From NCBI GenBank assembly GCA_009782875.1, contig WRIE01000008.1, positions 1 to 64,000 of the forward strand: a stretch of 64,000 nucleotides of DNA, in the 5' to 3' direction. This DNA is from Eubacteriaceae bacterium. Its GTDB lineage: Bacteria; Bacillota; Clostridia; Eubacteriales; Anaerofustaceae. A model generated the notes under the pieces. The model was not told where the DNA came from, searched no databases, and saw only the letters and a list, made by a program, of their open reading frames with translations. A program made the translations under genes and the position numbers. Positions 1-64,000 of this stretch are shown here, in pieces; the stretch's first letter is position 1, and each line of letters opens with the position of its first letter.

Positions 1-160
1 TCCGCCGCTCGATGCCGCTTAGCTTCCCGCTGTATCCTGGCAAAACCATCGCTGCAACCATCATGCCCACCAGCATTGCATTTCTTTGCTGGGAGGCTTC
101 AAACATGGCCAATCTTTCAAGGTGCTTGCCAACCTTCTCGTTTAGTGGTATATTCATCAT
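1..160 (-). CDS. Partial hypothetical protein (runs off left edge)
   Basis: The minus strand is open from an ATG ATG pair at 160-155 to the window edge, about 53 codons. The N-terminus reads MMNIPLNEKVGKHLERLA and continues into a Met/Val/Ala-rich hydrophobic stretch at residues 29-41. An AGGTG ribosome binding site lies about 8 bases upstream of the first ATG. I do not recognise the family, and only the N-terminus is visible. The hydrophobic stretch could be a membrane segment or a helix core. The antisense reading of the same DNA has no ribosome binding site and is taken as a shadow. Confidence 0.5.
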   Translation of the reverse strand, partial: MMNIPLNEKVGKHLERLAMFEASQQRNAMLVGMMVAAMVLPGYSGKLSGIERR

Positions 161-446
161 AAGGCTTCACCTGCCTGGTATTTTTTGTTTTCCAAACTCA
201 TAATACCATCTATGCGGTGTGTTGCCTTTTTTTTCATAATTTTATTCGAATTTCAACGTTATTCTTGATATTTCGACAGTTGCCAATTTGTGCTTTTTAA
301 ATTTCCTATGTTGGCTTTGCAATTACAGGATTTATTAAACAGCGAGTTGTTTTCGCCTGGAGAATCAGTTTTAACTCGTTATAAGAACACCTTGATTGAG
401 TGTTTTACAACGTTGATTAAACGATAAATTTTTGGAGGCAACGAAA

Positions 447-698
447 ATGAAAATTTGCATCGCATGCGGTATGCCCATGAAAGAAAAGCCTAATTTCGCA
501 ATGGGCGACGAAAGCAAGGATTATTGTGTCCATTGTGCCAATGAGGACGGTTCCATGCACTCCTTCGAGCAAAAAAAAGAGAGCATGATTGGCTTCATTA
601 TCAAAACACAAGGCTTAGCCCGCGAAGCCGCCGAAAGCGCCGCGTTGTCGATGTTGAAAAAACTCCCCGCTTGGAAAAACCATTTTGCGGAAAGTTAA
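447..698 (+). CDS. Small zinc-ribbon protein
   Basis: The protein has 83 residues and starts at ATG 447 (MKICIACGMPM), because GGAGG at 434-438 sits 8 bases upstream; the TTG at 432 lies before that site. It carries CxxCGMP at residues 4-9 and a second CxxC (DYCVHC) near residue 27, the arrangement of the putative zinc-ribbon family (zf-ribbon, PF12674 type). The C-terminal half is amphipathic helix with no motif. The role is unknown; such proteins are usually single-gene units of presumed regulatory or metal-binding function. It stands alone, with a terminator-like hairpin about 230 bases downstream. Confidence 0.75.
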   Translation: MKICIACGMPMKEKPNFAMGDESKDYCVHCANEDGSMHSFEQKKESMIGFIIKTQGLAREAAESAALSMLKKLPAWKNHFAES

Positions 699-1739
699 AC
701 TGCTATGGCATTTCAACACAGTGGTGTAGGCAGCTTCCAGGCAAAGAAGGTGCATTGGGGGGTACTACACCTACAACCACTCGATATGAGTGATGAAAGC
801 CCTGTAAAAACCTACGCTCCAGACAACCGAAACAAACGTTAACACAGAGGTTGCCGAATACCAACGAAAGCCCAAAAATGAATTTTAGACGCGGCGCTTA
901 GCTGCTACGTAGCCTAGCACTGTAAATTTCAAAACGCCCTCAAACCTATTGGCAAAGGGTGTTTTATAATTTTACAACCAAAAGATACAATGTGGGCATT
1001 TTCTATCGAGTTCCATTTTTTACGCTTCCCATCTAGCTTCAGCAATACAGGGGAACCTGCCAGCATTATCAAACTTACCCCGTGTGTGCACGGTTATTGC
1101 TTTATCTTGGTTTTCGAAAAATGTCGTGCATACGCCCTAAAATTGCAAGTTTTTTTTTCAATGAGCACATACTGAAAAAATACGCTGTCTGTATCTGAGG
1201 AAAGTCATGAATTATCCACATCTGTGTAATGCAGAATGAATTCATTGTTACTTAATTATCAGTTTTCACTAATGGAAGCCAAGATCTTGCTGATTCAATC
1301 CTTTCGCTTTGAAGAGTGATGAATCCCCGGCAATTCTATAAAGTTCCATCTGCCCATCTTTTTTTTATTCGCTTTAGCAATCCATTTTTTTATAAGTATA
1401 ATGTCACTATAAATATAGCTCTATAACTGCAAATTTTAATTGTACGTCAGTCATATCACCTGTAAGTAGAGTTTTCCATTGTGTTTTGCCCATTTTATCT
1501 TCATTCTATCTCAATCCAGATGAGAGATGAACGTTGATTTTTCATGTAAACGGTGTATGATATATAAATGGTGGAGCATTTAAGGCAAAAGTCTAGTTTA
1601 ACATCCAATAACTGTTATTTTTTACCTCTATATTATGACTTGAGTATAGATTCAATGCACTATTAGTATCTATTTATTCTTTGGAGCCAATCATAAGGTA
1701 TAAAAATGGAGGTTGTTAGCGCTTATGACAAGAACATAT
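699..1739. other. Intergenic stretch, no gene recognised
   Basis: About 1 kb of AT-rich sequence with stops in all frames and no ribosome binding site next to a long frame. It holds the terminator-like hairpin at 931-965. The right end runs into the decayed transposase. I see nothing else in it. Confidence 0.6.
931..965 (+). terminator. Rho-independent terminator
   Basis: AAAACGCCCT pairs with AGGGTGTTTT (one G-U pair) around a 15-base loop, followed by a T-rich stretch. It could end the transcript of the zinc-ribbon gene. Confidence 0.5.
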
Positions 1740-2712
1740 GAGGTTTATATACAAAGTGCCAAGCCTGTTTTGAAAATGCGGCAACGTGTATTGATGGAGC
1801 AAGTCATGATGTAGTTGTTGATGATTAGGCCGAGGAGGCCTTGATAGGGTGAAAACATCATCCAGCTTTTAGGAACGCCGATGCATGGACTTTGATCATG
1901 GATAGCATAAGAAACAATATCCCGGTTTGAGGTAGCCGGAAAGAATTAGAAGTATACGCATGGCATAGAAGCAATGATACTGGCCACTCATGCTAAAGGA
2001 ATGTCTACAAAGGACATTACGCGCGACATCTTTGGCAGATAGCATAACTGGCAAAATAATACCGTAGGTCGCCTAATGGCAGACGTGTCCTTTGTTGGAG
2101 CCTTCCCGATAGTATTCTTTGACAGGATATGCGCAAGGTGAAAAAGGACGGAAAACCAGTCAACAAGTACGCAACCAGCATGTTTGGCATGGCATCGATG
2201 GCATTAAGGACAATTTGGAGATTTTTTATCGACGAGGTCGGCAGAGCGTCATTCTAGGCCACAACATCCAACAGATCCACGACCAGTGGTTGAGGGCATC
2301 CTCGTCGTAGCTTGCCATGACAACCATACAGGCTCAACTAACACCATTGCCAGTGTTCCCCTGTAACCAAGTGCTGGTTTTGCTCGCTCGACATGGAGCG
2401 CAACTCGATTAAGCATGTCTCGCATAAGGATTTGAAGCCGCATATCGCTAATTTCAAAAAGTGTGCGGGCAGCAAGCGAAGAAACGGCTTTGTATTCATT
2501 AGACGATTTCAAATGAATAATAGGTAAGCAAATAGCCCCAAATACAAAATGAGGGAAGAAAATTGAATTGGCTTGCCATAACACTTCAACTATCTAAATG
2601 GGATGCTGCAAATGATTTATACCATCAACACAGGGGAGGGGTTCAACATGAAACTTTGGAAAATCAAGAAAACCACAAAGAATTGCCCAACATACGGCTC
2701 GTTAAGAAAACC
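1740..2712 (+). pseudogene. Decayed IS256/Mutator-family transposase
   Basis: Fragments in changing frames match the order of an IS256-type transposase. AKGMSTKDITRDIFG (about 1992-2036) corresponds to the family's 'KGMSTRDIQ' segment. FPIVFFD (about 2104-2123) matches the segment before the first catalytic Asp. GIDGIKDNLEIF lies near 2188-2223, RNSIKHVSHKD near 2397-2430, and YTINTGEGFNMKLWKIKK near 2614-2667 matches the conserved C-terminal 'TTNAIEGFN' block. Stops and frameshifts occur throughout, so it cannot be active. The terminal inverted repeats could not be defined. Recognition rests on family motifs recalled from IS256 relatives. Confidence 0.8.
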
Positions 2713-2962
2713 TACGCCCTAAATCCATACTCCCTCTAGGAGAACCATCCCCACCAAGGTCAATGCGATCTATAGAGTTCAAACGCAAACTTTCGTTCAA
2801 ATTCAAAGAAGGCTCTTGCCCAACAAAGTGACTTAATTCAACATCATTGGTTTGCATACCAATACTTTGCCAAAGCCAGTTCAGGGTCGTGGGATAAAGA
2901 CGTTTTATAGCCGCCTCATTCACCCCTGCAACCACCACCGAATAAATACAATGGAGACATCA

Positions 2963-4570
2963 ATGGATTTCTTTATAACACTTGCATTCATCATATTAGC
3001 AATTATCGGAATTATTCCAATAATAGTTGGATTTAGAAAGCTTATCTCTGAAAATAAGATAGTTAATGGAGTATTGCTGCTGGTAGCAGGGGCAATAGCT
3101 TTATCGATTGCATATGATGGGCTTGTTGCAGGGTCAATGCTTGATCAAATCGGCACAAGTAACAATAGCGTATATAGCAAATTGACACCAAGAGGTTCAA
3201 AAGAAGGCACTCTAACCATTTCACTTGATGAGTGGCATGGTTTTAAGCCTGTTCTAGATGCTAACCGTGGAATAGGTATAAGCAAAAAAGGATCAATATA
3301 TAGACAACTAGGGTTGGATGTAGATATTGTCGTTATTAACAATGATGAGGAAGGCCTTCAGGCGCTCATCGACAATAAGGTAGTCGCAATAGGCCAGTCA
3401 GTTAACGAGCTGCCCTATGTGCAAGGCCGTTTAGAAGCAGAAGGCATATCCTCAAAAATGGTTCTATTTACAGATAAGTCGTTAGGTGCGGATGCGATTG
3501 TCACTACTTCAAGCAGCATTTCTAGCATAGAGGATTTGGTGGGGCAAAATGTTGTTGTAGGCCGGGATTCGGCAGGGCATGTCATGCTTGAGTACTTTAT
3601 GAAAGTGTCGAGTTTATCGAATGAGCAAATAAACGATATTCGAAGAAATATGATATATGCTTCGAGCACAGAAGAGGCATACGATATTCTTGCCAAAGGG
3701 CGGTGCAATGTTGCAGCATTATGGGAGCCACTGGTTACCAAAGCGCAAATCGAGCTGGATGCTAGTATTGTTATATCAACAAAATCAGGAAGCAATTTGA
3801 TGATAGACGGAATCCTTTTCAGAGAGGATTACATTAATAAATACCCCGAGTCAGTCAAGAAGTTTATTGAAGGCACGCTGCAAGCAGCTAATGAACTGCA
3901 ACTTGATTTCTCATACATCAGAGAGTTTGAAGACTATAAAGATATGGAAATTGAAGAGATGCAATTAATGCAAAATTCGGTTCAGTTTACTAATTTTGCA
4001 GATAACAAGCAGCTGTTTAATGAAATAGCACCAGTGTTGTATCAAGAAATGGCAGAAGTATGGCAGGACGACCTGCTACGGGTCATTTCAAAATCTGGTC
4101 ACCTTACTGCTTTCGACAGCTCATATTTGCTAGAGATAGAAGCAGCTTTCCAAAACGATAACACAAATCAAAATACGTTTAGTGAAAAAGAGCGGGAATT
4201 AGTCAAAGACCAAGATGCATTGCTTTCTGTTCAGCTTAATGTTGAATTCGAGCCGGGTAGTGCTAATATTCAATCTGAATCGTATAAGGAACTAAATGAT
4301 TTTGCTAATACAGCGAAGATTCTTTCGTCTACTTATATAGCCATAGAGGGAAATTCTGATTCATCAGGTATAAGAGAGAACAACCAGGCACTGTCAGAAG
4401 AACGTGCCAGGTCAGTAATGCTCTACCTCCAGGCTCAAGGTATAAGCTCTGAAAGATTTTTAAAGCCTATAGGAAATGGAGACAGCAAACCTATAGCCGA
4501 CAACAATACATCAGAGGGCAGAGCTAAAAATAGGCGCACAGAGGTATATTTCAAGGCTATGGAACGATAG
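2963..4570 (+). CDS. Membrane-anchored substrate-binding / OmpA-like fusion protein
   Basis: The protein has 535 residues and starts at ATG 2963, preceded by GGAG at 2953-2956; an upstream in-frame ATG at 2951 is less likely. Residues 3-24 and about 35-58 are two hydrophobic segments. Residues of about 85-330 resemble an ABC-type periplasmic binding domain of the NMT1/phosphate-binding type. The last 110 residues form an OmpA/MotB-like peptidoglycan-binding domain with NQALSEERARSVMLYL and a terminal NRRTEVYF. The protein would be anchored in the membrane with both domains outside, the C-terminal one on the wall. Similar substrate-binding/OmpA fusions are known, but their function is not settled. 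No ABC permease or ATPase is adjacent, so classical import is doubtful. A perfect terminator follows at 4726-4753. Confidence 0.75.
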   Translation: MDFFITLAFIILAIIGIIPIIVGFRKLISENKIVNGVLLLVAGAIALSIAYDGLVAGSMLDQIGTSNNSVYSKLTPRGSKEGTLTISLDEWHGFKPVLDANRGIGISKKGSIYRQLGLDVDIVVINNDEEGLQALIDNKVVAIGQSVNELPYVQGRLEAEGISSKMVLFTDKSLGADAIVTTSSSISSIEDLVGQNVVVGRDSAGHVMLEYFMKVSSLSNEQINDIRRNMIYASSTEEAYDILAKGRCNVAALWEPLVTKAQIELDASIVISTKSGSNLMIDGILFREDYINKYPESVKKFIEGTLQAANELQLDFSYIREFEDYKDMEIEEMQLMQNSVQFTNFADNKQLFNEIAPVLYQEMAEVWQDDLLRVISKSGHLTAFDSSYLLEIEAAFQNDNTNQNTFSEKERELVKDQDALLSVQLNVEFEPGSANIQSESYKELNDFANTAKILSSTYIAIEGNSDSSGIRENNQALSEERARSVMLYLQAQGISSERFLKPIGNGDSKPIADNNTSEGRAKNRRTEVYFKAMER

Positions 4571-4725
4571 CTGACACGTTAGTATCCAATGGAAATATAT
4601 GTGAATAACAGAGGTGAAATGAGATCTGCGCTTCAAAACAATCATATGTATCATTGATTTCACATCTATACCAATCCATTTATTTTGTTTTTTGATTTCA
4701 GTATTCAAATTCCATTTCATGCACC

Positions 4726-4753
4726 AAAAAATGGCTTAAATAAGCCATTTTTT
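4726..4753 (+). terminator. Rho-independent terminator
   Basis: A perfect 13-bp stem, AAAAAATGGCTTA with TAAGCCATTTTTT, encloses an AA loop. The A and T runs allow it to work in both directions, between the OmpA-fusion gene and the leftward antitoxin locus. Confidence 0.85.
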
Positions 4754-4905
4754 ATAATATGAGCGCAAAATACCATTAGTAACGCTATAAACGAAGAAAA
4801 TTCATAACCTGCCTTGCCGATAAAAGATATCCGTTACGCATTAGCTGTGAAACAACAAGTAAATTCAGCGTTTTACTCAAGCAATAGAATTACTTTTGCT
4901 TCTAC

Positions 4906-4959
4906 CTAAATTGGCTGGCGTTCCCGCAAAGCGTCCAGAATTACGTTGGTATCAAGCAA
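4906..4959 (-). pseudogene. PIN-domain (VapC-like) toxin, truncated after 17 codons
   Basis: Directly after the Phd-type antitoxin and overlapping its stop, a TTG at 4959 opens a frame reading LLDTNVILDALRERQPI and then TAG. This is the canonical N-terminus of a PIN-domain nuclease with its first metal-binding Asp (LLDTNVILD). The remaining 110 or so residues expected for the family are absent downstream. The toxin is therefore non-functional while the antitoxin is complete. Confidence 0.65.
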
Positions 4960-5200
4960 AACATTCCGTTAGCCGCTCCAATCCCATATCGGCAAGGCCA
5001 ATATCATTTGGGAGCGTTCCGAAAAGACTATCAATTGATGTTATTTTTTCAGGTAAATTCTTCATATACCACGGTTCTTTATCATATCGGATAATCTTAG
5101 CTACTGGTTTGCCATATTTTGTAATTATTACGTCTTCGGTGTTGGCTAAATCTACGTATTTGCCAACATTGATTTTCAAATCAGATAATGCTATTTGCAC
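4952..5200 (-). CDS. Phd/YefM-family antitoxin
   Basis: The protein has 82 residues and starts at GTG 5200 with AGAGG about 8 bases upstream. The N-terminal half has the Phd/YefM pattern: helix ALSDLKINVGKYVDLA, then a strand DVIITKYGKPVAKIIRY, which forms the DNA-binding dimer. The C-terminal part would wrap the toxin. The next frame downstream is a PIN-type toxin cut off after 17 codons, so this is an orphaned antitoxin. It may still repress its own promoter or neutralise related toxins elsewhere. Family assignment is by pattern; partner and loss are seen in sequence. Confidence 0.8.
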   Translation of the reverse strand: MQIALSDLKINVGKYVDLANTEDVIITKYGKPVAKIIRYDKEPWYMKNLPEKITSIDSLFGTLPNDIGLADMGLERLTECFA

Positions 5201-5314
5201 AAGCTAAACCTCTTTATGCTTTATCTCTGTATATTGCATTGCATATCGGTGCTGTTCTATCCATAGATTCGGTGCTATTTGTAAATTATTTTTGAATTTA
5301 GCCCATGCCGGTGC

Positions 5315-5596
5315 CAACTGGTAAAAACCGTATATGAAAACGGGCAGAAGGCTGTTGCTCACTTTGAAAAAAGAGCGCAACAACCCCCAAAAGCACAAGA
5401 ACTGGAGTCAGTTAAAGAGGCATTTTCTGTGTGGCTGCGCTTGCTTGAAAAGACACAAAAAGATTTGCTGGAGTCACTTTTTTATAGCAATAGCACACCA
5501 CAAAACGATAAAGGCCAGTGCACGGGATATCTGGTATTTTCCGCATCGACTCCATGGATGGAGTGTCTCTGTATCATTTCACCAAAACAAGGATAG
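5315..5596 (+). pseudogene. Possible gene remnant with coiled-coil composition
   Basis: A frame without start codon reads QLVKTVYENGQKAVAHFEKR and continues with helical, charged sequence (ESVKEAFSVWLRLLEKTQKD) to about 5510, then loses protein-like composition before the TAG at 5594. I do not recognise the family. The composition suggests the C-terminal part of a helical protein whose 5' end is lost. The overlapping longer frame that starts with ATG 5334 looks less protein-like. Confidence 0.3.
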
Positions 5597-5659
5597 CGCA
5601 GAATTAATGTATAGGCTTTCATTTTTTAGAGCTTTCAATTCACCAGTTTTGTGAAATTT

Positions 5660-6961
5660 TTATGTGAATGCCGAAATATATCCAATAGTATAAAGCGGAA
5701 GATTGAGTAGCCAGCTTTCTTTTTTATAATCCGACATAGAAGTGCGAACGGATAAAGCCGGATGATACTTCTCTGCAAAGGCTTTCAAGCTTTTGCTTTG
5801 TAGATTAACTTCCGCTTTGACTTCCAGCGGAACAACAACATTGCCCAAATCAAGCAAGAAATCCACTTCGGATGTATTTCGCGCATTCGTCCAATAATAA
5901 GTTTCAATATTGGGCAAGGTTTTTAACTGCTGTAGAACATACTGCTCTGTCAGTGCGCCTTTGAACTCAACGAAAAGTGCATTGCCATCAAGCAGGACAT
6001 CCTGCCTAAGCCGTGTCATACAAGAGAGCAAACCTACATCAACTAAAAACAACTTAAAAGCTTTCAAATCCTCATAGGCTTTTAGCGGCAAATTCGGTGT
6101 GGTGGCGCGGTGAACCTTGTGTACAAGGCCACAATCAGCCAGCCACATCAGTGCGTATTCATACTCACGCGCCCGTGCCCCTTCTTTGATAATCCCATAG
6201 ATGAATTTCTTGTTTTCTTTTGCGAGTTGTGCAGGGATGCTATTCCACAACATACGGATACGTGGAACAATCTCGTTTGGAGCGTGTTTAAAAAAATCCT
6301 GTTCATATGCTGCCAATATACTTTGCTGAATTTCTCGCACCTCGTTGAAATCTCTGTTGGTGGCAAAGGATAGCACTGCTTCTGGCATGCCGCCTACATA
6401 GAAATAATGTTTTAGCAGGTCAATATATTCCTGCTTGAATGTAGTCGCCATTGCAAAGTCGCCTTGCTCCAATAAAGAGACAAATTGCTCCTTACCGCAA
6501 GCCAACATAAACTCAGCCAATGAGAGAGGATATAGGTCTAAAAACTCCACCTTGCCAACAGGAAAAGAAGTTCCCTGATGGAGTGCAACGCCGAGCATAG
6601 AACCTGCACAGATGATTCGATACTCCGGAGCATTTTCATTGAAGTATTTTAGAGAGGTTAGCGCCATGGGAACTTCCTGTACCTCATCAAAAATGATGAG
6701 AGTATTAGCTGGGTCAATTTTGTGCCCCGCATATAGCTCAATGCCTGTTATTAGGCGCATGACATCAAGGTCGCTAGAAAAAAGCTCTTTCATGCGCTGA
6801 TTGTTATCAAAACTGATATAGACAGTTTGCTCAAAAGCCGTTTTTCCGAACTCTTTCATCAACCAAGTTTTACCTACTTGCCGCGCTCCTCTTATAATTA
6901 GAGGTTTACTTGTACCCTTAGATCTCCATTTATACAATGTTTCGATTGCTACACGATACAT
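5660..6961 (-). CDS. DUF4143-type P-loop ATPase
   Basis: The protein has 433 residues; the start at 6961 has AGAGGTGA 6 bases upstream. Residues 25-32 are the Walker A motif GARQVGKT. Walker B lies near residue 90 (LIIFDEVQ), followed by the family's sensor region (ICAGSMLGVAL). The C-terminal third is a DUF4143 domain with a PD-(D/E)XK-like core near residue 370 (SEVDFLLDLG...VPLEVKAE). These ATPases are abundant, often multicopy and horizontally spread; their biological role is not established. This is one of two intact copies in the window, which also carries two decayed ones. It is monocistronic between toxin-antitoxin debris and a BrnT-like fragment. Confidence 0.85.
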   Translation of the reverse strand: MYRVAIETLYKWRSKGTSKPLIIRGARQVGKTWLMKEFGKTAFEQTVYISFDNNQRMKELFSSDLDVMRLITGIELYAGHKIDPANTLIIFDEVQEVPMALTSLKYFNENAPEYRIICAGSMLGVALHQGTSFPVGKVEFLDLYPLSLAEFMLACGKEQFVSLLEQGDFAMATTFKQEYIDLLKHYFYVGGMPEAVLSFATNRDFNEVREIQQSILAAYEQDFFKHAPNEIVPRIRMLWNSIPAQLAKENKKFIYGIIKEGARAREYEYALMWLADCGLVHKVHRATTPNLPLKAYEDLKAFKLFLVDVGLLSCMTRLRQDVLLDGNALFVEFKGALTEQYVLQQLKTLPNIETYYWTNARNTSEVDFLLDLGNVVVPLEVKAEVNLQSKSLKAFAEKYHPALSVRTSMSDYKKESWLLNLPLYTIGYISAFT

Positions 6962-7370
6962 TACATGTCACCTCTTCGATTCTCGTTATGATAATAGTAT
7001 AGCAGCAATCACAAAACACACAAGAACTTTCATAACTAAAATTCATTTATTTCATATGACTTTCGGAAATGGATAGCATTCTTTCACTTCTTTTCATGCA
7101 ATCTGTCTTAGCTTGAAACGAAAGCGTCAATGAGAATTGAAACCTTTGGATCAAACCTCCATTGGCAAGGATACCTCGATATTGACTAACCTGATTTCGT
7201 CTTTGATTTGTTGTCAAACTATCTAGTGATTTGAAAGTGAAATATCAGACTAAAAACAAATATTGAAGCATGTGCTAGCTATATTGGAATTGGAATAGGA
7301 AACGTTAACCATTCTTTCATGCGATCGCCCTGAGTGAGGTATTTAGGCTCAGCAATAGGATTGAATACCA
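6962..7370. other. Intergenic, no intact gene
   Basis: No supported gene. On the minus strand near 7270-7390 a frame reads MDWRVMVFNPIAEPKYL and continues to a TAG near 7276. It looks protein-like but has no recognisable family or start signal and is probably debris. Confidence 0.4.
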
Positions 7371-7520
7371 TTACACGCCAGTCCATGCGAGCTGGCTGAA
7401 TATTGCTGAGTGCGAAGTGTCTGCAATGCTATCCTTATCAATGATGTCGATGGTGAACCATTCCAATGCTTCCTCATCAAAAATCGCAAACTGTTCATGA
7501 AACGCGTTAACTGCGTATGC
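7371..7520 (-). pseudogene. BrnT-like toxin fragment
   Basis: A minus-strand frame reads AVNAFHEQFAIFDEEALEW. The block FHEQFAIFDEEA matches FYDQFAIFDEDA in the recognisable BrnT remnant at 13730-13954 at 9 of 12 positions. After this the BrnT match ends and a stop follows at 7371. No antitoxin is adjacent. It is called from this internal similarity only. Confidence 0.35.
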
Positions 7521-7561
7521 CTATGTCATTCCTAGAATATTCCAATAATATTGTCGAGATC

Positions 7562-8782
7562 CTACAAATACCGCACTCCGACAGCCTTGTCAGTTGAGGT
7601 TATCGGGAATATGTCTTCCGCCATGCAGACGACGCATCCTTCACCTCGCTTCATATCTGGTATTTTATCAAGCTGCTTGAACGAGGTTATATCTCCCATA
7701 TCACAGTTGATATGTTTCTTAACTTCAATGGGATAAAGAACGCCACCACGTTTGATTAACAGATCAATCTCATTACCATCTTTGTCTCGAAAGAAGTAAA
7801 AGTACATGCTGGGCGTTACTCCATCTTTGTTAACCCAGGATTTAACAATTTCACCAATGACAAACGTTTCAAACATTGCGCCCGCCATTGCTCCATTTTG
7901 GAGAACCTGTGCGTTATCCCAACCGACTAGATAGCTAGCAAGTCCAGTATCCAGGAAATAGGTTTTCGGAGTTTTTATCAGCCTTTTTAAGACATTATTA
8001 TTGTATGGCTTCAAAATATATATGATGTTTGAGGCGACCAGAACTGAAAGCCATTTTTCAGCCGTCTGCTGGCTGATACCAGTGTCTTTAGCAACATCAG
8101 CGATATTTAATAACTGCCCTGTTCTTGCAGCCATCGCAATCATAAATTTCTCGAATTTCAGCAAGTCCCCAACTTGCCCCAGCTTTGAAACGTCACGATC
8201 CAGATATGTTCGGATATAACTTGAATAAAACCTTGACCAATCAGTACCGCTTTCTACGATTTCGGGATAAAAGCCTCGCCAGATGTTCTCCCAAACTTCA
8301 TTGTATTTGATAGGTTTGGGATTGCGCCTGTTAAGGTATTCTGATGTAGGTACAAACTCTCCACGGAAATCGTCTCCAAGAATTTCTCGCATTGAAAGTC
8401 CGTAAAGGTCAATTAAATTCACTCGACCGGCGAGGCTCTCGGTCATATTTGACATCATCTCATATCGCTGCGAGCCTGACAGCAAAAACACGCCTTTTGC
8501 TCCAGTCCTATCAATGTATATTTTAATATATGGAAACAGCGAGGGGGCATATTGAATCTCGTCAACAAAAACAGGCGGCGGGAATTGTTCAAAAAACTCT
8601 TCAGGGCGTTCCACCGCAAGTCTTAGAAGCCGCCCATCGTCCAATGTTAGTTCTCTGTGCTCTGTAAACAAGATCTTCAGTACCGTCGATTTTCCCACTT
8701 GTCTTGCCCCCGTAACGCAAATAGCACCCTTTTCATTTATCGCTGATTTCAGTACTTCCTCGATATGCCTTATTATATACAC
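7562..8782 (-). CDS. DUF4143-type P-loop ATPase
   Basis: The protein has about 406 residues. I start it at GTG 8782 (MYIIRHIEEVL), because GAGAGG lies about 9 bases upstream and homologues begin with this segment; a longer frame extends to 8860. Walker A is GARQVGKST at residues 25-33, Walker B near residue 75 (PVFVDEIQYA), and the sensor motif LSGSQRYEMM follows. A winged-helix-like region (VAKDTGISQQTAEKWLSVLV) precedes the DUF4143 core DGNEIDLLIKRGG...PIEVKKH. The subtype differs from the ATPase at 5660-6961 but matches the decayed copies at 37.6 and 40 kb. Function is not established. Confidence 0.85.
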   Translation of the reverse strand: MYIIRHIEEVLKSAINEKGAICVTGARQVGKSTVLKILFTEHRELTLDDGRLLRLAVERPEEFFEQFPPPVFVDEIQYAPSLFPYIKIYIDRTGAKGVFLLSGSQRYEMMSNMTESLAGRVNLIDLYGLSMREILGDDFRGEFVPTSEYLNRRNPKPIKYNEVWENIWRGFYPEIVESGTDWSRFYSSYIRTYLDRDVSKLGQVGDLLKFEKFMIAMAARTGQLLNIADVAKDTGISQQTAEKWLSVLVASNIIYILKPYNNNVLKRLIKTPKTYFLDTGLASYLVGWDNAQVLQNGAMAGAMFETFVIGEIVKSWVNKDGVTPSMYFYFFRDKDGNEIDLLIKRGGVLYPIEVKKHINCDMGDITSFKQLDKIPDMKRGEGCVVCMAEDIFPITSTDKAVGVRYL

Positions 8783-8927
8783 AATAACCACGCCTCTCGT
8801 CTGATTTACAATCGTAGTTATATTATAGCCAATAACAGCGAAAAGTAAAGTGTTTTCCACAGTTTTTGATTATTAGGCTATGAGAAAGTATGTTCGTTGG
8901 CAATACTGCGTCTGGCTATGAAAAACT

Positions 8928-9104
8928 ATTGCAATAAGTTTCAGCAACGAAGATATTAACAAGTCTCTTTATGAATGGGACATCCAAAAAAAACGGCTGT
9001 CAGATGGCAAAATCAATGAAAACGGGTATCTTGAATGGAAATTGGGTTGGCGAAATAATAGCAAGCTAAATGATAGCGTGTCCAATGGTTATAGAGGAAT
9101 ATAG
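8928..9104 (+). pseudogene. C-terminal fragment of an Xre-type regulator
   Basis: The frame IAISFSNEDINKSLYEWDIQ and its continuation to YLEWKLGWRNNSKLN is closely similar to residues of about 105-150 of the intact Xre regulator at 27572-28042 (AISFNSEGINKYLSEW...YLEWKLGWYNNSKL). The helix-turn-helix half is missing. It marks an older, related element inserted in this area. Confidence 0.75.
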
Positions 9105-9381
9105 CAAGCCATTTACAAAACTTGTTATGAAATGGAATATCATTAGTAATAATTGATGCACTGTGACGATACAAACTACATCAAGAATCGCGAGGATTTG
9201 GTTCGTGTCGGTCTACAATGACTAAAGAATCTCGTCAGTCGTGGCATCTGAATGTTCGGTGGCAGTGGCGAGTTGATCATCACGATTATGTCATCACTGG
9301 ACATGAAGAGTGCGCTAAGGAACAATCGTGAGAAAAGTATTTTTGAGCGAAAAAAAAGCTTGAATTTCCATGCAGAATGAT
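9105..9381. other. Short intergenic region without a supported gene
   Basis: No ribosome binding site or recognisable product on either strand. Plus-strand fragments near 9180-9330 look weakly protein-like but carry stops. Confidence 0.4.
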
Positions 9382-10485
9382 TCAAGCCTTTTCTAACTCT
9401 CGCTCTTCTTCTTTGATTCTAACTGTAAAATATAGTGTCTGGTCAAATCTTCGCTCTGGCATTAGCCGATCTATGTATCCTGGTTTGATGATTTCGCCCA
9501 GAGCATCTTTGTGAAGGATCGGAGTGACAATACGATCTGATGAAACGTATTTTCTCCATTTAGCACCTTGAATCGCAAACTCCTTATCAGTTTGATTTCC
9601 AAAAGCCATTTGTCGATAAATGTCTCTGATCCGAATTTTTCCTGATTTGCTTAATTCCCAAAGGCATCTTGCCAGTCTTGCCGAAGCTCTCATTGGTCTG
9701 CTCATGGTTCTTTCAACTCGAAATGCGCTGTCTACAAACAAGCGTGAAAAAGCGTAATCGCTCCATACGACAATGTCGAATGCATTATCCGCCAACATCG
9801 GGGATTGCCCTTGCGTTTTCCATATAGTTTGCATTAAAAGAGGCTTTTGAGTGTTAAGATATTTTCTTTGAAAGACATCGATCTGCGCAGACAAATATGG
9901 CGTTTTGTGTGTCATTTCATAATCATTGTCCCACGATTGAATGTCGGAACAAACATCTTCAAAAATTTCCCTAACTGCTTGTGCGTGGTCTCTTACGGCA
10001 TCAAACATTCCGAGTGCACAGTAAGATGTGGTAGCTGAACGAACCACCATCTCGCATCCCCAATGCTCTTCAGAAAGATGGCTGGTGCTGGCAGTAGGTA
10101 GAACGGTAAGTTTCACTTCGAGCGGGGCAAGGGGTGTTCCATCAATGTCCTGTATAATCAAATCAATTCCATCAATATAATCAAAAGAATATTGTTGGTA
10201 AGGAGAGAATACGGATTCGAAGATGAAATCTAATTTTTCCAGCGGTAATGCTCCACAGTTAAATACATCTATCAACGATATTTCAGACGCAATCACGCGC
10301 AGCTCCCCGTCAATAACAGCCAGCTTGTTATAAATCGCTTTGACTTTGTTTGCTAACATATAACAAGCAAGAGAAGCTGGAAAACTTGAATTGAAGCAGT
10401 TTTTGCCCCAATGGGCATCAGCCTCCCTGTTAGAATGATGTATGCCAAACAAACCAGTTTGAGTGTTTTCTTCTTGCTTCTTCAT
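9382..10485 (-). CDS. HindVP-like type II restriction endonuclease
   Basis: The product has about 367 residues. It starts at ATG 10485 (MKKQEENTQTGLFGIHHSN), with AAGAAGGG about 10 bases upstream; in-frame ATGs at 10494 and 10536 are possible. The sequence fits the HindVP restriction enzyme family (RE_HindVP). The PD-(D/E)XK core lies near residues 108-130, where IDLIIQDIDG is followed by APLEVKLTVLP with the E-x-K pair. R.HindVP itself cuts GRCGYC, and this enzyme may have the same or a related target. It is divergent from a 5-methylcytosine methyltransferase, separated by only about 110 bases, the expected companion. Confidence 0.8.
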   Translation of the reverse strand: MKKQEENTQTGLFGIHHSNREADAHWGKNCFNSSFPASLACYMLANKVKAIYNKLAVIDGELRVIASEISLIDVFNCGALPLEKLDFIFESVFSPYQQYSFDYIDGIDLIIQDIDGTPLAPLEVKLTVLPTASTSHLSEEHWGCEMVVRSATTSYCALGMFDAVRDHAQAVREIFEDVCSDIQSWDNDYEMTHKTPYLSAQIDVFQRKYLNTQKPLLMQTIWKTQGQSPMLADNAFDIVVWSDYAFSRLFVDSAFRVERTMSRPMRASARLARCLWELSKSGKIRIRDIYRQMAFGNQTDKEFAIQGAKWRKYVSSDRIVTPILHKDALGEIIKPGYIDRLMPERRFDQTLYFTVRIKEEERELEKA

Positions 10486-10597
10486 TGCTCGCATACCCTT
10501 CTTTAGAAAATCGACGTCAAATACTTGACGTCTCAAAATTGCTCTACTATAATATAACTATATCATATTTAACTCATTTTGAACAGAGGGGGTACTC

Positions 10598-11770
10598 ATG
10601 CCAAAGATAGTTGATTTATTCGCAGGGTGCGGGGGATTATCCTTGGGATTCCAATACGCAGGATTCGATATAATAGGTGCATTCGAGTTTTGGAATGTAG
10701 CTGCCGATTGCTACGAGAAAAACTTTTCCCATCCTGTGTATCGAGAAGATTTATCTGATGTTCAATTGGCGGTTGAGAAAATCCGCGCCATGAATCCAGA
10801 CATCATCATTGGCGGACCTCCTTGCCAAGACTTTTCCCATGCTGGAAAGCGAGTTGAAAATGAACGAGCCAGTTTGACAGAATCTTTCTCGCGAATCGTA
10901 GATAGTATCCGTCCTCGTTGGTTTGTCATGGAGAATGTGGATCGCGCTAAAAAGAGCAATGCATATGCCGTAGCGCGAGATACTTTCAAGAAAGCTGGAT
11001 ATGGGTTAACCGAAATTGTCATTGATGCCAGTTTGTATGGAGTGCCTCAAAAGCGTAAACGTTTTTTCTGCATCGGCTCGTTGGGACAGGAAGATAATTT
11101 TTTAGACGAGTATATCTTAAAAAAACAAAGCACTGAAGCGACCACGCTTCGGGATTATTTTGGTGCTTCGCTCGATTTTGAATATTATTATCGCCATCCG
11201 CGAAATTACAGCCGTCGCGGGGTTTATTCGATCGATGAACCCGCACCGACAATGCGTGGAGTAAATCGCCCTGTTCCAAAAGGGTATCTAGGACATCCAA
11301 ATGATCCATGCCAACTCAATGATTCCATTCGCGCTTTGACAACTTTAGAACGCGCACTTATCCAAACATTCCCAGCAGACTTCCACTGGACTGGGAGCAA
11401 GACAGATATGGAACAAATGATTGGTAATGCTGTCCCCGTGAAGTTGGCAGAGTTTGTTGGCAAATCTTTGCAGCATCACATTAGCGAATGTGCTCCACAT
11501 GCAGAAATAACCGACGAGAAAATAGACTTCCTTGGGTTTTTGACATGGCTTCAAGCAAATGGTTCTCTTTCTGAACGAACAAAGCGAGATACATTGTCCC
11601 GATTGAAGAGAGCAGACAACATATGTAGTTTGCCGCAGAATCCGGATTCTCTCTATATTTTCAACTTGGAACAAACAAATGGCTATCGTTCACTAACACA
11701 GTCGGTACGTTCTCAGGTGAAACGAGCGGTTTCCCTTTATTCGGCATATCGTGCAAATGTACATGTGTAA
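10598..11770 (+). CDS. DNA (cytosine-5-)-methyltransferase, HindV-type
   Basis: The protein has 390 residues; GAGGGGG sits 6 bases before ATG 10598. It has the ordered m5C methyltransferase motifs: SAM-binding DLFAGCGGLSLGF at residues 6-18, the catalytic Cys76 in GGPPCQDFSHAG, ENV near residue 111, QKRKRFF near 150, a target-recognition segment, and motifs IX-X ending in IGNAVP near residue 280. About 100 residues follow motif X, longer than in minimal enzymes, and their role is unclear. It should protect the genome against the divergent HindVP-like nuclease by methylating the same site. No control (C) protein gene is present. A terminator-like hairpin follows at 11790. Confidence 0.9.
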   Translation: MPKIVDLFAGCGGLSLGFQYAGFDIIGAFEFWNVAADCYEKNFSHPVYREDLSDVQLAVEKIRAMNPDIIIGGPPCQDFSHAGKRVENERASLTESFSRIVDSIRPRWFVMENVDRAKKSNAYAVARDTFKKAGYGLTEIVIDASLYGVPQKRKRFFCIGSLGQEDNFLDEYILKKQSTEATTLRDYFGASLDFEYYYRHPRNYSRRGVYSIDEPAPTMRGVNRPVPKGYLGHPNDPCQLNDSIRALTTLERALIQTFPADFHWTGSKTDMEQMIGNAVPVKLAEFVGKSLQHHISECAPHAEITDEKIDFLGFLTWLQANGSLSERTKRDTLSRLKRADNICSLPQNPDSLYIFNLEQTNGYRSLTQSVRSQVKRAVSLYSAYRANVHV

Positions 11771-11789
11771 TTAGAAAGCTGATTTCTCG

Positions 11790-11811
11790 AACGCCCTTTT
11801 TAGTGGGCGTT
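11790..11811 (+). terminator. Terminator-like hairpin after the methyltransferase
   Basis: AACGCCC pairs with GGGCGTT around an 8-base loop. The trailing sequence TGGTTCTT is only moderately T-rich. Confidence 0.5.
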
Positions 11812-12029
11812 TGGTTCTTGATAAAGGGCTCTGGTAAATAGTCAAAATTTCTCAAACTCGGTATTATTATCGTAATTGTAAGACTTGAAGTACCTGCTTC
11901 GGAGCATAGCAAAGGGTATTGAAAAAATCTGCCGATCAAGTCGGAAAAGAATCGTTCATGCCAAAACGTGTTAGAAAACAATCCAAGTTCTCGAAGCGAA
12001 TCCCGTTCTCTTGCGCTTTGCACTCAAGC

Positions 12030-12320
12030 TTAGAAGTGGCTGGCTGTTCCACTTCATAGACATCACGAAGCAACGACAGCCAAAATGGCTGGCTTTAGCT
12101 TTCTCATATCCTTTGCCTTTGCAATAGTCGGCAAAATTTTTCGCTGCAGATCTTTGTTGCGCGTCCGTCATCCATATGAACAATAAAACTCCGTATTGCT
12201 TCGGTACTTGTAAGCCATTTCCTATCATTCTTGTTTGGAGAGAGTAAATACATTTGTTATCACAACGGAGAAAATAGCCGAAAAAAGCGCATATCTATCA
12301 GCTTTTCTCGGCTTACACTC
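12030..12320 (-). repeat. guaA-end repeat, copy A, with MmeI-like gene 5' fragment
   Basis: On the minus strand MTDAQQRSAAKNFADYCKGK and a frameshifted continuation (QPFWLSLLRDVYEVEQP) match the first 45 or so residues of the MmeI-like enzyme at 17296-20027 (MTDAQQRAAAKKFADFW...QPFWLSLLRDVYGVEHP). Its upstream region, including the hairpin at 12276-12313 and the bases ACTCTTATT of the guaA end, matches the copies at 19.9-20.3 and 29.5-29.8 kb. The similarity stops at the position of the guaA stop codon, just before an IS3-like end at 12336. Confidence 0.75.
12276..12313 (-). terminator. guaA-type terminator hairpin, copy A
   Basis: AGCCGAAAAAAGC pairs with GCTTTTCTCGGCT (one mismatch) around a 12-base loop that is nearly identical in the three copies. 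Confidence 0.65.
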
Positions 12321-12335
12321 TTATTTGTTTAAAAT

Positions 12336-12480
12336 GAACCCCATAAACTGGACAGTTTTAGTTTTTAAAACCCTCAATGTTAGACACGATGGTTTCATAA
12401 AAACCCTAAATTGAGGACACGATAATTCCATAAATCCTTTGTTTCGGACAAGGGTGTTTGTGGAACCCTTAATTTCTGGC
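12336..12480. repeat. Degenerate 31-33-bp repeats starting with an IS3-like end
   Basis: TGAACCCCATAAACTGGACA at 12336 resembles the ends of IS150/IS3-group elements. It is followed by four to five degenerate units of 31-33 bp, each opening with ACCC or TCC and carrying a (T)G(A)GGACA-like block about 10 bases later (near 12338, 12370, 12403, 12435 and 12465). Units share about half their positions. No gene was recognised inside. Confidence 0.4.
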
Positions 12481-12485
12481 AGTAG

Positions 12486-12545
12486 CTATTTTGACTCCCC
12501 TCTAAGATAGGCGGCCTCTTCGCCAGTGAATATTTTTCTAGCCAT
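12486..12545 (-). pseudogene. IS3-family OrfA N-terminal fragment
   Basis: A strong AAGGAGG (12555-12561) precedes ATG 12545 and the frame MARKIFTGEEAAYLRGESK, which then stops. The start resembles OrfA (helix-turn-helix) proteins of IS3-type elements, which often begin MARK-F-T-E-E. Everything after codon 19 is missing and replaced by the degenerate repeat array that leads to an IS3-like end. It is an internally deleted IS remnant. Confidence 0.4.
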
Positions 12546-12840
12546 ATGGCTGCTTCCTCCTTTAAAGGCAAGTTCATTTTAATCCTTGCCGGTCCCAGAA
12601 ATTAGCAGCTGGACCGGCTGCTGCAACAATGGGCGCTGCCAATAGGACTTGGCGAAGCTGTCGCCAAGGGAGTACTGCAAGTATCTGGAAACCGGCGTGT
12701 ATCCTTTAATTATACCGAAACCGAAGGGGCAAGCCTAGAGCTGGCATGGCATCAAGCGGCAGGCTTTGCCTGCCATCAGTTTTCTGCAAGCAAATGCCCA
12801 GCGCAGCCATAAATGAAAACCAAGGAAGCGAGGTGCCGGC

Positions 12841-13152
12841 ATGAGGCTGGAAATAAAAGAAGATCCAACGTGTTTGTTGTTTCATATGGAAGAGTTTGAT
12901 GGCTACACAAGAACAGTTGGCGCTATGTCTGCTGGCGGATATAGGGAGCTGTCCAGGCGGTTCTGGAGAGAAGGGGAATGCCTGGGGGCTAACCCGTGGC
13001 ACATGCATGGCGAGGATGGGAGGTTGCTGGATTTCATCAGCGCTTTACGCGTTGCGGAAGAGATGGCTGCAAACCCGGAAACCTTCCGGATGCCAGAATG
13101 GGACAGCGCTCCAGAAACAGAATGGGATTGCACTGGGGAGCCGCCCTTTTAG
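12841..13152 (+). CDS. Hypothetical protein, GC-rich orphan
   Basis: The protein has 103 residues; GAGGTG lies 5 bases before ATG 12841. It is acidic with well-mixed codons (MRLEIKEDPTCLLFHMEEFD at the start, a helix SALRVAEEMAANPETF near residue 65, and acidic DSAPETEWDCTGEPPF at the end). No family is recognised. Its local GC content is clearly higher than the flanking island DNA. It is bracketed by IS3-type debris and followed immediately by paired GC-rich hairpins also found after an OrfB fragment at 14.8 kb, so it may be a passenger gene of that element. Confidence 0.45.
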   Translation: MRLEIKEDPTCLLFHMEEFDGYTRTVGAMSAGGYRELSRRFWREGECLGANPWHMHGEDGRLLDFISALRVAEEMAANPETFRMPEWDSAPETEWDCTGEPPF

Positions 13153-13168
13153 AATTGCAGCAAAAAAC

Positions 13169-13230
13169 GCGGTGGGGCTGCCCCGCCGCCCTAAAGGGAG
13201 AAGGGCTGGCAGCAGGCTCTGCCTGCTGCC
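13169..13230. repeat. Paired GC-rich hairpins, copy 1
   Basis: Two adjacent near-perfect hairpins: 13169-13189 (GCGGTGGGG / CCCCGCCGC) and 13208-13230 (GGCAGCAGGC, TCT, GCCTGCTGCC). Linker and 3' flank (AAGGG...GGGCTGG...AAGG.CAA) match the pair at 14793-14855. About 60 bases further on, GTGTCCTTGACAAAGGGTAC resembles an IS3-type end. These look like the 3' end of one insertion-sequence type. Confidence 0.55.
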
Positions 13231-13517
13231 ATAAGGCCAAGAACTAAGATCAAGAACAAAGTCAAAGGCTAAGGTCAAGATTAAAAAACCTAAAGTGTCC
13301 TTGACAAAGGGTACACTACAGTTTTTATTTAATCAAAACGAAAAAAGTCGATAAGAGCTAATCCATCAGCTCTTACCTGCTCTCAGTGATATTCCCACAC
13401 GACAACTATAAATGGTGTTTTTCGTTTTCTCCAGACTTTTTATAATCATCTTGTTACTAGCACATAATGGTATCATCACTCAAAAAGCATTTCTTTCAAA
13501 AGCATTGTCAAGTTTGC

Positions 13518-13748
13518 TTATTCTTCGTATTCATGTAGTGGGATTTCTGGTCCACTATTGTTCTTGACACAATCAGACAAGTAGAAATTGATAAGGTTGG
13601 GATAAGGAATCTTTGTTTCTTGTTCAAGTTTCTTAAAATACTCAATTATCTTCTTGTCGATGTAGACCTCTTCTTTAAATATCTTAAAATATGGGTTTGG
13701 CTTGGGATTGATCGGTTTATAGTCCTCTGTCAATGTTCTCGCCTCCAT
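13518..13748 (-). CDS. brnA: BrnA-like antitoxin
   Basis: The protein has 76 residues. It lies downstream of, and overlaps by 19 bases, a BrnT-type toxin remnant, the gene order of brnT-brnA loci. Residues 28-60 (EVYIDKKIIEYFKKLEQETK and the following IPYPNLINFYLSDCV) have the ribbon-helix-helix layout of BrnA/CopG antitoxins, with a strand followed by two helices. It would bind BrnT and repress the shared promoter. The toxin has lost its 5' end, so the antitoxin is orphaned and now lacks the original promoter. Confidence 0.7.
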   Translation of the reverse strand: MEARTLTEDYKPINPKPNPYFKIFKEEVYIDKKIIEYFKKLEQETKIPYPNLINFYLSDCVKNNSGPEIPLHEYEE

Positions 13749-13954
13749 TCATAGTAATAATCCCTCTCGCGAGCTGTTGCTTTTCTTGCTGAGATCAATC
13801 GTATAATTTGGTCTTCTTCACGATAACAGTGACAAACCATGAGAATTCTTAGTTTTTCGCTCATACCTAGGACTGTAAATCGATCCTCTGTTTCTGAATG
13901 CTCTGCATCCTCATCAAAAATGGCAAACTGGTCATAAAAAATATATCTTTTTTG
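13730..13954 (-). pseudogene. brnT: BrnT toxin, 5'-truncated
   Basis: The frame FYDQFAIFDEDAEHSETEDR, followed by FTVLGMS and ending with IIRLISARKATARERDYYYEW, is diagnostic for the BrnT ribonuclease family; the RLISARKAT-RER segment is its C-terminal signature. About 28 N-terminal residues, including the W-D-x-x-K start block, are missing: an in-frame TAG at 13955-13957 precedes the match and unrelated sequence follows. The 3' end overlaps brnA. No start codon remains, so it is inactive. Confidence 0.75.
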
Positions 13955-14205
13955 CTAAATCATTTGTTGCCTACCACACCAATAAATGTGGAAGGACCGA
14001 AATTGGCAAATGGACATGGTATTTTGACACTTGCCAGGCTACCAGTTTTTGGCACTAGGTATCAGATCCATTGCTTGATATGCTACCTGGCTGGTTTCTT
14101 GTATTTTATGAAACACACATGGAGATATCTATGTTGGAAGTGAGAATTTCTTATGCTGTTCCATTTCAATCGCTTCACATCTAGTACACTGTGTCATCTA
14201 AATCT
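13955..14205. other. Short region without a recognised gene
   Basis: Sequence between the broken brnT and the IS630 remnant. It is probably a junction of inserted elements; no start signals or recognisable product were found. Confidence 0.4.
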
Positions 14206-14609
14206 TTACAAAACTTCTGGGTAGAGCCTCTTTAGTTTTATCCGCGCATCAGCATTGGTGAAACGCCAGTCAACTCCTTTTTGTTCGCTACTACGCTTGC
14301 GTTCCCATGCCGAGAGTTCTTTGTTCAATGCCTCAATAGTCGGCATTCTGCGATCGCCAAGGCATTGTGTCGCAAGAGCCGAGAGCTCAATTTCTGCGAT
14401 ATCAAGCCAGCTTCCATGTTTAGGTGTGTAGTGGATCTCCAATTTTTGCGACAAGCGGAACGCTTCCTCTGGCGGGAAAGTTTCATAAAATGAAGATATC
14501 ACGGTGCGTATTTAAATTATCCATTACCAATACCACTTTTTCTACATACGGATACTGGCTGTCTAAAACCCATTTCACCCTCTTCGCCCAGTCTGCCTTG
14601 GTTCTGCGG
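14206..14609 (-). pseudogene. IS630-family transposase, C-terminal half, frameshifted
   Basis: Two frames join into one product: HRRTKADWAKRVKWVLDSQY ... KVVLVMDNLNTH (upper part), then SSFYETFPPEEAFRLSQKLE ... YTPKHGSWLDIAEIE ... DARIKLKRLYP (lower part). This is the DDE core of IS630/Tc1-type transposases (VMDNLNTH with the second Asp, and SWLDIAEIE with the Glu). A frameshift lies at about 14495. The N-terminal half is absent: at 14609-14612 the match ends and an IS3 OrfB fragment begins on the other strand. Confidence 0.85.
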
Positions 14610-14611
14610 TG

Positions 14612-14770
14612 AAGACCGAGCATGTCTACATAACCGAATATACAAGCCCCAGGGAACTGCGCCTCGGGATCAGGAAATATGTCGACGAATACAACTGCGG
14701 CCGCCCGCGCCAGAGCTTGAAATACAAACGGCCACACCAAGTGTATAACGAGGTTTTTGCTGCGGTGTAA
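14612..14770 (+). pseudogene. IS3-family OrfB, C-terminal fragment
   Basis: The frame KTEHVYITEYTSPRELRLGI continues as RKYVDEYNCGRPRQSLKYKR and PHQVYNE to a TAA at 14770. This is the end of an IS3-type OrfB transposase, where the consensus is 'YN-RPHQSL--- -P--VY'. The rest of OrfB is missing. It abuts an IS630 remnant on the opposite strand, so one element inserted into or recombined with the other. The paired GC-rich hairpins follow 23 bases later. Confidence 0.75.
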
Positions 14771-14792
14771 GCTGACAAAATATAAAGAAATC

Positions 14793-14855
14793 GCGGCGGC
14801 CTACCCCCGCCGCCTCCCAAGGGCACTGGGCTGGGGGGAGGCTCCGCCTCCCCCC
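14793..14855. repeat. Paired GC-rich hairpins, copy 2
   Basis: Two adjacent hairpins: 14793-14813 (GCGGCGG / CCGCCGC) and 14833-14855 (GGGGGGAGGC, TCC, GCCTCCCCCC, perfect 10-bp stem). They follow the OrfB fragment and share layout and flanks with 13169-13230. The stem sequences differ between copies while pairing is kept. Confidence 0.55.
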
Positions 14856-15015
14856 ACAAGGTCAATGGACCTCCCCAGAGATAGGTCAAGGGATCCAGCA
14901 CCAAACATACCGATGCCAGTACATTAAGAAATTGCAGATCTGTGTCTTGACAAGGAGGCCACCTCTTAGATTCCGCTATGAGGCTGCTTTCCCTGTTTCA
15001 GGCACACGATGTATT

Positions 15016-15145
15016 GCTTCTTGAGATTGATTGGCAAATCCATTGGAATTGCTCGAAGTTGGCAATGCTGCATTTGCGGATTTGGCGGCTCTTTCCACAA
15101 CTCGATTCCTGTCAGCATCACCCAACTGCCAGATAAGGCGTGCAA
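15016..15145. pseudogene. Chimeric scrap of Xre-regulator and RepA-like genes
   Basis: 15016-15073 (plus) matches the stretch of the Xre gene encoding LLELDWQNPLELIEIGDAAS, with small deletions. It joins directly to 15078-15145 (minus), which matches the RepA-like ATPase region encoding QLIEADTELWKEPPNP (here GIELWKEPPNP). In the intact element these two genes are kilobases apart, so this is a deletion junction of a related element. Confidence 0.6.
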
Positions 15146-15170
15146 GATCAATACTATCATGTCATTTATT

Positions 15171-16946
15171 TTACTCTTGGTATTGAGCAAGCAATTCATT
15201 CTCATATTTAATTAAGTTATTCATCCCTAAAAAACTCAAGAAACCTTGGATAATTTGGCTGTTGCGTTGAATTATATCCGATTCGGTAAAGTCAATAAGA
15301 TTATCAGCAAATGAAATAAGCTCCTGGATCTGAGTTCCTTCCTTTTTCTGATTTCTGCTATTTATGAATCCTTTATAATACTTTACTTTATCGTCAAATC
15401 GATAATCGGAAGCTCTGATATTGATTCGCTTTTCTAAGAGAGTCTTGTTTCCAAGTTTTTCAAGGCTTTTGCTCACTGACAGACTTTTTTCCTTATCCTG
15501 TCTGTTACGAGCAAAAATATGTTCAATTTCGAAAACTGTTTCTAATGACAGATACTCTTGCTTGTCATTATTAAGTGCCCACCAAGCCAACATTGACTTA
15601 GTAATTGGACGACCATTTGAAAAGTCAAAATTATTAAGCACATTCTCGACGCTAGAGATGTTGAATTTAAAATCAATAAATTTCACATCATCATCATTAA
15701 CAATATTCACCATCTCTGCGTATACTGGGGTTCTGAGTGCATTTACACCAGGGTTCATCACCGCATATGTCCAAATAAAAGCGGTTGTTATGCTCAAAAA
15801 ATCGCAAAAATCATCTTCGTCTAACATTCCATTTTCGTCTTTATACTTCATGAAATATACAGAAATGAAATACGTCCACATGCCATTTGGCGCGTAATTC
15901 AAAACGAATAATCTGCGAAGGACCTTATCCGAGAATCTATCAATACTTTGATTTGAAACATCATTCCAAAAGTTTGCTAGTATAATCAAGTTTTCGAAGG
16001 TCTCGTTTTTCTTCAGCAAACTATAGCTATTTCTCTCATAAAACTTGCGCAGCGCTTCAGTTGTTGAAGTCTTTATTCCCATTTTTGCGCGCTCGTAGTA
16101 CATATATCGTGTAAAAAGCTCGTCCATTGGCGTCCCAGTTATCGGATGAAATATTTTCTCACATATTTCCTCTAGAACTCTCCATTCTTTTATGAACTGA
16201 TCTTTTTGACCTTTAACTGAATAGTATTTATATAATTGAGCCTTAAAAATATCAGCATCTGATAACGGTTTACCCCGGTCATTCAATGTTGAGAATATTC
16301 GCAGTGCTGTGTTCTGGTTATCTGCCTCTATTGGGAGCAGTATGCAATTATTCAGTATCCGAATTGGCAAGTAAGAGAAGTATGATGGAAAGTCACTTAA
16401 AAACTCGTCAATTTTCTCCTCTATAAACCTAAAGTTCTGTGCATAATTGCTTTTTTGTTCCTTAGAAGTGGTTCCAGTTACCAAAATTTGCATGAATTCT
16501 TCTTTGTCATTGTCTGTAGCAACTTCGGAATTTATCTTAAGTGCTGTATCATCCGGCTTTCCAAATTCATCAGTTTTCCATATGCATTGTTCAATACTTT
16601 CTCGAACTTTCCGGCTATCTTCGTCCTGCATATTTCTGAATTTAGTATAAAAAGCTCTCAATAGCAACATTAGCGTGGTCAATCGCTGTTGACCATCGAT
16701 AATTTCCATTTTTCCATCATCATTCTTAAAGGTTACAATAGGACCTAAAAAATACTCGTCATTACTGCTGTCGAATTTTAGACAGTTATTATCAGGAAAA
16801 GCGAAGGCTAGAACGTCATCCCAAAGTGTTTGGCACTCAGTTGTATCCCATGCATATGGCCGTTGGTAGTCAGGGACAAGAAAGTCCGCTTTTTTGTCTT
16901 CGAAAAGTTGTTTGATTGTTTTTTGGTCAATGTTTAGTTTTGACAT
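15171..16946 (-). CDS. DUF262/DUF1524 protein (GmrSD-like restriction family)
   Basis: The protein has 591 residues. The N-terminal DUF262 (ParB/Srx-like) domain carries the signature IDGQQRLTTLMLLL near residue 83 and an early VPDYQRPYAW. The C-terminal DUF1524 domain has the HNH-type motif FEIEHIFARNRQ near residue 485 followed by KLGNKTLLEKRIN. This is the layout of single-chain GmrSD-type enzymes, which cut modified phage DNA in an NTP-dependent way. Whether it targets glucosylated, methylated or other DNA cannot be read from sequence. It lies on the same strand as the MmeI-like restriction enzyme, about 350 bases downstream of it, within the guaA-linked defence island. Confidence 0.85.
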   Translation of the reverse strand: MSKLNIDQKTIKQLFEDKKADFLVPDYQRPYAWDTTECQTLWDDVLAFAFPDNNCLKFDSSNDEYFLGPIVTFKNDDGKMEIIDGQQRLTTLMLLLRAFYTKFRNMQDEDSRKVRESIEQCIWKTDEFGKPDDTALKINSEVATDNDKEEFMQILVTGTTSKEQKSNYAQNFRFIEEKIDEFLSDFPSYFSYLPIRILNNCILLPIEADNQNTALRIFSTLNDRGKPLSDADIFKAQLYKYYSVKGQKDQFIKEWRVLEEICEKIFHPITGTPMDELFTRYMYYERAKMGIKTSTTEALRKFYERNSYSLLKKNETFENLIILANFWNDVSNQSIDRFSDKVLRRLFVLNYAPNGMWTYFISVYFMKYKDENGMLDEDDFCDFLSITTAFIWTYAVMNPGVNALRTPVYAEMVNIVNDDDVKFIDFKFNISSVENVLNNFDFSNGRPITKSMLAWWALNNDKQEYLSLETVFEIEHIFARNRQDKEKSLSVSKSLEKLGNKTLLEKRINIRASDYRFDDKVKYYKGFINSRNQKKEGTQIQELISFADNLIDFTESDIIQRNSQIIQGFLSFLGMNNLIKYENELLAQYQE

Positions 16947-17295
16947 GTATACTGCCTACAGTGTGAAATATAAATATGCTACGCTGCTATTCCTTTCTCT
17001 CTCGCTAATTAGTCGTGTAGTAACAATATATATTACTTTTTGCCACATCAATTAATTTATGAAAATTAATATCACATTAAATCCATATTGTAGGCATAGA
17101 TAGACAGAACCGAGGCGATTCTGACGGTTTTTTTCAACCTTTTTTCAACATTATCACTTGCAAAATAGCGTTTCCATTCGCCTCAAAGCGATAATCCAAC
17201 AAATGCTGATTAATATGCAAAAGCTGTACACTCAAGATCGATTCTGATTATTTGCTTTAGTCGTTCTCATTACTATAACACTTCATTCATGGCTT
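16947..17295. other. Gap between two restriction-type genes
   Basis: AT-rich and without an intact gene. A weak hairpin AACCG/CGGTT followed by seven T residues (about 17107-17132) could terminate transcription. A minus-strand scrap near 17145-17215 reading LLHINQHLLDYRFEANGNA looks like a gene fragment of unknown family. Confidence 0.35.
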
Positions 17296-20027
17296 CTATT
17301 TAGTCAATTTTTGATACATTTCCATCAGTGCCGCAACACAATTAGCCTCAGTGAAATCCTTCACAGGAAAGCCATACAATTTCATAACAGCGCGGTCAAG
17401 GTCGCGATGCGCATTAAGCAGATCCGAATGATACAGCATTGATGTTTCGCCGTACATATCGGCGAGATTGCTATCTGGGTATTTTGCTCTTGCGTCCAAA
17501 ATGCCCTGTGCACATTTCTCGATTTCGACTTTTTGTGAGTCTATTACATCAGGCCAGGGAAAGTTGTTATAAACTATTGTGTTTGAGTAGCTGTAATCGC
17601 TCTCAAGCCTACCTGCAACGGTACGCATCCAAGCCATATGGACATTTGATGTAAGAACCCCAAAATGATAAAGACCAGCAGTTGGGATTGAAAAAGTTTA
17701 TCACCCGCAATAATATCTTTGTCCAGAAATCCAATGGGAATATATCGTCTGTTCTCAGATGAAACTTTTGGTACTGCTATGTAATCAGTTTTTGGTTGAC
17801 GTATTTCACCAAAAAGCATGGGTCTATCAGCCAGTTTGCGAGTTGCTTCTCTCTTGCTAGATTCTCTTTGTTGGCGGCATTTTTCGACACGATTTTGGAT
17901 AAATGGTATCTTCAACAATTCCGAAGGTGTTGCACCATCAAGCCACAGACAATAGCGCGGTACATTGTTAATGAACTCATATCCCATCATAAATTGCTTC
18001 ACAAATTTGAGTTCCGGCGATTGCGTTTGAACTAATGAATCGTATTCATAAGGCTCAATTAGTAAATGACCTCCATCGTTTGGCATACTCCCAAAAACCA
18101 TCTCGGGCACGTCACAAAGTGGTCGTGTTCGTCTTTCTATGAATACTGTTGGTGCTTTAACTAAATATGGGCTAATATTCGGTTCGGCTGTGTTGTAACT
18201 GAATCCCACTATAACGCAATGCACAGCCGCTTTATCGCTCGCTTCGCTGCTCCATTTGAATGTTGGTATTCCGAAGTTTATACATACTCCACGCTCTACA
18301 AGCGATTTCCATAATATTGCCACCTGCTCTCCTTGCGCTATAGAATTCGTTGATACAAAAGCAGTATTTATGGTGGTGTCGTCCATGATGTCAGCAGCTT
18401 TTTTATACCATGCTGAAACATAGTCAAGGTTTCCAAGTCCTTTTAGTTTGCCGAACACATCCGACATATCACTCTTCTGTGCAGAATTCATCCAACGCGC
18501 ACCCACAAAAGGCGGGTTGCCCATGATATATGAAAGCCGATTTTTTGGCACAACACTCTCCCAATCAATTCGCAACGCATTGCCTTCAATTATATTCGCA
18601 TATGATTTCAATGGCAGAAAATCAAGCTGCATATGGAGTATGATTTCCGTTTCCTTCATCATTTGGCTCTCTGCGATCCATAATGCAGTTTTAGCAACTG
18701 TCACGGCAAAGTCATTGATCTCTATTCCATAGAATTGTCCTATAGAAACTAGTATCGGATTATTTAATGCTTCTGCAAACACAAACATCATCTGTCCTCG
18801 TAGCAATTGGCTTATCACTTCATTTTCAAGATGCCGAATGCTGATGTAGGTTTCCGTCAAGAAATTTCCCGAACCACAGGCTGGGTCTAGAAAGGAAAGC
18901 GAAGCGAGTTTTTTCTGGAATTCTCTAAGTTTCGTAATTCTTGTTCTCTCGACAGCTATTTCTAGAATAGATACAAATTCACTATTTAAAGCATCTAAGA
19001 ACAAAGGATCAATGACTTTATGTATATTCTCAAGCGATGTGTAATGCATACCACCCGAGCGCCGTGTTTCCAGGTTTAGCGTGCTCTCAAACACCGCACC
19101 GAATATGGTTGGGCTGATTTCTGACCAATCAAAATCCTCGCTGGCTCTCACAAGAAGCAATTCCTTTATTTCATCAGTAAAATGCGGTATCTCAATGTTC
19201 TCATCAGCAAATAAATCTCCATTGACATATGGAAATGCGGCTATGGCAGTTTCAAGGTAAGGGTCGCGGTTCTCGGGTAGCGTGTTTAAAACTTGGAATA
19301 ACTCAATGAGCCCTCCCCTCATTTGGCTAATACTAAATCCAGCAAGATAATCATGGAACATCGCTTTATGCCCAAATATTCCAGCGTCTTCGGCATATAA
19401 GCAAAAAACAAGCCGAACGCAAAGCACATTCAGGCTGTGCATGGCACTTTCACTAGTAGGGTCTATGTATTGCTTGGCAAAAGCGTCATAGAGCAAGCCA
19501 ACAATTTTTCCTGCGGCAATCGATACTTCCATTTCTCGCTTTATTTTCTCGTTGCCGCTATCGGTTAAAAAAGCAAGCCTGTAAAATTCTGTGGGCAGGT
19601 TTTCGAGGAGTATTTCCTCCGGCTCACCGCCTGGGCGCTCCATGTCATACACCAAAAATGTGCTAAAATTGCATGTAATGACCCAACGAGGATGCTTTGA
19701 CAACGGCAACTCTGTTATGTAGCGTTTTGTCTGTTGGAACGGCGTAAGCAACGTGCCATCCGATTGCCTTATGGGTTTCCTCAAGTCAATATCTAAGCTT
19801 TTCTGCTCAATCAACACACGTGTTGACGGAATAATGATATCAATAAAGCCTCTATGGTCGATATGCGCTCTGCTTTCAAACTCAGCAAACTGTTCAGGAT
19901 GTTCCACTCCGTATACATCACGAAGCAAGGACAGCCAAAATGGTTGGCTCTGCCCTTTTTCATATCCTTTGCCATTCCAAAAGTCGGCAAATTTCTTTGC
20001 TGCGGCTCTTTGTTGCGCGTCAGTCAT
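17296..20027 (-). pseudogene. MmeI-like type IIG/IIL restriction-methylation enzyme, one frameshift
   Basis: About 910 residues when the two frames (17574-20027 and 17296-17690) are joined, matching MmeI-type length. The N-terminal nuclease core has D, then E-x-K, in FIDIIIPSTRVLIEQKS. A helical spacer follows, then the adenine methyltransferase domain with DPACGSGNFLTE and the catalytic GNPPFVGARW motif, and a C-terminal recognition domain ending NNFPWPDV and beyond. The frames join at a run of five A residues (17691-17695 on the plus strand): removing one base restores LFSIPTAGLYHFGVL. It is either a true mutation, a phase-variable tract or a sequencing error. One polypeptide would both cut and methylate DNA. 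Its first 45 or so codons recur at copies A and (8 codons) C of the guaA-end repeat. Confidence 0.85.
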
Positions 20028-20133
20028 TTATAAAACTCCCTATTGTTTTGCTACTTGCAAGCCATTTGCTATCATCCTAGCTTGAAGCGAGGAAACACAT
20101 TTGTTATCAAAATGTTATCACTATGAAAATAAA

Positions 20134-20171
20134 AGCCGAAAAAAGCGCGTACCTATCAGCTTTTTTCGGCT
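20134..20171 (-). terminator. guaA-type terminator hairpin, copy B
   Basis: A perfect 13-bp stem, AGCCGAAAAAAGC with GCTTTTTTCGGCT, around a 12-base loop. Relative to copy C the outer pairs differ on both sides (GCCG/CGGC here, GCCC/GGGC there), so pairing is conserved. Confidence 0.75.
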
Positions 20172-20178
20172 CCCTGTG

Positions 20179-20298
20179 CTATTCCCACTCGATCGTTCCA
20201 AGTGGTTTCGCTGTTATCATAAACCACGCGGTTAACATCCTCAACTTCACATAAATCCTACTTGATATCTTGGCAAGCAGCTCCAAATCATGCGGATC
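20179..20298 (-). pseudogene. guaA 3'-end fragment (duplicated attachment site)
   Basis: The fragment encodes an imperfect copy of the GuaA C-terminus ending GTIEWE and stop. It has one frameshift (a base missing at the position matching 29803-29812) and several substitutions relative to the intact gene at 29726. Similarity ends near 20298. It is read as the trace of an earlier integration at the guaA 3' end. Confidence 0.75.
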
Positions 20299-20381
20299 TA
20301 AAAGCCAATCAATATATGTATTCTTATGTAAAATGTCATATGATACATGAAAGTGCTTAAGGGGTGTATGTGTTTACCACA

Positions 20382-20811
20382 TCATCTAATCCAATGAAAA
20401 CGGATATGTTCTTTGCCATCTATTGCGTCAAATTCATGATGGTCAGAGGTTAACAGTTCACCGCCTGTAGCCACGGTTTGCGCCAATACGATTGAATCCG
20501 CAAGTGAAATCCTATAAGAGGCTTTAAATCGACCTGCTATCAAAAAAATCTCCTTGTCAAACTCGGTTATCTCTATGATTGATTTTTCAATGTGATCAAT
20601 AATTTTGGCAGCATATTCTTCTCCGTCACTGTGGTAGAAACCATAATACACTTCTAGGAGATTAATCCTATTAATAATGATTCTAGCCGTACTATCAGCA
20701 GCCCGTACTATCAGCAGCCTGATTATATACACTAGTGACAACACTTGCACCGTCTTCGTTTTTTAGAAGAGCGACCAACGCGCACGCATCCAGGACAAAT
20801 AACCTTTGCAT
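20382..20811 (-). pseudogene. PIN-domain (VapC-like) toxin disrupted by a 16-bp tandem duplication
   Basis: The start at ATG 20811 overlaps the antitoxin stop (TAATG). The first frame reads MQRLFVLDACALVALLKNED, a PIN N-terminus with the first acidic residue, up to QAADS. A tandem copy of 16 bases (20687-20718) then shifts the frame. The second frame restores the PIN fold: INLLEVYYGFY with Glu, and SLADSIVLAQTV...LLTSDHHEF with the distal acidic residues, ending at 20382. Removing one repeat unit would give an intact toxin of about 137 residues. As it stands the product is truncated and inactive. Confidence 0.8.
20687..20718. repeat. Exact 16-bp tandem duplication
   Basis: CCGTACTATCAGCAGC occurs twice back to back (20687-20702 and 20703-20718). 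Sixteen is not a multiple of three, so the duplication frameshifts the PIN toxin gene. Loss of one unit by slippage would restore it. Confidence 0.95.
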
Positions 20812-21026
20812 TAATGATACTCCTTTTCATCGTGAGTAATAGCAAGGAATTTGTCAACCGTTAGCTTACTGTCTGCGGCAATACCGAGCAATGGACAATC
20901 CGTACTCTCCCTTACAGGTACTAGTTGAATTATCCCGTCAATTTCCTTTATGCGCACTTTCTCTGTCGGTATCAGTTTCAATAAAAACTCTAGTAAATCA
21001 TTTGTATTAATCACGGTTTCAGCCAT
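20811..21026 (-). CDS. VapB-like antitoxin
   Basis: The protein has 71 residues and starts at ATG 21026 (MAETVINTNDLLEFLLKLIP), with AGAGGTG 7 bases upstream; an upstream in-frame ATG at 21035 lies within that site. The C-terminal block LLGIAADSKLTVDKFLAITH matches the toxin-binding tail common in small VapB-type antitoxins ('LLG---D---T-D-FL'). The N-terminal part may be the DNA-binding portion but is not a clear AbrB or RHH fold. It overlaps the PIN toxin start. The toxin is frameshifted; this gene is intact. Confidence 0.7.
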   Translation of the reverse strand: MAETVINTNDLLEFLLKLIPTEKVRIKEIDGIIQLVPVRESTDCPLLGIAADSKLTVDKFLAITHDEKEYH

Positions 21027-21035
21027 AGAATGCAC

Positions 21036-21378
21036 CTCTTTCCTTCGTGCATTATTTCATATTCTTCTTGTCGCAATTGAACGTAAACTAACTGACTTGC
21101 AACCACACAACTAATTCCCACCTCTCATGTGATGCAACGACTGAATAAATATACGGTTATTATAGCAGCAAAATTCAAGAGCGGCAACAGGTTTTGGGCT
21201 ACGTGATGCCGCGCAGTAAAGTGGGCGGCACTTTTCGTGAATGGGAAAAAGCATATACCGTCTGCACCCACCACCCCCGATGGCAACAAAGCAAATTCAG
21301 ATTATCTCGTGAATGCTACAGTTGCGCCATTGCAGCTATAAGCACTTAAGAAGCAAAAATGGAGTCGCTGAACACAAA
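21036..21378. other. Island junction, no intact gene
   Basis: No supported gene. A plus-strand scrap near 21190-21320 reads QVLGYVMPRSKVGGTFREWE and is protein-like, but has no start and no recognised family. Confidence 0.35.
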
Positions 21379-21440
21379 AAGCTCTGAAAACCGCTATTTT
21401 AAAGGCTTCCAGAGCTTGTGCTATCTATTCCCATTCAATG
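21379..21440 (-). other. guaA-end repeat, copy D (putative attachment site)
   Basis: A hairpin with stem AAGCTCTG/CAGAGCTT (21379-21417) is followed by CTATTCCCATTCAATGAGA. On the minus strand this encodes LIEWE and a stop, the last residues of GuaA. It has the same hairpin-then-guaA-end order as copies B and C, but the hairpin sequence is unrelated. It is a good candidate for one end of the integrase-bearing element, the other end being the guaA gene itself. Confidence 0.6.
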
Positions 21441-21624
21441 AGACTATTAGTATATTATCGATATTGTATAAGTAATTACATATTATATGCTTATATTATA
21501 GAGTATTTATATTGATTATACATAGTCTATCTTCTTTTTGTTATCAAATTGTTATCGGTATCTGTAATAGTACGGTTTTGCGGTTTCAAAAAAACACTAC
21601 AATCAAACTCCTTGCTAAGCGTGC
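21441..21624. other. AT-rich non-coding flank
   Basis: A very AT-rich stretch with no gene between the putative attachment site and the zinc-ribbon gene. Confidence 0.5.
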
Positions 21625-22035
21625 TTACACCGTCCACCTATTCCCGCAATTCTGACAGACAGCCTGCGTTTCGGTCTTGATCGTGGTATTACTCTTACCT
21701 TTAGATCTACCGACTAAAAGCCAAAGACCACAAGTGCATATAATTAGCATCCATCGTCCAAGAGCCCACAGACATCCCCTGGCGCGATTCCTAGTTCCCA
21801 TTTGGGTGTTTACCACTTGGTAAGAGATGTTTGTGTTGCCACACTTTACACAAGCTACAGCGGATCTCTGAGTCTGCGGTGGTGCATATTGAGGTGATGT
21901 CTGTTGTGGTTGAGTCTGAGGATTATTACGGTATTCCGCTTGATGGGTATTAGATCCTGTCACCAAAGCATTTCCGCACCCCGGACAAAATGCTTGATTC
22001 TCTTCTAGTTTTCTGCCACATTTTGTACAAAACAT
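21625..22035 (-). CDS. Double zinc-ribbon membrane-associated protein
   Basis: The protein has 136 residues and starts at ATG 22035 (MFCTKCGRKL), 8 bases after GGAGG. Residues 3-21 form a zinc ribbon (CTKC...CPGC). A Pro/Gln/Thr-rich linker covers residues 30-57. A second ribbon is formed by CVKCGNTN (about residue 63) and the distal CQNCGNRWTV, with a hydrophobic segment between them (LWALGRWMLIICTCGLWLLV). Such zinc-ribbon plus linker plus membrane proteins are common in Firmicutes and of unknown role. It sits at the guaA-distal end of the integrative element. Confidence 0.7.
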   Translation of the reverse strand: MFCTKCGRKLEENQAFCPGCGNALVTGSNTHQAEYRNNPQTQPQQTSPQYAPPQTQRSAVACVKCGNTNISYQVVNTQMGTRNRARGCLWALGRWMLIICTCGLWLLVGRSKGKSNTTIKTETQAVCQNCGNRWTV

Positions 22036-22596
22036 TATTAATTCCTCCATATAACTCTCTTTGTTACAAAAATATTAGTGATAATCGGAAAGAGTGTTGA
22101 TTTTTATATATAAAGCAACCAAATTGTCTCGATTGCTTCGTTGGTCGCAAAAAGCCATCGCATGCAGTCACCAGTTCAAATATGCTGTCGACTGCACCCT
22201 CAGCATTCCAAACACGAATGAAAAAGCGAGAAGTATCAGTTCAAGAATTTGGTCGCAACACCACAAACAGCTTGGGCACTTCTCCTTGATGGCACTTTGC
22301 AACGTGTTCACTTTGGTAATGCATAAGTGACCTAAGTTGAAAAAAACACTATCGTTCACAACCAACAGCACCTCAAATGACTGGTCTTCTCCAACCTGTT
22401 CTCCCTGCTTATCACCATGTCTCTTTACCGCAGCAGCAGGGAGCTGTTTGGCAGATTTGACTGGTTCAATAATTGCCGAAAAACCAACCTTCATCTAATG
22501 AACACGTGAGCTAGGACTGAGGTAGAATCAACTGTGAACACCACCGCAAGGAAGGCTCTAGGTTTGAGTCTTGTGGCTGGAAGCCTCTTAGAGATC
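22036..22596. other. Region without a supported gene
   Basis: A minus-strand frame at 22168-22494 starts MKVGFSAIIEPVKSAKQLPA, but its second half reads like non-coding sequence and there is no ribosome binding site. I do not call it. The remainder shows nothing recognisable. Confidence 0.35.
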
Positions 22597-23024
22597 CTCA
22601 ACATGTTGTCGCTCTTGTGGTGCTCCTCTAAGTCTTGTTTTCTTAGTGACTCCGCGATTACCTCATCTGTGACATTCCCGCTGCTGAAGCAAAAATAGAC
22701 CAGCACCTACAGATGATTGCCCTAGAATTGCTTGTTCAATTCTTTGTGCTCCATCTGTAGCTTGCAGGAGCTGTAGCCCTTGATATATTGCACAAGCTTG
22801 CTTGCTAGCAAATGCGGATGAACTTAGACCAGTAAATGCACGTGGTCTTTTGACACATGCCCGGCTAGTATCTCAGCATAATTTTGTTGGCAGGAGCCAC
22901 GTATCAGCTCTCTTGTCCGGTGTGCGATCTGGCCTGTCAAAACAGGTTTCCTGCGTTTTGTGATCCATGCTAGGTGGTACTAAATGTCATATGTCGCATC
23001 GGAGGATTTTCTATATTGCTCCAT
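22597..23024 (-). pseudogene. IS200/IS605-family TnpA, decayed
   Basis: From ATG 23024 the frame reads MEQYRKSSDATYDI, stop, YHLAWITKRRKPVLTG, then ILAGHVSKDHVHLLV with the HUH-type His pair (HVH), then LLASKLVQYIKGYSS and SSGNVTDEVI. These are the TnpA (Y1 transposase) blocks in order. At least four stops interrupt it, and the segment expected to hold the catalytic Tyr reads LVYFCFSSGNVTDE. No tnpB lies next to it. It is inactive in itself. Confidence 0.85.
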
Positions 23025-23142
23025 TGCTTCACCCCTGACTAGCATTTTGCAATACGGGGGATGTATTCACGATCCCAAGAGGTTGAACAAAAGGTTTGCC
23101 TGGAAGGCGAAGGCCTAACCTCATTAGACAGAAAATAGACTG

Positions 23143-24363
23143 CTAAAACTGCATTTTCCAAGGATAAGCAAAAACTGCATACCTTGCTATTTTGTCTATC
23201 GTTATATCAACGGGTAGAGATGAAGTGCTTGATTCAAACCCAATTTTACTTCCAGGTTCTATGCTTTCCATTATTATAGTAGAATTGACTCCTATGGGAT
23301 TATTGTTTTCATCTAAAAACACAGCACTAACATACACCAAACTCTGCTTTTCAGCCGATGTGTTCTCAACTCTCCCCATCATTTTTATGCCGCGCCCGTA
23401 TGAACCTTTTGATAATTGAAAATCCGTAATAGGGTATCTGATATGCTCTACCTTCGCCTCTCTTACATCGGGACGTGGAATAATGACTAACTCCCCATTC
23501 GCTGGAGCGTTATCTAATGTCGTTTCTTCGTAATAATAGCCACTTTCGCCTGGGTTAATGACTTGTGGAAATACAGATACCAGTGATCGGCTTTTTACCA
23601 ACAAACCGTCAGTTCCTTCCAAGTCATAAGCTCCAGAGCTTAAATAAAGCGGTACTGTTCCAGTATTCTTAACTTCGAATACACTTTGAACCCATGCGGT
23701 TCCAATGCTGTTTACCCATGTGCGGGCATTGGAATACACAACCTCATATGACGCTTTTTTCATTGGCTTATCAGACGTAGAAGTCAGTTCCTCTTGTGAA
23801 TATTCATTAATACTCAGACTATCAATAATTTCCTCTAATGCCAATGTAAAAAACTGTGAATCATCAGCTTCCGGAAACATAATCACAAGCGAATATGCCT
23901 TGTTACCATAAATCATTGATAAACCATTTATCAAGTAGGTATTTCCAGAAATATCTTGCTTCCATTCATAGTACTGGAGTGGAACTCCATTTATAGCAGT
24001 CCGTTGGAGAAGAATGAAATCATACACATCACTGGATGACTTCATGCCATCAACAAAAGAAGCCAAATAAATACCTAGAGTAGTATTATTTGCTGATAAA
24101 GGCACATCAAGTGTTCGTACACCTGTAGCAAAATAACCATCAGTATTTTTGTCATATGGATAATAATACCATACTCCATTATTCTCGTTCACTACTTTTC
24201 TCCATTCAGATCGAACCTGATATGTAATTCGCTCCCTTGTTTCTACTGAGTCAAGTTGAAACGATGTTACAGATTTTGTCGAGCAAGCGGTAAGGGATAA
24301 TAAAATAACAATGGTACATAACATAAAAAAAACATGCTTTGTCTTTGAATATGTACTAAGCAT
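23143..24363 (-). CDS. Lipoprotein of unknown function
   Basis: The protein has 406 residues and starts at ATG 24363, 7 bases after GGAGG; an upstream in-frame start at 24420 is unlikely. The signal peptide (residues 7-27) ends in the lipobox LTAC, so it is a membrane-anchored surface lipoprotein. After a central region with no motif, residues of about 205-400 look like two beta-sandwich repeats of the FxLyD or DUF4352 kind (VQSVFEVKNTGTVPLYLSS; GIKMMGRVENTSAEKQSLVY). Such domains occur in extracellular proteins of mobile elements and Firmicutes. It sits between the IS200 remnant and the RepA-like gene, on the same strand as the integrase. Confidence 0.75.
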   Translation of the reverse strand: MLSTYSKTKHVFFMLCTIVILLSLTACSTKSVTSFQLDSVETRERITYQVRSEWRKVVNENNGVWYYYPYDKNTDGYFATGVRTLDVPLSANNTTLGIYLASFVDGMKSSSDVYDFILLQRTAINGVPLQYYEWKQDISGNTYLINGLSMIYGNKAYSLVIMFPEADDSQFFTLALEEIIDSLSINEYSQEELTSTSDKPMKKASYEVVYSNARTWVNSIGTAWVQSVFEVKNTGTVPLYLSSGAYDLEGTDGLLVKSRSLVSVFPQVINPGESGYYYEETTLDNAPANGELVIIPRPDVREAKVEHIRYPITDFQLSKGSYGRGIKMMGRVENTSAEKQSLVYVSAVFLDENNNPIGVNSTIIMESIEPGSKIGFESSTSSLPVDITIDKIARYAVFAYPWKMQF

Positions 24364-24550
24364 TATTATTCCTCCTTTATATTCATTTGATATTCTATTT
24401 GTATACATTAGATTTTTCATTCGTTTATATTTTGATTATTCATGTAAGTTTTCTTTTTGTTATCAAGGGAACGTCCATAATATTAACCAGATTCTTCCTT
24501 GACTTAATGGATTCTGCCATGCATCAAGCTACAGCCTTTAGCCGTGCGAT

Positions 24551-24624
24551 TGTGTCGATTGTGTCGATTGTGTCGATATTATTCCTATACAGTCTACTTG
24601 CAAAATACCGTCACAATCGACACA
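24551..24624. repeat. Iteron-like TGTGTCGAT repeats downstream of the RepA-like gene
   Basis: Three perfect tandem copies of TGTGTCGAT (24551-24577) are followed 38 bases later by an inverted copy, ATCGACACA (24616-24624), inside CACAATCGACACA. The same layout recurs near 28105-28175. It could be replication iterons, a binding site for the RepA-like protein, or a terminator hairpin for its operon. Confidence 0.6.
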
Positions 24625-24633
24625 CAGAAATAA

Positions 24634-25800
24634 TCAAACACTTAATGTCAATTTAATCACTTTGCCATAATGGGTTCTCCAATTCTCATATCGAATCCCA
24701 TATTCATTCCAAAGCCTGTCTGCCTCAACATTTAATTTTCGCGACAAGATATTTGGCTGAATCTCCAATGCAGGAAGCCACTCCAATAACTCTGTAGCAC
24801 TGCCCGACCAAATTGGCGACTCGCTGCTTACTAATGTCGCAATAGCTTCAATAAGCGGGTTTGGTGGCTCTTTCCATAACTCGGTATCTGCTTCTATCAG
24901 CTGCCAGACACAGCGTTCACGGTCAAAGCAAAGGTGCAGCCGCTGGTCTTGCTGGTCACGACCTACAATGTCCATGACAGCATTATTGTCCGTCCGTTTT
25001 GCCTTTTGCATTACAAATGCGCCATCTGCTGCGCCAAGCAGTCCGTTGGTGCCGGAAATCGTGTCGAAACAGTCATCTGCACCTTGTTTGCGGGTGTGGT
25101 GGACAAGTAATATGCAAATGTTATGCAAGTCAGCAAACTGCTTTAGCTGCAAAACAACTTCATAATCATTTGCATAGTTGAACTTTTCTGCGCCCAGTTC
25201 CCTAATCCTTTGCAGTGTGTCGATAATTATCAGCTTCGTGTCTTTTCTCTCGCTAATGAAGCCCTCTAGCTGCTCCATAAGCCCTGATTTCAGAACTTTA
25301 GCCTTGGTTGCAAAGAGCAGGTTCTCGCTGCCCTCTGTACCAAACATTTTTGAGAGCCTCTTTTGAAGCCTCGAATAGTCGTCTTCAAGCGCAAGATACA
25401 GGACAGACCCTTGATGGGTCATGTAATCCCATATTGGCAAGCCTCGGCTTACATGATAGCCTAGCTGCGCCATAAAGAATGATTTGCCAATCTTGGGGGC
25501 GCCTGCAAACAGGTACACCCCCGCATAAAGTAGATTGTCCACGATCTGGGCTTTTGGCTTGTATACTGTGTCGTATAACTGGTTGAGCGACACAGTATGA
25601 AAATCGTTGGGCGTTGAAAGCCACTCAATCATTTCTGCAGAATAGCTTTCTCCGAAAATCTCTATGACTTTCTCACGATCCATCACTTCAAAATCGTCTG
25701 TATATTGTGGTATACTTCCAGATGTAATTGGTTCTAGTGGCTGCTCGCTATCTGGTGCAACAGACAGCATTTTCGCAGCCATTTCGTTATTTCTATTCAC
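24634..25800 (-). CDS. RepA-like AAA ATPase (replication/helicase type)
   Basis: The protein has 388 residues. It starts at GTG 25800, 9 bases after GGAGG, and overlaps the end of the upstream RHH gene by 8 bases. Residues of about 95-290 form a RecA-like ATPase of the RepA/RSF1010 kind: Walker A GAPKIGKSFF, LYLALEDD, Walker B LIIIDTLQ, and LLVHHTRKQG with the sensor His. The C-terminus has a winged-helix-like region. Similar proteins occur in plasmids and integrative elements and are thought to serve element replication. It forms a unit with the RHH and integrase genes. Two scraps of this gene occur at 15.1 and 28.3 kb. Confidence 0.8.
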   Translation of the reverse strand: MNRNNEMAAKMLSVAPDSEQPLEPITSGSIPQYTDDFEVMDREKVIEIFGESYSAEMIEWLSTPNDFHTVSLNQLYDTVYKPKAQIVDNLLYAGVYLFAGAPKIGKSFFMAQLGYHVSRGLPIWDYMTHQGSVLYLALEDDYSRLQKRLSKMFGTEGSENLLFATKAKVLKSGLMEQLEGFISERKDTKLIIIDTLQRIRELGAEKFNYANDYEVVLQLKQFADLHNICILLVHHTRKQGADDCFDTISGTNGLLGAADGAFVMQKAKRTDNNAVMDIVGRDQQDQRLHLCFDRERCVWQLIEADTELWKEPPNPLIEAIATLVSSESPIWSGSATELLEWLPALEIQPNILSRKLNVEADRLWNEYGIRYENWRTHYGKVIKLTLSV

Positions 25801-26125
25801 TTGAATCAACCTCCATCATTTTCTCAAGGGTTACAGCAACACAGTGGATGGTTTCCATTAGTTCATCGCCTACTCCCTCCCCTGCCCCAAGCTCCATCAA
25901 CTTCGTTTGGATGGTCGCCATTTCTTTGTAGAGGGCTTTGAATACTTTTGGGTTTCCAACAACCACTATATCGCGCTCTTGCAGCCGCTTGATAATATAA
26001 TCCTGTTTTGTCAAGCCTGACAACCTGACAGCTGTTTCTAATTGGGCATCCTCTTCAGGCGACATGCGAAACGCTACTATTTTGCTTCGCCATCTTCCTT
26101 TTTGGTCAAAAACTCTCCTTGCCAT
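25793..26125 (-). CDS. Ribbon-helix-helix, MobC-like mobilisation protein
   Basis: The protein has 110 residues; GGAGGAGG lies 6 bases before ATG 26125. The N-terminal WRSKIVAFRMSPEEDAQLET is the RHH strand and first helix, followed by LSGLTKQDYIIKRLQERDI. This is the pattern of relaxosome accessory proteins (MobC type) and of small plasmid regulators. The rest is helical and acidic. It overlaps the integrase gene by 49 bases and the RepA-like gene by 8. No relaxase gene is present, so it may act as a regulator, or the element may be mobilised in trans. Confidence 0.7.
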   Translation of the reverse strand: MARRVFDQKGRWRSKIVAFRMSPEEDAQLETAVRLSGLTKQDYIIKRLQERDIVVVGNPKVFKALYKEMATIQTKLMELGAGEGVGDELMETIHCVAVTLEKMMEVDSSE

Positions 26126-27210
26126 GGAATTCCTCCTCCATCATTTCTTTCAGCGTCAAGCCTATTTGCCATCTCTGACTGTTTTGATGGAAACAAATGT
26201 GCATATCGGTAGGTTATATCGATACTCTCATGACCTACCCTATCAGCTATTGCAAGCGGTGTAAATCCCAGCTCGATCAATAACGAAACATGGGAATGGC
26301 GCAAATCATGGACTCGAATCCTCTTCACTCCAGCATCTTTACTGCCCCGGTTCATTTCATGGTGCAGGTAGCTTTTTGTGATCTCAAACATTCGCTCATC
26401 CGGTTTGATTCCATAGAGCTGCTTCAAATAGTCTTGGATTTCACCACAAAGGAAACTGGGAATCGTTAGTGTCCGTTTGCTTTTCGTTGTCTTCGGATCA
26501 GTGATGATGTCTTCCCCCTTGATTCTCTGGTACGACTTATTGACACTAAGCGTTTCATTTGTAAAATCGAAATCAGCTGGAGTAAGCGCCAGCATCTCCC
26601 CCAACCGCAATCCACACCAGTACAAAACTTCAAAGGCATAATAAGAAATGGGCTTGTCCATCATCACAAATGCGAATTTCAAGTATTCGTCTTTCGTCCA
26701 AAACTGCATTTCCGATGCCTCTTTCTTGCCAATGGAACCTGCATTTGATGCAGCATTGCCCTTTAGCCCATAATGCCTGACTGCGTGGTTGAGAATTGCA
26801 CTCAACTGGTTATGGATAGTTTTCAAGTATGTGTCAGAATAACCCTTCCCTTCTTGGCTCCGGTATTTCATAAGCTCATTTTGCCAAGCAAACACATCTG
26901 TGGTCTTTATGTCACTAAGCCTCTTTTTCCCGAAATAGGGCATTAGATGCGTGTTGATGATATTCTCTTTCGTCTGCCAAGTGTTGTAGCGGATACGATT
27001 TTTCAGATCGGATGAATATACCTTGAAGAAGCTCTCAAATGTCATTTCAGGGTTTCCAATAGCCATTTGAAGAAAATCGCGCTCCCATTCAAGAGCCTCC
27101 CGCTTTGTTGGAAATCCTCGTTTCATTTTTTGCTTTCTCTTACCTGTCCAATCAACATACCGGCAACTTGCATACCAGGTGCCTGCTTTTTTGTCCTTAT
27201 ACGCTGGCAT
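26077..27210 (-). CDS. int: Tyrosine recombinase / integrase
   Basis: The protein has 377 residues, starting at ATG 27210 (MPAYKDKKAGTWYASCRYVD). The N-terminal AP2-like arm-binding domain is followed by a SAM-like core-binding domain (FFKVYSSDLKNRIRYNTW) and the catalytic domain: Arg202 in CGLRLGEM, H-x-x-R at 301-304 (HDLRHSH), His327 in VGHES and the nucleophile Tyr336 in YRYAHLF. All key residues are present, so it should be active. It is the Tn916/ICE-type integrase of this element, and the guaA 3' end repeated at 21.43 kb and 29.73 kb is the likely attachment site. It is downstream of the Xis-like gene, which ends at the integrase start. Confidence 0.9.
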   Translation of the reverse strand: MPAYKDKKAGTWYASCRYVDWTGKRKQKMKRGFPTKREALEWERDFLQMAIGNPEMTFESFFKVYSSDLKNRIRYNTWQTKENIINTHLMPYFGKKRLSDIKTTDVFAWQNELMKYRSQEGKGYSDTYLKTIHNQLSAILNHAVRHYGLKGNAASNAGSIGKKEASEMQFWTKDEYLKFAFVMMDKPISYYAFEVLYWCGLRLGEMLALTPADFDFTNETLSVNKSYQRIKGEDIITDPKTTKSKRTLTIPSFLCGEIQDYLKQLYGIKPDERMFEITKSYLHHEMNRGSKDAGVKRIRVHDLRHSHVSLLIELGFTPLAIADRVGHESIDITYRYAHLFPSKQSEMANRLDAERNDGGGIPWQGEFLTKKEDGEAK

Positions 27211-27215
27211 GCTTC

Positions 27216-27407
27216 TCACTCGCCAACAACAGAGTTACCATACAGCTTCTCATTGAAGTATTGGCGGCTAACCCGCCCACTGATTGTTATGAATCCCTTC
27301 TCCTTCAAATCGTCATTTAGAGAGCGTATCAGTTTATACGCATAAGCTGTGGACACCCCCAACTCCTCTGCGATGTCTCCTGCCCTCAAGAATGTTTGGT
27401 TTTTCAT
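27216..27407 (-). CDS. Excisionase-like helix-turn-helix protein
   Basis: The protein has 63 residues. FLRAGDIAEELGVSTAYAYK (residues 6-25) is a helix-turn-helix resembling MerR-type or excisionase winged helices, followed by a short wing (GFITISGRVSRQYFNEKLYG). Its position directly upstream of the integrase, with coupled stop and start, is typical of a recombination directionality factor or Xis. GGAGGTAAC precedes the start. Its promoter is probably the minus-strand one at 27448-27475. Confidence 0.7.
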   Translation of the reverse strand: MKNQTFLRAGDIAEELGVSTAYAYKLIRSLNDDLKEKGFITISGRVSRQYFNEKLYGNSVVGE

Positions 27408-27447
27408 GTTACCTCCATATTGTAAGCTTTTTGTTTACATTGTATCC

Positions 27448-27475
27448 ATTATACTAAATTCGTCAAGTTAGTCAA
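27448..27475 (-). promoter_or_regulatory. Sigma-A-type promoter for xis-int operon
   Basis: On the minus strand TTGACT, a 16-base spacer and TATAAT lie 41-68 bases before the xis start. It is back to back with the promoter of the Xre gene, so the regulator can control both. Confidence 0.65.
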
Positions 27476-27502
27476 TACTTTGATAAATACTTTTGATTTT
27501 CT

Positions 27503-27532
27503 TTGGCACAATTGTTTCATAGAAGTTATACT
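27503..27532 (+). promoter_or_regulatory. Sigma-A-type promoter for the Xre regulator
   Basis: TTGGCA, an 18-base spacer and TATACT, 40 bases before the ATG of the Xre gene. Confidence 0.55.
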
Positions 27533-27571
27533 TATCTTTAATAACGAAAAGCAAATCAAGGAATGGTACAC

Positions 27572-28042
27572 ATGTCTATCGGAGATCGAATCAAAACAAT
27601 CCGAAACTATAGAAAAATGACACTTAGAGAACTTGGGCTGGCTGTCGGGTTTGATGAAAACTCGGCTAACGTAAGGATTGCCCAGTATGAGTCTGGAACC
27701 AGAACCCCAAAAGAGGACATGGTCAAAAGAATAGCAAATGTCTTAGGTGTAAACCATCGCTTTATCAGCACACCTACTGTAGATTCTGATGAAGATTTGA
27801 TGTACACACTTCTGGAGCTTGATTGGCAAAATCCATTGGAATTGATCGAAATTGGCGATGCGGCATCGAATGATGCAGAACTCGTAGCAATTAGTTTTAA
27901 CAGTGAGGGAATTAACAAATATCTTAGTGAATGGGTTGTCGTAAAAAAACGTTTGTCAGATGGTCAAATCAGTGAAAATGATTACCTTGAATGGAAACTC
28001 GGTTGGTATAATAATAGCAAACTCGATGGACTGGATGCATAA
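27572..28042 (+). CDS. Xre-family regulator of the integrative element
   Basis: The protein has 156 residues and starts at ATG 27572, with AAGGA 9 bases upstream; an ATG at 27563 is too close to that site. Residues 2-62 are a Cro/cI-type helix-turn-helix (IGDRIKTIRNYRKMTLRELG, AQYESGTRTPKEDMVKRIANVLGV). The C-terminal part, ending YLEWKLGWYNNSKL, is a conserved tail in this family. Divergent from xis-int with overlapping control regions, it is probably the repressor of element excision. Fragments of sister genes lie at 8928-9104 and 15016-15073. Confidence 0.85.
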   Translation: MSIGDRIKTIRNYRKMTLRELGLAVGFDENSANVRIAQYESGTRTPKEDMVKRIANVLGVNHRFISTPTVDSDEDLMYTLLELDWQNPLELIEIGDAASNDAELVAISFNSEGINKYLSEWVVVKKRLSDGQISENDYLEWKLGWYNNSKLDGLDA

Positions 28043-28094
28043 GCAAGCCATTTGAGATGGCTGCAGCATATCTAACCAATTATATTGGCAACAA

Positions 28095-28330
28095 TTTTCA
28101 CAACCATGACGATTGTGACGATATTCTTCCTATGCAGGCTACTCTCAAAATATCGACACAATCGACATAATCGTCACACAAGAAAAATCAAGTGCCCAAT
28201 GACAATTAATTTAGTTTTAATCATCCGACTCATACGGCATCCATTCTAAATTTTACTCCATATTCGTTCCAAAGCCTGGCTGCCTCAATATTTAATTTTC
28301 GCGACAAGAGATTTGGCTGGATCTAGGAAC
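28095..28330 (-). repeat. Second copy of the RepA-like gene 3' end with iteron-like repeats
   Basis: 28230-28325 on the minus strand matches the last 30 or so codons of the RepA-like gene (LSRKLNIEAARLWNEYGVKF compared with LSRKLNVEADRLWNEYGIRY). 28100-28180 matches the iteron-like region at 24540-24625. The pair is therefore a direct repeat of about 230 bp spanning 3.5 kb, and homologous recombination between the copies would delete the integrase module. Confidence 0.75.
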
Positions 28331-28355
28331 TCGACAGTACAAATGTAAAGGTGAC

Positions 28356-29507
28356 ATGATGGACTATAATAAACCTGATCTTGAGCCGAACGGCGATGAA
28401 GTTGAGTTTTACAAGCAAGTCGCAGACTTGCTTGCAGCAGCTCGCAAACACTCCAAAAAGCAAATGGATAGCACAATTGTAGTGACCTACTTCGAGGTTG
28501 GGCGTATGATCGTCAAGCGCGAACAACAGGGTCAAAAAAGGGCACAGTATGGTGCAAAACTGATAATAGGACTGTCTGAGTATTTGACCAGGCAATACGG
28601 CAGGGGGTATTCTGTTGCAAATCTAAAAAATATGAGAAAATTCTACCAAGTATATTCACCAACAATAATGCAATCACTGTCTGAACTTTCAGAAGAAAGC
28701 TATTCGCTAATCAGTGTTTTTGGCGGAAATCAAAAAGGGCAGACACTGTCTGCCCAATTCATTAATACTTGGTCACATTACCAAGTATTAATGCGAATCG
28801 AAGACGAATCAGCCCGACGTTTTTACGAAATCGAAGCAGCAAACCAGCAATGGCCAGTCAGGCAATTGCAACGCCAGGTCGGAAGTTCGCTGTATGAGCG
28901 GTTGGCACTTTCCCGCGACAAGGACAGGGTTATGGCTTTGGCGATCGAAGGCCAAACAGTTGAAAAGCCCCAAGATATTTTCAAAACTCCGTATATATTG
29001 GAATTCACTGGGCTTGAGGAACGATCAGAATATAGCGAATCCGACTTGGAACGGGCTCTGATAGACAATTTGCAGAAGTTCATGCTCGAACTAGGCAAAG
29101 GCTTTTTGTATGAAACACGGCAGAAACGGTTTTCTTTTGATGAAAAATCGTTCTATGTCGACCTCGTGTTTTACAACCGGCTGCTCCAATGCTACGTCCT
29201 GATAGACCTTAAGATTGGCGAACTGAAGCATCAGGACTTAGGTCAAATGCAGATGTATGTCCATTACTTTGACCGATACGTCCGTCAGACGTTTGAAAAT
29301 CTCACAGTTGGCATACTATTGTGCAGCCAGAAAAACGATAACATTGTCGAGCTGACCTTGCCAGAAAACAGCAATATATATGCTTCAGCGTACAGTCTTT
29401 ATCTGCCAGACAAATCACTTTTGCAACGCAAGCTAGCTGAGTGGATAGAGGAATATGAGGACGAACAAGAGATAAAAAAACTGGCGGAGGGTGATGAAAC
29501 AGAATGA
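28356..29507 (+). CDS. DUF1016 (YhcG-type) PD-(D/E)XK nuclease-family protein
   Basis: The protein has 383 residues; ATG 28356 or 28359 follows AAAGGTGA. The N-terminal domain (residues 20-165) is helical with the family signature TYFEVGRMIVKREQQGQKRA...YGRGYSVANLKNMRKFY. The C-terminal domain has a PD-(D/E)XK core: E near residue 247, FYVDLVFYNRLLQCYVLIDLKIGEL with the D and the D-x-K, then GQMQMYVHYFD. These proteins frequently travel with restriction systems and mobile elements, and nuclease activity is predicted rather than shown here. It lies between the second repA 3' end and the guaA repeat, as element cargo. Confidence 0.85.
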   Translation: MMDYNKPDLEPNGDEVEFYKQVADLLAAARKHSKKQMDSTIVVTYFEVGRMIVKREQQGQKRAQYGAKLIIGLSEYLTRQYGRGYSVANLKNMRKFYQVYSPTIMQSLSELSEESYSLISVFGGNQKGQTLSAQFINTWSHYQVLMRIEDESARRFYEIEAANQQWPVRQLQRQVGSSLYERLALSRDKDRVMALAIEGQTVEKPQDIFKTPYILEFTGLEERSEYSESDLERALIDNLQKFMLELGKGFLYETRQKRFSFDEKSFYVDLVFYNRLLQCYVLIDLKIGELKHQDLGQMQMYVHYFDRYVRQTFENLTVGILLCSQKNDNIVELTLPENSNIYASAYSLYLPDKSLLQRKLAEWIEEYEDEQEIKKLAEGDETE

Positions 29508-29522
29508 GGCAGAAACTCAGAC

Positions 29523-29850
29523 CTGGCAATATCATGCATGCCTCGGCGAGTTGCTCTTTGTTGTGCATCTGTCATCAAAAATACTCCTTACTGCTTTGGC
29601 ACTAGCAAACCATTTGCTATCATCCTAGCTTGTGGCGAGGAAACACAATTGTTATCAAAATGTTATCACTATAAAAAAACAGCCCAAAAAAGCGCATACC
29701 TATCAGCTTTTCTGGGCATAGACTCTTATTCCCATTCGATAGTTCCCGGTGGTTTCGCTGTTATGTCGTACACCACACGGTTAACATCCTCAACTTCACT
29801 TAAAATCCTATTTGATATCTTGGCAAGCAGCTCCAAATCGATACGAGCCC
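29523..29850 (-). repeat. guaA-end repeat, copy C (carries the intact guaA end)
   Basis: From 29573 downward the minus strand reads MTDAQQRA, the first codons of the MmeI-like gene, then diverges. Above it come the same 105-bp spacer, the hairpin 29682-29717 and the true end of guaA. It matches copy B across its length. Confidence 0.8.
29682..29717 (-). terminator. guaA terminator
   Basis: GCCCAAAAAAGC pairs with GCTTTTCTGGGC around a 12-base loop, 8 bases beyond the guaA stop. The T-rich arm can serve both strands. Confidence 0.75.
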
Positions 29851-30676
29851 AGTCAGCCGTCATCGCATCTTGGCTTGCGACAGCCCTAAGCGCAATGGTG
29901 TTTGAATAAGTCCTCTCACCATTCTTGACGCCTGTGCTGCTGACGCCAGGAAAAATAGCAAAGTATTGCCACACTTCTCCTGCTTGGCCAGACTCTTCGA
30001 TTTCAGTTGTGAAGATAAAGTCTGCTTCCCTCAAAATCTCCAGCTTTTCTTCAGTGATGTCTCCGATTATCCTGATCCCAAGACCAGGTCCTGGGAATGG
30101 TTGGCGATTGACGACAGAGCCAGGCAATCCAAGAGCTGCCCCAACTTCCCTTACCTCGTGTTTTAGCAGCTCCCTTAACGGCTCGACTAGCTCAAATGGC
30201 ATATCTTCAGGCAAACCGCCTACATTGTGGTGGCTCTTGACCAAGCCGCCGCTTGCCGATCCGCTCTCAATTACATCAGAGAGAATTGTGCCCTGGAGGA
30301 GGAACTTAGCTCCTTGCTGCTTAATTGATTCTTCATGGAAGACAGCTATAAACTCCTCGCCAATGATTTTTCTCTTCTTCTCGGGATCAGTTATTCCGGC
30401 GAGTTTTCCGAGGAAGCGGTCTTTGGCGTCGATGCATATCAAGTTCAAGTCGAAGTTTTTCTCAAATGCTGCTATCACATTTTCTTTCTCGTTCTTTCGC
30501 AAGAGTCCATGATCGACTAGGATGCATGTCAAGTTCTTGCCTATAGCCCTGCTGACCAATGCGGCAGAGACCGAGGAGTCCACTCCGCCAGAGAGAGCGC
30601 AAATGACCTTCTCATCTCCAATTCGCTCTTTTAAAATTTCCAACTGGTTTGCGATAAACAACTCTGTATTCATCAT
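29726..30676 (-). CDS. guaA: GMP synthase, ATP-pyrophosphatase/synthetase half only
   Basis: The protein has 316 residues; bacterial GuaA is usually about 510. It starts just before the ATP-pyrophosphatase P-loop (ALSGGVDSS, residues 27-35) and carries the whole synthetase and dimerisation domain ([23 protein letters not shown], ending KPPGTIEWE). The N-terminal class I glutamine amidotransferase domain (about 190 residues) is absent and not found upstream. It would convert XMP to GMP with free ammonia, or with a separate GATase subunit as in archaea. guaB lies 139 bases upstream on the same strand. The 3' end is the attachment site repeated across the neighbouring islands. Confidence 0.9.
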
Positions 30677-30815
30677 TTTTTGGCGCAGTATACCACTATT
30701 TTAGAAATGGGAAGAATGCGCTGTCTCCTTGTTAAAATAATTAAGGGCTTGCTGTGATTGCGTCTAGCCACTATCCCTTGGGATTTATTAGTCGAATTGT
30801 TGGTTAACTAACTAT

Positions 30816-32291
<1,476 letters not shown>

Positions 32292-32448
32292 TCAAGCTTG
32301 GCAGGCGGTTGCCAAACTATCTGTAAAATAAAAAAATGCGAATCAATCTATCTTCTTTTGCATGATTATATCATTCTGGCAAGAAAACCGCAAAAAGTTT
32401 TTTTCAAAACACGGTGGATACATCCAAACAAACCATAATAACACGCGC

Positions 32449-32470
32449 TTTTTTCACCTGCGTGAAAAAA
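32449..32470. terminator. Short hairpin upstream of guaB
   Basis: TTTTTTCAC pairs with GTGAAAAAA around a 4-base loop. It lies between the divergent guaB and patatin-like genes, and its role (terminator or operator) is not clear. Confidence 0.4.
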
Positions 32471-32545
32471 TACTAGAAAAACGGCAATTAGCATCAGGAA
32501 ATATTTGATATAATAAAAACAAAATGGAAGTGTGGGCAAGCAGTG

Positions 32546-33841
32546 ATGGCTAGATGTGGACTTGTTTTAAGCTCTGATGGAGCCAAAAGCTCCTTTGAGA
32601 TTGGGGCATGGAGGGCAATCAGGGAATTAGACATTGAAATTACAACAGTAGCTGGCTCTTTTGTCGGGGCGCTTAACGCCGCGCTAATTGCCCAAGGCTC
32701 GTTTGACACTGCGGTCAAATTCTGGGGCAGAGCGTTGACATCCCAAATGTTTTATGACACTTCAAGCCTCTTAGTGGAAAAATACACTAATGAATGGTCA
32801 ATAGTCGATGTCGCCACATTCAGGAAAAGCTTTGCTGATTATATTGGATCGGGAGCCGAGGAGCTGCGGGCACTGAGAGACGCTATTGCATTCCATATTG
32901 ACGAGAAGACAGTCAGGGTGTCTGGGACATCGCTTTCCTTCGTCTCCCTTGCATTGGACAAGCTGGCTGTACGGCCTATCACATTGGACGAAGTGCCTGA
33001 TGGACAACTCGCCCACTATTTGCTTGCAGCTACATGCTACCCACAAATTGCCCATTCTACACGGATTTTTGACAGCATGTTTTCAATTGGCCATTCGCCT
33101 TTTAAGAGTATCGACATTGACAACGTTGATTTGGTGCTGACCACAGACGAGGTTGCTATCATACCGCCACACTTGCGCCCGTTGGCGACGATTATTAAAT
33201 CCAATGAGATTCTAGAGTTTTCAGCCCAAGAGTCTCTCGATGCCATTAAACACAAGATCAAAAACGGGCATATCGAAACACTCAAACTATTTGCTAAATC
33301 CCTTGGCAACTATTTTTACATTGTCGAGGGGCCCCAAGTTGAATTTGATATTTTTTGCAACAAACTGGGAAGCCCCCTCCCTGCCCACCTAGGCTCGCTG
33401 GTGGAGTTTATGCTCTCTACTGACATAAAGAGCCGCAGAACCATACTAAACGCTATGTCTTCCCTCGCTGCCCAAGCAGGCATAGAGAGCGCTGACATTG
33501 CCCTTGCCCTTCTAGAGAACATTGGGCGTTTTTTAGGCATAGCAGCCAATGAGAAGCACTCAAAAGACCGTCTGCTCGCTTTGTGTGTGGAGACAAGCAA
33601 AAAACTGCTTGAGGCTGCTAAATATTCAATAATGGAACACAACACTTTCGCAGAAATCCTCGCAAATATTGAAGACCCAGGCAACAACTTGCCAGGGCCT
33701 GAGCTTTTCATGAAATATTTCCTTTTATTCATCTCAGCCAAGCCCGACAAATACCCCAAACTACAACATTTCTTAAGCTGTTTGCACCAAAAGACCATCT
33801 TGGCTTTGGCTACACTATTGTATATCTACTATGCGGCATAA
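32546..33841 (+). CDS. Patatin-like protein lacking the catalytic serine
   Basis: The protein has 431 residues; GTG 32543 is an alternative start. The N-terminus follows the patatin fold: GLVLSSDGAKSSFEIGAWRA aligns with 'GLVLSGGGAKGAYEIGVW-A', and AGSFVGALNAALIAQG with 'AGTSVGALNAALFAQG'. Phe39 stands where the nucleophilic Ser of GxSxG is expected, the oxyanion-hole glycines are changed (SSDGAKSS), and no DGG/DGA catalytic Asp is evident later. It is thus probably a non-enzymatic member. The C-terminal half is helical with no recognised domain. It is followed by the iscR operon but separated from it by its own promoter. Confidence 0.75.
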   Translation: MARCGLVLSSDGAKSSFEIGAWRAIRELDIEITTVAGSFVGALNAALIAQGSFDTAVKFWGRALTSQMFYDTSSLLVEKYTNEWSIVDVATFRKSFADYIGSGAEELRALRDAIAFHIDEKTVRVSGTSLSFVSLALDKLAVRPITLDEVPDGQLAHYLLAATCYPQIAHSTRIFDSMFSIGHSPFKSIDIDNVDLVLTTDEVAIIPPHLRPLATIIKSNEILEFSAQESLDAIKHKIKNGHIETLKLFAKSLGNYFYIVEGPQVEFDIFCNKLGSPLPAHLGSLVEFMLSTDIKSRRTILNAMSSLAAQAGIESADIALALLENIGRFLGIAANEKHSKDRLLALCVETSKKLLEAAKYSIMEHNTFAEILANIEDPGNNLPGPELFMKYFLLFISAKPDKYPKLQHFLSCLHQKTILALATLLYIYYAA

Positions 33842-33889
33842 CCGCTGCCAATCCCAGTTAAAAGCATAGTAATTTAGTAGAAATTTATG

Positions 33890-33918
33890 TTGACAACACT
33901 TCTGGATCTTACTATAAT
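33890..33918 (+). promoter_or_regulatory. Consensus promoter of the isc operon
   Basis: TTGACA, a 17-base spacer and TATAAT, 35 bases before the iscR start codon. Confidence 0.85.
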
Positions 33919-33928
33919 AATACCATAG

Positions 33929-33938
33929 TAGTTAACTA
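33929..33938 (+). promoter_or_regulatory. Possible IscR operator
   Basis: A perfect 10-bp palindrome, TAGTTAACTA, lies between the -10 box and the iscR start, placed to allow autorepression by the Rrf2 regulator. It is inferred from position and symmetry only. Confidence 0.4.
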
Positions 33939-33952
33939 GGATTTAAAGGTAA

Positions 33953-34393
33953 ATGAGAATATCAACTAAAGGACGATACGGCCTTCGCGCTTTAATCGAC
34001 ATTGCGGTCAACAGCGAAACTGAGCCAGTATCTATCAGCTCCATTGGGGAGCGCCAATCAGTATCTACAAGTTATCTGGAACAGCTCATTTCCAAGATGA
34101 AAAAAGCTGGTTTTTTAGACAGTGTCAGGGGCGTCAACGGAGGTTATATGCTTGCCAGGGCTCCCGAAGAGATTTCAATTGGGGATGTGCTTCGCACATT
34201 GGAAGACGGCCTGACACCAGCAAATTGCTTGGGGGATGAATGCGGAAGCGCTGATTTTTGCGTAGAAAAAGTTGTTTGGGAAAGAATAAACGAGAGTGTG
34301 AATGCTGCTGTTGACAGTTTGTGGCTGCAAGATCTCATTCAAGCGCAAAAAGAGTTTCAAAACGAGGTAGAACGGGAAAACTGCACCCTTTAA
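33953..34393 (+). CDS. iscR: Rrf2-family regulator, IscR-like
   Basis: The protein has 146 residues; AAAGGT lies 5 bases before ATG 33953. The winged helix-turn-helix occupies residues 1-65 (MRISTKGRYGLRALIDIA; VSTSYLEQLISKMKKAGFL; VRGVNGGYMLA). Three cysteines, Cys92, Cys97 and Cys103, sit in the Fe-S-binding loop (NCLGDEC...DFC) as in IscR/CymR-type sensors. It probably senses Fe-S status and controls its own operon. It is followed at 25 bases by the cysteine desulfurase and then by IscU. Confidence 0.9.
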   Translation: MRISTKGRYGLRALIDIAVNSETEPVSISSIGERQSVSTSYLEQLISKMKKAGFLDSVRGVNGGYMLARAPEEISIGDVLRTLEDGLTPANCLGDECGSADFCVEKVVWERINESVNAAVDSLWLQDLIQAQKEFQNEVERENCTL

Positions 34394-34418
34394 TATTTGA
34401 AAGTTTGAGTATCTATTT

Positions 34419-35594
34419 ATGATTTATCTGGACAACGCCGCAACAACTATGGCAATGCCTGAAGTTTTGGAGGCAATGGCTCCTTATTTCACACAAGCTT
34501 ACGCCAACCCATCCAGTGTCTATTCTTTTGCGGCTGATAATAAAAAGGCGATTGATGATGCCCGCCATATCATAGCTGAGTCACTAAATGCGGCTGACAA
34601 CGAGATCTTTTTTACCGCCGGCGGCACCGAATCCGACAATTGGGCATTAATAGGCGCCTTTGAAGCTAATTCGCAAAAGGGCAGCCATATTATTACAACT
34701 CGGATCGAGCACCATGCGGTGCTCCATACATGCGAGTACTTGGAGAGCCGCGGAGCAGAAATCACATATTTGGATGTTGATGAATTTGGAATAATTGACA
34801 TCAACCAGCTTGAGGCAGCGATAAGGCCCGACACCATACTTGTCACTGTCATGTATGCGAACAATGAAATTGGCACTCTTCAACCGATCAAGGAGATTGG
34901 CCAGATAACAAAGAAGCATGGAGTGATTTTCCACACTGACGCAGTGCAAGCATATGCGCATTTGCCCATCGATGTGGATGATCTGAATATAGACTTGCTG
35001 TCTGCCAGCGCACATAAGTTATACGGGCCAAAAGGAATTGGTTTTTTATATGTCCGCAAAAGGACGAAGATAGCGAACTTCGTCCATGGCGGAGCCCAAG
35101 AGAAGGGCAAAAGGGCAGGCACAGAAAATGTGCCTGGAATTGTGGGATTTGGCGAAGCTGTAAGGCTGGCGATCCCCACGCGTGAAGAGCGCGCAGCCAA
35201 AGAAGTAGAATTAAGAGACTACTTGATTGACTCGGTTTTGTCGAGAATCGAATATAGCAGGCTTAACGGCCATAAAAGCCAACGGCTGCCTAACAATGCA
35301 AATTTCTCCTTTCAGTTTATTGAAGGGGAATCAATGCTGCTAATGCTCGACATTGCCGGGGTATGCGCTTCAAGCGGATCTGCTTGCACCTCTGGGTCAC
35401 TCGATCCATCCCATGTGCTATTGGCGATTGGATTGGCCCATGAAACAGCCCATGGCTCGTTGCGGCTCACACTAAACCACACTACTACCAAAGAAGAATT
35501 GGATTATGTAGTGGGAAAACTCGAAGAAATTATTATTAAGCTAAGAGCTATGTCACCTTTATATGAAGACCACTTGAAAAGGCAAAAAAACTAA
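34419..35594 (+). CDS. iscS: Cysteine desulfurase, IscS/NifS family
   Basis: The protein has 391 residues. It is a class V aminotransferase fold: N-terminal YLDNAATT, substrate/PLP segment GGTESDNWAL, the PLP Lys200 in SASAHKLYGPKG, and the active-site persulfide Cys323 in SSGSACTSG. It removes sulfur from cysteine and passes it to the scaffold IscU encoded 11 bases downstream. All key residues are present. A short fragment of this gene recurs at 40866-40912. Confidence 0.93.
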   Translation: MIYLDNAATTMAMPEVLEAMAPYFTQAYANPSSVYSFAADNKKAIDDARHIIAESLNAADNEIFFTAGGTESDNWALIGAFEANSQKGSHIITTRIEHHAVLHTCEYLESRGAEITYLDVDEFGIIDINQLEAAIRPDTILVTVMYANNEIGTLQPIKEIGQITKKHGVIFHTDAVQAYAHLPIDVDDLNIDLLSASAHKLYGPKGIGFLYVRKRTKIANFVHGGAQEKGKRAGTENVPGIVGFGEAVRLAIPTREERAAKEVELRDYLIDSVLSRIEYSRLNGHKSQRLPNNANFSFQFIEGESMLLMLDIAGVCASSGSACTSGSLDPSHVLLAIGLAHETAHGSLRLTLNHTTTKEELDYVVGKLEEIIIKLRAMSPLYEDHLKRQKN

Positions 35595-35605
35595 GGGAGA
35601 AGAGT

Positions 35606-36049
35606 ATGTCAGTGTACAGCGATAAAGTATTAGATCATTTTGAGAGCCCACGAAATGTTGGAGAGATTGAAAACGCAAGTGGAGTTGGCACCGTCGGCAA
35701 CGCGAAGTGCGGGGATATAATGCGCATTTTTCTCGATATCGGTGATGATGGCATGATAAATGACGTAAAGTTTAAAACTTTCGGCTGTGGGGCTGCGATA
35801 GCAACCAGCAGCATGGCCACCGAGCTTGTAAAAGGCAAAAGCATCCAGGATGCGCTCAAAGTGACCAACAAAGCTGTCATGGAGGCTTTGGATGGATTGC
35901 CAACCGCAAAGATCCATTGCTCCTTGCTCGCCGAAGAGGCAATCCACGCTGCATTGTGGGATTATGCCCAAAAAAACGGGCTTGAGATAGAAGGGTTGCA
36001 ACAACCGAAGTCTGACATACATGAGGATGAGAGCGAAGAAGAAGATTAA
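35606..36049 (+). CDS. iscU: Fe-S cluster scaffold, IscU/NifU type
   Basis: The protein has 147 residues; GGGAGAAG precedes ATG 35606. The three cluster ligands Cys35, Cys61 and Cys105 (NAKCGD, GCGAAIATSSM, KIHCSLLA) are conserved, with the Asp after the first Cys. The C-terminal 20 residues are an acidic tail (HEDESEEED) beyond the usual fold. It receives sulfur from IscS and assembles Fe-S clusters. It is the last gene of the iscR-iscS-iscU operon. A decayed partial copy lies at 39661-39790. Confidence 0.93.
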   Translation: MSVYSDKVLDHFESPRNVGEIENASGVGTVGNAKCGDIMRIFLDIGDDGMINDVKFKTFGCGAAIATSSMATELVKGKSIQDALKVTNKAVMEALDGLPTAKIHCSLLAEEAIHAALWDYAQKNGLEIEGLQQPKSDIHEDESEEED

Positions 36050-36619
36050 CCTGTTTGCGGTTTTATAAGCCATACGATTTGGGCAGCATTCGCCGCCCTT
36101 TTTATGTGCCTCGAGATTAACTTCACAGAGAACAAGGTTGCCGGGAGCTAGTTGCTTTGCTACACGAAACATAATCTGAACAAAAAAACAAAGTGGCATA
36201 TGGAAAATAATGCTGTCTGCACTTCTTCTTTTGAAGAAGCGCTATTATACGTTTTTCTGAAGTTTGTTCTTGCATCTTCGGCAGTAAACTGCCATTCCTC
36301 ACTTTGCCACTTTTCCTCCCGTCATCCTGCCAAGCTTTAGCCGGTCATTTTTTAGTTTGCCTAAACAGTTCTTCTTAGGTTTCCCAAAAGTTGCTTGGAC
36401 ATGGCTAACAGCTCGCACTCGAAGTGGAGCTCAAATCTACGGCTAAGCTGTAGCCTTTCTGCGCTAGCCTTTCGATATCTGTGGAAAAGCGTAATAGCGA
36501 TCTTCTTCATCCCATGATTTTGGGTAACAACAGAGCTTGCCCATGACACAATAATGGACAGGACGATTCCCAAAAGCAGTACGCGCATTCTGCTTTTGGT
36601 TAACTAAGATAGAGGGGTG
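36050..36619. other. Intergenic region, no supported gene
   Basis: About 570 bases after iscU. Both strands carry short frames without ribosome binding sites. Nothing recognisable. Confidence 0.45.
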
Positions 36620-36715
36620 ATGGTTAAAAAATTTGAGGCAAGCCAAATGTCAAACAGAGCAATGGATTTTATTCAAGAATTGCACGGCAAGCCTGGGCGC
36701 AATGCAATAAAATAA
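36620..36715 (+). CDS. Possible 31-residue peptide
   Basis: ATG 36620 opens a frame (MVKKFEASQMSNRAMDFIQE then LHGKPGRNAIK) just after AGAGGGG, although the spacing is short; GTG 36617 is an alternative. Composition is protein-like and helical. It may be a small protein or the N-terminal stub of a lost gene. Confidence 0.25.
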   Translation: MVKKFEASQMSNRAMDFIQELHGKPGRNAIK

Positions 36716-36751
36716 GTATAATAAAAAAAAGACAAATTAGGAGCGTGTGCC

Positions 36752-37285
36752 ATGGACCAAGAATTGCTTTCAATCGTTGATGGTTTCCAGTTCGACCAAG
36801 TGGCGCAGTTTTCAACTTCAATAATCAAGCCGGTAAAATCGCTATATGAGATGTGCTCAAATGGACGTTGCAGAAGCTATAATAGCCGCTATTCGTGCCC
36901 GCCTGCCGTAGGCACATTTGAGTCGCTGCAAGTAGAGCTATCTGGCTACAAAGAAGGCATTGTGCTTGGCAAGGTATACCAAATCGGAAGCAACTTTGAC
37001 TTTGAAGGGATGATTGACGCATCAAGGGAATTTGGCGTTGAAATTGTCGAGCTAAAAAAGGCATTCCAAAATAAAGGCATTGAAGCTATGGTTATGGGGT
37101 CTGGAGGATGCAGGGTATGTGAAGAGTGCAGCTATCCTGACGCCCCGTGCCAACATCCCGAAATTATGATACGCTCTATCTCTTGTTTTGGCATCAATGT
37201 CGGGCAGGTAGTCCGGGACTGTGGGCTTTCTTACAACAGCGGCGATAGGACTGTAGCTTACTTTAGCTTTGCGCTTAGCAATTAG
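36752..37285 (+). CDS. DUF2284 predicted metal-binding protein
   Basis: The protein has 177 residues; AGGAG lies 8 bases before ATG 36752. The Cys-rich pattern of the family is present: YEMCSNGRCRSYNSRYSCPP near residues 32-51, and CRVCEECSYPDAPCQHPE near 120-137, suggesting an Fe-S or zinc site. DUF2284 proteins are often found near corrinoid methyltransferases and uroporphyrinogen-decarboxylase-like genes, and one such gene (38195-39352) is close by on the other strand. Function is unknown. An upstream TATAAT at 36718 could be its -10 element. Confidence 0.8.
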   Translation: MDQELLSIVDGFQFDQVAQFSTSIIKPVKSLYEMCSNGRCRSYNSRYSCPPAVGTFESLQVELSGYKEGIVLGKVYQIGSNFDFEGMIDASREFGVEIVELKKAFQNKGIEAMVMGSGGCRVCEECSYPDAPCQHPEIMIRSISCFGINVGQVVRDCGLSYNSGDRTVAYFSFALSN

Positions 37286-37559
37286 CCAAGAGCCACGGGT
37301 TGGGGCTGTTTGCGATATTCAATAACATAAGTGGATTGCATGGCCCAAACTGCCGCCGTCTACAGCTTGTGGATAGGCAGCTTTGGAGATAATTTCACGT
37401 GCCCAGATCTGTGCCTTTTGCAACATCCTTGATGTTTGAAAGATTGTACTATATCTTTTGGCTTAACTTGTTGGCTGTAATAATACTGCATTTCCAAAGA
37501 AGATTTTTGCCTTGCTACTACAAATCCAGCATCCATAATTCGCTAAACTAGTGGCACAA
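37286..37559. other. Short intergenic region
   Basis: No gene recognised. Confidence 0.5.
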
Positions 37560-37925
37560 TCGGAAAGAGAGACGACATCACATTCACCAGTATGATGCAA
37601 ATACCCAGTCTAGAGCGATTAAGGCATGATGACCGGTATTGCTTTGTCGTTGCCTTGCAATGTAGTGGGATTGTCGTACAGGCAAACCGCATTGCCCTGT
37701 CCTCATTTGATGTTCGGGATTTTGCCAAGCAGACGGAACTTGGCAACGCCAGACTTTTCAGGTTCTGCGTTTTTTTTATTTCGATTGGGTAGGACATGCC
37801 GCCGTACTCAATGAGTATGTGGATCTCGTTTCTGTCACGGTCGCGGTAGAAATATTGCGGCAAGTCTAATATCCCCATATTGCTAGAGCTTTGGTGATCT
37901 CGCCTAAAACGAAGGTTTCTAAGAA
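37560..37925 (-). pseudogene. DUF4143 ATPase, C-terminal fragment
   Basis: Fragments in shifting frames read ETFVLGEITKALA, then MGILDLPQYFYRDRDRNEIH, then LIEYGGMSYPIEIKKT. This is the DUF4143 nuclease-like core of the ATPase family at 7562-8782. The first 300 residues are missing. It resembles the decayed copy at 39856-40862 more than the intact ones, including the RDRDRN block. Confidence 0.7.
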
Positions 37926-38062
37926 AGAAAACACTTGCAGAAAAGAAAATTTTGGCCAACTGAAATATAAAAGCGCAGATGGGTACTGCGCTCTTTATCT
38001 TTGATAATTTTTGTTCCACAAACGCATGGCCTTTATAGCTAAAACAGGAAGAGCCTTGTTAT

Positions 38063-38182
38063 TTAGAGGCCAAACAAAGTGTAGGCAAAGTCATTTAGCT
38101 GTTGTGACCTTCGCGGCTCTTCGAGTGCCCACTCCTTGTCTTCTTTCATTTCTGCAATAAGCTCGTCAATAGTGAAGTTCAT
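38063..38182 (-). CDS. Small 39-residue protein downstream of the URO-D-like gene
   Basis: ATG 38182 follows AAGGAGGAC by 5 bases, one of the best ribosome binding sites in the window. The product starts MNFTIDELIAEMKEDKEWAL and ends NDFAYTLFGL. It is acidic and helical with no cysteine and no recognised family. It begins 12 bases after the stop of the uroporphyrinogen-decarboxylase-like gene on the same strand, so the two are probably co-expressed. Confidence 0.6.
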   Translation of the reverse strand: MNFTIDELIAEMKEDKEWALEEPRRSQQLNDFAYTLFGL

Positions 38183-38194
38183 AGATTGTCCTCC

Positions 38195-39352
38195 TTATTT
38201 CCTTCCGTACTCATTCACAAACTTGTATGTGTCAGCCACATTTTGGTTGATGTCGCCCCGGCACAGCCACGACTTGTTGCAGCCGAAGACGAGCCCTCCG
38301 CCTGGCCCGACTTCGTCGATGACCTGCTTGGCGTAATCGATGTTCTTCTGTAGCGGCAAAAGCCTCATGTTTTGCATGATGACCCCGCCCATCAATGTAT
38401 GGTGGTGGCCGATAACCTTGTTGAGGTCTAATATGTCATCGTCGTCGACACGGTTGAACAGGGAGTCTTTTGGCAGGTTCAGGAAGCGGTCGATGAAGGG
38501 CAGCCAGTGGCCTTCTATGAAGATGCTAAGCTTGTTGCCTGTTGAGGCAAGCCCATTGATCTGTTTTTCGAAGTATGGCCAGAAAAACTCGTCGAACTGC
38601 TTCGGGCTTAGATAGCAGGGGATATGCGCAGGGTAGTTGGCCATAACACCTGTCAGCTTGGTATCCCTGTAGTCGGTTGCACGGACCGCATAGATCACCT
38701 CGAGGGCGTCGTGGACCTCTTGGGGGCGCCTTCTAAGATCGGCGATCGTCCCGACAAAGCCGCGCAGGCGGTCAAAGATATAGTCGATCGGGGTAACGAA
38801 TGGAGCTAGGCCAACAGTGGGGGTTGGGTAGAACCCGTACTCCTCATAAAGTTTCTTTTGTATTTCAGAGACATGGCTCGTTGCCCGCCAGACTCTCTCG
38901 TCAATGATTGTTTTCAGCCTTCTAATCGCTTCTTCTTTGTCTGCGCCAAAAAGGCTTGGGAACTTTCTTGGGAGCAGGGTGTCCTTGACGAACTTGTCCA
39001 TGTCAGCTATGAGCAGAGGGTACTCGTCTGCCTTCATGGTCGGCCTTTGCAAATGCTGCAAGGCTACCCCATCCGGACCCAGGAAGGTCTCAGTCATGTT
39101 GTCTAAAGCCTCGTATGTTTTTGGGAAGGCGCTGTAACTGACGTTTCCAGTGTCTGACGGGATGTTGTCGAAAAAGTGCCTGATAACTTTCTCAGTCAAC
39201 TCAGGGCTATACTCGACTTCCATGAACGTGTAGCCGGCGTAATCCAAGATGGCATTGCTGCCGCTTACATTCTTTGGAATCCAGTCTGGCTCGATGTGGT
39301 TGATGGCTTTGTCAAAATTCTCTTTTTGCAAAGCCTGTTTGTTTTCTGCCAT
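38195..39352 (-). CDS. Uroporphyrinogen decarboxylase (URO-D)-fold protein, MtaA-like
   Basis: The protein has 385 residues and starts at ATG 39352, with GGAGG 10 bases upstream. It has the URO-D/MtaA barrel layout (DWIPKNVSGSNAILDYAG at the start; GFYPTPTVGLAPFVTPIDYI; LSIFIEGHWLPFIDRF; GGVIMQNMRLLPL; GGGLVFGCNKSWL with a late Cys). In corrinoid methyltransferases of this fold the metal is held by His and Cys residues; the H-x-n-C arrangement may exist here (EGHW, FGCNKS) but cannot be confirmed. True haem synthesis is unlikely because the family motifs differ. It probably transfers methyl groups, substrate unknown. A promoter with a 16-bp palindromic operator lies upstream. Confidence 0.75.
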   Translation of the reverse strand: MAENKQALQKENFDKAINHIEPDWIPKNVSGSNAILDYAGYTFMEVEYSPELTEKVIRHFFDNIPSDTGNVSYSAFPKTYEALDNMTETFLGPDGVALQHLQRPTMKADEYPLLIADMDKFVKDTLLPRKFPSLFGADKEEAIRRLKTIIDERVWRATSHVSEIQKKLYEEYGFYPTPTVGLAPFVTPIDYIFDRLRGFVGTIADLRRRPQEVHDALEVIYAVRATDYRDTKLTGVMANYPAHIPCYLSPKQFDEFFWPYFEKQINGLASTGNKLSIFIEGHWLPFIDRFLNLPKDSLFNRVDDDDILDLNKVIGHHHTLMGGVIMQNMRLLPLQKNIDYAKQVIDEVGPGGGLVFGCNKSWLCRGDINQNVADTYKFVNEYGRK

Positions 39353-39423
39353 GTGTGTTATTCCTCCATGTTTCTTTGTTTTCTTCTTTTGCAACACATT
39401 TGGGTTGTTGTTGTATTACCAGT

Positions 39424-39451
39424 ATTATAAACTGTGGCTTGTATTTATCAA
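39424..39451 (-). promoter_or_regulatory. Promoter of the URO-D-like gene
   Basis: On the minus strand TTGATA, a 16-base spacer and TATAAT, about 70 bases before the start codon. Confidence 0.65.
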
Positions 39452-39466
39452 ACCAAATATTTGGTT
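39451..39466 (-). promoter_or_regulatory. Perfect 16-bp palindrome, likely operator
   Basis: AACCAAATATTTGGTT is fully self-complementary and abuts the -35 box of the URO-D-like gene promoter. It is well placed as an activator or repressor site; no regulator gene is adjacent. Confidence 0.6.
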
Positions 39467-39660
39467 AACATAAACAAAACACAAAATTGATACATCAAGA
39501 GCACTTTCAGAAATTCTAAAACCGGAGGGAAGCTTGCGCCAAAAGACATAGGGGCAAAGTGCGAGGCGCTTGCCTACAGTTGGATGGGCGGGTGTCTGAG
39601 CCTGGAGGAGGCTATTGGCTTAAGCTGCTGTTTTCCACTTTGGTTTTAAAAGCCCACAGG

Positions 39661-39790
39661 TGTAAAGTTTAAACTTCGCCTGCAGGCTGCTATCGCAACC
39701 AGCAGCATGGCTACCGAGCTTGTCAAGGAAAGCCACTCCGGAAACGCCCAAAGTGGCCAACACAGCTGTCAGGAAGGCATGCAGGCACAC
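39661..39790 (+). pseudogene. iscU fragment
   Basis: VKFK, AAIATSSMATELVK and following bases match iscU codons 54-95 with a small deletion of the Cys61 region and later frameshifts. It is a partial duplication of the intact iscU 4 kb upstream. Confidence 0.75.
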
Positions 39791-39855
39791 GATAAGAAAG
39801 ACAGGCGACATAACACATCCGCCTGTCTGATGCAAATATTTAGCTTAGAGCGGAT

Positions 39856-40862
39856 TTACAGCATGGTGACCGGTAGAGCTTTATCGTTGCCTTGCAGTGT
39901 GGCGAGATTGTCGTACTGGCAAACCACGCCGCCCTGTCCCCGTTTGATCTCCGGGATTCTATCAAGCAGGCTGAACCTGGCAACGTCTGGCTTTTCCGGG
40001 TCTGCGTGTTTCTTAATTTCGATTGGGTAAAATGTGCCGCCATCCTCAATGAGCATGTCGATCCAGTTTCGATCACGGTCGCGGTAGAAATACAGCGGCA
40101 AATCTAATATCCCCATACGCCGCAAGCCCAGTATCTAAAAAATACAGTTTTGGCGCTTTGGCCGTCCGCTTTGTGATATTGTTGTGGTAAGGCTTTAATA
40201 GGTAGACAAGGTTGGATGCAACCAATATGGACACCCAACGTTGTGCTGTCGGTTGGCTTACACCCACCTCCCTCTCAATCAAAGCCAGATTAAGAAGCTG
40301 TCCGGTGCGGCATGCCATAGCTGTCATAAATTGTGTAAATTTAACTTGGTCAACCACCTGCCCCAAATCACAAACATCTCGTTCAATATAGGTCCTGACA
40401 TAGGCGGCAAAGCATATCTGCCAGCCATAGCCGGGATTGGCGCTAAGCTCATGGAAGCTGCCACGATGAATGGCGTTCCATATATCGGCATAGGGAAAAT
40501 CCGCTTGATCCTTTTGTCTATCAACAAAGTACTCATCAGTCGGCAGAAACGGCTTGTGAAATGAAACGCCATACAATTCCCGCAGGGATAACGCTGGAAG
40601 ATTGGGAATACCGAGCCGTCCCGCCAGAGATTCGCTGACATTCTTCATCATCTCAAACTGCTGGGGGCTGGAAAGGAAAAACTGTCCTTTCTTCTTATCT
40701 TTATCCAAAATGATCTTGATTTGCGGGAACAGTTCCTGTGCATGCTGCACCTCGTCTATAAAGACGGGCGGCAGTTTGTCTTTAAAAGAATGTTCCAATC
40801 TGTTCGACAGCATTCACAAGCTGGATCTTGTCATCCAGCGCAACATATCCAATATATCCCAT
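39856..40862 (-). pseudogene. DUF4143 ATPase, decayed
   Basis: From about 40862 downward: IGYVALDDKIQLVNAVEQ, then after a frameshift KDKLPPVFIDEVQHAQELFP (Walker B), LAGRLGIPNLPALSLRELYG, RTYIERDVCDLGQV, LDTGLAAYG. A deletion of about 45 codons and a frameshift follow, then GILDLPLYFYRDRDRN and FYPIEIKKHADPEK. The Walker A part is missing at the 5' end, where the sequence passes into an iscS fragment. The layout matches the intact ATPase at 7562-8782. Confidence 0.85.
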
Positions 40863-40865
40863 GAC

Positions 40866-40912
40866 CATCAACTAGCTTGAGGGAAGCGGCAAGGCCTGAA
40901 ACCATACTTGTC
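40866..40912 (+). pseudogene. iscS fragment
   Basis: About 45 bases (CATCAACTAGCTTGAGG through CCATACTTGTCACT) match iscS around codons 127-144 (INQLEAAIRPDTILVTV) at roughly 85% identity. It adjoins the 5' end of the decayed ATPase. Confidence 0.55.
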
Positions 40913-40932
40913 ACTTTCACAAATTGCTTGGA

Positions 40933-41733
40933 TTAATCAAAATGTCTTGCGCAACAACCAAGTAGCGCAAACAAGCAAATTGTCCATATCACATACTCGT
41001 TTAGCTGGTTGTTGACATAAGCTTCAAACATCGCATTTTTGCCATGATGTTTTGAAGCAAGCTCTTTTGCCCTGGCAGTGATAAACGCCATGCCCTCGTC
41101 AGCACAGCCGGATGCGGGTGTGTTGTTGTCTTTGCCAAAATCAACGCCAACTAACTCCAGCCCTGCCTGCCCAAACAAATCTGCCCATTGTTTTTCCGTC
41201 AATAGCTCATAGCTATTTGATTTCAAATCACTCTGTTTTACATTTTCGGGAAGATAGCACTCATCAATGAGCATATGTCCACCTGTGTTGATTACGGCTT
41301 TAAGCTTATCGAGCATTTGGGCAGGTTCGCCCAATACAACGCCTGCTGCGCCAAAGACAACAACATCATAGCCTCTTTCATTTGCCACAGCTTCGTTCAC
41401 ATCACCAGTTGCAAAACCGCATAAACCTGCTACGTTGTATTCAGCGGCTTTCTGCAGCGCATATTTAATAAACTCTGGCATTATATCCACACCTTTGACT
41501 CTCGCATTAAAGCGCTCTGCGATTCTTACCGAAACAGCCCCTTTGCCGCAGGCCAAATCCAGCACCTTCATCCCAGACGGCACATCAACTTGCTTTTCAA
41601 TCAAACAGCACATGGCAATAGGGTCGCTTCCAAGCTCCCAGAAGTCTTGGAGCAAATATGGCACAAAGGGCAACAATTCTGTTGTATCCGCTGACAAAGA
41701 CACTGCCAGTTTATCATCAATTTCCTCTTGCAT
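40933..41733 (-). CDS. Class I SAM-dependent methyltransferase
   Basis: The protein has 266 residues and starts at ATG 41733, with AGGGAG 5 bases upstream. The Rossmann-type core is clear: motif I VLDLACGKGAVSVRIAERF near residue 58, motif II VKGVDIMPEF, then GDVNEAVANERGYDVVVFGA, and DKLKAVINTGGHMLIDECYLP. The N-terminal part (SADTTELLPFVPYLLQDFWE) matches a group of small-molecule methyltransferases. The substrate is unknown. It is encoded 31 bases downstream of the DUF2461 gene, likely one transcript. Confidence 0.85.
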   Translation of the reverse strand: MQEEIDDKLAVSLSADTTELLPFVPYLLQDFWELGSDPIAMCCLIEKQVDVPSGMKVLDLACGKGAVSVRIAERFNARVKGVDIMPEFIKYALQKAAEYNVAGLCGFATGDVNEAVANERGYDVVVFGAAGVVLGEPAQMLDKLKAVINTGGHMLIDECYLPENVKQSDLKSNSYELLTEKQWADLFGQAGLELVGVDFGKDNNTPASGCADEGMAFITARAKELASKHHGKNAMFEAYVNNQLNEYVIWTICLFALLGCCARHFD

Positions 41734-41764
41734 TTTTCTCCCTGAATAAAATTTGCTGCTTTGT

Positions 41765-42427
41765 TTACCGTTTTGGCATTTCAAAATCGATGAGCGCTTT
41801 GTTTAAAAAGTCATTAAAAGGTTTCATTGTTCTAAAAACCTGGGCTGCCGACGCAGCAAAACCGCTTGCTTGGGCTTGCTCGTCAGCAACCAGTTTTTCA
41901 AGATACCAGCTTTTGTTTTTTAACAGTTCGGACAGTGGATGTGCACCATCATACCCCTTGGGCAATTTTTTAAGCGCATCCCCCTTGATTTCAAACTGCC
42001 CGCCGCTAATTATCCGGCTAAGCTCATCGCCATTGCCGACAATATAATTTCTCACCATCGAAGTGGCTTCCTTGAACATAGAGGCAAACAGCCCTCCTCC
42101 CAAAAACGAATTGCCGCCCGGGGCAATTACGACATAATAGCCAACAGGTATTGGAGCCTTGCCCTTAGATGATATGTGCGCCCTGAATTTTGGATTATAT
42201 GGCGACTTGTCGTGGGCAAAGCGTGTGTCCCGAGCCAATTTGAACGTCAAGTCTTTTGGGTTGTTGTGTGCAATGCTTTCGTCAAATTCGCTGATATGGG
42301 CAATCAGCTGTCCAATAAAATTCTCAAAATCGGCATTGGCCTCTTGGTAGCGCGATTTGTTCAACCGGTACCATTCCCGGTCATTATTTTGTGACAAATC
42401 CGATAAATATGCAAATATAGATTCCAT
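41765..42427 (-). CDS. DUF2461 family protein
   Basis: The protein has 220 residues; AAGGA precedes ATG 42427. It carries the family's landmarks: FLSDLSQNND-EWYRLNKSRY at the start, FKLARDTRFAHDKSPYNPKF near residue 63, and GYYVVIAPGGNSFLGGGLF near residue 95. Length is typical (about 220). Function is unknown. It is the first gene of a pair with the methyltransferase. Confidence 0.88.
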   Translation of the reverse strand: MESIFAYLSDLSQNNDREWYRLNKSRYQEANADFENFIGQLIAHISEFDESIAHNNPKDLTFKLARDTRFAHDKSPYNPKFRAHISSKGKAPIPVGYYVVIAPGGNSFLGGGLFASMFKEATSMVRNYIVGNGDELSRIISGGQFEIKGDALKKLPKGYDGAHPLSELLKNKSWYLEKLVADEQAQASGFAASAAQVFRTMKPFNDFLNKALIDFEMPKR

Positions 42428-42856
42428 AGCGCATTTCCTTAATTTTGTGTTGTTATATGTTACACTTAGCGCTCTTTACATTCTTGCGAGCTCCCGGGGC
42501 TGGCTTTCCAACCCTACACCGCCAATTCTAAGGAGCCTTTTGCCGCGCCTGGCATCCAAACAAAATCGCAGCCCTTTAGTCTTTTTGCTGCCGTATATCT
42601 AAGCTTCAAACTCACAAATTTGCCTGGTTGCACTTGGCGCAGCTTTATTTTAGAGAAAATTGCCCTTCACTGCCTATTTACATCTACCCTATTTTACCAT
42701 TTATCGGGCAAGCACTTTTCCAAACAAGCCAACTTCTTGCCAAAACTAGAAATAGGCTCAAAAAGATATTTTTTTCTTGGCAGGGCTATATTCGCAAACT
42801 ATAAATTTGATGTAAAATGTAAGGTATTCATTCTAGTGCTTGGAGGTAGCCCTTAG
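42428..42856. other. Upstream region of gatCAB
   Basis: About 430 bases with no gene. It should hold the promoters of gatCAB (rightward) and the DUF2461 pair (leftward), but I could not pick convincing -35/-10 pairs. Confidence 0.45.
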
Positions 42857-43150
42857 ATGCAGATCGAAATCAACGAAGAACTGGTAAGGCACCTTGAAAA
42901 TTCCTCATTCCTTTTATTGAAAGACGATGAAAGGGCCAAGATGGTTGGCCGCTTGTCAGAAAAAATGGTGGCAATCGGGCTAATCGGCTCTCTGGAAACA
43001 AACGGCGTTGCCCAATGCAGCACTCCACTAGCAAATGACAATGCATTTAGAAACGATGAGATCGAAGCTTCCCTAGACAGGAAGCTTGTATTGCAAAATG
43101 CGGCATTAAAGACCGATGAAGCATTCATTGCTCCCAAGACAGTGGAATAG
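42857..43150 (+). CDS. gatC: Asp/Glu-tRNA amidotransferase subunit C
   Basis: The protein has 97 residues; GGAGG lies 11 bases before ATG 42857. It is identified mainly by position before gatA and gatB, typical length (about 95), an N-terminal helix pattern (INEELVRHLENSSFLLLKDD) and the C-terminal tail DEAFIAPKTVE, close to the conserved 'D----R-PKVVE' ending. GatC ties GatA and GatB together. The middle is divergent from common GatC sequences, fitting the changes seen in GatA. Confidence 0.8.
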   Translation: MQIEINEELVRHLENSSFLLLKDDERAKMVGRLSEKMVAIGLIGSLETNGVAQCSTPLANDNAFRNDEIEASLDRKLVLQNAALKTDEAFIAPKTVE

Positions 43151-43169
43151 GCAGAAAGGATAGGCAAAT

Positions 43170-44603
43170 ATGCTTGAAATAGGAGCCCAGCAGCTTGCCC
43201 TCGAGATCGAAGCCGGAAGAATAAGCGTTGTCGAGGCAACAAACGCATATCTAGACCATATCGAGAAAAACGATAGGCATTATAACACTTTTTTGGCGCT
43301 AGACAGGGAAAGAGCACTTAAACGCGCCAGTGAAGTTCAAGAGCAAATCAAAGCGGGCGTGCTCGCCTCCCCCCTTGCAGGCGTTCCAACAGCTTTGATG
43401 GACAATATATCAACAAAAGGGATGGCAACAACATGCGCCTCGAAGATGCTTGGAAACTACGAGCCGGCATTTAACGCCTCTGTGGTGGACAAGCTTGAAG
43501 AAGCAGGCATGGTTATCCTGGGAAAACTCAACATGGATGAATTTGGAGTTGGCAGCCCAGGGGCGTTCGGCCCGGTGCGCAATCCATGGGACACCAGCCG
43601 CTCTGCTGGATCAGGCTCTACCGGCGCAGCAGCGGCAGTCGCCTTCGGCGGATCGCCGCTCAGTGTCGGCACAGACACCACTGGATCCCTTAGGCAATCG
43701 TCAGCTTATTGTGGCGTCAGCTGCATAAAACCCACATATGGGCTTGTCTCGAGATATGGCATTGTCGCTAGCGCTTCACTTGACCAAGCAGGCGCTGTTG
43801 GAAGAAGCATCCTTGACGCCTCTTGCTTGCTCTCAATTATAAGCGGTCCAGACCAAAAAGACGGGACATGCGTGGCAAGCGAGCCTTTGGAGCTGGCGCA
43901 AAACTTCGATGGGCGCCTTGACGGGCTTGTCATTGGCCTAGCCACAAATTGCTTGCCAGGAAAAGTGTCCGCAGAAGTGAAAGCTGCTGTGCTTGAGGCG
44001 GCAAAACAACTTGAAGAAGCAGGGGCAGTTGTGGAACCATTCGAAATGCCTTATACAGATTTGGCAGCAGCCGCCGGCTATGTTATATCAGCAGCAGAAG
44101 CAGGCTCTGGCCTTTCAAAGTATGATGGGCTGAAATATGGCTTTAGGTCAAAAACAGCAACGAACTTGGACGAGCTTTACAGAGAAAGCCGCAGCGAAGG
44201 TTTTGGCTACGAAGTCAAAGAAAGCATTATACTGTCTACCTTGCTGCTTTCATCAGAATACTACGACAGGTATTTTGCCAAAGCGCTGCAAGCGAGAACA
44301 TTGGTAAAGGACGCAGTAGACAACTTGCTAGCCCGTTTCGATATAATTCTCTCGCCTGTCGCCAATACTACAGCCACTCATCTTGGCGAAACGCGAACAA
44401 TTGAAGCTGACGCCTTTACAGTTGCCGCAAACCTGGCGGGGTTGCCTGCCGTCTCGCTGCCTTGCGGGTTCGGCGAGGGGAATCTTCCTATCGGATTGCA
44501 ACTTATGGCAAAACCATTCGCGGACCAACTTATAATCAAAGCAGCAAACGCATACCAAATGCGCACCAGCTACCATACTCAAAGACCGGAGGTGAGCTCA
44601 TAA
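43170..44603 (+). CDS. gatA: Asp/Glu-tRNA amidotransferase subunit A with altered catalytic triad
   Basis: The protein has 477 residues, of normal GatA length, in the amidase-signature family. The usual triad is Lys, cis-Ser and nucleophilic Ser. Here 'IKDN' reads LMDN (Met77 replaces the catalytic Lys), the cis-Ser motif GGSSGGS reads GSGSTGA with Gly149 at the cis-Ser position, and only the nucleophile Ser173 in TDTTGSLRQ remains. The loop normally reading 'GSSTENSAFGP' is shortened to GSPGAFGP. Glutaminase activity is therefore unlikely, and the complex would depend on free ammonia. The reading frame is otherwise well kept, which argues against a pseudogene. It overlaps gatB by one base. 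Confidence 0.9.
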   Translation: MLEIGAQQLALEIEAGRISVVEATNAYLDHIEKNDRHYNTFLALDRERALKRASEVQEQIKAGVLASPLAGVPTALMDNISTKGMATTCASKMLGNYEPAFNASVVDKLEEAGMVILGKLNMDEFGVGSPGAFGPVRNPWDTSRSAGSGSTGAAAAVAFGGSPLSVGTDTTGSLRQSSAYCGVSCIKPTYGLVSRYGIVASASLDQAGAVGRSILDASCLLSIISGPDQKDGTCVASEPLELAQNFDGRLDGLVIGLATNCLPGKVSAEVKAAVLEAAKQLEEAGAVVEPFEMPYTDLAAAAGYVISAAEAGSGLSKYDGLKYGFRSKTATNLDELYRESRSEGFGYEVKESIILSTLLLSSEYYDRYFAKALQARTLVKDAVDNLLARFDIILSPVANTTATHLGETRTIEADAFTVAANLAGLPAVSLPCGFGEGNLPIGLQLMAKPFADQLIIKAANAYQMRTSYHTQRPEVSS

Positions 44604-46033
44604 TGGGATGGGAAACAGTCATTGGGCTTGAAGTCCACACAGAATTGTCGACCAACACCAAAATTTTTTGCGGCTGCGAGATATCTTTCGGAGCTCCGCC
44701 AAATACATGCGTATGCCCCTCATGCACAGGCATGCCTGGAGCGCTGCCTAAACTCAACAAGATGGTTGTCGAGTACGCCATGCGGGTTGGCTTGGCTCTT
44801 AACTGCACAATTGAGCGGAATAACCGCTTTGACCGCAAAAGCTACTTTTATCCCGATTTGCCCAACGCATACCAGATAACCCAGCTGTACGCCCCAATTT
44901 GCACAAATGGGCATTTGGATATCGAAGTCGGCGGCACAACAAAACGCATTGGCATCCGCCAAATCCACATGGAAGAAGATGCCGGAAAACTGGTCCACGA
45001 CTCGTCTGTTGGAGGCACTTTAGTGGACTACAACCGCTGCGGAGTTCCCCTGTTGGAAATCGTCACAAACCCGGATTTTTCAAACGCATCTGAAGCTGTG
45101 GCTTTCCTTGAAAAACTGCGCGAAATTCTCTTGTTCCTCGAAGTCAGCGACTGCAGGATGGAACAAGGGTCTATGAGGGCTGATGTCAATGTCTCCGTGC
45201 GCAAGGAGGGGGAGCCTTTGGGCGTAAGGGCAGAGATGAAAAACCTGAACTCCTTCAAGGCTATCACGAGGGCAATCGAATATGAGTCAGCCCGCCATAT
45301 ACAAGTGCTGGAGAATGGAGGGGCCCTTGTCCAAGAAACAAGGAGATGGGATGATGACAAAGGAGCCTCATTTTCTATGCGCTCAAAGGAAAACGCCCAA
45401 GACTACAGGTATTTTCCAGATCCAGACTTGCTGCCGGTAAATATCAGCGAAGAATGGCTCGAGTCAGTGAGAAGCAGCCTTCCAGAGCTGGCAAGCCACA
45501 AAAGGGAGCGCTATATCGAAACTTTCGGGCTTTCTGAGTATGAATCATCTATCTTGACAAGCCATCGAAATATCGCGGCCCTGTTTGAGGCTATTGCGTC
45601 AAACAGCAGCCAGCCAGTGGAATCAGCCCATCTGGTTTCAGGGGAGATAATGCGCTTGATGAACAACACTGCCACGCCTCCTGACGATCTGGCTGTAGAC
45701 GCAGAAAAAATGTCAACGTTGGTGGGGTTGGTCGCAAATGGGAGGATCAACCGCAAAACCTTCAAAGACGCCATTGAGCTAGTTTTCACCGATGATAGCA
45801 TCGACCCGGAAAAATATATAGAGGACAACAAGCTCTTGATGGATAGCAGCGATGATGCTGTCAACACAATCGTCGATGCAGTTCTAAGCGAAAATCCAGA
45901 TGCTGTCAAAGACTACAATGACGGCAAATCCAAAGCCTTTGGTTTTCTTATGGGCCAGGTCATGCGCCAGCTTGCAGGGAAAGGCAACCCTGATTTGGTG
46001 CGCAAAGCGCTCACAAATGCCTTGGACAGCTAA
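44603..46033 (+). CDS. gatB: Asp/Glu-tRNA amidotransferase subunit B
   Basis: The protein has 476 residues and starts at ATG 44603 (MGWETVIGLEVHTELSTNTK), overlapping the gatA stop; GGAGGTGAG lies just upstream. It has the GatB kinase core with IGLEVHTELSTNTKIFC, zinc-binding cysteines (CGCE, CVCPSC), YFYPDLPNAYQITQ, RQIHMEEDAGKL and GVPLLEIVT, and the C-terminal YqeY-like tail (LMGQVMRQLAGKGNPDLV). It phosphorylates the misacylated tRNA and transfers ammonia to it. All recognised motifs look intact, unlike those of GatA. Confidence 0.95.
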   Translation: MGWETVIGLEVHTELSTNTKIFCGCEISFGAPPNTCVCPSCTGMPGALPKLNKMVVEYAMRVGLALNCTIERNNRFDRKSYFYPDLPNAYQITQLYAPICTNGHLDIEVGGTTKRIGIRQIHMEEDAGKLVHDSSVGGTLVDYNRCGVPLLEIVTNPDFSNASEAVAFLEKLREILLFLEVSDCRMEQGSMRADVNVSVRKEGEPLGVRAEMKNLNSFKAITRAIEYESARHIQVLENGGALVQETRRWDDDKGASFSMRSKENAQDYRYFPDPDLLPVNISEEWLESVRSSLPELASHKRERYIETFGLSEYESSILTSHRNIAALFEAIASNSSQPVESAHLVSGEIMRLMNNTATPPDDLAVDAEKMSTLVGLVANGRINRKTFKDAIELVFTDDSIDPEKYIEDNKLLMDSSDDAVNTIVDAVLSENPDAVKDYNDGKSKAFGFLMGQVMRQLAGKGNPDLVRKALTNALDS

Positions 46034-46057
46034 CTTCAGCCATTTTATCATTAAAAG

Positions 46058-46097
46058 AATGCCTCATTTGCGCCTGTGGCTCAATTGAGGCATTTTG
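46058..46097 (+). terminator. Terminator between gatB and the AI-2E permease gene
   Basis: AATGCCTCA pairs with TGAGGCATT and is followed by TT. It sits between convergent genes and can serve both. Confidence 0.75.
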
Positions 46098-46101
46098 CAT
46101 G

Positions 46102-47175
46102 TTAGTTCCACAGATGGAAAATGCCCTCATTTTTCGCTTCTTTTGCAAGTATCAAAAACAGCGGGAACAGCAAAATGCCTAAAATGCCCATAAGCCGCAC
46201 CCCAAAATACATTGACAAGAGCATAGTAAAAGGCGGCAATCCTATCCGGTTCCCGACCAGGTTTGGCTCTATGACGTTTCTTGCTATGTATATTATCAAA
46301 TACAAGACCAGCAAGCCCACCCCAAAGGCTGTATTGCCTCCAATTGCCGCAGCCAAGCCCCAAGGAATGAGCACAGCGCCTACACCCAATGCAGGCAAGA
46401 TGTCAAATAGGGCAATCGCCATTGCGAGGGCAATATTATGGTTCACGTCGAGTAGCCAAAAACCTACAGCAAGCTCCATAAAAGTTATTGCCATAATCAG
46501 CAAGTATGACTGGAGCATTTTTAGTGTCGTAGAGGCAAAAGTGCGCCATACCCCCTTTGCCGCGCTTAGGTGCCGCTCAGGTATTTGGCGCCCCACAAAC
46601 GAGGTTATCCTTGCATAGTCGTTGGTGATGAAGAATGTGGAAACCAAAGTGATCGAAAACGTAAGGAAAAAAGATGGCACTTTTGTCGCTTGGCTTGCTG
46701 TCCAGCCCAAAAGCTGGGAAGACAGCGCAAAAAGCCAACTCTGCAAATTTGCAGCCAGCTCTGTTATGAGTTTTCGCATCACACTTTCAATGTCGACCGG
46801 CACAGCAACCATAAGTCGCTCAAAACCTTCATTTATCGAATCCCTCGCCAACGGAAAGTTTTCGGAGATCCAACTTGAAAAAATCGACAGGACAACATTG
46901 ATCCCAGCCGCAAACCGCGCCAAAAGCCATATAAACAAACCGACTATTATTAAAATTGTCGAAAAAGTGATAATTGACTCAACAATCTTGCGCTTTACAT
47001 TAGCGTGTTTGATGATAAAATTGATCGGTTCTTGCAACAATGTCGACAGGATGAAAGCCAGCAGGAAAGGCAAAAACCACCCGAGGACATATTTGAAACA
47101 GGCATACGCGATTGCGAGGATGATGCCCCAAAATACAACGTCAACTATAAACCTATATTTTTTGTCCGTTGTCAT
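46102..47175 (-). CDS. AI-2E family transporter, YtvI-like permease
   Basis: The protein has 357 residues with about eight hydrophobic segments (residues 10-40, 62-90, 160-185, 215-240, 245-300, 315-345). The order and the conserved C-terminal block (DILPALGVGAVLIPWGLAAA; VIEPNLVGNRIGLPPFTMLL) match the AI-2E/PerM family, most like the sporulation protein YtvI of Clostridia and Bacilli. Substrate is unknown. It is convergent with gatB. Confidence 0.85.
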   Translation of the reverse strand: MTTDKKYRFIVDVVFWGIILAIAYACFKYVLGWFLPFLLAFILSTLLQEPINFIIKHANVKRKIVESIITFSTILIIVGLFIWLLARFAAGINVVLSIFSSWISENFPLARDSINEGFERLMVAVPVDIESVMRKLITELAANLQSWLFALSSQLLGWTASQATKVPSFFLTFSITLVSTFFITNDYARITSFVGRQIPERHLSAAKGVWRTFASTTLKMLQSYLLIMAITFMELAVGFWLLDVNHNIALAMAIALFDILPALGVGAVLIPWGLAAAIGGNTAFGVGLLVLYLIIYIARNVIEPNLVGNRIGLPPFTMLLSMYFGVRLMGILGILLFPLFLILAKEAKNEGIFHLWN

Positions 47176-47537
47176 AGCAACCCCACATTAATCGCATAGA
47201 ATATCGGTTTATTAGCTTTACGCTGCATTATGCGAAGATATGCAATGATCCTGGGCACAAAAGCATTTAATGCGCATCTTCCCATATTTGGCGCTTGCTG
47301 CCAATAATTATTGTCAAAACTCTCCCGCCTCAGTTTAAAACAACCCTCGCAAAAACGGTAGATTATAATTTCAAAAGAAAATATGCTATTATCTAAAGGC
47401 AAACAAAATAACTCGGCGCTCTTGGCTCCATATTCAATTTGTACACTTAAAAATAACACTGTTAAGCGATAATCGAAATGGCATAAGATAGAACCGAGAG
47501 GTTTATTTATGTCAATAAACCTCCACTTGGGCTTTTA
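47176..47537. other. Upstream region of the glnN leader
   Basis: No gene. A perfect 10-bp hairpin GAGGTTTATT/AATAAACCTC (47498-47523) lies just before the conserved leader and may be its first stem or a terminator. Confidence 0.5.
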
Positions 47538-47876
47538 AAGCGGGGGTTTGCGCCCTTGTCAACTAGCCTATGCCCAGGCTGGCTACGTTGCTGAAGATCT
47601 AAGCGCCGAGGGGCGCCTCCCACAATCCCATGATCTATGGGGCATAGCCAAACAGCCCTGATAGGTGGGGACAGCGCTTTGTGTGCCAAGCCTTTGATGA
47701 CTTTGGGAAAGTGGAATTAACCCTGGTGGTTAAGAGGCTTATATCATTATACAGCTACAGGCGAAAAGGCAACGCCTTCGCTATACAAGAAATTACTAGC
47801 CGAAAGGAGGCGCGATTCCCCCCCGCCTAGCAGCGGCCAATGCCGCCGATTAAGGAAAGGGTATCCTCGCGCAGGA
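47538..47876 (+). ncRNA. Structured leader upstream of glnN, copy 1 of a two-copy motif
   Basis: About 340 nt ending at the glnN start codon. Blocks shared with the kamA leader (59747-60060, minus): AAGCGGG; TAGCCTA.GCC then GGCTGGC.ACGTTGCT.AAGA (47565-47597); AAACAGCCCTGA (47649-47660); CCTTTGATGA-like (47691-47700); AAGTGGA (47709-47715); GGAGGCGCGATTCC (47806-47819); AAAGGGTATCCTCGCG (47856-47871). Hairpins lie at equivalent places but have different sequences: GCGCC-GAGG-GGCGC here, ACC-AAGG-GGT there; GCGAA(A)AGGC/GCCTTCGC here, GCGCTGC/GCAGCGC there. CTATGCCC (47568) can pair with GGGCATAG (47640). This points to a cis-acting RNA or a mobile non-coding element. The 3' block resembles the right end of IS200/IS605-type elements. 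Confidence 0.6.
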
Positions 47877-49973
47877 ATGATGGAAAAAGTGCCAGAAATA
47901 TTTGGAAGCATGGTTTTTAACGAGTCAGTGATGAGAGACAAGCTCCCAAAAGAAATTTACAACGCATTGAAAAAAACCATGTCCCAAGGCACTCAATTGG
48001 AGCTGGATGTCGCAAACGTGGTCGCGGCAGCAATGAAAGACTGGGCTGTTGAAAAGGGCGCGAACCACTTTACCCACTGGTTTCAGCCAATGACAGGAAT
48101 TACAGCTGAAAAACATGATTGCTTTATCACCCCTGCCGGCGAAGGCAAAGTAATTATGGAGTTTTCTGGCAAAGAGCTTGTAAGGGGCGAGTCAGACGCT
48201 TCCAGCTTTCCTTCCGGCGGTTTGAGGGCAACCTTCGAAGCCAGGGGCTATACTGTTTGGGATATTACTTCATATGCATTTATCAAAAACAACACTCTCT
48301 ACATCCCGACAGCATTCTGCTCATACTCCGGCGAAGCGCTTGATAAAAAGACTCCCCTGCTTCGCTCTATGGAAACGCTAGACAAACAAGCCATGCGAAT
48401 CCTCAAACTTTTTGGCAACACATCCACAAAACGTGTTGTGGCGACAGTAGGGGCAGAGCAGGAATACTTTTTGGTCGACAAAGAAGTGTACCTAAGCAGG
48501 CCTGACTTAGTGCTGACTGGAAGGACATTAATTGGGTCCCGGCCGCCAAAAGGCCAAGAACTTGGCGACCACTATTTTGGGAGCATAAAACCCCGGGTTT
48601 CTGCCTTTATGAACGAGCTGGAGGTAGAGTTATGGAAACTCGGCGTTTATGCGAAGACAAAACATAACGAGTCTGCCCCTGCGCAGCATGAGCTGGCGCC
48701 AATATTCACAACAACAAACATAGCCACTGACCACAACCAGTTGATTATGGAATTGATGAAGAGTGTGGCAAACAAGCATAACATGGCTTGCCTGCTGCAC
48801 GAAAAACCTTTTGAGGGCGTAAATGGCAGCGGCAAGCACAACAACTGGTCCTTAGCCACAGACAGCGGCGTGAACTTGTTTGAGCCTGGTGAAACCCCCT
48901 ATGAGAATGCCCAATTCCTCTTGTTTCTTGTGGCAGTGATAAAAGCTGTTGACGACTACCAGGATTTGCTCAGATTTTCTGTGGCAAATGCAGGAAACGA
49001 CCATAGGCTAGGCGCAAACGAGGCTCCTCCTGCCATTGTCTCCATGTTTTTAGGCCAGGAGCTTGTGGAAGTCTTAGAAGCATTGGAGTCCGGCTTAGAC
49101 TATTTCAATAATTACGAACACCAAATGGAGCTTGGCGTTACTGTCTTGCCAAATTTCCCAAAAGATACAACTGACCGCAACAGGACATCGCCATTCGCTT
49201 TTACGGGCAACAAGTTTGAGTTTAGGATGGTTGGCTCGACGTTTTCTATTGCAGAGCCGAACATCGTGCTCAACACAGTTGCTGCAGAAGTATTGAGGCA
49301 ATTCGCCGACCAGCTTGAGGAGTCGGAAGACTTCAACAGCGATTTGGCTGCGATTATAAAAAAGACTTATAGCGAACATAAAAGGATAATCTTTGATGGC
49401 AACAACTACTCTACTGAGTGGGTAGAGGAAGCTTTGGATCGAGGCTTGTCAAACTTGCACACAACCGTTGAAGCGCTGCCGGCATTCGTGTCTGAAAAGA
49501 GCATAGATGTCTTCACACGCCACAATGTTTTCACAAAAACAGAAATCCTCTCCAGATACGAGATACTAATGGAAAGCTATTGCAAGACAATCCATATTGA
49601 AGCGTTGACACTTGTAGACATGGTCAAAGCCCAAATTATCCCGGCTTGCATTGACTACCAGCTTGAACTTGGCAAACTGATGGAGCTGAAAAAATCTGTT
49701 GGAGGCAAGCTCAGTGTCTACCTGGAATTGCAGCTAATGGAGAACATTTCTTCCTTGTCTGAAGGCATGCTTGAAAAGCTCAACCAGTTGGAGGATGCTA
49801 TATTAAATTCAAAAGATCCACGGGACACATTGGCGCAATCCAGGTTTTACCGCAATGAAATTTTGCTTGTGATGGAAGAGCTTAGATATTATGTCGATGA
49901 GTTGGAAACCTTGGTTGCCCGAAAGCACTGGCCGTTCCCGACTTACGCCCAAATACTTAACAGCATTATTTAA
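47877..49973 (+). CDS. glnN: Type III glutamine synthetase (GlnN)
   Basis: The protein has 698 residues, the length of the GSIII class rather than the roughly 450 of GSI. The start region VPEIFGSMVFNESVMRDKLP and the GSIII signature NHFTHWFQPMTGITAEKHDC (about residues 61-80) are clear, followed by GGLRATFEARGYTVWD, the catalytic GAEQEYFLVD, NESAPAQHELAPIF, the nucleotide loop VNGSGKHNNWSL and NRTSPFAFTGNKFEFR. It makes glutamine from glutamate and ammonia. The start is ATG 47877 or the next ATG, with AGGA close by. The conserved leader shared with kamA lies immediately upstream and is the obvious place for regulation. A terminator follows at 50100. Confidence 0.95.
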   Translation: MMEKVPEIFGSMVFNESVMRDKLPKEIYNALKKTMSQGTQLELDVANVVAAAMKDWAVEKGANHFTHWFQPMTGITAEKHDCFITPAGEGKVIMEFSGKELVRGESDASSFPSGGLRATFEARGYTVWDITSYAFIKNNTLYIPTAFCSYSGEALDKKTPLLRSMETLDKQAMRILKLFGNTSTKRVVATVGAEQEYFLVDKEVYLSRPDLVLTGRTLIGSRPPKGQELGDHYFGSIKPRVSAFMNELEVELWKLGVYAKTKHNESAPAQHELAPIFTTTNIATDHNQLIMELMKSVANKHNMACLLHEKPFEGVNGSGKHNNWSLATDSGVNLFEPGETPYENAQFLLFLVAVIKAVDDYQDLLRFSVANAGNDHRLGANEAPPAIVSMFLGQELVEVLEALESGLDYFNNYEHQMELGVTVLPNFPKDTTDRNRTSPFAFTGNKFEFRMVGSTFSIAEPNIVLNTVAAEVLRQFADQLEESEDFNSDLAAIIKKTYSEHKRIIFDGNNYSTEWVEEALDRGLSNLHTTVEALPAFVSEKSIDVFTRHNVFTKTEILSRYEILMESYCKTIHIEALTLVDMVKAQIIPACIDYQLELGKLMELKKSVGGKLSVYLELQLMENISSLSEGMLEKLNQLEDAILNSKDPRDTLAQSRFYRNEILLVMEELRYYVDELETLVARKHWPFPTYAQILNSII

Positions 49974-50099
49974 TAATCACGTCGAGAATTCCCAACTTAA
50001 TGCTGTTGGGCTATGTTGCTTTTCCTGCAAGCATTAAAGGCTCTGCGTGGATCTTGGTATCCAACCCAGGAGTTCGTGGAGTTGGTGTTTTCCCGCTGC

Positions 50100-50147
50100 A
50101 AATTCCAAAGATGCTTTCTTAACTCGATAGCACCTTTGGAATTTTTT
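50100..50147 (+). terminator. Terminator after glnN
   Basis: AAATTCCAAAG pairs perfectly with CTTTGGAATTT, followed by a T run. Confidence 0.8.
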
Positions 50148-50727
50148 AGTGTGCTGATGGCGATAATGCTCTTGGAATGCCAAGGTTAGCATCATTCCAC
50201 GTTACAAAACCATTTTGAATACTTTGCGACCAATGAAAAATAATCCGGGAGTACTGTGAAAGCTAAAAACCGCATAACTATCGTAAAAACAGCGAGAATA
50301 AGCTGTAATTATCGCGAAGAAACTAAGCCAAAAACCCAGTTGCAATCGTTTAGCCGCTTGCGCTTCCAAATTGTTGCCGCTGAAGTTATCAACATGGATA
50401 TATTTACCAGCCACAGCCACATATTCAACAGCTGTCCAAATTTGAAGTTACCGAGCGCTCCCTAATTATCCCTCATACATGACAGCAATTGTTCGAAATC
50501 TAGTGAAGCTAAATAGTTCTAAATATTACAATAATCTCCACAACCTCTTACTATTTTTTACAAGAGGCAAAACTGGCTGCAAAATTTTAGTGCTACAAGT
50601 TTGGATTTCAAGAATAAAAGTAAACTTGAAGCAAGTCGTCCGCTATTTTGCGGATATTATTGGGATTTAGTGTTGCAATTCACCTTTTGGGAACCTATTT
50701 TGTCTTGAAGTGTCAAGCCGTGTAAAA

Positions 50728-50756
50728 TTGACAAAAGGGAGCATTTATTATACAAT
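50728..50756 (+). promoter_or_regulatory. Consensus-like promoter
   Basis: TTGACA, a 17-base spacer and TACAAT, 38 bases before the 41-residue frame at 50795. Confidence 0.6.
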
Positions 50757-50794
50757 CGTAAAAAGGACTACTTAAGGAAAGTGGATACGGCTTT

Positions 50795-50920
50795 ATGAAA
50801 AACAAGAGCTTGATATCTACAAAGGGCAAAAAGGAATCTAGTAAACCCAAGCCAGCACCTGAGAGATATACCATTGCGATAAAATTATCAATATTAGCAA
50901 GTCTTTTACCCAGTGCTTAG
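50795..50920 (+). CDS. Possible 41-residue protein or N-terminal stub
   Basis: The frame MKNKSLISTKGKKESSKPKP ends in a hydrophobic segment (IAIKLSILASLLPSA). It has a good upstream promoter but only a poorly placed AAGGA. It could be a small membrane-targeted peptide or the start of a lost transposase. Confidence 0.25.
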   Translation: MKNKSLISTKGKKESSKPKPAPERYTIAIKLSILASLLPSA

Positions 50921-51356
50921 ACTTAGTATTTACGGGTTTAGACTCTTGCTGTGGCAGCGGACAAGCTTTTTGTGAAATATTATAAACCCTGTCCATGTGG
51001 CTCATCACCATCTTTGTATTTTTTCCTTATCGGCTCAAGCCACAGCCTAAGGCTTTTTCAACAACTGCTCCGCTTCTTGTTGCTTGGGTTTTAAGGAGAA
51101 AATGACCTGCATAGCCATTTTCTTTGAGTATGCCTTTGCAGCCATTTTTGGCTTTTGGCTAGCAATTCAATGCGCTCCTGCCTGAAAGGCTGTACTGCCC
51201 TTTAGCCATAGTTGCTCTAGCCCCCATGGCTCCGCTTTGTTTCTGCCCGTCGTGTTTTTTTTTGCTAATTCTCCTTTGAACAAATCGTTAGCCAAAAATT
51301 ACACGACAAATATCTAGGATTTACTGCATATTTTTTAAAATGAGAGGTCATAATCA

Positions 51357-52310
51357 ATGAAACGAAGAAAATTAATACTGTTACTACTGGCAATGGTCTT
51401 GCTTATGTTTTCGATGTTGTCCGGTTGCGCCAAAAAAGAGCAAACCGCAGCAAATAAATGGGGTATAGACAAATTTGTGGTGGTGCAGCTGCCCCGTGAT
51501 GGCAACCCGGAACTATACGCATACTGGAGATTTTTTGAAGACGCTCTGTCCGAAGTTATCGGTATACCGGTAGAGGAGATTATTGGCACAGATTACACCG
51601 CTTGTATCGAAGCCATGAGAACCGGGCATGCCCATTTGGCTGACTTCGGCCCCTTGGCTTATACTTTCGCCAGAGAAAGGGCGGACGCTGAAGCCCTGGT
51701 CAACTGGGGCGTGTGGGACGTGGAGGCGCAGGAGTACAACGTCGGGTTTTATGGCATGGTCATCGTCCGGGCAGATTCAGATATTTATACCTTTGATGAT
51801 TTGGTCGGGCGCTCCTTTGCATTTACAGACCCCGCGTCGACCTCAGGCTATCTCGTTCCCGGCCATGAGCTTCTCACGTACTTCCATGCCAATGGATACC
51901 CAGACCTGACTTTCGACGAGCTGCAAACTAACGGAAAATTCTTTTCGGCGGCAACCTTCTCTGGCTCACACCAAAACTCGATCAATTCGGTATACCTCGG
52001 AGACATTGACGCAGCCGGTGTCGCCAATACAACATTTGAAAGCTTGGTAAGAAGAGGATTGGTTGAAGAATCAGAAATCCGTATAATCAGCAAGTCCCCG
52101 ATGATACCCCAAGACCCCTACGCAATTAAAGGGACCCTTCCTCAAGAACTCAAAGACCTGGTTTTGCAATTCCTGCTGGATTTTGACGATCCCCGCTTTT
52201 TCGGCGGCTATGCCGGCGCACCATCTGATAAAGACCGTTTTCTAAGGGTCGAGGACAGCGCATACGATTATTTGCAAGAGTTGCGCGACACATACAACTT
52301 GTCTGAGTAA
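51357..52310 (+). CDS. phnD: Phosphonate/phosphite ABC transporter substrate-binding lipoprotein
   Basis: The protein has 317 residues; AGAGGT lies 8 bases before ATG 51357. The signal peptide ends in the lipobox LSGC (Cys23). The binding fold is of PhnD type: EIIGTDYTACIEAMRTGHAHL, LADFGPLAYTFARERA, YGMVIVRADSDIYTFDDLVG, FTDPASTSGYLVPGHELL. It captures phosphonate, phosphite or phosphate-like ligands outside the cell and delivers them to the PhnE permeases encoded downstream. No phosphonate-degrading genes lie nearby, so the ligand is undecided. Confidence 0.92.
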   Translation: MKRRKLILLLLAMVLLMFSMLSGCAKKEQTAANKWGIDKFVVVQLPRDGNPELYAYWRFFEDALSEVIGIPVEEIIGTDYTACIEAMRTGHAHLADFGPLAYTFARERADAEALVNWGVWDVEAQEYNVGFYGMVIVRADSDIYTFDDLVGRSFAFTDPASTSGYLVPGHELLTYFHANGYPDLTFDELQTNGKFFSAATFSGSHQNSINSVYLGDIDAAGVANTTFESLVRRGLVEESEIRIISKSPMIPQDPYAIKGTLPQELKDLVLQFLLDFDDPRFFGGYAGAPSDKDRFLRVEDSAYDYLQELRDTYNLSE

Positions 52311-52376
52311 TCAATCCACAGTATAAACTTTAATTGGTTACAAGCTTACTACTATATAAGATAAGGGGTATATGTT

Positions 52377-53219
52377 TTGATAAACAGCTCAATTTACAGT
52401 AATGATGCTATTCTCTCAGTAAAGGGCTTAAAAAAGTATTACGGCGCGACTAAAGCCGTAGACGATGTAGATTTCGACATTAAACCTGGAGAGATTGTCA
52501 GCATTATTGGACGCAGCGGCGCAGGAAAATCAACTGTCATGCGCTGCATCAACAGGCTCGTTCTACGGGATGAGGGAAGTATCACTTTCGAAGGGATGGA
52601 AATCACGAACAAAATGAGCCCTAAACAGCTTCGCGAGGCAAGGAGCAGGATAGGTTTCATTTTCCAAAACTATAATTTGGTATATAGGCTGACAGTATTC
52701 CAGAATGTGATGCATGGGCGGCTGGGGTATATGTCGACTTTGGACGGCGTTTTAGGCAGATACAGTGAAGAAGACAAAATGAAAGCCTACAACATTATAG
52801 AGACTCTCGGGTTGAATGAACAGCTTTACCAACGGGCCGCCGACTTGTCCGGAGGCCAAAAACAACGCGTGGCTATTGCAAGGGCGCTTATGCAAGAGCC
52901 ATCCTTGCTCATGTGCGACGAGCCGATTGCTTCGCTTGATCCAGTCACCAGCCGGACGATAATGGAGCTTATCGTCAGCCAAGCTAGAGAGCGGGGTATT
53001 GCCTGTCTAATTAACCTGCACCAAGTGGATTTCGCGAAGGAATATTCCACCCGAATCATTGGGATGAGAGATGGAAAACTTGTTTTCGACGGCTCCAGCG
53101 CCATTCTAACCGATGATATGATTTCCTATATTTACAAAGGTGACGACAACAGGCTAGGCAATCAAAGCGTCGACATGCAAATCAGCAATAAGCCTGTAGA
53201 GGAGTACAATATTGTCTGA
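52377..53219 (+). CDS. phnC: Phosphonate ABC transporter ATP-binding protein
   Basis: The protein has 280 residues; TTG 52377 is chosen because GGGG lies about 8 bases upstream. ABC motifs: Walker A GRSGAGKST near residue 43, Q-loop FIFQNYNLVYRLTVFQN, signature LSGGQKQRVAIARAL, Walker B LLMCDEPIASLDP, and the H-loop in LINLHQVDFA. It powers import through the two PhnE-type permeases. Its end overlaps the first phnE start by 8 bases. Confidence 0.92.
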   Translation: MINSSIYSNDAILSVKGLKKYYGATKAVDDVDFDIKPGEIVSIIGRSGAGKSTVMRCINRLVLRDEGSITFEGMEITNKMSPKQLREARSRIGFIFQNYNLVYRLTVFQNVMHGRLGYMSTLDGVLGRYSEEDKMKAYNIIETLGLNEQLYQRAADLSGGQKQRVAIARALMQEPSLLMCDEPIASLDPVTSRTIMELIVSQARERGIACLINLHQVDFAKEYSTRIIGMRDGKLVFDGSSAILTDDMISYIYKGDDNRLGNQSVDMQISNKPVEEYNIV

Positions 53220-54015
53220 CTATAAAACGATTCCAAAAAAAATAAAGGAGCAGCGGAAGTTTTATGCTATCACATTCACTGTCATAGCCTTGCTGTATAT
53301 AATCGCAACGATTCAGACGAAGTTCAATCCCTTTGATTTCTTTTTTAAGATGGGCAACTTCTTTGATTTTTTGCTAAATGAGCTGCTGCCCCCAAATTTC
53401 GAGCTGTCAGGCGGTTTGGGCTTAATAAGCTTAGTGATGCAAAATATCGGAATGTCCATTATTCCCACTTTTTTTGGCGGGATTATTGCATTTTGCCTTA
53501 GCTTCCTGACCTCATATTCAACAGCTCCAAATAGGGTGATAGCCATAATACTAAGAGGCTTAGCTTCTTTTCAACGCAATCTACCCAGCGCGATTTGGCT
53601 GATGATTCTAGTTATGGCTTTCGGTATCGGAACAACAGTTGGTGTGCTCGCACTAACGATTAATACCATTGGCTATCTGCTCAGGGGGTTTGCTGATGTG
53701 CTTGATGAAGTGGGCAAAGAAAGCATGGAAGCTATCGATAGTGTAGGCGCCAGATATTTGCCGAAGCTGTTCCAGTGCGTAATCCCAGCCGCGCTGCCTG
53801 GTTTTATTTCTTGGCTGCTTTATGCTATCGAGATTAACATTTTATCCTCGACTGTCATCGGAGCAGTAGGCGGTGGCGGAATAGGCATGATTATGATGAG
53901 CCATTGGAAACTATTTCGATTTAGGACCTCATTTGGCATCATACTCGCGCTTGCGGTGACTGTAATTGTAGTTAACTCCCTCACGGACTATCTCAGGAAG
54001 AGGGTGATAAGGTGA
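53212..54015 (+). CDS. phnE: Phosphonate ABC transporter permease
   Basis: The protein has 267 residues and starts at TTG 53212, with AGAGGAG 7 bases upstream. It has about six hydrophobic segments and the EAA-type cytoplasmic loop (GFADVLDEVGKESMEAIDSV and GARYLPKLFQCVIPAALPGF), the coupling site for PhnC. It is the first of two tandem, non-identical PhnE permeases that probably form a heterodimer. Confidence 0.9.
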   Translation: MSDYKTIPKKIKEQRKFYAITFTVIALLYIIATIQTKFNPFDFFFKMGNFFDFLLNELLPPNFELSGGLGLISLVMQNIGMSIIPTFFGGIIAFCLSFLTSYSTAPNRVIAIILRGLASFQRNLPSAIWLMILVMAFGIGTTVGVLALTINTIGYLLRGFADVLDEVGKESMEAIDSVGARYLPKLFQCVIPAALPGFISWLLYAIEINILSSTVIGAVGGGGIGMIMMSHWKLFRFRTSFGIILALAVTVIVVNSLTDYLRKRVIR

Positions 54016-54854
54016 AAACATCTGGCAATTCACAGTCAAATGCAGTTATCCGCCGCGGCAAGATAATGCTTCATAATCCTGCCTATACCCGCCCGCTTAC
54101 GATATTTTTCCTTGCATTTACAGCAATAACAATTGTATGTTTGCTCTTCTTCCCTTTCGACTGGATGCAGATAGTAGGACGGGTGGGAAACCTTAAACAG
54201 GCGATTGCAAGAATGGGCGCCATCATCGCAGCAGATGCGCCTTTCGACAATTTCCAGCACACATTGCGTTCATTTTTTGAGAGCATATGGGTGGCGGTGC
54301 TTGCCACTATCTATAGCGCGATTTTTGGATTGGTTTTCGCTGTCCTTATGGCGAGGAATATCACGCCGCTGAAATTCATATCTCCTGTACTTGGCGCAGT
54401 TTTTACTTTGATAAGGTCGATACCATCTTTCATATGGGTACTCATGGTCTTAGTTAGCTTGGGCTTCGGACCCGCTCCTGGCATTACCGGCCTATGTATC
54501 GTTTCTACGGCGACTTTCGCTAGGCTTTTTTCCCACTCTTTTGAAGAGATTGGACCAGAGACACTGGAAGCCATCGCTTCAACAGGCGCGAATAGAACCA
54601 AAGTCTTTTTCGCTGTTGTATTGCCCTCGTCAATGACTTCTATAATTGCGTGGATGACAACAAGCTTAGAGGGGAACTTTCGGGCTTCTATGATGCTTGG
54701 CCTTGTGGGCGCCGGCGGGATAGGTTATGCGATTACAGCTGCTCTAGCTGCTTATCGATACGCAAAAGCCCTTGTTGCAATTGGCATCGTTATCGTGTTT
54801 ACATTCGCTGTCGAAATTATATTTAATAAGATAAAGGAAAAGCTAAAGATCTAA
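54012..54854 (+). CDS. phnE: Phosphonate ABC transporter permease, second subunit
   Basis: The protein has 280 residues; its GTG start overlaps the previous stop (GTGA). It has six or so hydrophobic segments and the EAA loop (RLFSHSFEEIGPETLEAIAS, TGANRTKVFFAVVLPSSMTS). It is divergent from the preceding PhnE, as usual for PhnDCEE transporters. No clear terminator follows. Confidence 0.9.
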   Translation: MKTSGNSQSNAVIRRGKIMLHNPAYTRPLTIFFLAFTAITIVCLLFFPFDWMQIVGRVGNLKQAIARMGAIIAADAPFDNFQHTLRSFFESIWVAVLATIYSAIFGLVFAVLMARNITPLKFISPVLGAVFTLIRSIPSFIWVLMVLVSLGFGPAPGITGLCIVSTATFARLFSHSFEEIGPETLEAIASTGANRTKVFFAVVLPSSMTSIIAWMTTSLEGNFRASMMLGLVGAGGIGYAITAALAAYRYAKALVAIGIVIVFTFAVEIIFNKIKEKLKI

Positions 54855-55257
54855 AGAAAGCAGTTTTATACAGGATATTACGCCAAACCTAATAGCGCCT
54901 CTTGAAGGCTCACATGAAACCGCTGAATACATTAGGGGACCGAAAGACCCAAATGTTGCTTCTGATCGGTTTTTGGATAAAAATTGAAGGGGCTTGATGC
55001 CATAATCCTTTGCATAACACAGCTGGTTATGGCTTCAAACGTCCCTGCCCTGCCCCTATCTTACAGCTCCCTCCATAAACCGGAACCCCTGCCCAGTCTG
55101 GAGGCGCGTAGCTATTTCTGGCTCCGTGCCCTCTTCCCCATCAAGCTTGCCGTTAACAACCACCTCTGTGATTACAGCCTCAGAGCCTCATTTGCGCATC
55201 CAAAAGATGCTCTGCCATACCAAATCGCATGGAAGTATTGTGGAAGCGCAGGCCAAG
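54855..55257. other. Region downstream of phnDCEE
   Basis: No intact gene. A minus-strand frame at 55056-55187 reads VITEVVVNGKLDGEEGTEPE and then ATRLQTGQGFRFMEGAVR. It is protein-like with no start codon or recognised family, probably the tail of a lost gene. Confidence 0.4.
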
Positions 55258-56848
55258 TCAAATGCCGGCATCAACCTGCATTTCTATATCATCCCTGCCG
55301 AGGAACGCGAAAGCCGCCATAATAACTTGTTTGCCTGGCTCAGTGTATTTTTTCACATAGCCCCGCTCTTGCATCTGCGCCATGCCTTCGCTCAAAGCTT
55401 TTTCAAAACTATCTTTTTTTGCTTCCGGAGAAGTGTCCTGTTCTGCCTTCACATACTTGAATTCCATCACATATACTTTATCGCCAAGCTCAAGAACCGC
55501 GTCGATCCTGCCGCGGGATGTTGGTACTTCAACTTCAAAATCAAACCCCCGGAGGCTCAATACAGTGTAGAATATTGAATGATAGTAGGCCTCAAGCCCG
55601 ACATGGAGATGGCAGGGTATCGATGCGAAGAGGGCTCTTAACAAACTCCAGCATATTTTGAAGATCGCCAGTTTTCAGCGATTCCTTTTTCTGCAAGTAC
55701 GCGCTTTCCGTAAATGTTTCGCTTTGTTCCGTAAATTCGGCGACAACACCCAGGTGAAGCGCTTCTTCTACTTCGAAGTTTGGTATCTTCAGAAGGCAGG
55801 TTTCGTAACCGGTGTCGAATCTCTTTTCTTTTATGGTGAGGTAGCCGGATTGGTATAAAAGGGGCTCCGCCTCGATTTTCCTGATATCGGATTTGTCGAG
55901 CACCCTTTCGCTTATGACCAGGTTTTTTAGCGACAGGAAAGATTCCGGTTTGCTCTTGAGGAGGCTTATGAGGAACGATGGCGTCCCGCTTGAGAACCAA
56001 TAACCAGCGAACCTCTCGTGCGAGAAAAAGCTTAGCAGCGAGAAAGGGTTAATCATGCGGGTCTGTCCATCCCAAGAGTATCCGTCATACCATGCCAGCA
56101 CCTGGTCGCGTGTATTGCCATAATGCCTTAATTCCTCGAGGGTTGACAGATGCGCGATATGCTCCCCAAAGCAGCGGTCCAGATCCTCTACTTCGATTCC
56201 ACAGAGGTTGGCGTATTTTTTGTCAATGTTATGTCCATCATGTTGTTCATTTCTGAAAATATGGATGATTTTGAGAATTTGGACACGCCTGTGACAAAGG
56301 CCATCCGGATGTGTGGATCCATTGATTTGAGTATGCCGTAGAAGCTCTTCAATACCTTCCTGTTTGCTTCTGAAGCATCTGGATTATCAAGGTGGTCCAA
56401 AATTGGTTTGTCGTATTCGTCTATAAGGACAACGACCCTTTGGCCGTGCTTAATATGCAGCTCTTCGATGAGGGTCTTGAATATGGCGGGGGGGGTCTTG
56501 TATTCAAAGCTAAAACCTTCGAGCCTCACCCGTTTCATTAATTCAATCGAAAGCTCGTTCTCAAGCGCTTCATCTGTCTTATTTGCTATGTTGCCCATGT
56601 CAATGCGGATTACAGGATGCTTTTCAAACCCATAGTCCGAGTTGTATATCCACAAGCCCTTAAATAGCTCCCGGTCGCCGCTGAAAGCCTCGGCTATTGC
56701 GTCAAGCAACAGCGACCTTCCGAACCGCCTGGGCCTCGAGAGAAAATAGTAACTGTGATCGTTGATAGGATTGTAAACGAACTGTGTCTTGTCAACATAG
56801 AGATAACCGTTTTCAATTATCTTTCGGAAGTTTTATATTCCAAGCGGC
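55258..56848 (-). pseudogene. AAA-ATPase-like / PD-(D/E)XK nuclease protein, decayed
   Basis: The order matches the AAA-ATPase_like plus PD-(D/E)XK family: KKLPLGI, stop, NFRKIIENGYLYVDKTQFVY, FLSRPRRFGRSLLLDAIAEA (P-loop, with Arg for the usual Lys), VVVLIDEYDKPILDHL, a frameshift in an A run near 56220, GYSWDGQTRMINPFSLLSFF, LLYQSGYLTIKE, a second frameshift near 55635, then GLEAYYHSIFYTVLSLRGFD and GRIDAVLELGDKVYVMEFKY. It has no start codon, one early stop and two frameshifts. These genes are common and multicopy in gut anaerobes; their role is unknown. Confidence 0.88.
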
Positions 56849-57472
56849 AATTTTTTATTCCGGCAATCCTCCCATATTGGATGTACTGCTGAAGAGGCAT
56901 GGGTCTTCTAAAATCCTTCTTGACACTTTTGAAGGGGCCGAGTCTCGAGAGGCAGGCTTAGAGCCATTCCATGGAGCCTTATTGTTTCTCCACATAGATG
57001 CCTGCATCCGCCTCTCGCCTAAATGTATGTTCAAGTTGATTATACAATATTCACCTCCAAGCAAGGATTTTTTGAAAAAAATGAGGCTAGATTTCTTTGC
57101 TGCACTTGCTGGTTTTACATGGTTTCTGCCATATTCATAACACAATTTACATCAGAATCGATAAAACCGGTTGGCTTGGGCGATCCATACAGAAAAGCAT
57201 GATTGCCTACAGAGGTGGAATTACTGGCTCGCACCCCATTACACCAGGAGCATCCGTTTCGTGGCGAGATTCGAAAAACGGCATTTACGAAAAGCTTAAG
57301 CGCTGTTTTGATTGTTAGTCGAATGTGGAGAAGTAAGTATTTACTGGACTTTTCAAGCGCATGATTATAGATTTGGGCAAAAAAACCGAAGCCGGGAATG
57401 ATGATGAAATCAAGGGCTGATAGTGCTATGGCAAACATTGATACCATTGGCAGCGAATATCCATTGCTGGCA
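56849..57472. other. Intergenic region without a supported gene
   Basis: Short frames on both strands have no ribosome binding sites and no recognisable product. I see nothing else. Confidence 0.45.
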
Positions 57473-58558
57473 TTATTCGAGGCCATCCCACCATTTATGT
57501 CGGTATTTCTCTATATCAGCATATAAAACTATCTCGCCAATGAGTGGCGTTATGATGAGAATACTAGAACCATCCGCCTGTTCAACCAGCAACTGGGGCG
57601 GGTCGAACCAATTATGGTTTGATATAACAAAAGCGCCCCAATGGACAGGCATGACCCATTTCGCATGGACATCCCCGGCCGCCATAAACGCTTGCTTTGG
57701 GTTCATATGGGACTGGGGCCACTGCACATTGTACTGGCCTGTATCTGATATAAATAAATCAATGGCGCCATACCTATTAAATATTTCGATAAATATATCC
57801 TCGTCGTAACCACAATCACCAGTAAAATATGAAGTGTATTTCCCGTCATTTAACACAAAGCCGCCCCACAAAGTCTGACCTGCCTTAAAAGGATTCCTGA
57901 TAGCATAATGCAACGCCGGCACAAATGCGAACTGTACATCGTTTATATAGGCATCTTCCCACCATGCCATATTAGTGATCTTGCTTTCATCCACGCCCCA
58001 GCCCATTAAGTAAGCCTCAACGCCTAATGGAACCAAGTACTGCCCGACTTTCTCATCCATTTGCCTAATGCTGTTGTAGTCCAAGTGGTCGTAATGGCCA
58101 TGCGATATTAGCACAACATCTATATTCGGAAGGCTTTCAATCGTTATCGGTATTTCTGAAAATCTTCTGGAGCCTACAAACGATACTGGGGAAGCGATAT
58201 TGCTAAATATAGGATCAATGAGTATGTTCATCCCCCCTTTTTGAATTAGCAGGGAAGAATGCCCCAGCCAAGTAATGGTTGGTTCTGTTTCATTCGCTGG
58301 CGGAATGCTCTCACGCTTTATGACAGGGATTTGCCCTGTTGGCTGTACATGCTCGCCGCTCTTTTCGGACTGGTTGCCGCTCATCGTTCTGTACTCGTTC
58401 ATATTGCGAAACCGGCCATCAACGCAATAAGGAGTGCGCTGTGCATACTCTGCCCGCATTGCTCTTGTGGGATATCGGCCAATGCTGGGATAAAAAGTGA
58501 CAGACAAGAAAATGAGGGCGAAAATGATTAGTATAATTATAAATAGCCACATGATCAC
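57473..58558 (-). CDS. Membrane-anchored metallo-beta-lactamase-fold hydrolase (NAPE-PLD/UlaG-like)
   Basis: The protein has about 361 residues from GTG 58558, 9 bases after AAGGAGG; a longer start at ATG 58594 adds MATRKVTRRGVK. An N-terminal transmembrane segment is followed by the MBL fold: TWLGHSSLLIQ, the metal motif SHGHYDHLD, FVPALHYAIRNPF, FTGDCGYDEDIF, and late His in MPVHWGAF. This arrangement fits the NAPE-PLD-type subgroup of MBL hydrolases. The substrate is not predictable. It lies 66 bases downstream of kamA on the same strand. Confidence 0.85.
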   Translation of the reverse strand: MIMWLFIIILIIFALIFLSVTFYPSIGRYPTRAMRAEYAQRTPYCVDGRFRNMNEYRTMSGNQSEKSGEHVQPTGQIPVIKRESIPPANETEPTITWLGHSSLLIQKGGMNILIDPIFSNIASPVSFVGSRRFSEIPITIESLPNIDVVLISHGHYDHLDYNSIRQMDEKVGQYLVPLGVEAYLMGWGVDESKITNMAWWEDAYINDVQFAFVPALHYAIRNPFKAGQTLWGGFVLNDGKYTSYFTGDCGYDEDIFIEIFNRYGAIDLFISDTGQYNVQWPQSHMNPKQAFMAAGDVHAKWVMPVHWGAFVISNHNWFDPPQLLVEQADGSSILIITPLIGEIVLYADIEKYRHKWWDGLE

Positions 58559-58624
58559 TTTCACTCCCCTCCTTGTTACCTTTCTGGTTGCCATAGTTGC
58601 TCTTTCTTTTTGGTAGTTTTTTAT

Positions 58625-59746
58625 TTACGGTTGCGGGTATTCGTAAATTTGCCCCAAATTATTCCTCATAACAACCTTTTCATCATCTATAGAAACGATG
58701 TACTCAGGATTTATCGGGATTTTCCCTCCACCTCCCGGTGCGTCAATCACAAACTTTGGAATTGCAAATCCGGTAATGCTCCCTGTCAGATCCCCAATGA
58801 TTTTAATGCCAGTTCTCACATCTGTCCTGAAGTGATGCAAGCCCACACTCATATCGCATTGGTAGAGGTAATAAGGCCGAACTCTTGCCTTGACAAGTCC
58901 AAGCATTAGAGCCTTTATTGTCTCGGTGTTATCATTTATGCCTTTAAGCAGCACGCTCTGGTTTCCCAATGGAATGCCTGCATCAACAATCTCGGCGCAA
59001 GCCTTGATCGACTCGCGGGTCAGTTCTGTGGGATGGTTAAAATGTGTGTTGATCCAGATAGGCTGGTATTTTTTCAACATGGATAGCAGGGCCGAGGTCA
59101 CACGCATAGGCATAGTGACAGGAACCCTTGTGCCTATGCGGATGATCTCCACATGCTCAATCTCACGCAACTGTGAGAAAATTGTTTCTAACCGGTCATC
59201 AGAAAGCGTCAATGGATCACCGCCAGATACAAGCACATCACGGATTTCAGGTTTTTTCCTGATATACTCGATTGATTCGTTTATCTCCTCATCGCTTATC
59301 GGGTCATCTTCCTCACCCACAAGCCGCCTGCGGGTACAGTGGCGGCAGTACATAGAACAGCATTGAGTCACTAAAAAGAGCGCCCTGTCTGAATATCTGT
59401 GTACCATGTTCTTTACAGGGCTGGCGATGTCCTCATTGAGAGGGTCAGCCATATCCCAAGGGAAAGGCTGCGTTTCGTTTACTGACGGCACAGCCTGCGC
59501 CCGGATAGGGTCGTTTGGGTCATCTGGGTCGATCAACGAAGCGTAGTAAGGCGTCATCGCCATCCGAAACCTTTCAAGGCACACCGAAATATCCGCTTTC
59601 TCAGCTTCGGATAGGCCAATCACACAAGATAACCGGTCAGCATCCATAATACGGTTATTGTACTGCCAGTGCCAATCATTCCACTCTGGCGATTCTTCAT
59701 TGACGCCAAACATTTCGAATATACGGCTATTTTCTCTATTCATCAT
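58625..59746 (-). CDS. kamA: Lysine 2,3-aminomutase, radical SAM
   Basis: The protein has 373 residues from ATG 59746; an upstream in-frame ATG at 59773 lies inside the conserved leader. The radical SAM motif CxxxCxxC is Cys130, Cys134, Cys137 (CSMYCRHCTRR). EWNDWHWQYNNRI near residue 21 and PFPWDMADPL near 95 are typical of KamA, as are DVLVSGGDPLTL, VNTHFNHP-like INTHFNHPTEL and PGGGGKIPINPEYI with its PLP/Lys environment. It converts L-lysine to L-beta-lysine, used in lysine fermentation, osmolyte synthesis or antibiotic building blocks. No other lysine-fermentation genes are in the window. The leader is shared with glnN. Confidence 0.9.
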   Translation of the reverse strand: MMNRENSRIFEMFGVNEESPEWNDWHWQYNNRIMDADRLSCVIGLSEAEKADISVCLERFRMAMTPYYASLIDPDDPNDPIRAQAVPSVNETQPFPWDMADPLNEDIASPVKNMVHRYSDRALFLVTQCCSMYCRHCTRRRLVGEEDDPISDEEINESIEYIRKKPEIRDVLVSGGDPLTLSDDRLETIFSQLREIEHVEIIRIGTRVPVTMPMRVTSALLSMLKKYQPIWINTHFNHPTELTRESIKACAEIVDAGIPLGNQSVLLKGINDNTETIKALMLGLVKARVRPYYLYQCDMSVGLHHFRTDVRTGIKIIGDLTGSITGFAIPKFVIDAPGGGGKIPINPEYIVSIDDEKVVMRNNLGQIYEYPQP

Positions 59747-60060
59747 TCTTACGCGAGGATACCCTTTCTTCATGCGGTAACATAGACTACTGCCAAGCGG
59801 GTGAGGAATCGCGCCTCCTATGTAGCCTTCCTCAAAGCCAATAGAGTATTGCTGTTTTCTATTAATTCAGCGCTGCATGGCAGCGCCAGTCAAGTCCACT
59901 TGCTCAAGGTTTGCGCGCACAGCACTCTCCCTGCCCGTCAGGGCTGTTTAACTATGCACTATAGAGCGAGGAGCTAGTGGAGTACCCCTTGGTTCTTATT
60001 TCTTAAGCAACGTGCCAGCCAAGGCTTAGGCTAGGCTATCCAACAAAGACCCGCTTCAAC
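59747..60060 (-). ncRNA. Structured leader upstream of kamA, copy 2 of a two-copy motif
   Basis: On the minus strand this 314-nt region carries, in the same order as the glnN leader: GAAGCGGG, TAGCCTAAGCC, GGCTGGCACGTTGCTTAAGA, AAGGGGTAC, GCATAGTTAAACAGCCCTGA, ACCTTGAGCAAGTGGA, then TAGGAGGCGCGATTCC and GAAAGGGTATCCTCGCG, ending at AAGAATGATG. A perfect hairpin GCGCTGC-CAT-GCAGCGC (59871-59887) stands where glnN has a different one. No lysine-riboswitch consensus was recognised. Confidence 0.6.
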
Positions 60061-60101
60061 ACCATAGAGCGTAAATGGAAGGTTATTGATTCTGTATCGC
60101 T

Positions 60102-61097
60102 TTATAGCACAATTCCGTATCGCTTGATAGCACATCTAAGCATAGCACAGATAAGGTCATCATAATTTATCCCGTTGTATTCCGCCATCATTGGAAAGTC
60201 GCTATAGCCCGGCGCCAACCCCGGAAGCGGATTTATCTCTATGAAAAATATACGCCCATCCTCGGATAGACGGAAATCGACTCTGGCAAAATCCAGGCAG
60301 CCGAGCGTTTTAAAGACAGTTTCAGCATCGCGTTTCATCTTAGCTATTAATTCCAAGGAAAGATCAGGCGGGCATTTATAGGAGATATAATCCCTGTAGT
60401 TCTTCTTGACTTCAAAGCTGTAAACCTTATATTGTCCTCTTAGCTTGTGGTAAATGATCTCCATTGGCTCAAAGACACGAATGTCAGGCCCATTCCCAAT
60501 GATCCCCACCGTAAACTCTCTTCCATCAATGTATTGCTCCAACAGCAAACTGCCTGCGCAGTCCTGCGCTAACTGGTCCACAAGCTCTAATAATCGCGGC
60601 ATATCTTCTGCCACGCAGTCGTCGGGAATGCCTTTGCTTGACCCCTCAGAGTTTGGCTTCACAAGCACTGGAAACGGCAGATCGCATGATAATTCAGGTC
60701 CCTGGTCTTGAATGACGAAAAAAGCAGGCGTTTCTACGCCGCAGCTTTGGACAATCCTTTTTGTCATAGCTTTGTCCAAAGCAACCGAAAGCGCAGCTGC
60801 ATCCGAGCCTGTGTATGGAATCCCATAATATTCGAGTATAGCCGGGATCTGTGCCTCTCTGCTTCTGCCGGAGCGACCTTCCGTGATATTAAACACTAAA
60901 CCAGGCGACGCTGTTTCCAGCTTGTGGGGAAATCCCTCGGTCGCCTCCAGTATGATTGTTTCAACTCCACAATTTCTCAGCGCGGCGCTTATCGCCTCGA
61001 TCGTTTCCGGCTCGTCAAATTCAGCCTCGGCGTCAGTTGACCTGTCAGTTTTGATATTGCAGGCTATAGCCACTCGCAAAACATCAGATTTTTTCAT
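60102..61097 (-). CDS. ATP-grasp ligase, D-Ala-D-Ala ligase-like
   Basis: The protein has 331 residues and starts at ATG 61097, 6 bases after GGAGG; it overlaps the preceding gene by 14 bases. ATP-grasp features: FNITEGRSGRSREAQIPAIL in the N-terminal domain, ALDKAMTKRIVQ, the ATP lid LVKPNSEGSSKGI, LLEQYIDGREFTVGI, and metal ligands in FARVDFRLSEDGRIFFIEINPLPGL. It resembles Ddl but belongs to a side group linked to other biosynthetic genes rather than to cell-wall operons. It would join a carboxylate to an amine, with phosphate activation. It is the last gene of an operon with an S51-like peptidase and a PaaK-like enzyme. Confidence 0.85.
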   Translation of the reverse strand: MKKSDVLRVAIACNIKTDRSTDAEAEFDEPETIEAISAALRNCGVETIILEATEGFPHKLETASPGLVFNITEGRSGRSREAQIPAILEYYGIPYTGSDAAALSVALDKAMTKRIVQSCGVETPAFFVIQDQGPELSCDLPFPVLVKPNSEGSSKGIPDDCVAEDMPRLLELVDQLAQDCAGSLLLEQYIDGREFTVGIIGNGPDIRVFEPMEIIYHKLRGQYKVYSFEVKKNYRDYISYKCPPDLSLELIAKMKRDAETVFKTLGCLDFARVDFRLSEDGRIFFIEINPLPGLAPGYSDFPMMAEYNGINYDDLICAMLRCAIKRYGIVL

Positions 61098-61782
61098 GCC
61101 ATGCCTCCGTTTCGATAATTCCGTCCCGGTTGCGAAATACTGCCGGATCATTCCTATAACTTGTCAAACGACCGTCGCTGCCAGCACTATAAAAACCGCC
61201 GGTCGACAGTCCGTAGCCTTTTGCGCCGGCTCCCATCAGGCTTAGAGCGCATTTTAATTCCTTCCAGCCCTCGTCCTCGCAATGCGTATCAAACGTCATC
61301 GGAACGAAGTTCAGGCATTCAAAAAGGCTTGCGGTGCTGTCATCATCCTCAACATCCCAATGAACCCAATTGCGGCCCATCATAATACAACCGGCAGATA
61401 CCCCGAAAAACGGCTTGCCAGAGTTATGCAATTCAGCCAGAAATACGTCAAGGCCTGTTTTTCTTAGCGGCAAGATTCCATCCTCTACCTCTCCACCAGA
61501 CAAGAATACAATATCCGCCTCAGACAGTATCTGCTTTGCCATTTGCGTGTCCGCGCCCTTGCTGGCAATCGGGACTAGGGTGACTTTTCCCGCGCCCGCC
61601 TTAAGCATCGGGCTTTTCATGAACTGGAAAAACACCTTGTTGTCGCCATTCGCCGTACCCACATAAGCAATCTTCGGATTCAGCTTTTCACTAGCATCAA
61701 GCACTGTGCGGAAATCCTGTTCCATCTGCTTCACATCCCGGGGGCGTCCCCCTGGTATCAAATATATGGGTCCCAAACTCAT
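61084..61782 (-). CDS. Peptidase E-like (S51, type 1 glutamine amidotransferase fold) protein
   Basis: The protein has 232 residues; its ATG overlaps the stop of the upstream PaaK-like gene (ATGA). It has the S51/cyanophycinase fold: IVFLSGGEVEDGI near residue 92, the nucleophile elbow FFGVSAGCIMMG with Ser near 130, and a downstream His in FDTHCEDEGWKEL near 165. Peptidase E cleaves Asp-X dipeptides; cyanophycinase cleaves isopeptide-type bonds. In an operon with an adenylating enzyme and an ATP-grasp ligase it may trim or recycle the product. Specificity is not predictable. Confidence 0.82.
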   Translation of the reverse strand: MSLGPIYLIPGGRPRDVKQMEQDFRTVLDASEKLNPKIAYVGTANGDNKVFFQFMKSPMLKAGAGKVTLVPIASKGADTQMAKQILSEADIVFLSGGEVEDGILPLRKTGLDVFLAELHNSGKPFFGVSAGCIMMGRNWVHWDVEDDDSTASLFECLNFVPMTFDTHCEDEGWKELKCALSLMGAGAKGYGLSTGGFYSAGSDGRLTSYRNDPAVFRNRDGIIETEAWHEKI

Positions 61783-63089
61783 ACAAACAGCCCTCCTTCG
61801 TCAAATTCAAAGTTTGCCTGCGTGCGCCTATATTTGCCCGCAGGTCCCGGAAGGATGTCAGCGACAATTTGGATGTCGAAATTGCCATCTCTGCCGTATA
61901 CATTTTCCAGAGCAAAACGAAGCCCGGCTTGCGCAGCTATTCGGTCCGCTTTGGGGGATAGTGTCGCCTCAAGCAGATAATTGGTTTGGCTTCGTTGTTC
62001 CAAATGATAATCCCTGATGGCGTCAACTGCCGCGATATGGTCATCCAGCGCTTTCGTAGTGACCAGGCTTCCCCTCGTTGTAAACGTGGCATTGCCCACA
62101 CGCCCCTCAATAGCCTCTGCGATCATCCCGTCCGAGCGCCCGCATCCACAAACCCCGTTAGCATGCAGCCTGACAAGATCGCCCACATCGAAGCGGATGA
62201 TATGGTTCCAGGGATTATCGAATGTTGTGATAAAAACACAGCCTAGCTCAGGACCGCCATGTTCCGCCTTTAGAGGCTTAAAATCAATCCGGCAAAACTC
62301 CGTGTTTTGGTGCAATAACCCGTTCTCACATTGTTCCAAAACGAACCCTGTCTCTGTCGTGCCGTAAGAACTGACAAAAGCAGACGAAAAAACCTGCCGG
62401 ATCGCCGCCAGATGGATGGCAGATGGAAACTCAAATGTGAACACGATGGCTTGTGGAGAAAACACCTCTGCTTCATTGTCAAGCGCCCAAAACGCCAATC
62501 TCGCAAGCAATGATGGGTTCGCCTCAAGGACGACTGGCTGATAAGAGTTCAATTCTTCGGCCATCCGCTTCAAATGGCGTGGTTGCCACTGCAAGACGCT
62601 TGTTTTCTCATTGAGGTAGAGTGTGTTGCCGAGGAGCCTGTGGGTCATTGGCAAATCTTCTTCGCAGTTAATTCCCACGTTCAGCGAACTTGCGAGCTTC
62701 GCTTGCTTCTGGGGATAATCCAGAGACGCCATATGCCGGTTCAGCTTCCACGAAGCGGCTTCTGACCTGTCCCACCAGTCTTGGTCCCATATGTTGACGA
62801 CTTTCTCTGAAGTTGTCCCGCTGGTGAATGTGTACTCTATTTCTTCTTTTTCGAGGCCTTCGCTAAGATTTTTCCAATCAGGCATCAATCCTGAAGGAAA
62901 ATGGGAACGCATGAGGTCCTTTGTAAGAATGGGGAGCGCATCAAAGCGCTCGTCAATTGTGGCTAACTGCCCTGGATCGAACCGCTTCCACTTTTTATAC
63001 AAAGGGACATGCCCAAATGCTATATCCAACACAGCTTCGCATTTCTCCTGGTACCCATTGGAGTAATTGAATCTGTTTGCAAGTGTCAT
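61779..63089 (-). CDS. PaaK-like adenylate-forming enzyme
   Basis: The protein has 436 residues; GGAGG lies 7 bases before ATG 63089. The adenylate-forming motifs are those of phenylacetate-CoA ligase/coenzyme F390 synthetase relatives: TFTSGTTSEKV near residue 88, SSYGTTETGFVLE near 240, FDVGDLVRLHANGVCGCGRSDGM near 310 and the C-terminal GPAGKYRRTQ with the catalytic Lys. It would activate a carboxylic acid as acyl-AMP; whether CoA, an amine or a carrier is the acceptor is open. It is now the first intact gene of the operon, since the short-chain dehydrogenase gene before it is decayed. Confidence 0.85.
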   Translation of the reverse strand: MTLANRFNYSNGYQEKCEAVLDIAFGHVPLYKKWKRFDPGQLATIDERFDALPILTKDLMRSHFPSGLMPDWKNLSEGLEKEEIEYTFTSGTTSEKVVNIWDQDWWDRSEAASWKLNRHMASLDYPQKQAKLASSLNVGINCEEDLPMTHRLLGNTLYLNEKTSVLQWQPRHLKRMAEELNSYQPVVLEANPSLLARLAFWALDNEAEVFSPQAIVFTFEFPSAIHLAAIRQVFSSAFVSSYGTTETGFVLEQCENGLLHQNTEFCRIDFKPLKAEHGGPELGCVFITTFDNPWNHIIRFDVGDLVRLHANGVCGCGRSDGMIAEAIEGRVGNATFTTRGSLVTTKALDDHIAAVDAIRDYHLEQRSQTNYLLEATLSPKADRIAAQAGLRFALENVYGRDGNFDIQIVADILPGPAGKYRRTQANFEFDEGGLFV

Positions 63090-63105
63090 ATTGACGCCTC
63101 CGAAT

Positions 63106-63776
63106 TTATACTTGGTTTTTCATTCTCTCCCATGACTTGCTTGCGTTATCTTCTTTTCTCTGCGCGCGGGATCCAATGAAACAAGGTTGTATGAGTCGCC
63201 TATTTCGCTTTGTTTTGTGCCAAGTCTGCGAACGCTCATCAAGGGCAACTCCTTTTGTGCGCTAGCCAACGCGCCCAAATCTGTGTTGGCAGCCGGCGGT
63301 ATGATTTCAACAACCTAAACCTTGAGCTGAAGGCAAGGCTGCTTTGGTTGCCCTGTAAACTAACGCCATAACAAGAGGCATGAACGCAATGCCGGATAAG
63401 GCATTGGCAATGACAGGGCTGCTCCAGCAATATCTTTGGCTCAATAAAATTATTGGCTATTTCGTTCCAAATACTTGTCAAGTCTAGATTATCTATCGTC
63501 TGGAAAATTTATTCACTGCTGGATACCGGCATTATCAACAAGCACGTACAAGTTGGGAAGTTGGCATATGGCCTATTCATCATGTGTTATGCACCGGTTT
63601 TCACCGCCAACCTTTGGATGAAGCTGAGGATATTTTCCCTTCGCAGCAGCCAATTTACCATCTCGCAGCATGCAAATGGCTGTTTCATTTCCTTTATGCA
63701 AAAATCGCTCCGCCATTGCAAAGCCTATACCCTTTTAGCCACTTGCCACCAGGATCGTGTTATTCGTCAAATTCAT
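63106..63776 (-). pseudogene. Short-chain dehydrogenase/reductase (DltE-like), decayed
   Basis: GGAGG 8 bases before ATG 63776 and the frame MNLTNNTILVASG, stop, KGIGFAMAERFLHKGNETAI give the Rossmann start of an SDR (normally TGG-KGIG). LAAAKGKYPQLHPKV, NLYVLVDNAGIQ (NNAG motif), IWNEIANNFIEP, VVEIIPPAANTDLGA and the tail ASKSWERMKNQV follow in changing frames with several stops. It ends 16 bases before the PaaK-like start, so it was the first gene of that operon. Its promoter and ribosome binding site are still in place. Confidence 0.85.
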
Positions 63777-63849
63777 CGGGGCTGCCTCCCTCCCCAAAAT
63801 ATATATCGTGTCTACACTTTTAATTTTTCTCGGCCTGGTCTCTATAACG

Positions 63850-63878
63850 ATTATAATAAGCAAAGCCCACAATGTCAC
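63850..63878 (-). promoter_or_regulatory. Promoter of the SDR-PaaK-S51-ATP-grasp operon
   Basis: On the minus strand GTGACA, a 17-base spacer and TATAAT, about 74 bases before the old SDR start. The remaining operon is probably still expressed from it. Confidence 0.6.
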
Positions 63879-63880
63879 GT

Positions 63881-64000
63881 CTATTTACAAATACTTCCCA
63901 GTGTTCGCAACAGGATATTCTGCGTCCAGAGATGGCCGGAACGTCTTATATGTTTGGTGTTTAGCTCTGGCAAATAGTAAGCGGCAGTTTGGTCATTATA
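63881..64000 (-). CDS. Possible C-terminal end of a gene (runs off right edge)
   Basis: The minus strand is open from the window edge to a TAG at 63881 (39 codons: YNDQTAAYYLPELNTKHIRR, then SGHLWTQNILLRTLGSICK). The frame ends just before the promoter of the next operon, which fits a real gene end. No family can be named from so short a piece. Confidence 0.3.
   Translation of the reverse strand, partial: YNDQTAAYYLPELNTKHIRRSGHLWTQNILLRTLGSICK

Follow-up and report, generated by a model that had tools for sequence, protein, structure and literature searches.

Judged from their sequences, the leaders of glnN and kamA in the window (the whole 64,000-nt stretch of DNA that was analyzed) are old copies of IscB-less HEARO elements of an IS200/IS605-like kind. 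HEARO is the omega-RNA of IscB (OMEGA) transposons, and omega-RNA elements have relatives among the ancestors of Cas9 guide RNAs. It is likely that such non-autonomous elements insert before start codons and bring with them a portable split ribosome-binding site, in which a Shine-Dalgarno sequence (SD) is set apart from the start codon by a stem-loop.

The glnN leader (47511-47879, plus strand) and the kamA leader (60090-59744, minus strand) are homologous lengthwise and both end at start codons. An earlier note on this DNA had described collinear blocks in the two leaders that end at the start codons, and both BLAST and the HEARO matches confirmed this. With the glnN leader as query, the kamA leader was recovered as two collinear blocks (73% over 132 nt, E 2e-11, and 78% over 67 nt, E 1e-7), and 15 more places in the genome were matched. 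Rfam HEARO (RF02033) matched both leaders over the whole model (1-211 of 211), at 47511-47721 for glnN (39.9 bits, E 8.8e-7) and at 59880-60090 on the minus strand for kamA (51.6 bits, E 1.2e-9). Because these scores are below the gathering score of 83 bits that defines curated HEARO membership, we designate the leaders as HEARO-derived and not as members of the curated family. The earlier suggestion that the leaders are a conserved structured RNA was right. The glnN leader had been placed at 47538-47876; a leader is indeed present there, but its ends differ, with the element extending from approximately 47511 to 47879 and the ATG at 47880. A right-end model, R1, was built from an alignment (A1) of 18 right ends and cut at the end of the element, so that the target was excluded, and R2 is a wider extension of this model. 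R1 matched the glnN copy at 47798-47879 (E 1.8e-25) and the kamA copy at 59744-59826 (E 1.5e-24). The features of the window are:

47496..47501, plus strand: GAGAGG, probable former SD of glnN (sequence; suggested by its position)
47511 (approximate left end)..47879 (right end), plus strand: HEARO-derived, IscB-less element before glnN (HEARO match, R1 match, ordinary SD in relatives)
47511..47721, plus strand: HEARO/omega-RNA-like region of the glnN copy (RF02033, below gathering score)
47804..47810, plus strand: AAGGAGG, SD within the right end of the glnN copy (sequence, predicted fold)
47810..47872, plus strand: right-end stem-loop of the glnN copy, arms GCGCGA (47810-47815) and TCGCGC (47867-47872) (predicted fold)
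47880..49973, plus strand: glnN, glutamine synthetase III-like (start at 47880 corresponds to the start in relatives)
59744..60090, minus strand: HEARO-derived, IscB-less element before kamA (HEARO match and R1 match)
59814..59819, minus strand: AGGAGG, SD within the right end of the kamA copy (sequence)
59751..59814, minus strand: stem-loop in the right end of the kamA copy, with GCGCGA (59814-59809) and TCGCGT (59756-59751) as its arms (predicted fold)
58625..59743, minus strand: kamA, lysine 2,3-aminomutase family (start codon adjoins the element directly)
30675..30737, minus strand: weak third right end, of an older lineage, before a guaA-like ATP-pyrophosphatase gene (R2 on the window, E 0.014; SD-stem-ATG scan)

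In relatives of GlnN, the start codon equivalent to 47880 is preceded by an ordinary SD. Here, GAGAGG lies 9 nt 5' of the left end of the element, a position which suggests that it is probably the original SD of glnN. An in-frame ATG at 47877 is part of the element end and is not equivalent to the glnN start in relatives.

Other identities proposed for the leaders fared differently. The earlier note had named raiA as a candidate, and had suggested a riboswitch-like element tying glutamine synthesis to lysine catabolism. Neither a riboswitch nor a raiA identity had Rfam support: a cmscan of the window and both leaders with E up to 10 gave no raiA match and no credible match other than HEARO. 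The glutamine-lysine link was dropped, since the same element, which is an RNA of a known kind, precedes many unrelated genes. A third option, a non-autonomous transposon, was right in substance. A match to a known Rfam family, or many copies unrelated to gene starts, had been named beforehand as possible refutations; a known family was indeed matched (HEARO), but the copies, though many, are mostly located exactly at gene starts.

Thirteen HEARO matches were detected in the genome (best 81.8 bits). One of them, on contig 26, has a decayed IscB fragment (RRXRR, 2 stops) between HEARO and the same right end, and this links the leaders to IscB elements. The genome yielded no intact IscB, and the glnN and kamA copies have no IscB ORF. 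Transposase is also absent inside the copies; 24 Y1_Tnp matches, several of them intact, occur elsewhere in the genome. In the window, a group II intron domain match (RF01999, 22375-22492) was observed beside a Y1 transposase with four stop codons (22650-22994), the two together occupying 22375-22994 on the minus strand.

Searches with R1 and R2 (E <= 0.1) gave approximately 47 right ends in the genome, a number that includes, as non-start cases, two weak matches (L170 and L087) that are probably not real copies; a further weak match, L173, is probably not real either. Thus, the pair of copies recognized earlier exists, but its number was understated, the window itself having the weak third right end listed above. 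The geometry of SD, stem and AUG was also tried as a detector in its own right and rejected; its background was too high (2.8 per 1000 ATG versus ~2 per 1000 other triplets), and the counts were therefore restricted to copies identified by homology. The exact right-end pattern was not detected in viral contigs, and in GTDB contigs it had seven scattered matches in unrelated organisms.

As far as sequence comparison can tell, the leaders are insertions that relatives are without. No strong R1 match was found in 60 relatives, and R2 gave only two weak matches in 397 other genomes of the phylum. The gap between prp and rpmA is 1-26 nt in those same-family relatives in which prp was found, with a GGAGGA-type SD in place; here it is 208 nt and ends in the right end. 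The infA-rpmJ gap is 507 nt here. Both gaps are HEARO-derived stretches inside conserved ribosomal-protein operons, infA-(~500 nt)-rpmJ in L161 (G000:C21:6100-9100) and prp-(~200 nt)-rpmA in L162 (G000:C92:1300-4300).

The end of the element coincides exactly with a start codon in 37 of the 47 copies (34 if only clear ATG starts are counted). Genes that follow right ends include rpmE, rpmJ, rpmA, metG, an EF-G-like gene, mscL, glnN and kamA. Real downstream genes, with a conserved domain from residue 1 or nearby, encode L31, L36, L27, MetG, MscL, an EF-Tu-type GTPase (EF-G-like), transketolase and YicC. Nearly all junctions in this genome precede ATGA or ATGG, and those in other genomes precede ATGA or GTGA; in its first description, HEARO was reportedly found inserted directly 5' of ATGA or GTGA. 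In a 464 kb sample processed with a crude gene-calling script, start codons accounted for 105 of 954 non-disrupting ATGA sites (11%). At this share the binomial chance of 37 in 47 is 6e-27, and it is 7e-12 even if the true share is 30%. Our search of the literature, a limited one in which an earlier notice of the bias may have been missed, returned nothing relevant on HEARO or IscB with start codons or ribosome-binding sites.

The right ends have a conserved order: an SD (AAGGAGG, AAGGAG or GAGGT), a stem with a loop of 25-58 nt, 7-8 nt, and AUG. Stem variants are GCGCGA/TCGCGC, GCGTGG/TCACGC, TCGCGA/TCGCGA, GGCGCA/TGCGCC and GGCGCA/TGTGCC; the stem of the glnN copy was also found in other copies, with sequence changes. 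A subterminal hairpin at the right end, as in IS200/IS605 elements, is present in almost all copies as GCGCGA/TCGCGC or GGCGCA/TGCGCC. Covariation within A1 was modest (two pairs changed on both sides), and between lineages the stem sequence differs with pairing kept. In intact start-codon copies, the distance from SD to AUG is 44-76 nt unfolded and is predicted to be 6-11 nt folded (median 8.5), that is, the structure would shorten the spacing to a working distance. The bridging stem had a median predicted probability of 0.93, with values above 0.5 in 30 of 39 copies versus 18% when the interior was shuffled; it was predicted to be weak in that context for glnN (0.32) and kamA (0.04). The median predicted probability of an unpaired SD was only 0.59. 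In many copies the SD can pair in part with a CCTCC farther downstream in the same right end, and an SD-hiding hairpin formed by these two segments is possible.

We propose that insertion of a non-autonomous, IscB-less HEARO element (an omega-RNA region plus an IS200/IS605-type right end) directly 5' of an ATGA or GTGA that is the start codon of a gene would place several hundred bases between the host SD and the AUG. Ahead of the host start codon, the right end would then supply AAGGAGG or a similar SD, followed by a GC stem-loop and a further 7-8 nt, and formation of the stem would put this SD ~6-11 nt from the AUG, from which a ribosome could start the host gene. With such a split site in the right end, insertion at start codons would be tolerated, even in essential operons, and start-codon copies would be kept as working 5' leaders as the remainder of the element decays. 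The sequences themselves show the homology to HEARO, the number of copies, the junctions at start codons, the lack of the element in relatives and the conserved SD-stem-AUG geometry; from these we infer that ribosomes reach the AUG from the right-end SD by way of the folded stem, and that copies are retained since host genes depend on it.

The main rival to the split ribosome-binding site assumes that the insertions at RTGA are of the ordinary HEARO/IS200-IS605 type and that the SD-like stretch is part of a DNA hairpin recognized by the transposase. Clustering at start codons would reflect survival only, with insertions inside genes having been lost, and the host genes would be translated weakly or from unrelated signals. 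The ATGA or GTGA target at nearly every junction agrees with this explanation, as does the ability of the SD stretch to pair with CCTCC in many copies; retention of the SD may in part reflect a function of the transposon end as DNA. The subfamilies also differ in the way survival would give, since only 4 of 9 copies of the younger GATTAG subfamily are located at start codons versus nearly all older ones. However, survival alone predicts start codons at ~11% of non-disrupting ATGA sites versus the ~79% seen, and the essential genes rpmJ, rpmA and metG must be translated. In addition, SD and stem were both intact in 20 of 24 start-codon copies versus 1 of 6 others (Fisher P 0.005), i.e., they were retained at start codons and mostly lost elsewhere, which suggests selection at start codons. 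The better conservation of the right end as such is partly an ascertainment effect, as copies were found through it, and conservation windows upstream of the AUG, confounded by this way of finding copies and by indels, were set aside as evidence. The numbers speak against survival alone, and we consider this explanation unlikely.

It is quite improbable that the element supplies transcription instead, with an outward promoter in the right end giving mRNAs that are leaderless or have a very short leader from the AUG. Such transcripts would fit an AUG directly at the end of the element and the lack of a good SD 5-10 nt upstream in the unfolded sequence. However, no promoter-like -10 box at a fitting distance was seen in right ends inspected by eye, rpmJ and rpmA are inside conserved operons, and a strong SD at a constant folded distance would be without a role. 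Least probable of all is a cis-regulatory RNA domesticated from HEARO, which would control these genes by alternating, like a riboswitch, between a hairpin that hides the SD and a bridge that exposes it. Two mutually exclusive pairings can be drawn in the right end (SD-CCTCC or the GCGCGA/TCGCGC stem) and the element precedes many genes, but no theme unites these genes, the loops differ freely among copies, older copies showed no conserved pocket-like core, and there is no known signal.

HEARO was present in 34 of 398 genomes of the phylum, and the right ends of these copies were alike, consisting of AAAGGAGG, a GGCGCA..TGCGCC stem, 7 nt and RTGA. Approximately 5 of ~22 recognizable right ends in these other genomes abutted gene starts, including those of ssb, parB-like and parA-like genes. 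By sequence, the right-end architecture is not private to the genome studied here; massive use of start codons is, as far as searched. At one locus (L249, ~1.1 kb after HEARO, G406:C3:472657), the sequence flanking HEARO on its 5' side (ATGATTGTAATAATTTCAAGC) is similar to the beginning of the parA-like gene at the right end, as if the guide and the 3' flank derived from related copies.

Several known systems resemble these leaders in part. They are similar to HEARO, the omega-RNA of IscB, in the full-length model match of both leaders, the decayed IscB in one copy, and insertion at ATGA or GTGA. In contrast to it, the scores are below the gathering score, intact IscB was not found, the copies are located mostly at start codons, and the right end has the SD-stem-AUG arrangement. 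IS200/IS605-type and ISC (IscB) insertion sequences and their non-autonomous derivatives share a subterminal right-end stem-loop and a short target; the copies described here differ in having neither transposase nor nuclease and in strongly favoring the interval from SD to start codon. IStrons, which combine a group I intron with an IS605-type element, splice out. They provide another example of an element related to IS605 whose RNA would make its insertion less harmful; here, no sign of splicing was seen and the insertion point precedes the start codon. Experimental precedents for the proposed bridging are phage T4 genes 38 and 25, in which an SD too far from the AUG is brought within working range by an intervening stem-loop, and destabilized structure leads to less translation (PMC3014915). 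Those are gene-specific phage structures, whereas the bridge proposed here is a predicted one, with a longer loop (25-58 nt), carried by a mobile cassette before dozens of bacterial genes.

A broader reading, to which we give an even chance, is that HEARO/IscB transposons evolved start-codon landing, in which the RTGA target (start codon plus A) is combined with a ready-made split ribosome-binding site. Dozens of host genes, ribosomal-protein genes included, would then rely on dead transposon ends to be translated in this lineage, and remnants of omega-RNA would serve as their 5' leaders. If true, the ATGA/GTGA target of HEARO elements would be explained as start-codon landing, and transposons would have a simple route into essential operons without killing the host. 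The genome would also offer some 40 natural variants of a ribosome-binding site bridged by a hairpin, and omega-RNA elements, relatives of Cas9 guides, would be seen becoming gene leaders.
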